The notes below the pieces were generated by a model that saw only the letters and a program-made list of their open reading frames with translations, ran no database searches and was not told where the DNA came from. A DNA stretch of 25,766 bases from a virus, in IMG/VR virus record IMGVR_UViG_3300025590_000035, positions 1 to 25,766 of that record. One strand, 5' to 3'. The position numbers and the translations under genes are program-made. How positions within the stretch are numbered: position 1 is the stretch's first letter; every line of letters begins with the position of its first letter. Positions 1 to 25,766 of the stretch are shown one piece after another.

Positions 1-1727
1 GCGTTAGTTCGTGAACCATCCATATGCTCAACAAACTCGGAAGCATTCTTACCATCAAGTAAATCTGCATCTAAGCCAGAGCCTGAGCCATCTACAGTCT
101 TAACTTTAGTCAGCACCTGTGCTGCCGTATCGGGAGAACCCGCAGCACCAGTAGCTCCCGTAGAACCTGTCGGCCCTTGTGGGCCAGTTGCACCCTGTGG
201 CCCAGTTGAGCCAGTGGAACCTTGTGGCCCTGTTGATCCATCACTACCGTCACTACCGTCACTACCCGCAGCACCAGTAGCACCAGTAGCACCAGTAGCT
301 CCAGTGGCACCTTGTATACCCTGCTGACCTTGTGGCCCTGCGACAGTAGAGTCCGCGCCGGTAGCACCTGTAGCACCTGTAGCTCCTGTAGCTCCTGTAG
401 CTCCTTGTGGCCCTGCGACAGTGGAGTCCGCGCCGGTTGCGCCAGTAGCTCCAGTTAGTCCCTGGATGCCCTGCTGACCTTGAGGGCCGGTACTGCCAGT
501 GGCTCCTGTGTCTCCGCGAGGCACGGTAAGCACACCAGTGCTGCTGTCGTATGCAGCAGAAGACCCTGCGGCACCAGTGGCGGCAGATAGTGAAGTGATG
601 TTGCTCAATGTTGTTGCGGCAGATGCAGCAGAAGTCGAAGCCTCTGACGCTTTAGTTGTGGCTGTAGACGCAGATGTAGCCGCGTTGGAGGCTGAATTTG
701 CAGCCTGTGTAGCTTTTGTAGTCGCTATACCAGCTTGGTTAGTGGCCGTTGTTGCTGAAGTGCTGCTACTTGCGGCTGATGTGCTGGAGGCTGCGGCACT
801 TGCTGCGGCTGCTGCGGCTTCGCTCTGGGCGCTTGACTCAGAACCGCTGGCGTTTGACGCAGATGTACCCGCTGAAGTAGCCGAAGCTGTCGCGCTTGAC
901 GCGCTTGCAGCAGCGGAGGATTGAGATGCTGCGGCAGAAACCTGTGCGGCTTCAGATGCAGCTTGTGCAGTTTCCGAATGTGTCTCAGCAGTTTCCGCAG
1001 ACACTCTAGCTGCAACAGCATTTGTCTCAGCGGTCTCTGCATTTACCTCTGCGGTCTCGGCATTAGTCTCAGCCAGTTCAGCAGCTACTTTCGCTGTGTT
1101 GGCAGAGGTGGCAGATGCTGCGGATTGCGCTGCGGAGGTAGCGGCATTGGAAGCTGACACTGAGGCTTCGCCAGATTTTGTAGTCGCAGTAGCTGCGCTC
1201 GCTGCTGCATTTGTCTCTGAAGTTGCCGCATTACTCGCGGAGGTAGATGCCTCTGAAGATTTAGTCGTTGCAGTAGATGCGGAGGTAGCCGCTGACGTTG
1301 CACTTGATGCCGCATTAGTTTCGGCAGTCTCAGCGTTAGTTTCAGCAGTCTCAGCATTTGTTTCAGCAGTCTCAGCCGCATTTTTTGAAGCGAGTGCAGA
1401 TGCCGCTGATGCAGTTGCCGCTGACGCATCACCCGCAATCGATGATGCTACGTTAGACGCATTTGTAGCTGACGTTGCGGCATTGGCTTCAGATGTAGCC
1501 GCATCATCCGCAGATGTAGCTGAGTTGGCCTCAGATATGGCTGCTGCGTTTTTAGATGCTAGGGCATCGGCTGTGTAGGCATCAGTCGTGGTTTGATCGG
1601 GCGATCCTTGGTAAAAGCCACCTGCTGTGTCCGTCTGCGCGACTGCATCTTCTGCGATTGTTGATTCTGTCGCGTCCGTAGACCCAACGACTGTGTCTGT
1701 CGGATTGTCACCAAAAAAACCACTCAT
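1..1727 (-). CDS. Tail fibre/stalk with collagen-like repeats, partial (C-terminus off the left edge)
   Basis: An open frame of 575 codons runs from the ATG at 1727 to the left edge with no stop. The short N-terminal part (about residues 1-45) is followed by a very Ala/Thr/Ser-rich region (about 45-390) with repeats of the A-E-T-N-A-E-T type, likely a helical or coiled trimeric stalk. About residues 400-533 are collagen-like G-X-Y triplets, mainly GAT, GPQ and GSD. The visible end contains LDADLLDG, a motif seen in many phage side-tail fibres just before receptor-binding or carbohydrate-binding repeats. The start lies 2 nt after the stop of the adaptor gene, with no strong Shine-Dalgarno sequence, which suggests translational coupling. 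The role is presumably host recognition at the virion tail. Family and frame are clear; the receptor and the distal domain cannot be seen. Confidence 0.88.
272..440. repeat. Collagen-like coding repeats in the fibre gene
   Basis: Short 9-bp units (plus strand ACCAGTAGC and ACCTGTAGC types) are tandemly repeated near 272-300 and 361-402. A longer block at 328-365 recurs at 403-440 with 36 of 38 bases identical, 75 bp apart, which is exactly 25 codons. All repeats keep the minus-strand frame and encode G-X-Y triplets, so unequal recombination would change stalk length without breaking the gene. Confidence 0.85.
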
Positions 1728-1729
1728 AT

Positions 1730-2329
1730 TTAGTACCCGCTATTTACTTGAGATGTTGCTCCACTCACTTCAGAGTCACGGGCGTGTTTCACCAATCGGC
1801 CATAAGCCTGCTGGTAGCCTATCTCCCACTTTTGAGAATCTGATCCTAAGAAGTTAGCGGCCTCGACGAGAGCGCCATACAGATACAGTTCAGGGGCTAG
1901 TGAAAGCATCACGTTTGTTGGTTCGCTACTAGTTAAGCGTCCACAATCGTAGTAGTAGATCATTCGTAACTCATCAGCAGCCACAACGGTGGGAGTTGGA
2001 AAAAACTTCAACCTATACGTTTCCCTGGCGAAGTAAGTTGGCTTGCCAGACGCGGGAACGTAGCTGTGAATGTCAGACAGAGATATTCTGTCCAAGGGGA
2101 CGTAGTTCCAAAAAACATCTTTGATTTCTAAAAAGTCACTAGGCAGCGTTGCATAGCCGTCAGTGTTTATAGTTAGCAAAACTGTTTTTTCGTTAGTTGG
2201 AACGCGAACTTCGTGGAATATTCTGTTTTCCGCGAGTTCAATAAAATCTGGAATTTCAGTTGCTAGGTCGGTTCGATTTAACCAATTAGCAATTGAGGCT
2301 TTGAGGCCGTCTAGGGTTGTCATACTCAT
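1730..2329 (-). CDS. SU10-type head-tail adaptor protein
   Basis: A 199-aa protein. The start is taken as the ATG at 2329 ([10 protein letters not shown]), not a further upstream codon, because this ATG overlaps the previous gene's TGA as ATGA. The sequence shows features I associate with the SU10 adaptor family: an N-terminal helix with WLNRTDL, then [12 protein letters not shown], a [13 protein letters not shown] segment, GKPTYFARE followed by LKFFPTP, and a C-terminal [17 protein letters not shown] helix. Such proteins form the ring below the portal that joins head to tail. It lies between the capsid cluster and the tail fibre, as expected. The assignment rests on motif recognition, not on a search. 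Confidence 0.75.
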
Positions 2330-2637
2330 AGTCTGCCGCCGCCTGTGCGTAAATAAGCGTACTCTGGTGAATTGAGTTTCTTTTTCATGCGTATTAAATC
2401 TTCGCGGTTTGGTGACATCACGTTGATGCCTTCTTGCATCCACTCAACAGCCACCACATCAGGTATTGTCGCTACGCGAACCATGTCGCCCATGCGCTGA
2501 CCTTCAGCCTGTTCTCTGGCCTTTTTATTGGCTTCAAGAATTCCGCTAACGTCTTGACTGTGGCTTATGTGGATTTTGTCATCGCTCTGATCGTGTTGAA
2601 CATTTGCGATCATTTCGCCAGTTGAGAAACCGGACAT
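2326..2637 (-). CDS. Small conserved phage head-region protein
   Basis: A 103-aa protein of unknown function beginning MSGFSTGEMI. The ATG at 2637 is preceded by a strong Shine-Dalgarno sequence (GGAGG, 6 nt upstream), so this start is preferred over a longer reading that runs into the upstream terminator. It is charged and soluble, with no membrane segment. Small genes at this position between capsid and adaptor are common in SU10-like and related podoviruses. It is separated from the capsid gene by a strong terminator but couples by ATGA overlap to the adaptor gene. A decoration or minor head protein is possible but not shown. Confidence 0.7.
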   Translation of the reverse strand: MSGFSTGEMIANVQHDQSDDKIHISHSQDVSGILEANKKAREQAEGQRMGDMVRVATIPDVVAVEWMQEGINVMSPNREDLIRMKKKLNSPEYAYLRTGGGRL

Positions 2638-2649
2638 TTGTAACCTCCC

Positions 2650-2684
2650 TAAATAAATAAAAGGATGGCCCCGAAGGGCCACCC
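2650..2684 (-). terminator. Rho-independent terminator downstream of the major capsid gene
   Basis: On the minus strand a 9-bp GC-rich stem (one G-T wobble) closes a C(UUCG)G tetraloop. The stem arms are 2676-2684 and 2663-2671, followed by TTTTATTTATTT. It sits 13 bp after the capsid stop codon. Partial termination here would raise capsid output relative to adaptor and fibre. Confidence 0.88.
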
Positions 2685-2696
2685 AGTTTTATTGCT

Positions 2697-3596
2697 TTAA
2701 GCAGTTAGCGCGTTGATAAGACCTGACGCTTTGTCATTTTCACAAACCAAAGTTTGCTCAGTGATCATTTGCTTTTTCTCGCTGTCGCCGTTACGGGCGA
2801 GGTTGATAGTCTGCATTGGACGCAGAACTGCGCGTGACCAATATTCGGTATCAAGCACCAGGCAAGAGTTGGCTTGGAGGAAGCGATTTGGAACCACTGA
2901 ACACTCGCCAAATGGCGACACATATAAATCCACGCTATTCACTAGCTTGGTGCCAGTGCTGAAGTCACGCTCACGGCCTGCTGAAGCAGCAAAGTTAGCT
3001 ACTACTACGGAGTGAGATGGAGTCACCTGAATCTGGTTAGGATCGCCACCAGCTTCATATACAGACTGCAAAGTACCCAACAGCAACGCTTCAGTGAAGG
3101 TGCGGTTAGAACCGGCAGTGTTAGTGGTGCTTGCGTTGATCTGGTTCTGAGCAGAGGTTAGCTGACGAGCAGTAGTTGCGTTACCGGCAGTACCTGCCTG
3201 TCCAGCGCCAACGAATGCGAATTCGATATCTCGACGCATTTCCTTGCCTTTCATGGCCACGTTCATCGCCAAATCTGAATCTCTACCGTGCTTTTCAACA
3301 GCTTCAGAAGTTCCTGAAGACTGAACTACCTTGGTGAAAATCTGCGTGTTAGCAGTTTTCATGGTGGTAGTGTTGTTAGCTGCTGCGCCTGCATCCGCGC
3401 CTTCAACTGCGGCGTTAGCGCCTACAGCAGCAAGCTCTGATGTCTGCCACTGGTGTAGCGTGGCTGATGCTGTGCCTGTTCCGATTGAAGAAGTAAAGGG
3501 CGTCAAAGTAGGAGATATATCGTAAATTATATCCTCAATATCTTGTTTTAGACCGACCTGGTCGTAAGTTTTTAAAGTGTTAGCTACTACTGGCAT
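2697..3596 (-). CDS. Major capsid protein, DUF5309/SU10 type
   Basis: A 299-aa protein. The N-terminal segment DIEDIIYDISPTLTPFTSSI, followed by a WQTSEL motif, is the signature I recognise for the SU10 major head protein family (DUF5309), an HK97-fold capsid subunit. Further family-like features are AVEGADAG near residue 65, KGKEMRRDIEFAF near 117-130, and a C-terminal region with a conserved tyrosine-tryptophan pair (EYWSRAV). The length is normal for a family without a fused protease. The scaffold gene lies just upstream and a strong terminator just downstream. The start ATG at 3596 has a weak upstream AGGT. It forms the icosahedral shell. Confidence 0.88.
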   Translation of the reverse strand: MPVVANTLKTYDQVGLKQDIEDIIYDISPTLTPFTSSIGTGTASATLHQWQTSELAAVGANAAVEGADAGAAANNTTTMKTANTQIFTKVVQSSGTSEAVEKHGRDSDLAMNVAMKGKEMRRDIEFAFVGAGQAGTAGNATTARQLTSAQNQINASTTNTAGSNRTFTEALLLGTLQSVYEAGGDPNQIQVTPSHSVVVANFAASAGRERDFSTGTKLVNSVDLYVSPFGECSVVPNRFLQANSCLVLDTEYWSRAVLRPMQTINLARNGDSEKKQMITEQTLVCENDKASGLINALTA

Positions 3597-3613
3597 GATT
3601 ATTTACCTAAAAG

Positions 3614-4582
3614 TTAAGTTTTGTTCAAGAGGGCTTGAACAGCATCTTCCATAGAGCCAGAATTTTTTAGACGTTGACGCGACTTGCGATAGTTGTCCTT
3701 TTTTCCTAAATCTTTTGGTTCTGCTTTCTTGCCCGATAAAGTTTTTTTCGGTGTCGCTTTTACTTTCTTTTGCGTAACCGATTTCGCCTGATCAAACTTC
3801 ATAGCTTTGTACAATGCCGTAATCATTCGGTGGTCGTGGGTCTCGTTGAATTCTTCAGAGGTCACGCCTAACGACTTTGTTGCGTACTCACCAATTGAGT
3901 AGTACAAGTCATTATTCCAATTAGGGATTGTTGATTTGAGTACAGTCAGGCTTTCTTTGGCACTTTCTTTTGCTGCCGCCTGTTGCTGTTTTTCAGAACG
4001 CTGTTGATGCTCGTTAGCCTGTGCGCGAATAAAATCGTGCGTCTGCTTCGTTTGCTCAAACATAGCCTTCGCTTGCTTGTATTGATCGGGGTTGTCCACT
4101 GCGGCTTGTTCCCAATTCACGTTATCGAACCGTGATAGGTCTGCTCCAGCAGCGGTCAAGAGGGCGCTCAATGAGGATTCGTAAGTAGCCGTTTGTTCTT
4201 CGGCGGCTTTACGCTGTTCGGCAACAGATTGCGTCTTCTTGGTGTAATCAGCCTGTCGCATGTAACCAAGTTTAATCTCTTCAACCGATACGGACTCGCC
4301 GTCGATCTCGATATTGCCTTCGGTTATATATTCAGGTGCGGCTTCTGGTTCATCTTCAGATTCTTCGGTTGGGTCTTCGACCTCCTCAGTTTCTTCTGAC
4401 TCCTCTTCAACTTCCTGCGACTCTTCGATCACTTCATCGGTAGTCTCTTCGACCACCTCTTGCTCATCTTCAGGTACTTCGGTTTGTTCCTCTGGCGAGG
4501 ACTCCATCGCAGCCGTTAGTCTAGCAATAATGTCGTTACCACTTGCTTCAGTTGAGTCCTGTGCGGTTTGCTCTTCTGACAT
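3614..4582 (-). CDS. Capsid assembly scaffold protein
   Basis: A 322-aa protein with no enzyme motif. Residues about 30-85 are extremely acidic, with runs of Glu and Asp. The middle (about 115-215) is helical and Gln/Ala/Lys-rich, fit for coiled coil (LGYMRQADYTKKTQS, then QQQAAAKESAKE). The C-terminus (about 265-322) is strongly basic and Lys-rich, the usual capsid-binding end. This acidic-helical-basic layout and the position directly upstream of the capsid gene are typical of podovirus scaffolds. The start ATG at 4582 has a good GGAG Shine-Dalgarno sequence. No serine protease motif was seen, so I do not call it a protease fusion. Confidence 0.82.
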   Translation of the reverse strand: MSEEQTAQDSTEASGNDIIARLTAAMESSPEEQTEVPEDEQEVVEETTDEVIEESQEVEEESEETEEVEDPTEESEDEPEAAPEYITEGNIEIDGESVSVEEIKLGYMRQADYTKKTQSVAEQRKAAEEQTATYESSLSALLTAAGADLSRFDNVNWEQAAVDNPDQYKQAKAMFEQTKQTHDFIRAQANEHQQRSEKQQQAAAKESAKESLTVLKSTIPNWNNDLYYSIGEYATKSLGVTSEEFNETHDHRMITALYKAMKFDQAKSVTQKKVKATPKKTLSGKKAEPKDLGKKDNYRKSRQRLKNSGSMEDAVQALLNKT

Positions 4583-4597
4583 GGTTATTCTCCTATT

Positions 4598-4852
4598 TTA
4601 CACTTCTTCCTGTGTCTTTGTTAATTCGTACTGATTGACCATGCCTGCAAGCTGCTGCACAAAGACCTGACCGGCCTTAAACATGTTGTATAAACGCTCC
4701 CTTTCGGCATCTGCTTCTGGGGGCGTAGCGAGAATTTGGTCTACTATCTGATGGTTCATTGTTTGAAACGCTTTGTTAAAAACTGCGCTGTCTAACATCT
4801 CTTTTGCGGCATTCGCTTCAGTTGCGATATCGCCCACTTCTAAATTACTCAT
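4598..4852 (-). CDS. Small head-module protein, unknown function
   Basis: An 84-aa, mostly helical, mildly acidic protein that I do not recognise by function. The start ATG at 4852 has GGAG 7 nt upstream and overlaps the end of the preceding gene by 8 nt, so the two are probably translated together. It has no cysteine pairs, membrane segment or signal peptide. Its place between portal and scaffold suggests a virion-assembly role. Confidence 0.65.
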   Translation of the reverse strand: MSNLEVGDIATEANAAKEMLDSAVFNKAFQTMNHQIVDQILATPPEADAERERLYNMFKAGQVFVQQLAGMVNQYELTKTQEEV

Positions 4853-5063
4853 CGGTTAACTCCACTGTTGTGGTTGGTTTAGGTTTGATTTTTGCCATAC
4901 GCCCCCGCGAAGGGGCTTTAGGCATTGCCGTGTCTTTATCTAGCTTTCCGTCTTTCCACTTTTGAAATTCATCAAACGCCTGCTTTCGCGTTTTTTTCTT
5001 TGCATATTTTTTGTCGTTAGCCTTTTTTATAAAGGCATCGAACCTGTTCGCATCTTCAGTCAT
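4845..5063 (-). CDS. Small basic head-module protein, unknown function
   Basis: A 72-aa, Lys-rich protein (many KK and KKK clusters in residues 13-30 and a KIKPKP segment near 57-62). No domain is recognised. Its ATG overlaps the portal stop by one base (TAATG), and its end overlaps the next gene by 8 nt, so it is locked into the portal-scaffold operon. The net charge would suit nucleic acid or scaffold contact, but this is only a guess. Confidence 0.62.
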   Translation of the reverse strand: MTEDANRFDAFIKKANDKKYAKKKTRKQAFDEFQKWKDGKLDKDTAMPKAPSRGRMAKIKPKPTTTVELTDE

Positions 5064-7156
5064 TAGCCAATACTCACGTTGCGTTTTTGTTCAGTTTCAA
5101 GTTGCAATTCTGCTTCTGACATCTCCATTTCGTGGGTCTGCTTCTCAACATCCAACATCAACCGGCTCTCTGTCTCTTCCTGGTTGTGCTGCATGTTCTC
5201 CATCTCAATGATCATCTTGTTCTGCTCTTTCATCACATCGAGTTCTAACTGGCCTTCCAGAACGGCAACCTGTCGTGCAGTCATACCCGCGTTGAACTTC
5301 TCAACTTCTGCCTGCTTGGCTGCGGCCTCTTCCTGCTGCTGCTGCATCATCTGCTGCTGCTCTTGGAACTCTGGGCTATTTGGATCGAACAGGTACATGC
5401 CGCCAGACTTAATGTTCAGCAGCTCATATGCGCGACTCAGCAGCGCGTGACGCTGCGGCGCGTTGTACATGCCACCCACATTGGGATCGTTGGGGTTCAT
5501 CGTGAACTGCTGATCAAGTGACAACAGTATCTGCGCTTCTTGTGCCTGCTCTTCAGGCGTTAGGGCCACAGCGACAGACATCTCGGTACGGTCACCTAAG
5601 AACTGCGGGTTAACAGGAATAAACTGGCCGTCTAGCTGAACCATCTTTTCCTGGGACTCGTTCTCCACCGCTAGGCGGTAGATGTCGTGCATCAGGGGCT
5701 TTAAGAAGTTCTCAGCTAAGTTGCGGGCCATGACCATGATTCTGCGGTTACTGGCGTTCATAAACTGAGTGATCAGGTCAGAACTGTTCTGCTTACTAAC
5801 AACAGTGCTGTCCATGCCACGGGCCATACGGCTCATACCGCTACGCGCTTCCTTCTCAGTTTCAAGGTTCTCAATCGCCTGGAAGACGGTGCCTGAGAGG
5901 TTAGGCATCGGCATAGGTCTGACAACCGACTCAGGGTTCGGGCTGTTAACGTCGATAACTGCTCCGACCTTATTCTGTAGCAGGTCTCTGGGATTCTTAA
6001 CCAGGGACAGGTTAGCGATGAACCGTGAGGTGTTAGTCATAAAGGTGTGATCGACCACGCCACGCTTCAAGCTGCTCTGCGTTTTCTGTATATCAAACAG
6101 AACATCCGCAAGGCTCATACCGTGGAACCTGTGAGGCAGTGGGAATGGCGTGAAGTACCGAAAAGGCTTCTCGCTGACTATCTCAACGTCCAACATAACT
6201 CTGCGGCTGTGAAGTACCTTCAGCACTACGCACTTCTGCAAGTCTTCGCGGTACTTCTTCATGTAACTTTCGTAGATAGTGACGTACTGGCGATCATGGT
6301 TGTCGCTGTTATCGTCATCGTGGCGAAACCCATCGACAGCGTCACGGCCTATACGCCCGTCACCTTTCATGTCCTTATCTTCATCCAGCTTGGCGACCAG
6401 GTCAGGGTCGTAGCCCTCACTTAATAGCTCACCACGGGTGCGGCTGGTTCTGTGCGAACAGAAGTCAGCATCCTCTTCATCCGTAGCGCGAGGGGTTACA
6501 AGGAAGTCTTCGGGTGGGATAACCTCAATACATATTTTACTCTTATCGATCTTCCGCAAAAGCTCACCGCTATATAGCGCCTGTGGAACCTCGATAACCT
6601 GACCACTTTGCGGGTCTTGAGTCTCGCCAACCTGCTGCGTGTCTTGGTACTCAGTGATGGTGACGTTCTCATCAGACGCAAGCTGATTAAAGCTGGCCTC
6701 ATCTAAACCCTCAAAGGTTTCCTCGTCATACTCATAATAATTCTTGTAGTACCGCTTCACGATTCCAGTCTTAGCGACCAGCGCATCGTGAATCACATCG
6801 TGCAGAATCTTTGATCCTTTATTCTCACGATAGAAAATGTAGTTAGTCAGCGCCGTAGCCATCTTGGCAGGCAGAAAGTCCTCTGCGGTTTGCGGATCGA
6901 AGCGGCACACGTTGCGGTCAGCCGTGAAGGTTTCCATCAACATCGCCTTCACGCTCTCGACTGCGTCAAAAACGTCCATGCTCACATGCTGTGATCTGCC
7001 GGTGCGCTCATTACCCAGCGGCATACCGTAGTAATAGCTGTGGCCCTTGTCCCGCTGCTCACCGATCTCGCTCTCAGAGTATGAGTCGGCGGCGTTAATC
7101 ATGTTTTCTAACGAGGCAAGCAACTCGCCTTCGTTTATCTCAGAAGTTATATTCAT
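5063..7156 (-). CDS. Portal protein
   Basis: A 697-aa protein with the look of podovirus head-to-tail portals. It has an N-terminal helical segment, a GHSYYYGMPLGNERTGRS motif near residue 40, then DVFDAVESVKAML and the FTADRNVCRFDP segment. A long central wing/stem follows (PEDFLVTPRATDEEDADF, then PFPLPHRFHGMSLADVLFDI). The last 140 residues are Gln/Glu/Met-rich coiled coil (about 555-690), as in P22-like barrels. The length is at the upper range for portals. It sits between terminase and scaffold, with a 17-nt overlap with the terminase gene. The ATG at 7156 has AGGA upstream. The dodecameric ring is the DNA entry and exit channel. Confidence 0.87.
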   Translation of the reverse strand: MNITSEINEGELLASLENMINAADSYSESEIGEQRDKGHSYYYGMPLGNERTGRSQHVSMDVFDAVESVKAMLMETFTADRNVCRFDPQTAEDFLPAKMATALTNYIFYRENKGSKILHDVIHDALVAKTGIVKRYYKNYYEYDEETFEGLDEASFNQLASDENVTITEYQDTQQVGETQDPQSGQVIEVPQALYSGELLRKIDKSKICIEVIPPEDFLVTPRATDEEDADFCSHRTSRTRGELLSEGYDPDLVAKLDEDKDMKGDGRIGRDAVDGFRHDDDNSDNHDRQYVTIYESYMKKYREDLQKCVVLKVLHSRRVMLDVEIVSEKPFRYFTPFPLPHRFHGMSLADVLFDIQKTQSSLKRGVVDHTFMTNTSRFIANLSLVKNPRDLLQNKVGAVIDVNSPNPESVVRPMPMPNLSGTVFQAIENLETEKEARSGMSRMARGMDSTVVSKQNSSDLITQFMNASNRRIMVMARNLAENFLKPLMHDIYRLAVENESQEKMVQLDGQFIPVNPQFLGDRTEMSVAVALTPEEQAQEAQILLSLDQQFTMNPNDPNVGGMYNAPQRHALLSRAYELLNIKSGGMYLFDPNSPEFQEQQQMMQQQQEEAAAKQAEVEKFNAGMTARQVAVLEGQLELDVMKEQNKMIIEMENMQHNQEETESRLMLDVEKQTHEMEMSEAELQLETEQKRNVSIG

Positions 7157-8678
7157 GGGTCGTATATCCTGACTGTCCGTTGGTTAGTTGCTGTCGCTCG
7201 ACTGCGTTTTGCCCGTAGCGGGTCACTGAGATCGCTGAATACCGCGTGGCATCCATCAAATCGTCAAATTCTTTGTGAATCTTCCCTTTCTTCCGGTGAT
7301 ACCGGCGAAACTCTTCAAACCACGGAACCAAGTTGCTGAACACCCGCAAACGCCCAGTGCGAAACCTCTCCAACATCTCCATCAGTCCTGGCTCGACGTA
7401 GTTGGTGCCATCGGAGTTTGTGAATCGCCCGATCATCAGCACCCCCGCCTCCAAGTACATCTCCGCTAGAGTTTTGCCGCTGCCCTTCTCTGTGTTGTCG
7501 CCGTCATGGGGATAGATGCAGGGGATATCCTTACCCCTGGACTTGATAACAGTTGAGTGGACGGCTGGAATCTCGCCTTCTTTCTTGTAAGCGTCATAGA
7601 CGTATATGACATCTGAGTCAGGGTCGTAGGCCGTCCAGACACAGGTGGTCGGGTGCGTTATTCCGAAGTCCACAGCACACAATTTCTTGTAATGCTCCGG
7701 TATTTCAAACGGCTCAATCTTTATAGCCTCTTCGGCTATGGGGAAGACCATGCCCTCACCCAGAACGGGTATGCCCTTTGACCGCATATCCCGCTGGTAC
7801 TCTGGAATAGCCGCTAAAAGCTGGGTCTTAGTCTCTTCAGTGATGTGTGGCGCATCGTTCCATGTGACATTCTGGAGATACTGGCCCTTGTTCGGGTTGT
7901 CCATGAACTGACTTACCAGTTCAGTCATCCCGTTCTCTGGGGTCAAAGTACCGACGAGGTAGCCGCCCTTCCCATCGTTGCCAGTGGCAGTCCTCGTTAA
8001 ACACTGAGGATAAATGGTAGGGTCGGTCGGCTCCTCGTCGATCCAGATGTAGTCCTGCGAACTACCCATGAGGACATGCTGACCCTGTGTGTAGGACTTA
8101 AAACTTACAAGGCTTGTATTACCCGCCGCATGGCGCACAGCCACATCTCTTGGTAGCCGTGGCGTTCCCATCGCAGGGGTTACTTGGTAGATAAGCCTTT
8201 GAGGTATGAGGCCAGAGCCGTCGAACTTCCCCTCGCCCAAGTACATGCCCAACAATTCTTTAACGATTACATCGCGTAGCTGCTCACCGGACACGCCCAG
8301 GCACCATATCTTTGTAGGTCGGGTGAACCTGATCCCCACCCACCAATCTGGATATAAGCCTGTGAGGTGAAATGCTACTTCTGCTGCCTGTGAAGCAGTT
8401 TTGCCTACGCGGTTTGCCGCCATCAGCATTCGTTGTTTGTTGTCTTTACCAGCGGCGTAGAAGTCTTCTTGCCAACCGTATGGCTCCCAATACTTCAGAC
8501 GGTTCTGGGCCTTGTGCAGTTTCACCACGCGCATGGCTTCCGCGATTTTCTCCGCTTTATTTTTCTGAGCCGCTGTCAGAGCAGGTACTTTCTTTTTTGA
8601 ACCCGATTTTTTTGAAGCCGTTTCTGTCACAAAGACCGCCCTGTGTGTAACGAGATATGTGGGGGCGTAGCGCCCCAC
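7140..8678 (-). CDS. terL: Terminase large subunit
   Basis: A 512-aa DNA-packaging motor and headful or cos nuclease. The ATPase shows a Walker A variant AANRVGKT (about residues 87-94), Walker B YIWIDEE, and a coupling-like VGTLTPENG. The C-terminal RNase H-like nuclease shows AVDFGITHPTTC (first Asp) and DDLMDATRY (last acidic pair). The listed start is a GTG at 8678, preceded by GAGGT at ideal spacing, but that GTG lies in the stem of a hairpin. A second GTG at 8630 would give a protein shorter by 16 residues, with the Lys-rich N-terminus usual for the family. The stop overlaps the portal start by 17 nt. Confidence 0.93.
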   Translation of the reverse strand: MGRYAPTYLVTHRAVFVTETASKKSGSKKKVPALTAAQKNKAEKIAEAMRVVKLHKAQNRLKYWEPYGWQEDFYAAGKDNKQRMLMAANRVGKTASQAAEVAFHLTGLYPDWWVGIRFTRPTKIWCLGVSGEQLRDVIVKELLGMYLGEGKFDGSGLIPQRLIYQVTPAMGTPRLPRDVAVRHAAGNTSLVSFKSYTQGQHVLMGSSQDYIWIDEEPTDPTIYPQCLTRTATGNDGKGGYLVGTLTPENGMTELVSQFMDNPNKGQYLQNVTWNDAPHITEETKTQLLAAIPEYQRDMRSKGIPVLGEGMVFPIAEEAIKIEPFEIPEHYKKLCAVDFGITHPTTCVWTAYDPDSDVIYVYDAYKKEGEIPAVHSTVIKSRGKDIPCIYPHDGDNTEKGSGKTLAEMYLEAGVLMIGRFTNSDGTNYVEPGLMEMLERFRTGRLRVFSNLVPWFEEFRRYHRKKGKIHKEFDDLMDATRYSAISVTRYGQNAVERQQLTNGQSGYTTHEYNF

Positions 8679-8779
8679 AGGAGTACCTCGATTTTGCGAA
8701 GCGCATCTGAAATGGGCGCTTCCCAGGCTATTCGGTTATCAAATGCAACGTCTTTTTGTGATCCGGTGACGTAAGTCAT
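8627..8779 (-). CDS. Possible small protein between terminase genes
   Basis: A 50-aa frame (MTYVTGSQKD start) fills the gap after the small terminase gene. Its TGA overlaps the second GTG candidate start of the large terminase as GTGA, which would be a normal coupling arrangement. Against it are a weak ribosome-binding site and a 52-nt overlap with the preferred large terminase start. It has no recognised domain. Its first codons lie within an 18-bp sequence repeated at attP. Confidence 0.28.
   Translation of the reverse strand: MTYVTGSQKDVAFDNRIAWEAPISDALRKIEVLLWGATPPHISLHTGRSL
8658..8679 (-). promoter_or_regulatory. Hairpin over the candidate terL start
   Basis: TGTGGGG-GCG / CGC-CCCACA forms a 9-bp stem with one bulged base and a 3-nt loop. 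On the mRNA, the GUG at 8676-8678 lies in the 5' arm. It could hide that start codon or mark the real start as the downstream GTG at 8630. There is no T tract, so it is not a terminator. Confidence 0.45.
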
Positions 8780-8788
8780 TGATTTATA
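8771..8788. repeat. 18-bp repeat TATAAATCAATGACTTAC (terminase copy, minus strand)
   Basis: The second copy lies in the 140-bp gap between the small and large terminase genes, in inverted orientation to the attP copy. Its flanks do not match the attP flanks. Confidence 0.8.
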
Positions 8789-8819
8789 TAGCTTTTTATC
8801 CAATGCCGCATTGGACGTT

Positions 8820-9203
8820 CTATAACTTGCTTGGATCAATGCCAGCTTCCTTGAGTGATGCGAGTGCAGCATCAACATCGTGATTGACCGTGACATCACC
8901 GCTTACGTTAGCATCCACTTCGGTCTTATCCCGCCAACCTGCTCGGTTCTTGAGGAAGAATATGGCTGCGCTTGTGTTGGGTTTGGCTGCATCAGTAGCG
9001 GAGTTGAACAGTTGGTTGGTCACGGCGGTGATGCCTTCCTGCTTGCCAGCCTTTAAGGTGTCGGCAAATAGGTCATCATCCCGCTTACGCCTGGATATAG
9101 TAGACACTGATATGCCAAGGCTTGTAGCTATCTGCTCTTCTGACAGCCCCATCTTTGCTAGGTTGTACAGCTTTTCGTAGTCAATGACCTTAGTGTTAGC
9201 CAA
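8820..9203 (-). CDS. terS: Terminase small subunit
   Basis: A 127-aa DNA-recognition subunit. Residues about 12-40 form a clear helix-turn-helix (LYNLAKMGLSEEQIATSLGI, followed by SVSTISRRKR). The C-terminal half carries AAIFFLKNRAGWRDK, a motif shared by many small terminases, where an oligomerisation helix is followed by the large-subunit contact. It opens the late operon directly upstream of the large subunit, separated by about 140 bp. The start is a TTG at 9203 with GGGAG upstream; a shorter form from the internal Met at residue 18 would cut into the HTH and is less likely. It selects phage DNA for packaging; the pac or cos site was not identified. Confidence 0.85.
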   Translation of the reverse strand: MANTKVIDYEKLYNLAKMGLSEEQIATSLGISVSTISRRKRDDDLFADTLKAGKQEGITAVTNQLFNSATDAAKPNTSAAIFFLKNRAGWRDKTEVDANVSGDVTVNHDVDAALASLKEAGIDPSKL

Positions 9204-9238
9204 TGCTGATCGCTCCCGTTAGATGCTTAAAGAGCAGC

Positions 9239-9244
9239 ATTATA
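9239..9244 (-). promoter_or_regulatory. Candidate late promoter -10 upstream of terS
   Basis: A perfect TATAAT on the minus strand lies 36 bp upstream of the small terminase start. No convincing -35 hexamer lies at 16-18 bp, so activation by a phage factor is possible. The direct repeat GTTGACTG at 9281-9288 and 9294-9301, just upstream, could be a binding site. Confidence 0.4.
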
Positions 9245-9324
9245 TTGCATTGTTGGGTGTGGGTTTGTGTCCTAACGATAGTTGACTGTGACGGTTGACT
9301 GAATGAGGGGACACAGAATGCTGC

Positions 9325-9333
9325 TGATATAAT
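9325..9333 (+). promoter_or_regulatory. Extended -10 promoter for the plus-strand gene
   Basis: TGATATAAT matches the extended -10 consensus TGn-TATAAT exactly. It lies about 45 bp upstream of the gene beginning at 9379. The matching -35 is poor, which extended -10 promoters tolerate. Two TTGACT hexamers (9282-9287, 9295-9300) lie upstream, but at too long a spacing to serve as -35. Confidence 0.5.
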
Positions 9334-9378
9334 GATCAATGCCTACTCAGGCACAGCCAACCCCAGCGGAGCATCCCA

Positions 9379-9843
9379 TTGATAGCAGAAATAACAATGG
9401 CGGTGAGCGCCGCCAAGTCAGCACATAGTTTCATCACGAGGGCAGTCGGTGCTGGCCACAGCATTATGGACTTGTCAGATCGTGTCGCTAATTTTTACGA
9501 CAGCAGAGACGCTGTCCTAGCTGCTGAAGCTGCCAACAAAACAAAAGCAGGGTTTCTTACCAGTGGTTCAGTCGAGGCTGAAGCGTTGCAGATCGTCACA
9601 GCTAAAAAACAGATAGCTGACTTTGAGCGGGACTTGAGGGAGGTCATACTCTATACCGCAGGCAAAGAGTTCTACACCGACATGCTGCGTGAGCGTCGAG
9701 CGATTAAGGATGCCCGCATCAAAGCAGCAAAGTCTAAAGCTGCACGGAAGCAATACCTGATCAACATCGCTGCCATTGCCGGTGCAACACTAGTCATAAC
9801 AGCCATGATGCCTTTCCTAATCGTGGCCCTTGCCAGGAGCTAA
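9379..9843 (+). CDS. Small helical protein with C-terminal membrane anchor
   Basis: A 154-aa protein. Residues 1-35 are mildly hydrophobic and Ala-rich (AAKSAHSFITRAVGAGHSI). Residues 60-125 are a charged helix with ERDLREVILYTAG and RERRAIKDARIKAAKSKAA. Residues about 126-152 are one strong transmembrane segment (LINIAAIAGATLVITAMM). This layout resembles a conserved protein of unknown role in marine T7-like podoviruses, as I recall it. The start is a TTG at 9379 with GGAG 7 nt upstream; an ATG at 9397 is the alternative. It stands alone, oriented against the late operon, with its own extended -10 promoter. A membrane or entry role is possible; a holin role is not supported. Confidence 0.7.
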   Translation: MIAEITMAVSAAKSAHSFITRAVGAGHSIMDLSDRVANFYDSRDAVLAAEAANKTKAGFLTSGSVEAEALQIVTAKKQIADFERDLREVILYTAGKEFYTDMLRERRAIKDARIKAAKSKAARKQYLINIAAIAGATLVITAMMPFLIVALARS

Positions 9844-9850
9844 ATAGCCT

Positions 9851-10121
9851 GCACAGGGCGCACAGGGTGCACAGGGTAAAAAAAGCCACCTGTGCGCCTC
9901 AAAGCCGCATAGCCATTGGGTTTCAAGCAAAATGCACAGGGTACAGGTAAAATTGGACATGTTTGGTAGCTGGGGTTTTTATAGCCTTATAGGTTTATAT
10001 ATCTATCTTTTATTCTCTATTAAATAAAAAAGAGTGATTACCCTGTGCACCCTGTGCATCCCTTACCACGCCTAACTCACAGACGCACAGGTGGACGCAC
10101 AGGTGCCATTTTACCCTGTGC
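9851..10121. repeat. Ten-copy 9-bp iteron array (GCACAGGGT type)
   Basis: Plus-oriented copies are at 9851, 9860 and 9869 (head-to-tail, 9-bp period), 9934, 10085 and 10097 (the last two as 12-bp units GACGCACAGGTG). Inverted copies ACCCTGTGC/CACCTGTGC are at 9887, 10040, 10049 and 10113. The core GCACAGG is invariant in all ten. Copies lie on both sides of an AT-rich stretch. As I recall, phage P4 type I iterons bound by its alpha primase-helicase are GGTGAACAG-like; here the overlapping reading GGTGCACAG is close to that. Confidence 0.85.
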
Positions 10122-10182
10122 ATTTGGCCCTTGCTTGTGCGCCCCACACCTTAAAGGTTAGTATCCACTAACTTAATCACTT

Positions 10183-10255
10183 TTTCCATCTGGAAATAAT
10201 ATGTTCCAACTGGAACCAGTTTTTCCCACGGGAACCGACTTTTCCCACCTGGGAA
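10183..10255. repeat. Four palindromes, TTCC-N4-GGAA, at about 20-bp spacing
   Basis: TTTCCA-TC-TGGAAA (10183-10196), GTTCCA-AC-TGGAAC (10203-10216), TTCCC-AC-GGGAA (10223-10234) and TTCCCA-CC-TGGGAA (10242-10255) are all perfect. Their centres are 20, 19 and 20 bp apart, about two helical turns, so dimers would bind on one face of the DNA. They differ in central bases but keep TTCC and GGAA. An initiator, partition or repressor site array is likely. Confidence 0.85.
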
Positions 10256-10480
10256 TCATCCACCGCTATCATCACCAACATTGTTACTACATACACGCAC
10301 CACAAAAACACGACAATCCTCACAAGTTAACACGACAATTAAGACGGCATTGTAGTGCTTGGCTTGTGTAGCACAAATGCTAAAAGCCTATGAGTGACAT
10401 GCATAAAAGTGCATGGGTCAGGCACTAATAGGCGCATATAAATGTATACCACAGTGCACAAAGTATATTTTATGGCACAT

Positions 10481-10502
10481 AAAAAAAACCGCCCGAAGGC
10501 GG
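10481..10502 (-). terminator. Rho-independent terminator of the early minus operon
   Basis: On the minus strand CCGCC-TTCG-GGCGG is followed directly by eight T residues. It lies 30 bp after the stop of the 32-aa membrane protein gene and closes the operon. Confidence 0.9.
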
Positions 10503-10531
10503 CAAAGGTTCACTCAGGGGAGAGTAATCGG

Positions 10532-10630
10532 TTAGCCGTTGATGTACTTCGACATCTCAACGGCTATAAATGCGGCAAGTACCATGACCGTGGTTGCGAA
10601 CAATATTATTTGCAGTTCTCGCCTCGTCAT
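10532..10630 (-). CDS. 32-aa single-pass membrane protein
   Basis: A short frame beginning MTRRELQ, with a hydrophobic stretch at about residues 8-24 (IILFATTVMVLAAFIAV) and a charged end EMSKYING. Support comes from a good Shine-Dalgarno sequence (GAGGA, 6 nt before ATG), a gap of only 2 bp after the preceding stop, and a terminator 30 bp downstream. The positive N-terminus predicts N-in topology. Function is unknown; small membrane proteins in early phage operons often affect host envelope or exclusion, but nothing here shows that. Confidence 0.6.
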   Translation of the reverse strand: MTRRELQIILFATTVMVLAAFIAVEMSKYING

Positions 10631-10632
10631 AA

Positions 10633-10911
10633 CTATTCCTCGTCCTCATCGGACATATATTGATTTAACATGTAGTCGTTCTTCAGCATCTCGACAGCGC
10701 CTATAAGCGCGTTGTGAGGCAGCGCAGAGAACCAAGTGGTAACGATCTCACCTGACTCGCTGCAAGATACAGCCGCAAAGCTCTTAGCCTTTGAGGTGTC
10801 CATGATCGCAGCGAACTCGTTGAGGGTGAGAAGCAGGTTAATATCTAAACCCTCATCCTCGTCGGGCTTTGAGGGTTTCACTGCACTTAGCTTTACAACT
10901 TTGTCGGTCAT
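10633..10911 (-). CDS. Early acidic protein, unknown function
   Basis: A 92-aa acidic protein ending DEDEE. Residues about 22-60 look like a compact alpha/beta unit (LLLTLNEFAAIMDTSKAKSF). No family is recognised. Its ATG overlaps the upstream TGA as ATGA and its stop is 2 bp before the next gene, so it is a firm operon member. The acidic surface could suit a protein inhibitor or DNA mimic, but that is speculation. Confidence 0.65.
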   Translation of the reverse strand: MTDKVVKLSAVKPSKPDEDEGLDINLLLTLNEFAAIMDTSKAKSFAAVSCSESGEIVTTWFSALPHNALIGAVEMLKNDYMLNQYMSDEDEE

Positions 10912-11066
10912 AGGAGTCTCTCTATCCAGCTATCAGCGCCAAGGACGATAAGCACCATTACGACCATACCTATCCCCGCTAGAGTCTCGTAGACCTCCCG
11001 CTGGATGGCCTCGCGGCGCTCTCGTTTCTTTATCTGTGATAGCTGACACACGTTAATTGTTTTCAT
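10908..11066 (-). CDS. 52-aa membrane protein
   Basis: The start is the ATG at 11066 (MKTINVCQ), which has GAGGT about 4-5 nt upstream; longer upstream readings lack a site. Residues 10-25 are strongly basic (KKRERREAIQRE) and residues about 29-45 form one transmembrane helix (AGIGMVVMVLIVLGA). The stop overlaps the next gene as ATGA. Function is unknown; likely an inner-membrane protein with its basic part in the cytoplasm. Confidence 0.62.
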   Translation of the reverse strand: MKTINVCQLSQIKKRERREAIQREVYETLAGIGMVVMVLIVLGADSWIERLL

Positions 11067-11104
11067 AATTACCTCGTGCTTGATTATACCACTGTCGATA
11101 ATTG

Positions 11105-11281
11105 TCACGGGCGTATCCTCCGACCGCAGTTACGGCAACCAGTCACCCAGTCGCCCCACCGCTCTTTACAGCCGCACTTGCAGTAAGACTTTCGGCACTG
11201 CTCTTCTTCAAAGAAGTAGCTGCCCGTAGTCTTGATCTTCTTGGGCGTGAACTGCATACGCTCACTCACTGTTATGATCAT
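11105..11281 (-). CDS. Small zinc-ribbon protein
   Basis: A 58-aa protein starting at the ATG at 11281, which overlaps the upstream methylase-like gene's TGA as ATGA. Its C-terminal half holds paired cysteines (YCKCGC and CRNCG) about 16 residues apart, a zinc-ribbon pattern, in a basic, Trp-containing context. Zinc ribbons of this size in phages usually bind nucleic acid or act as adaptor subunits. The tight link to the methylase-like gene hints at partnership, for example as a separate target-recognition part, but this is inference. Confidence 0.62.
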   Translation of the reverse strand: MIITVSERMQFTPKKIKTTGSYFFEEEQCRKSYCKCGCKERWGDWVTGCRNCGRRIRP

Positions 11282-11868
11282 GCTGCACCCCACTGATCCG
11301 CAATTGCATCGGCGATGCCTTGGTACGTCTCAGACCTAATTTTCCATCGGTCTGCACTAGGGCCAAGTTTGTTCTGACCACTGGGTGTTTGGTTATCCCA
11401 GTACCCACACTCTGGCTTCTCAACAATGTTGGTGGGTTTCAAAGGCGGTAAGTTATGTAGCCACAGACCCGTCTTCTTTGACTCAGCATGTCCGTATTCG
11501 TAAGGTTGGACGTACTGGGTTGGCTTGATAGGTAGTACGCCTACGGGGTTCTCAAACGCCACCTTGTCAGCGTGTTTCTTTGCGTGGTCATAAAGAGACA
11601 TCGTCCACTTAATGGCTTCGTGGCGCATAGCGTTCTTTGCCATACCCGTGCCGTAGTGAGCGTTACCGCTTACAGCTAATGCAGTGCATGGTGGGTGCAT
11701 CATTATCAAATCCCACCCCTTCTCTATTACCGGCCAACAGTCGCCCTCAAAATGGTGAGGGCTGTCATCGTCAGCAGGCAGAAGATCACACGACCAAGCA
11801 TCATGCCCAAGGGCGCGGAAAGCCTCTCTGACTTTACCGCTGTACTCGCAAGCAACTAGTACCCTCAT
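11278..11868 (-). CDS. Minimal DNA cytosine-C5 methyltransferase-like protein
   Basis: A 196-aa Rossmann-fold protein. The N-terminal VLVACEYSG (residues 3-11) fits the cofactor loop (motif I). MHPPCTALAVSGN gives P59-P60-C61-T62, equivalent to the PCQ catalytic loop. FENP (E106) matches the ENV motif that protonates cytosine. Canonical enzymes exceed 300 residues and carry a target-recognition domain before motif IX; that part is missing here, so it is either a short phage variant or depends on a partner. The family is common in phages as 'putative DNA cytosine methyltransferase'. It sits mid-operon with 4-nt overlaps on both sides. It may modify phage DNA against restriction; activity is not proven. 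Confidence 0.72.
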   Translation of the reverse strand: MRVLVACEYSGKVREAFRALGHDAWSCDLLPADDDSPHHFEGDCWPVIEKGWDLIMMHPPCTALAVSGNAHYGTGMAKNAMRHEAIKWTMSLYDHAKKHADKVAFENPVGVLPIKPTQYVQPYEYGHAESKKTGLWLHNLPPLKPTNIVEKPECGYWDNQTPSGQNKLGPSADRWKIRSETYQGIADAIADQWGAA

Positions 11869-12278
11869 GCTGCCACCTCTTCCTTAGCAAACCACTTCTC
11901 AGCTTGCTCAGTAGTGAGGTCGTAAAAAGTGCCAGTGTTGATGTCAGAGGCTATATATGGACGCTTACGAGCGCGTGGCTTAAAACCGACCAGCATTAAC
12001 TGCATACCATCTTTCTTGTGGACGATTTCAGCGTCTAGCGTCACAACCGCTGTGAACTTTTCTCTCCAAGATAATTCTTGGTCTAAGTCTTTTTGACTCT
12101 GAGTCTTGCCGCCCTGTGTCTTAACCTTAAAGCCGTTGATCTTGGCAGAGTCATCGTCATACCCGATGTTGCCCAATTCAAATTCCAGACCATACGCCTC
12201 TAAAATTGGAGTGAGTTCTTGTTGCAGAATTTCACGGATTAGCTTTGCGTTTTCACGGTTCATAGTTTCAATTTTCAT
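11865..12278 (-). CDS. Conserved phage protein, unknown function
   Basis: A 137-aa protein beginning MKIETMNRENAKLIRE. Similar small proteins with this N-terminal helix, a central LGNIGYDDDSAKINGFKV strand region and a basic FKPRARKRPYI segment occur in many phages, as I recall, but no activity is known to me. The start at 12278 has a strong AAGGAG. The stop overlaps the methylase-like gene by 4 nt. The basic C-terminal loop could contact nucleic acid. Confidence 0.7.
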   Translation of the reverse strand: MKIETMNRENAKLIREILQQELTPILEAYGLEFELGNIGYDDDSAKINGFKVKTQGGKTQSQKDLDQELSWREKFTAVVTLDAEIVHKKDGMQLMLVGFKPRARKRPYIASDINTGTFYDLTTEQAEKWFAKEEVAA

Positions 12279-12294
12279 TTTGTTCTCCTTAGTT

Positions 12295-12310
12295 GCCCCC
12301 TTTCGGGGGC
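12295..12310 (-). promoter_or_regulatory. Intergenic GAAA-loop hairpin
   Basis: A perfect 6-bp stem GCCCCC/GGGGGC with a GAAA tetraloop on the minus-strand transcript lies between two early genes, 7 bp before the Shine-Dalgarno sequence of the downstream gene. No T tract follows, so it is more likely an RNA-stability or processing element than a terminator. Confidence 0.5.
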
Positions 12311-12317
12311 GGTTAGA

Positions 12318-12482
12318 TTAAGCAGCTTGCTTAAAAGTATTTAAAAGAATATTTAGTTCTATCAGCGCAAACTTGCATCCCTTGATTCGGTCTTGATCAT
12401 CGTTCTTTATGTTTGACTGCAAGGCATTTTCGAGGTCAGCAATTTGCGCGTTAATGGTTGCTTCGATAGTTGTAATAGTCAT
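12318..12482 (-). CDS. 54-aa helical protein, unknown function
   Basis: A short frame beginning MTITTIEATINAQIADLENA with heptad-like hydrophobic spacing throughout, likely a two-helix or coiled-coil peptide. The start at 12482 has GGGGA 7 nt upstream. It is the first gene after a candidate promoter (-10 at 12519-12524) and lies 39 bp upstream of the next gene. No known family is recognised. Confidence 0.6.
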   Translation of the reverse strand: MTITTIEATINAQIADLENALQSNIKNDDQDRIKGCKFALIELNILLNTFKQAA

Positions 12483-12518
12483 TTTGTTTCCCCTGATGTA
12501 TCTCGTTATTGAGGTACT

Positions 12519-12581
12519 ATTATAGCGTCAACTTGGGATTGACCTAGAAATACGAGTGACCGCAAAGGATCAAACGGTCAC
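12519..12581 (-). promoter_or_regulatory. Internal early promoter with inverted repeat
   Basis: A minus-strand TATAAT lies at 12519-12524, 37 bp upstream of the 54-aa gene; its -35 is weak. Upstream, a perfect 7-bp inverted repeat GTGACCG / CGGTCAC (12556-12562 and 12575-12581, 12-bp gap) could be an activator or repressor site. The terminator just upstream makes a new promoter here sensible. Confidence 0.5.
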
Positions 12582-12584
12582 GCA

Positions 12585-12608
12585 CAAAAAAGCCCACCGA
12601 AGCGGGCT
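12585..12608 (-). terminator. Rho-independent terminator inside the early minus region
   Basis: On the minus strand a 7-bp stem AGCCCGC/GTGGGCT (one G-T pair) with a TTCG loop is followed by six T residues. It lies 23 bp after the stop of the dNTP-hydrolase-like gene and splits the early region into two units. The tandem repeat CTGCTTA x3 (12611-12631) fills the space before it. Confidence 0.85.
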
Positions 12609-12631
12609 GTCTGCTTACTGCTTACTGCTTA

Positions 12632-13018
12632 TTACTCTTTGCGTTCTAAATGCTTTTCCAAGTGCGCCATAGCCCTCCAAGCTACTTGCTCCCAGTCCCC
12701 GTCAATCATGTGACGCATCATTGCATCCAACTCGTCTCCAGAAAGAGGTCGATCCCAGTGCAGCGTCTCGCGTGTCTGCCCGTGCTGAATGCCGCCCGCA
12801 AGCGATACCTGGGCTACCGCAGCAATGGCTCGTGGGAAGTAGGCAAAGAAACCAGAATAGACTGGTATGTTCTTTCTTTGCTGCGCGTTAACTGGCAGCT
12901 TAAACGGCACGATGTGCTGCACCGATTGGCCCTGCTCTGCCGCTGCTTTGTTAGTTTCTATAGCTGGACACTCTTCTTGTAGTCGCTTCCACTCTGCTGT
13001 TACGTCTTTATTTTTCAT
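12632..13018 (-). CDS. dATP/dGTP diphosphohydrolase-like protein (DUF5664)
   Basis: A 128-aa protein. YSGFFAYFPRAIAAVAQVSL followed by a LHWDRPLSGDELDAMMRHMI segment matches the pattern I know for the DUF5664 family, annotated as an N-terminal domain of dATP/dGTP diphosphohydrolases. The last helix has VAWRAMAHLEKHLE. The start is the ATG at 13018 with GGAGG 8 nt upstream, overlapping the previous gene by 11 nt; a GTG at 13033 would add five residues and place that Shine-Dalgarno inside the gene. It may adjust the purine dNTP pool during replication. It could also serve only a structural role, since no classical HD motif is visible. Confidence 0.68.
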   Translation of the reverse strand: MKNKDVTAEWKRLQEECPAIETNKAAAEQGQSVQHIVPFKLPVNAQQRKNIPVYSGFFAYFPRAIAAVAQVSLAGGIQHGQTRETLHWDRPLSGDELDAMMRHMIDGDWEQVAWRAMAHLEKHLERKE

Positions 13019-13274
13019 CAACACTTCCTCCACATTTTATACAACTCAAATAAATTTCTACTCGCTCCACTCGCTGGTCGCCATAAGACTCCATGTTCAC
13101 CTCACGTTCCGCATAGACATCGTGCTTATCGATGCCACCGCACCGCTCACAGTCGTAGTCGAACAAATCCTCTTCTTCTTCTTGCTCATCGACCACGGGC
13201 TTATTGAATATTGCGTCGAAGTTTGCAGAGAACTGATCGTGATCAGTTGGTCGTTGCTTGCTACCTTTTCCCAT
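13008..13274 (-). CDS. Zinc-ribbon phage protein
   Basis: An 88-aa protein beginning MGKGSKQRPTD, a start shared by many small phage proteins. It has an acidic linker (DEQEEEEDLFDYD) and two CxxC knuckles, CERCGG (near residue 42) and CIKCGG (near 78), that together would bind one zinc ion. Its ATG overlaps the primase stop by one base (TAATG), tying it to the replication gene. Nucleic acid binding is plausible; its partner is unknown. Confidence 0.7.
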   Translation of the reverse strand: MGKGSKQRPTDHDQFSANFDAIFNKPVVDEQEEEEDLFDYDCERCGGIDKHDVYAEREVNMESYGDQRVERVEIYLSCIKCGGSVDEK

Positions 13275-15541
13275 TACATATCTCCCCAGTTGTCAGGATC
13301 GAGGGGGTCAGTGTTTGGCCCGATGTCTAATGTTGCCCACTCGATGTTGCTTAAATTGTTTGCAGCCTCAAATATCCAACGTGCCGCCTCAGTGGTGTTG
13401 ACCTTCACTGTCCGATAACGGTGACCCGCATCGGATCGCATAGCGCCGTCTTGAAACATGTTGTCGAACGACTTCATACGCTTCCAGAAAGGTGCCTCCT
13501 TCATCGGAACCTCAAACTTATTTGATCGGAGGCTGCTTACATATATGTCGTATATTTCAGACTTTGGAGCCTCTTCACCGAAGTTCACCACGTTGCCTGC
13601 TACGCGGTTCTCACGCATCTCGCCGGTCTGCAAGCAGTTGTAAATCCATGCGGTGACGTTATCCAAAGCCTCTAACTTCTGATCTGTAAGCGCCTCAGTT
13701 TGCGGCACCAGGCGTAGGTTGATATTTGTCAGGTCGAAGTTACGCAGGTAATGGATCAGCGCGTTGGCCCCACCGGCCTCATACCACGCGGTAAGACCGG
13801 CAAAGTATTCGCTGTCCTGCTGCCTAGAGTTGCCGACATCAAAAACGGCAAACCTCCGCTCATCGAGGCTTGCAGGAACAACGTAGTCGTCGTTACTGGT
13901 AAATAAAATGCGGGTGTAGTTTGGCGCCGTGTAGCTGTCTACACCCTTGCGCTCGATCTGAATCTTGTCGTTGGTCATCAGGTCTTTCAACGCACCCTCA
14001 GAGGCTTTTGCGCCAGCCCAGTAAGCCTCATCTGCTTGTAGCAGCAGCGTGTCTTCAAGGTGCCGGTTAAAGTTGCCGGTGATATGTTCAGCACGGCTAA
14101 CTATTTTGTGATGCGCGGCTACTAGGCCACCCAGCATCTCACCGAACTTGGTCTTGCCTGTGCCTTTACGGCCTCTAAGAACAAGCCCGACACCAACCTT
14201 AGTCATAGGCTTCTGGATCATCTGCGCGGCCCAGGCGACTATATAGTTGGCGTATACAGCGTTGCCGTCAGCGACCACATCGGTGACAAAGTCAAGCCAC
14301 GGCTGCACATCACCCTCCCTCGCTTCGTAACTCCAACCCCGCCACAGGTTGTAGCGTTGAAGCACCTGCATATCTGGGGCAAAAGTAAGGCCAGCCGCAT
14401 AGGTTCTGCGCTCTGGGTGTTCAAGCCACATATCTACTAGATTAATTAGCTTGGGCTTTTCATCGCCCGACAAGACCCGACAGTTCATATGTTCTTTTTT
14501 TAGATCGTCTAGCTTGTACAGCACCAGATTGTCTTTGTTTAGGTCTTCACGCATCACACGCGCCGACCCTTCAACATGTACAAATGCCCACTCTCTGAGC
14601 ATCTTAGGTAGCCGCTCTTCCTTGATCTCTTCACGCACAGCCTCAACCTCCATAGCCTTCACGCTGGCGAGGGTTACTGGCGTCTTGCTGCTGCTATCAA
14701 AGGTTGCGTACCTGCGCTCACACTGCCCGTCGATGTACGTCTCACCGTCAGATGACCAGTCGTCCCAGATCATCCAGCCTGTGTCGTCACCATCGAAGTG
14801 GTGATGCAGCGCCATGCCTACCCTCACCCACTCGTCGTGATGACAGTTCGCATCAACCGATTCTAGTAATTGACGGACGCCTTGTTCATCTACATCCATC
14901 TTGGGCCGAAACATCGACAGGTCGTCTGGATCAACGTCTGCGGGCGACATACCCTTTCGGGCCAATTCCCAGCCGTCCTGCTGCCCCGCGATCTCTTCAA
15001 AATAGGCAATGAATGCTTTTGCCTGATCTATCGTTATTAGCGGCAACTCACTATGCGACACATCGGCGATACTCTTGCCACGAACCCACTTGTAAGGCTC
15101 GTTGGTCGCAGGATGTATGCCGTAAGCCACAAACTGCTGCCCGTCTGCTAACACCTCAACGGCGTGTTTAGAGCCGACCTCATCCTCATATTCACAGGAT
15201 CGAATCTTAGAAAAGCCGCCCTCAACTCTAAAAGGTAGGATGCACTTCGGCGCTTGGCCTACTCTCGTTAGCGACCTGCCGATATTTTCATCTACCCACT
15301 TGAGCAGCTTGTAATTCACATCTCTATTTAAGCAGTCGATATCAACTGCAACTGTGTTTCGGCAGAGAACGCCTACACCACCATCAGCGTGACCATTCCC
15401 AAGCCACTTATCTACATCTTCGTGAGTGGCCCTGATGTCCTGCCACCCTTTTAACATGGGCGCTTTTTTGCCCTTCATTATGGGAACAATTTCGTAGCCG
15501 TTATCGACTAGCTGATGGCCGTGTTGCTTTAAAAACGCCAT
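13274..15541 (-). CDS. Primase-helicase: AEP primase/polymerase with SF3-type helicase
   Basis: A 755-aa replication protein. Residues 1-160 are an archaeo-eukaryotic primase (Prim-Pol) domain with VAVDIDC (D67, D69) and the SKHAVEVLADG motif (H126). About 210-300 resemble a PriCT-type helical domain (EWVRVGMALHH and DDWSSDG). About 440-600 are a DUF5906/VapE-like P-loop helicase: GRKGTGKT (457-464), LLLQADEA (499-506), FTSND sensor (547-551) and DERR arginine finger (560-563). The layout parallels P4 alpha-type initiators, which prime, unwind and bind iterons. The start at 15541 has GAGG at ideal spacing. It likely starts replication at the repeat array near 9.85-10.12 kb. Confidence 0.9.
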   Translation of the reverse strand: MAFLKQHGHQLVDNGYEIVPIMKGKKAPMLKGWQDIRATHEDVDKWLGNGHADGGVGVLCRNTVAVDIDCLNRDVNYKLLKWVDENIGRSLTRVGQAPKCILPFRVEGGFSKIRSCEYEDEVGSKHAVEVLADGQQFVAYGIHPATNEPYKWVRGKSIADVSHSELPLITIDQAKAFIAYFEEIAGQQDGWELARKGMSPADVDPDDLSMFRPKMDVDEQGVRQLLESVDANCHHDEWVRVGMALHHHFDGDDTGWMIWDDWSSDGETYIDGQCERRYATFDSSSKTPVTLASVKAMEVEAVREEIKEERLPKMLREWAFVHVEGSARVMREDLNKDNLVLYKLDDLKKEHMNCRVLSGDEKPKLINLVDMWLEHPERRTYAAGLTFAPDMQVLQRYNLWRGWSYEAREGDVQPWLDFVTDVVADGNAVYANYIVAWAAQMIQKPMTKVGVGLVLRGRKGTGKTKFGEMLGGLVAAHHKIVSRAEHITGNFNRHLEDTLLLQADEAYWAGAKASEGALKDLMTNDKIQIERKGVDSYTAPNYTRILFTSNDDYVVPASLDERRFAVFDVGNSRQQDSEYFAGLTAWYEAGGANALIHYLRNFDLTNINLRLVPQTEALTDQKLEALDNVTAWIYNCLQTGEMRENRVAGNVVNFGEEAPKSEIYDIYVSSLRSNKFEVPMKEAPFWKRMKSFDNMFQDGAMRSDAGHRYRTVKVNTTEAARWIFEAANNLSNIEWATLDIGPNTDPLDPDNWGDM

Positions 15542-15571
15542 TGCGTCACCTCTTCACTTCACATTTTGAAT

Positions 15572-15742
15572 TTATTTTTTTAATTGGTTTGCAAGTATCG
15601 CCCAGTGGTCGCAGTAAGCTGAAAAAGATAAAAGCTTCACCGACATCCAATGCGCTATGGGTGACGCGATGCGGGTCACCTTCTCAACCGCTCGCCAGTA
15701 CCAAATTCCCGCAACCTCTTTAATTCTTTCTAGACGTTTCAT
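15572..15742 (-). CDS. 56-aa protein, unknown function
   Basis: The start is the ATG at 15742 (MKRLERIKEV) with GAGGT upstream, inside the end of the regulator gene. Residues 1-25 are basic and amphipathic. Residues about 25-50 are moderately hydrophobic (IASPIAHWMSVKLLSFSAY), perhaps membrane-associated. It lies between the regulator and the primase, 30 bp before the primase start. Confidence 0.5.
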   Translation of the reverse strand: MKRLERIKEVAGIWYWRAVEKVTRIASPIAHWMSVKLLSFSAYCDHWAILANQLKK

Positions 15743-16001
15743 AAATGACCTCGCTCGACTGTTCATAATCCGCAACGATGTCTGGACACATCCGTTTCCA
15801 CGACACCACGCCTTTTGCCATTAGTTCCATTTGCAACGCTCTATGGGCTGGAACAACCCCTGTTTGTCGCCACTTACTCAACGCCTGCTTGCTTACGTCC
15901 AGGCGACGAGCCAGGGCGTTGCAGTTTTTCACGCCAGAAGATTTCACCACATCATCAATCGCTGACCGCACTTCATCAGCAAACTCGCTAACAAAATTCA
16001 T
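15720..16001 (-). CDS. Cro/YdaS-like HTH regulator
   Basis: A 93-aa protein with one helix-turn-helix at about residues 28-58 (ALARRLDVSKQALSKWRQTG, then VVPAHRALQME). That pattern, with a Trp after the recognition helix and a conserved PAHRA segment, is typical of Cro and YdaS-type phage regulators. It is the first gene of the minus early operon and lies beside a divergent control region with paired operators, so it likely represses its own promoter and tunes the opposite replication operon. The start at 16001 has GAGG 8 nt upstream. No CI partner is visible. Confidence 0.82.
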   Translation of the reverse strand: MNFVSEFADEVRSAIDDVVKSSGVKNCNALARRLDVSKQALSKWRQTGVVPAHRALQMELMAKGVVSWKRMCPDIVADYEQSSEVIYETSRKN

Positions 16002-16124
16002 ACTTATTGCCTCTTAACTAAATTGTTTGTCGTTTTGGAGTTGACACAATAGAAATTTATTTTTAAGGTGTCAACCACAGATACAAAAAGTTAGTAACTA
16101 AATTGCTCAATGAGGTTTAAAGTG
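16002..16124. promoter_or_regulatory. Divergent early control region with inverted and direct repeats
   Basis: A good minus promoter is present: TTGACA at 16069-16074, a 17-bp spacer, and TATTGT at 16046-16051. The perfect inverted repeat GTTGACAC / GTGTCAAC (16040-16047, 16068-16075) covers both the -10 and -35 boxes. By its symmetry it puts a second TTGACA on the plus strand (16041-16046), though the plus -10 is weak (TAAGGT). The direct repeat TAACTAAATTG at 16015-16025 and 16095-16105 flanks the region, 80 bp apart. The layout fits an autoregulated genetic switch. Confidence 0.75.
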
Positions 16125-17267
16125 ATGAAACATGCATTATTAGGTGCTAGTAAGGCTCACCGATGGATGACCTGCCCTGGCTCCATCAGCCTGGAGTCAA
16201 CATTTCCAGAGCAAGAATCTTTCTATGCCGCCGAAGGAACAGCCGCACACGCTCTAGCTGAAGAGTGTCTACTCAAACAAAAACCACCAGAACATTTCAT
16301 AGGCGTAGAGTTTGAAGGCTTTATCGTCGATGCAGATATGGCTAACCATGTCGCAACATATGTGGACTTCTGCAATAGCCAAGAATCTGACGAGGCTCAT
16401 GTTGAACTTCGTGTTGACTACTCAGAATGGGCCGCTGGCGGCTTCGGAACGGCAGATTATGTGGTGCTTCACGATGGCGTTCTGCACGTTATAGATTTGA
16501 AGTACGGCCAAGGCTTAAAGGTCAACGCCAATCGTAACGAGCAACTTATGCTGTACGGATTAGGCGCAGCTTATGAGTTCATTGACAAAGTCGATACGGT
16601 GAGCATGACCATCGTGCAGCCACGACTTGATCACATCGACACCTACTCTATGCGGGCTAAAGACCTGTTCACATGGGCAAACGATGTTGTTAAGCCAGCA
16701 GCGCGTAGAACTATGTCTCCAGACCCAACATATAACCCCAGCAAAAAGGCGTGTCATTTTTGCAAAGCCAAGCCAACTTGCAGAGCGTTAGCTGAACACA
16801 ACTACTCTTTAACGCTAAGTAATTTCGACAATCTTGAAGAGCCTCTGCTCGTCCAAGTGCCGCACACCTTAAATGTTGAAGAGATCAGTAACCTTTTACC
16901 CAAAATGGACGCACTGATTTCGTGGGCGCAAGGGGTTCAGAAACACGCGCACAAGCTGCTGCTTGACGGCGGCATTTTACCCAACCACAAATTGGTTGCG
17001 GGCCGTGGTCAGCGCAAGTGGCTCGACACAGAGATTGCAGAGGAACAACTAATTCAGATGCTGGGCAATGATGCTTATGTGTCAAAACTAATTTCGCCAA
17101 CCCAAGCTGAAAAAGCACTGGGAAAAGCGAGATATGGTGAGATCGTCGATCTTATCCATAAACCCGAAGGTCGGCCAACACTCGCGCAGGACACTGATCC
17201 ACGCCCTGCTGTTAAGCCAGAAGCAGCCGATTTTTTTACTGATATATCTAATGAGGAAAAGTCCTAA
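16125..17267 (+). CDS. RecB/Cas4-like nuclease, DUF2800
   Basis: A 380-aa protein. The start is the second ATG (16125, MKHALLGASK), which has GAGG 9 nt upstream; the first ATG at 16110 would consume that site. Nuclease features are GTAAHALAE (H42), GTADYV (D111), IDLKYG (D124, K126) and a following Gln-Tyr motif (Q140), the PD-(D/E)XK order of the RecB family. Cysteines C17, C210, C213 and C219 have the Cx(n)CxxCx5C spacing of Cas4/AddB Fe-S clusters. In phages this gene travels with DUF2815 and family A polymerase, as here, and is thought to act in recombination or end processing. The stop overlaps the next ATG (TAATG). Confidence 0.87.
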   Translation: MKHALLGASKAHRWMTCPGSISLESTFPEQESFYAAEGTAAHALAEECLLKQKPPEHFIGVEFEGFIVDADMANHVATYVDFCNSQESDEAHVELRVDYSEWAAGGFGTADYVVLHDGVLHVIDLKYGQGLKVNANRNEQLMLYGLGAAYEFIDKVDTVSMTIVQPRLDHIDTYSMRAKDLFTWANDVVKPAARRTMSPDPTYNPSKKACHFCKAKPTCRALAEHNYSLTLSNFDNLEEPLLVQVPHTLNVEEISNLLPKMDALISWAQGVQKHAHKLLLDGGILPNHKLVAGRGQRKWLDTEIAEEQLIQMLGNDAYVSKLISPTQAEKALGKARYGEIVDLIHKPEGRPTLAQDTDPRPAVKPEAADFFTDISNEEKS

Positions 17268-17815
17268 TGACTACAATCACGCTTAAAAATGTACGCTTAT
17301 CATTCCCACAAATCTGGACTCCGAAGGCATATGTAGAGGGCCAAACAGCTAAATACTCAGCAAATCTATTGCTCGATAAAGATGGCGACAAAGAACAACT
17401 CGACCAGCTTAAAAAAGCGATAAAGCAAGCCGCAACGGTTAGCTTTAACGGCGAGATACCAAAGGGTTTGAAGACCTTTTTGGGGGACGGCAATGAAAAA
17501 GCATATGACGGCTATGAAAATGCAATGTTTGTTAGCTGTTCCAGCCGCCAGCGGCCAAGCACCATCGACCGCGACCGAGTTCAGTTGGTTGAAGAAGACG
17601 GAAAGCTGTACGCCGGTTGCTATGTAAACGCTGCAATTTCACTTTGGGTACAAAACAACACATGGGGCAAGCGCGTTAACTGTAACTTGTTAGCCCTTCA
17701 GTTCGTGAAAGACGGCGAAACTTTTGGGGCTGGTGGCGTGAAAGTCGAAGAGATGTTTGACGATATTTCTTCTGAACAAGCAGATGACGCTGCTGATGAT
17801 GATTTTCTTAGCTGA
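17267..17815 (+). CDS. DUF2815 protein, likely ssDNA-binding
   Basis: A 182-aa protein with the family start TTITLKNVRLSFPQIWTPKA. The core has KYSANLLLDKDGD and a long NAAISLWVQNNTWGKRVNCN region, an OB-like strand pattern. The C-terminus is acidic and ends DDDFLS, recalling the tails of SSB proteins that recruit partners. DUF2815 is nearly always next to DUF2800 and PolA in such phages, and an ssDNA-binding role is the common inference rather than an established fact. A terminator follows 12 bp after the stop. Confidence 0.85.
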   Translation: MTTITLKNVRLSFPQIWTPKAYVEGQTAKYSANLLLDKDGDKEQLDQLKKAIKQAATVSFNGEIPKGLKTFLGDGNEKAYDGYENAMFVSCSSRQRPSTIDRDRVQLVEEDGKLYAGCYVNAAISLWVQNNTWGKRVNCNLLALQFVKDGETFGAGGVKVEEMFDDISSEQADDAADDDFLS

Positions 17816-17826
17816 GTAAGTTGATC

Positions 17827-17852
17827 GGGGCTGCGTGTCAGCCCCTTTTTTT
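17827..17852 (+). terminator. Rho-independent terminator between DUF2815 and downstream genes
   Basis: GGGGCTG-CGTGT-CAGCCCC followed by seven T residues. It lies 12 bp after the DUF2815 stop and just before the next Shine-Dalgarno sequence. It probably allows partial read-through, giving more DUF2800/DUF2815 than polymerase. Confidence 0.9.
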
Positions 17853-17861
17853 GAGGTTTTT

Positions 17862-18149
17862 ATGAAAGCAACTTTGTCTTATCCATACGTTGGTTCTCGA
17901 TACCCAGACCTATCTGGCAAAAGTGTCGTTATCAAAGAGATCGCGGAACTTGCAGACATCCCATACGCCCTGCTGAAGAACCGCATGGGTATGAAGAAAA
18001 AAAGGGCTGGCACCATACGTTCCGTTTTTATCGAAGACAAAGACCTTGATCCAAAAAAACGCAACAAACCATCAAAAAAGCAGCGTCTAAGTTACCAGAG
18101 TGCCATCAACACTTTATCAACTGAGTGGTTAAAGAGACCGATAATATGA
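17862..18149 (+). CDS. Small basic HTH-like protein
   Basis: A 95-aa, Lys/Arg-rich protein. Residues 23-45 (VVIKEIAELADIPYALLKNR) read as a helix-turn-helix of the small phage regulator type, followed by a basic tail rich in KK. The start at 17862 has GAGG 5-6 nt upstream, right after the terminator. Its TGA overlaps the polymerase ATG as ATGA. DNA binding is likely; the target is unknown. A processivity or loading factor for the polymerase is an alternative. Confidence 0.6.
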   Translation: MKATLSYPYVGSRYPDLSGKSVVIKEIAELADIPYALLKNRMGMKKKRAGTIRSVFIEDKDLDPKKRNKPSKKQRLSYQSAINTLSTEWLKRPII

Positions 18150-20050
18150 AAATCTCAATCGATTTTGAGACATACAGCGAATGCGATATTTTCAAGGCTG
18201 GGGCTTATGCCTATGCCGATCACCACAGCACTAAGGTTCTATGCCTTGCTTACGCCGTCGATGACGGTGAGCCAAAACTGTGGACACCTGATATGCCAGT
18301 CCCAACAGCACTGTTTAATTTAATAACAGGCGGCGCTGTTTTGTGGGCGTGGAATAGTTTTTTTGAGATGAGCATTTGGAGTCAGGTACTAGGCTGGCCC
18401 GAAGTGCCTATAAGCCAGTGGCGAGATACCGCAGCCCTTGCAGCCGCACAGGCTTACCCCCGTGCATTGGGAAAATGCGGCGAGGCGCTTGGCCTGACTG
18501 GTGATGCCGCAAAGTCTAAGCGCGGCAAGCTGCTTATCCAGAGGCTGTGCAAGCCTTATCGCGGTGAGCGCAGGAAAGACCCAGAACTATTTAAAGAATT
18601 GTGCGACTACTGCCTCCAGGACGTTGTAGCCGAGCGTGAAATACGAAATAAATTAAGACCACTGCGTGGTATTGAAGAACAAGTGTGGATCGTGGATCAG
18701 TTAATTAACTGGCGCGGCGTAAGACTTGACCGCGACTCCATTTTCAACGCGCTGGACATCATCGATAAGCACTCACTTGTGCTGAACGCACAGGTTAAAA
18801 AGATAACCAACAACCAGATGGATTCAACAGGGTCACGCGCCAAGTCCATGATGTGGATTGAGCAACAGGGTTACACCATCGCAAGCTACGACAAAGCCGC
18901 TATTGCAGAGGCTATGTCAGACGATTCATGCCCCGAAAACGTCAAGAAATTTCTTGAAATAAGGCAGGCATTGTCACGCTCCAGCACCAAGAAATATGAA
19001 TCGATGAAGACCCTTCTGGGTGGCGATGGCCGCGCACATGGTGTGCTGATGTATCACGGCGCTGCAACAGGACGCTGGTCAGGCAGAGGCTTCCAGCCGC
19101 AAAACTTACCGCGACCCACCATCAAAGATGTTGATGCGGTCATTGAGCAAATGACTCTGCGAGAGCCAAGTGAGATTGACGGTGAGCCGATGGAGTCGTT
19201 AGCCAGTTGTCTGCGCGGAATGTTGATTGCATCTGAGGGTAACAGGCTAGTCGTGTCTGACTACTCAAGCATTGAAGCGCGTGTTCTTTCCTGGCTTGCA
19301 GGCCACTACGATGCACTCGACATTTTTAAAGATAACAAAGACATCTATAAATTTACAGCCGCAGAGATGTACGGAATAGCGTACAGCGATGTGAATTACG
19401 ACCAACGGTTTGTCGGCAAAGTAGCCACGTTGGCCCTTGGATACCAAGGCGGCGTGAGAGCGTTCCAGAAAATGTCTGAGGCTTACGGAACTGAGGTTAC
19501 TGAAGATCAGGCACTTAAAATTCGCAACGACTGGCGTGAGGCCAACGACCCAATCGTGAAATTGTGGGTGAAAGTTGAGAAACAAGCCCGCAACGCCATT
19601 AGCTATAAAGACAACCGTGATGTTGACTATGAGTGTGCCAAGGGCGCGTTTAAATTTGTGAAGGGCGACCTCCTTTTCAGATTACCCAGCCGCCGAATTT
19701 TGTCGTTTCCGCAAGCCAAATTTGTAGAAGGTGATCGCGGTATGGATTTGGTCTACAACGGCATGAATAACCACACGCACAAATGGGGTCAAATTAAAGC
19801 CTATGGCGGCTCACTCGTTCAGTCGATCACACAGGCTGTCGCCAGAGACCTTCTTGCTGAAGCAATTCTAAGACTTGAAAAAGCAAACTATCCAATTGTC
19901 CTTCACGTTCACGATGAAATCGTGGCCGATGTGCCTAATGGCTTCGGGTCTCTGGCTGAATTTGAAAAACTAATGTGCGTTTTGCCTGACTGGGCTGTAG
20001 GTCTGCCAGTAACAGCGGAAGGCTACGAAAGCCAACGGTATCGAAAGTGA
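18146..20050 (+). CDS. Family A DNA polymerase with 3'-5' exonuclease
   Basis: A 634-aa replicative polymerase. The start at 18146 (MKISIDFETY) overlaps the previous stop as ATGA. The DnaQ-like exonuclease has DFET (D6, E8), WNSFFE (N70) and YCLQDVV (D159). The polymerase has TGRWSGRG (about 308-315), motif A SDYSSIEAR (D372), motif B GKVATLALGYQGG (K425, Y433) and motif C HVHDEIV (H589, D590, E591). It lacks a 5'-nuclease domain, as expected for the phage form. It acts with the upstream DUF2815 and the downstream nuclease and helicase, with 4-nt overlaps into the next gene. It copies phage DNA from primers made by the AEP primase. Confidence 0.96.
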   Translation: MKISIDFETYSECDIFKAGAYAYADHHSTKVLCLAYAVDDGEPKLWTPDMPVPTALFNLITGGAVLWAWNSFFEMSIWSQVLGWPEVPISQWRDTAALAAAQAYPRALGKCGEALGLTGDAAKSKRGKLLIQRLCKPYRGERRKDPELFKELCDYCLQDVVAEREIRNKLRPLRGIEEQVWIVDQLINWRGVRLDRDSIFNALDIIDKHSLVLNAQVKKITNNQMDSTGSRAKSMMWIEQQGYTIASYDKAAIAEAMSDDSCPENVKKFLEIRQALSRSSTKKYESMKTLLGGDGRAHGVLMYHGAATGRWSGRGFQPQNLPRPTIKDVDAVIEQMTLREPSEIDGEPMESLASCLRGMLIASEGNRLVVSDYSSIEARVLSWLAGHYDALDIFKDNKDIYKFTAAEMYGIAYSDVNYDQRFVGKVATLALGYQGGVRAFQKMSEAYGTEVTEDQALKIRNDWREANDPIVKLWVKVEKQARNAISYKDNRDVDYECAKGAFKFVKGDLLFRLPSRRILSFPQAKFVEGDRGMDLVYNGMNNHTHKWGQIKAYGGSLVQSITQAVARDLLAEAILRLEKANYPIVLHVHDEIVADVPNGFGSLAEFEKLMCVLPDWAVGLPVTAEGYESQRYRK

Positions 20051-20310
20051 GAGAGTCTTACATCGAAACGAAGGTAACTCAGGCCGCAAAGGCTAACGGG
20101 TGGCTATCTTATAAATGGGTATCACCCTCTCAGCGTGGAGTTCCAGACCGCATGTATTTTAAGAATGGATCATTAGTGATCGTTGAGTTTAAAGGGCCAG
20201 GTAAGCTACCGACCCCTTACCAGCAGGCAATCCATAGAAAGTTAAAGGCTGTCGGCTTTATCGTACATATCATAGATGATATTGAAAAAGGGAAAGCGTT
20301 GCTATGTTAG
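20047..20310 (+). CDS. VRR-NUC domain nuclease
   Basis: An 87-aa stand-alone VRR-NUC. The GTG start at 20047 overlaps the polymerase stop as GTGA. Motifs in order are YKWVSPSQRGVPDRMYF (Asp of the PD motif), VIVEFKGPG (E-x-K), and QQAIHRKLKAVG (conserved Gln and helix). These give the Holliday-junction-resolvase-like PD-(D/E)XK core found in eukaryotic FAN1. In phages it is a regular neighbour of PolA and the SNF2 helicase, and likely resolves branched intermediates before packaging. It overlaps the helicase by 7 nt. Confidence 0.92.
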   Translation: MRESYIETKVTQAAKANGWLSYKWVSPSQRGVPDRMYFKNGSLVIVEFKGPGKLPTPYQQAIHRKLKAVGFIVHIIDDIEKGKALLC

Positions 20311-21662
20311 ACCGCAAAAACCTACACGCTTATCAGGAAAAGGCTGTTGATTTTGTTTTATGTAATTCGGGAGCTGCACTCTGGATTGACATGGGTTTAG
20401 GAAAAACCGTGTCCACCCTCACAGCCTTATCTGATTTAAAGCGTGATAAGAAGATAAAAAAGACGCTAGTCATTGCTCCGTTGCGCGTTGCAACGCACAC
20501 ATGGCCGACTGAGATAGCTACATGGTCGCATATCGACATGCGATATACAGTCTTAGCAGGACTTACAGCACCAAAACGTCTTAACGCTCTGGACGATGAC
20601 ACAGACCTGCACATAATTAACCGCGAGAACATTCCGTGGCTGGTCGATCAACTGGGCCAGTCGTGGCCTTACGACTGCGTTGTTATCGACGAAAGCAGCA
20701 GCTTTAAATCTCACACCTCAAAGCGATGGAAGGCGCTGCGGAAGGTTCTGGGCAAGGTTAAGCGCATGGTGCAGCTAACAGGCACACCGGCACCCAACGC
20801 GCTGCTAGAACTGTGGCCGCAACTGTACTTGCTCGACCAGGGGCAGCGCCTGGAGAAGACCAGAGGCAAGTTCTTAACAAAGTATTGCACGTTGGTCGGC
20901 AACCCGCAGTGGAACCAGTGGGCTGTCAAACCTGATCGAGCAGATGCGATTCACCGCGCAGTTGCTGACGTTGTTTTACGCATGAATGCCGATGACTATC
21001 TCGACTTGCCAGAGCGCATAGATATTAATGTGCCTGTTGTTTTGCCGCCAAAGGGCCGCAAAGCCTATGAGGATATGAAGCGTGATTTTCTAGTCGCATA
21101 TGACGGCGGTGATATTCTTTCTGTTAACGCTGCCGTTCAGTGCAACAAATTGTTGCAAATATGCAACGGTAACCTATATACAGAAGATGGGGACTTTATT
21201 AATATACATGCCGCAAAGTTGGACGCGCTTATTGACATCGTCGAAGCCGCCAACGAGCCAGTCTTGATCGCTTATTCGTACAAAAGCGACCTCTCAAAAA
21301 TAAAAGGCGCAATCCCTTACGCTGTCGTTTTAGACAAAGACCCCAGCGTTATCGATAGATGGAATAAAAAACAGATTCCGGTTCTGCTCACCCACCCTGC
21401 TTCCGCAGGCCACGGGTTGAATTTGCAGAAGGGTGGCAGCCTGATCGTGTGGTACGGGCTGTCCTACAGCCTTGAACTTTACCAGCAGTTTAACGCGAGA
21501 CTACATCGCCAGGGGCAAACAAAGCCCGTGCGCGTAATGCATTTGCTTGCCGAAAATTCGGCAGACTATGCGGTTCTTGATGCTTTAAAAAATAAATGTG
21601 AGACACAGGATTCATTATTGAATGTGGTCGAGCAGCTAAGAAAAACTGAAATAAGAGACTAG
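20304..21662 (+). CDS. SNF2/SF2 family helicase
   Basis: A 452-aa ATPase/translocase. Motifs are Q-like AYQEKAVDF (9-17), Walker A MGLGKT (30-35), IAPLRVATHTW (Ia), DESSSFK (129-135), LTGTPAPN (III), and the C-terminal ASAGHGLNLQ and QFNARLHRQGQ (V and VI). This is a compact phage SNF2 protein without added domains. It overlaps the VRR-NUC gene, and the fixed PolA-VRR-NUC-SNF2 order suggests a shared job in replication-linked recombination. The start is the ATG at 20304. Confidence 0.94.
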   Translation: MLDRKNLHAYQEKAVDFVLCNSGAALWIDMGLGKTVSTLTALSDLKRDKKIKKTLVIAPLRVATHTWPTEIATWSHIDMRYTVLAGLTAPKRLNALDDDTDLHIINRENIPWLVDQLGQSWPYDCVVIDESSSFKSHTSKRWKALRKVLGKVKRMVQLTGTPAPNALLELWPQLYLLDQGQRLEKTRGKFLTKYCTLVGNPQWNQWAVKPDRADAIHRAVADVVLRMNADDYLDLPERIDINVPVVLPPKGRKAYEDMKRDFLVAYDGGDILSVNAAVQCNKLLQICNGNLYTEDGDFINIHAAKLDALIDIVEAANEPVLIAYSYKSDLSKIKGAIPYAVVLDKDPSVIDRWNKKQIPVLLTHPASAGHGLNLQKGGSLIVWYGLSYSLELYQQFNARLHRQGQTKPVRVMHLLAENSADYAVLDALKNKCETQDSLLNVVEQLRKTEIRD

Positions 21663-21670
21663 AGAGACAA

Positions 21671-21874
21671 ATGATCAGACCGTATTACACCATGCAGGAA
21701 CTTGCAGAGATTATGTCGATGAGCCTTAAAGGCTTACACAATGCGCTGCACAATAAACAGTTCCCCATCCCAACGTACAAGTTGGGTAAGCGCAGAGTGG
21801 CAGACAAGGAAGTTGTAGAGCGTTTTTTTGATCAGAAACGCTCTGAGGGCATGGATAGGATGGCTGAAAATTAG
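21671..21874 (+). CDS. AlpA/excisionase-like HTH protein
   Basis: A 67-aa winged-HTH protein of the MerR/AlpA type: YYTMQELAEIMSMSLKGLHN, then PTYKLGKRRVADKEVVERFF. That pattern is typical of small excisionases and AlpA regulators. It is the last gene of the plus replication operon, and its stop overlaps the integrase stop on the other strand (TAG at 21872-21874, integrase TAA at 21871-21873). The position suggests it controls integrase direction during excision. It could instead be a simple transcription regulator; no direct proof is visible. Confidence 0.75.
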   Translation: MIRPYYTMQELAEIMSMSLKGLHNALHNKQFPIPTYKLGKRRVADKEVVERFFDQKRSEGMDRMAEN

Positions 21875-22893
21875 TTAGACAGCATCGCCAAAACCTTTTT
21901 TGGTGTGAGGTGCGTGTAGCGTTTGAGCATGTTCAAGTCCTTGTGACCGCTGAACAGGCTCACTGTCATCGCATCTAAACCTCTTTCAAACAAGCGGCTG
22001 CATCCTTCATGGCGCAAGTCATGCCAGCGGATTTCACCTACACCGGCTTTCTCACGCGCTTTTCTGAAGGCATTTGACACGCTGTCGCCATCATATGGAA
22101 ATATAAACTTCTCTTCGCCAGACACGGAAATCTGCTTTTTGATAATTTCTACCGCTTCTGGCAGCAAAGGCACCCGCTCGTCACGTTTTTTCTTCGGGTG
22201 TTTACGCCGTCGAATTAACACCGATTCTTCACCCTCAGTCAGATCAAGATCATCCCACTCAAGACGCACAACCTCTGCTCTGCGCATTGCGGTATGAATA
22301 GCGAATCTAGCCAACTCAGCAATAGGCATTTTGGTGTAACCAACATTCGCCAGTATTAAATCTAGCTCCCTGTCGCTGCACCGCGTGTCTCTGTGATCGC
22401 TCTCACCAATGACACCGATACGCTTTAATGTTCTGTGCGCCTTCCGATACACTTCGAGGTCGTAGTCTAATTCCCACATATCTTTAGCAGTAGATAGGAT
22501 CACCCCAAGTTGAATCATCTCGCCCATCACCGTAGACGGGTGTCTACCTCTGCCTATGGCGTAGTCCATAATAGCCTTGGTAGTTAGGTCTTTTAACTTT
22601 AAACGGCCCAGAGATGAGCGTCTGAGGTACTCTATGTGATCGCTCTTAGTCCGACCCCACTTTTGTATAGGCCACAACTCAGATGAGTACCTGCGGCACA
22701 GCAACCCGAAATTTGTTTCTTCTTGGCAATACTCGCCACGCTCAATAGCGGCCTCAGTGTCTCTGGCCCACGCTTTGGCATCTTCTTTAAGGGTGAATGT
22801 CTTAGATATTGGCTTCTTCAGGTCAACGCGCCTTATTTGTGCCATGTGTCTGATAACACCTTTTGATGTCTTTTTCTTTGTAAATGTTGCCAT
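21871..22893 (-). CDS. int: Tyrosine integrase, probable dusA-targeting type
   Basis: A 340-aa recombinase. The N-terminal arm-binding region (about 1-60) has KGVIRHMAQIRR. The core-binding helical domain spans about 60-160. The catalytic set is R204 (AMRRAEV), a Lys-rich beta-hairpin (RRRKHPKKKRDERVPL), H291-R294 (WHDLRHEG), H317 (SGHKDL) and Y326 (RYTHL), all present. The length is normal. The start at 22893 lies 180 bp from a site that copies dusA, which marks it as a candidate dusA-associated integrase. It is transcribed toward the excisionase candidate, so the two transcripts collide. Integration would place it next to the rebuilt dusA, divergently. Confidence 0.95.
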   Translation of the reverse strand: MATFTKKKTSKGVIRHMAQIRRVDLKKPISKTFTLKEDAKAWARDTEAAIERGEYCQEETNFGLLCRRYSSELWPIQKWGRTKSDHIEYLRRSSLGRLKLKDLTTKAIMDYAIGRGRHPSTVMGEMIQLGVILSTAKDMWELDYDLEVYRKAHRTLKRIGVIGESDHRDTRCSDRELDLILANVGYTKMPIAELARFAIHTAMRRAEVVRLEWDDLDLTEGEESVLIRRRKHPKKKRDERVPLLPEAVEIIKKQISVSGEEKFIFPYDGDSVSNAFRKAREKAGVGEIRWHDLRHEGCSRLFERGLDAMTVSLFSGHKDLNMLKRYTHLTPKKVLAMLSN

Positions 22894-23022
22894 GCTAAAC
22901 TCGCCCTATAATTTGACTGTTTCTACAACAGTTTATTTATGTTTTTTATCTCAAAATTGCAACCTGAGTCACATCTTGAAAGGGCAGTGTACCGTTTTAC
23001 CCCGATCTGTAAAGGCAAGGAC

Positions 23023-23115
23023 ATGGAGCAGCATGGAGTTAAGTGCTTGAAAACAAAGAGAATTATTTCGGTTGCGCCGATGATGGCTTGTACAATACCC
23101 CTTATAAATCAATGA
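23023..23115 (+). other. attP core with replacement dusA 5' end (short in-frame ORF)
   Basis: A 30-codon frame starts with ATG at 23023, with AAGG 7 nt upstream. It reads into RIISVAPMMA and stops at TGA 23113-23115. SVAPMM is the conserved N-terminal motif of DusA (tRNA-dihydrouridine synthase A), where the bacterial gene continues DWTDRH. The nucleotide match GTTGCGCCGATGATGG (about 23071-23086) fits the known dusA insertion core, after which phage sequence diverges. On integration this ATG would drive a chimeric DusA, and the displaced host 5' part would meet the in-frame TGA. The exact crossover base cannot be read. Confidence 0.8.
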
Positions 23116-23120
23116 CTTAC
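23103..23120. repeat. 18-bp repeat TATAAATCAATGACTTAC (attP copy)
   Basis: This sequence recurs exactly, on the opposite strand, at 8771-8788 between the terminase genes. Here it directly follows the dusA-like core and overlaps one arm of the GCTTGTA/TACAAGC inverted repeat. Confidence 0.8.
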
Positions 23121-23150
23121 AAGCTAAATAGCAAATAAATCACATTTTTT

Positions 23151-25691
23151 TTAAATAGGACTAAATAAGGCACCTACTTTTCTTGCCTGCTCTGCCCTTT
23201 CTTCAGCTTCTGGGTCATCCTCGTCGTACAAAAGAGGCTTCACCACAGGGTCAACAAGGTTGCCCACCGGACTCACTATAGAAGGTGCCGTGAATCTGCT
23301 AAGACCCTCGTTGGCAGGATCGTACTGCAACCGTAACAGATTAACAGGGTTCAAGTAGTCGAGGGTTTCTGCGCCAGTTTCAATCACCCCTTGTACAGCG
23401 TTGCCAAACGAAGGGAGCATTGTTGAAAGCGTGTGATCCCGCAAAGCCTTTGAGGCTCTTGGCGCGTGTTTGCGCTCACGGGGACTCATCGTATTTCTGG
23501 CATCCCGCTCCGCGTAGATCGCATCGTAGTTCTTTTCGCCTGTGTCCGGTTCGGCTGCGGCGGCTGATCCAGCAAAACCGGCGGTTATTGTGCCTGCTGC
23601 TATTTCCGCCTTGTACTTCTCTACTCCATCGAGCCATTTCTGGTCAGCAACTTCATACCCATCTTTCCGTATGTTCATCGCCACAATTGCCTGGTCGTGA
23701 GTCATTAGCTTCCCAGACCGAGTTTTCGTGTTCCTGTACCTTTTATAGCTTTCGGGAAAGAAAACCTCAAAAGGCAGAGATTGCTCAAGACCGCCGTTAT
23801 CGTCACCAGGCATTCTATGTGAGTAGCTGTCGTGGTAATCGATTGGCTCGATACCCTTCGATGCGTCCACATTGTATGTGCTGATGCCTGAGTCCCCATA
23901 ATTTGCTCCTGCAAGTTCAGGGTCTTCGACTGCTTTGACCATCTCTTCGTAGCTAGGGAACCCTCGATCTCGATAGTGCGCTTTTTTCATAGTCGTCGTT
24001 AAGACTGTTCTCAGAGCGCCATGCTGGGGGTAGCCGTCTTTACCCATAATCTGGCTCATAGCTTCTGGGTGATCGAGTCCGACCCAATCTTTCATCGGAT
24101 ATGAAACAACTGTTGTCCCGTCTTTTTTCTTAGTGGTCTTTTTAAACGCTCTCACTTCTTCATCAAACTTTTTGACATCTGCAAGGTCTAGCTTTTGAAG
24201 TGCAGGTATTTGCTGAAACATCCCCTGTGCAATTGGCGTACTGAAATTGACAGAGTCCTCGCCCATAGCGTTATAAACACCAACGACATCGTTTTGAGTG
24301 GCTTCCGCAGCGTCCACTAATTTAGCGTGTTGGCCTTGAGCAATACCTTCTGCCGATGCCCACCCGCCGTTTTGACGGGTAAACTTCTTACCGGCCTGAA
24401 CGTCAACGTCTACTTTTTGACCACCGACCTGCGTCAAGTGTCCAAGGTCACTTCTGTCTCCGCGAACAGGCGCTATTGTTTTACCCTGCAAATCTTCTGG
24501 CGTTATTATTTTTCTTGGTGGTAGTTCAGTTGGGTTAAAGATCGTCTCAAAACCGTTTGCGTAGGCTTTTCGCTCTCTGTCAGCAAAAGCCTCATTTTCT
24601 TTCATCAGCTTGTTGTACTTATTAGTTGCGAGTTTTATCGCTCTTGGATTGTTGATCGAATCAGCCTTTAACATGCCCAGGTCTATTATTCGCTGACCAA
24701 TGTGGATCGCGTTTGCAACTGGGCCAGCTTCTGCATCCTGGGGAGCCAAGGCTGAAGCGGTAAACACAGCACCCAACGCAGTAGTACCCACGCTGGCTAA
24801 CAGGTTGTCGCTTTCACCATCATTAAACTGAGCATATTTCGACCGCACGTTTGAAGGGTCTAATGATATGTACGAATTAGGGTCTTGTTGGTATTTCGGG
24901 TTATCAAAGACCCCGTTTAGTTCGGTCATTAACGCATCACGTTTTTTCGTTTCCGCAGAGGTTGTGAAGTCTAAAGGGTTATAACTGATGTAATTTTCTA
25001 TTTGCTCTTGGGTAGCGTTCATGGGGGGTACTTCTTTTTTCGGCATACGCGCCCGAACACCATCGTCAATAGCTTTTACTTGCTCTCGTAACTCTGCCGA
25101 CCTTGCATCACCCGCTTTTGTTATGCCCGCACCTGATCCGTAGTTATTTTCAACTTCGTTCAGATATTTTATAGAGTTGTAGCCCTTGCCTTTAATTATG
25201 TTTCTGGCTTCATCTAGCATCATCCTGTTCTCAGGACTTTGAAGAAAATCTTCTCCCATCTCTGCATACAACTGATCTATTTCTTCAAGAATGTTGTTGA
25301 TCAGGAATTGATCATCATCGCTATTAAACGCTTTGTTATGACGTAGACCCTCAAAAACTTGATTGCTGTTACTCCAATCTCCAACGTCTGACATCTCTAG
25401 CGATTTGCCTAAACGCGCTTTTACAGGAATTATGTTTGCGCCTTCTCTAAAATTATCTCCTGAGTAGCGGCTTCCAGAACCTCGCGTGTCTTTCAAACGG
25501 TTGTTAGCTTGCTGATCTGTGCCTAAGTGAATACCCAAATCCACTTTGTCAGGGTCAACAGAATCAAAATCCGAGTGCGTCCCGTGATACAAATCTTCCG
25601 TGTACCCTTGATCCTGCGCCCTCTCCATACGGCGGGCCACGCTATTCTTTAAACTACCAGCGACGATATCAAATACAGATTTAGCCCCCAT
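23151..25691 (-). CDS. Large polyvalent/virion protein with ADP-ribosyltransferase-like domain
   Basis: An 846-aa protein. Residues about 32-70 (LYHGTHSDF, then DLGIHLGTDQQANNRL) and about 168-180 (GKGYNSIKYLNEV) plus 273-288 (SYISLDPSNVRSKY) match the ART fold seen in phage polyvalent proteins, with a helical insertion at about 185-265. A hydrophobic stretch follows at about 298-315. A central alpha/beta region (about 395-620, with GGWASAEGIAQGQ) is shared by large phage proteins but has no function known to me. The C-terminus has acidic and Ala-rich segments. The ATG at 25691 has GGAG upstream. The place, at the end of the late region on a circular map, suggests an ejected virion protein that modifies host targets. 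Confidence 0.72.
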   Translation of the reverse strand: MGAKSVFDIVAGSLKNSVARRMERAQDQGYTEDLYHGTHSDFDSVDPDKVDLGIHLGTDQQANNRLKDTRGSGSRYSGDNFREGANIIPVKARLGKSLEMSDVGDWSNSNQVFEGLRHNKAFNSDDDQFLINNILEEIDQLYAEMGEDFLQSPENRMMLDEARNIIKGKGYNSIKYLNEVENNYGSGAGITKAGDARSAELREQVKAIDDGVRARMPKKEVPPMNATQEQIENYISYNPLDFTTSAETKKRDALMTELNGVFDNPKYQQDPNSYISLDPSNVRSKYAQFNDGESDNLLASVGTTALGAVFTASALAPQDAEAGPVANAIHIGQRIIDLGMLKADSINNPRAIKLATNKYNKLMKENEAFADRERKAYANGFETIFNPTELPPRKIITPEDLQGKTIAPVRGDRSDLGHLTQVGGQKVDVDVQAGKKFTRQNGGWASAEGIAQGQHAKLVDAAEATQNDVVGVYNAMGEDSVNFSTPIAQGMFQQIPALQKLDLADVKKFDEEVRAFKKTTKKKDGTTVVSYPMKDWVGLDHPEAMSQIMGKDGYPQHGALRTVLTTTMKKAHYRDRGFPSYEEMVKAVEDPELAGANYGDSGISTYNVDASKGIEPIDYHDSYSHRMPGDDNGGLEQSLPFEVFFPESYKRYRNTKTRSGKLMTHDQAIVAMNIRKDGYEVADQKWLDGVEKYKAEIAAGTITAGFAGSAAAAEPDTGEKNYDAIYAERDARNTMSPRERKHAPRASKALRDHTLSTMLPSFGNAVQGVIETGAETLDYLNPVNLLRLQYDPANEGLSRFTAPSIVSPVGNLVDPVVKPLLYDEDDPEAEERAEQARKVGALFSPI

Positions 25692-25694
25692 TAA

Positions 25695-25766
25695 TTACTC
25701 CGCTAATGTTGTAGGTTTTTGACTTTCTGGTCTTGTCATATCTGTAAGAACTGCGTTTTGCTGCGC
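25695..25766 (-). CDS. C-terminus of a late gene, partial
   Basis: The last 23 codons of a minus-strand gene enter from the right edge and end with TAA at 25695-25697, 3 bp before the ART-like gene's ATG. The visible end is polar and ends PTTLAE. Too little is present to name it; the close spacing marks the same operon as the ART-like gene. Confidence 0.6.
   Translation of the reverse strand, partial: AQQNAVLTDMTRPESQKPTTLAE

Follow-up and report, generated by a model that had tools for sequence, protein, structure and literature searches.

We propose, at a probability of about 0.87, that positions 9851-10140 of the window, the whole 25.8-kb stretch of virus DNA analysed here, serve as a replication origin, with the phage's own AEP primase-SF3 helicase as initiator: its C-terminal winged helix would bind the iterons, and the enzyme would melt the AT-rich core. 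The primary support comes from the repeat array with its conservation and layout, the predicted winged helix and the iteron's co-variation with the primase C-terminus, from which we infer binding, melting, priming and the start site. An initial annotation had claimed a P4-like origin with the AEP primase-helicase as its binder, and this claim appears to be supported, at the level of sequence comparison, by the co-variation and by the conservation in close relatives. The virus record also encodes an SU10-type portal, a terminase, a family A DNA polymerase, an SNF2 helicase, a tyrosine integrase and a Cro/YdaS-like regulator; the latter two suggest that the phage is temperate (Table 1).

A single two-strand iteron array in the window

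The array region (9844-10255) is noncoding and contains ten exact copies of GCACAGG within 9851-10121, six on the plus and four on the minus strand, and two further copies carry one mismatch. This recount agrees with the initial annotation, which had reported ten such repeats on both strands around an AT-rich stretch. The GC content reaches its minimum (18%) in the 60-bp interval starting at 9976. The 25.8 kb contain a single two-strand 8-mer array at n ≥ 6, and none of 200 dinucleotide shuffles produced a two-strand array even at n ≥ 5; likewise, 27 unrelated control viral contigs (225 kb) yielded none at n ≥ 6. The array is not due to chance and lies far above the shuffle expectation. A phage nucleotide search with the region returned only short chance matches or terminator matches, and the GC skew of the window tracks gene strand, is uninformative on origin position and lends no support.

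Table 1 Features of the candidate origin, its proposed initiator and neighbouring genes
Feature	Position	Strand	Basis
Terminase small subunit (TerS), HTH protein	8820..9203		
ORF154, left neighbour of the array	9379..9843	+	
Left iteron cluster, GCACAGG x3 (9851, 9860, 9869), 9-bp tandem period	9851..9875	+	
Single GCACAGG iteron, opposite strand	9889..9895	-	
GCACAGG iteron (9934) and degenerate GTACAGG, one mismatch (9941)	9934..9947	+	
AT-rich core, 26% GC, putative melting site	9966..10038	n/a	
Right iteron cluster, GCACAGG x2 (10042, 10051), 9-bp period	10042..10057	-	
GCACAGG iterons at 10085 and 10097, 12-bp period	10085..10103	+	
GCACAGG iteron (10115) and degenerate GCACAAG, one mismatch (10134)	10115..10140	-	
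Four TTCC-N4-6-GGAA palindromes (10184, 10204, 10223, 10242), spacing 20/19/19 bp, accessory	10184..10255	n/a	
Terminator-like hairpin, end of minus-strand operon, between operon and array	10488..10503	-	
AEP primase-SF3 helicase, 755 residues, proposed initiator; Prim-Pol, PriCT_2, DUF5906/VapE-like	13274..15541	-	Pfam
C-terminal winged-helix domain, residues 628-730, proposed iteron-binding domain	13352..13660	-	AlphaFold2
Codon of wing residue 701 (Met in the window), co-varying with the iteron	13439..13441	-	
Cro/YdaS-like HTH protein	15720..16001		
Tyrosine integrase	21871..22893		

Conserved layout with changing iterons

We compared the region with a close set of 28 IMG/VR loci encoding the same primase, and with wider relatives collected via the terminase and via a diverse primase alignment. 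All close relatives with enough downstream DNA carry the array, including L020, whose primase is 79% identical; this comparison of relatives sharing the primase-helicase had been named at the outset as a way to challenge the origin. For 51 loci, some of them on the same contig, 4 kb or more of sequence downstream of the primase was available; 34 of these carry a strict two-strand array, and the array of several others is degenerate. The iteron differs by lineage (GCACAGG, TCACAGG, ACTCAGG, CACGGG, TACAAGG, GGTCAAGG, and CGTTCAAGG in L017), and despite the changed iteron the order of orientations (e.g., +++-++--+---) is much the same across lineages. An AT-rich segment lies within the array in 30 of 30 sequences examined (lowest 40-bp interval, 7-28% GC), and a second two-strand array occurs at a single locus only across 1.68 Mb of relatives' DNA. 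A few distant relatives, most of them with R701, show no array; L193, L201, and L207 (R701, primase about 50% identical) have no two-strand array in the 9 kb downstream of the primase, and L164 (Y701) has none in the 3.4 kb examined. Downstream of the primase in L192, L202, L224, and L195, copies of CACGGG occur with clusters of five or six CACAGG on both strands, which are possibly an older or mixed iteron set.

A primase-helicase as candidate initiator

The AEP primase-helicase matches PF09250, PF08707, and PF19263 above cut-off in one protein, and no other initiator candidate was recognised in the window, in line with the initial annotation, which had called it the only strong one. Its stop codon lies 3.1 kb upstream of the array, with open frames between, and the closest solved structure by sequence for its helicase region is that of NrS-1 polymerase (6k9c/6k9e). 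Prediction of the whole primase from 11 close sequences was of low confidence (pLDDT 34), and AlphaFold2 with 42 sequences for the C-terminal 160 residues gave a winged-helix topology (pLDDT 80.5, pTM 0.69) in which residue 701 falls in the first wing strand. The C-terminal model matched winged helices of ORC, Cdc6, Cdt1, RFX5, replication terminator protein, and the P4 origin-binding domain 1ka8; the latter match (Z 4.5, rmsd 3.2, 72 residues) was not above those to other winged helices. In sequence searches, the C-terminal family had no significant match in Pfam or PDB, and hhalign of the domain against the P4 alpha DNA-binding domain gave a probability of 0.2 percent. Because no structural match stands out, the matches to this predicted model support a winged-helix fold but not P4 homology.

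Coupled variation of iteron and primase C-terminus

Iteron distance was correlated with primase C-terminal distance (residues 641-755) across 26 lineages (Mantel 0.43, P = 0.0005), also with the helicase domain partialled out (0.39, P = 0.0005), in tests that permute labels on related sequences and are not fully phylogeny-aware. The corresponding value for iteron against TerS distance, with the primase C-terminus partialled out, was -0.28. The sister pair L131 and L136 gives a closer view: their primases agree at 733 of 754 positions (97%), with winged-helix residues 687, 691, 700, and 701 among the differences, and all 12 of 12 iterons differ at one same base (GCAC vs GTAC), whichever strand the site occupies. 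Identity between the two arrays is 62% inside the sites and 83% outside them; the TerS proteins of the pair also differ (70% identical). The co-variation of repeats and primase C-terminus in relatives, suggested initially as a check, was thus found in both the Mantel comparison and this pair, and it points to the primase-helicase as the protein reading the array.

We further noted a correspondence at residue 701, where M or Q goes with CACAGG or CTCAGG iterons, H occurs in all CACGGG lineages (two separate ones, L131 and the L145 group), Y is paired with TCAAGG both in the L120 group and in the separate lineage of L017, and N with TACAAGG. L017, looked at after the rule had been noted, combines Y701 with its iteron in a winged helix 86% identical to that of L020 (Q701, GCACAGG). 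The rule is backed by its recurrence in distant lineages and by position, and we offer it as a hypothesis because one-column uniqueness is not significant alone; for H701, pseudo-groups yield 0-9 unique columns.

Under the mechanism that we consider most likely, the AEP primase-SF3 helicase would bind the GCACAGG iterons via its C-terminal winged helix, assemble with helicase rings formed on both sides of the core, and melt the AT-rich DNA. Its Prim-Pol domain would then prime the leading strands at both forks, and the family A DNA polymerase of the phage would extend the primed strands. This scheme is modelled on P4 alpha (PMC4234260), PICI Rep (PMC6092414), and the SaPI and SCCmec helicases (PMC7581432).

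Similar arrays in other phages

A motif-only DNA scan of viral contigs for GCACAGGGTGCACAGGGT detected four noncoding two-strand arrays (L065, L048, L050, and L033) in contigs missed by the primase search. A VapE-like helicase directly adjoins the array in L065 and L048, a Prim-Pol/DUF3987 protein is encoded on the array contig in L050, and L033 is a 7.6-kb fragment with an array and no recognised initiator. A match in a Celeribacter genome (L235) was rejected as an independent case, as its array is the same as that of L065. Most exact 18-mer matches in viral contigs and 20-mer matches in cellular genomes were rejected as arrays since they are same-strand repeats; in the cases read, these correspond to collagen-like Gly-Ala-Gln codons in open frames. 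The window itself contains a tail-fibre-like gene with collagen-like Gly-X-Y repeats (1-1727, minus strand), and repeats of this type account for many same-strand GCACAGGGT database matches.

Among eight other phages with related AEP helicases, five (VP5, phiVC8, RDJL1, BUCT555, and RHph_X2_30) carry a two-strand array of 7-8 copies, composed of GGTGGACA in the Vibrio phages VP5 and phiVC8 and of other sequences in the remaining three. Only weak arrays were found in YuA, TM26, and Pam3. In the Pseudanabaena phage Pam3 (L077), a repeat region of about 200 bp with GAACTGCA on both strands occurs twice (17306-17511 and 49657-49861), a possible duplicated origin. We found no iteron arrays described for AEP phages in the open-access literature that we searched, where absence is weak evidence.

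Alternative roles of the array

The main rival to an origin is a packaging site, at which TerS would bind the repeats and TerL cut nearby, because arrays often lie near terS: in many relatives some 0.6-1.7 kb separate the array from terL, and in L065, L048, L033, L050, VP5, phiVC8, and BUCT555 the terminase is nearby. The discordant pairs speak against such a role. The window and L013 share the iteron despite diverged TerS (64% identical; primase C-terminus, 90%), whereas L131 and L123 differ in iteron despite similar TerS (87%) and TerL (98%), and the negative partial correlation given above leaves the repeat sequence without TerS co-variation once the primase C-terminus is accounted for. Moreover, the arrays of RDJL1 and RHph_X2_30 lie 2-3 kb from the primase but about 5 and 19 kb from terS, and the matching P4 repeats carry an origin annotation. 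Given the discordant pairs, the arrays far from terS, and the annotated function of the P4 repeats, we rejected packaging as improbable.

An operator, bound by a regulator to control transcription, would fit short intergenic repeats on two strands in a genome that encodes an HTH protein (the Cro/YdaS-like product in Table 1). However, both flanking units converge on the array, as first described, with ORF154 reading in from the left on the plus strand and a minus-strand operon from the right; no sigma-70-like promoter was found vs 2.9 expected; the arrangement, with iteron sets on either side of an AT-rich core, is that of an origin; and the co-variation partner is the primase C-terminus. Transcriptional control is thus a very unlikely role. 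Direct and inverted repeats of this sort also occur at centromeres and as copy-control iterons, yet a role in the partition or incompatibility of a plasmid-like prophage is the least credible alternative, given that the proteins examined included none recognised as a partition protein and that the tyrosine integrase suggests integration.

Relation to known replication systems

P4 and the PICIs already provide examples of an initiator helicase combined with two sets of iterons that flank an AT-rich segment. In P4, the repeats annotated as ori type 1 have the sequence GGTGAACAG, occur on both strands around an AT-rich stretch and recur every 9 bp in tandem in crr; a terminator separates them from alpha, which lies upstream. 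P4 and the window thus share GGTGNACAG-type iterons on two strands, with a 9-bp period, around an AT-rich segment and an array downstream of the initiator past a terminator. The window iteron GGTGCACAG differs from that of P4 by one mismatch in nine, and the iterons of relatives diverge further; the P4 iteron given in the initial annotation was right in 8 of 9 bases and wrong in one. P4 alpha unites primase, helicase, and a C-terminal winged-helix origin-binding domain in one protein (PMC4234260), and the window protein likewise fuses a primase and an SF3-type helicase, both assigned by Pfam, to a predicted C-terminal winged helix. In contrast, its primase is an AEP Prim-Pol rather than the TOPRIM type of P4 (PMC4234260), P4 has separate ori and crr with the array next to alpha whereas the array here is distant from the primase gene (3.1 kb), and P4 is a satellite whereas the window derives from a tailed phage that itself encodes terminase and portal. 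The parallel to P4 alpha drawn initially therefore holds for the layout and the winged-helix fold; it does not extend to the primase domain, and the sequence comparison of the DNA-binding domains was not significant.

PICI/SaPI origins are defined by two iteron sets flanking an AT-rich region (PMC6092414), the arrangement found here, but the PICI origin lies immediately 3' of rep, whereas the candidate in this tailed phage lineage is 3.1 kb downstream of the primase stop. The window protein combines Prim-Pol, PriCT_2, and an SF3-type helicase as do the NrS-1 and pRN1 proteins, and it resembles the NrS-1 primase-polymerase in having Prim-Pol with a hexameric SF3-type helicase ring. NrS-1 polymerase requires an 8-nt template site, of which its genome has only two, and the consulted passages of that report mention no iteron array (PMC7102993). 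The pRN1-type proteins also share the order of AEP primase, SF3 helicase, and C-terminal winged helix, and are proposed to assemble at a stem-loop rather than at iterons (PMC4234260), whereas phages of this lineage carry iteron arrays. The SCCmec helicase Cch2 recognises short direct repeats, located close to its own operon, through its C-terminal domain (PMC7581432); that system differs from the window in its separate primase and three 5-nt iterons.

New, within the literature we searched, are an AEP tailed-phage lineage with an origin of this kind and a natural series of coupled iteron and winged-helix changes. We lean slightly towards a broader reading in which AEP-helicase tailed phages share one P4/PICI-like class of two-strand iteron origins, initiator and origin re-code together fast, with a few winged-helix residues (including 701) switching a dozen iterons on a fixed layout, and the GGTGCACAG iteron is shared by unrelated VapE/PrimPol phages. 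It is a long-standing question, for which nature offers few series, how an initiator and a dozen copies of its site can alter their specificity in concert; these phages provide such a series, with six or more iteron types on a single conserved layout and a sister pair whose initiators are 97% identical. The residue-to-base rule becomes directly testable, the P4/PICI origin layout is extended to autonomous tailed phages, and origins in metagenomic phages may be located by looking for AEP helicases that occur together with two-strand arrays.

Elements next to the array

The initial annotation had described a two-part origin, with four regularly spaced palindromes following the repeats. Their number and spacing were borne out, and TTCC-N2-6-GGAA has no copies beyond these four in the 25.8 kb. 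Their copy number falls from 4 to 1 among close relatives, and they are absent beside most other arrays, for which reason we rejected them as a conserved origin component; the repeat array with its AT-rich core is the part of that description that stands. The palindromes look like sites for some other protein. L107 has two, located on the opposite side of the array. A further repeat, AACACGACAAT, occurs twice in the window, 22 bp apart (10307-10339), after the palindromes and before the terminator.
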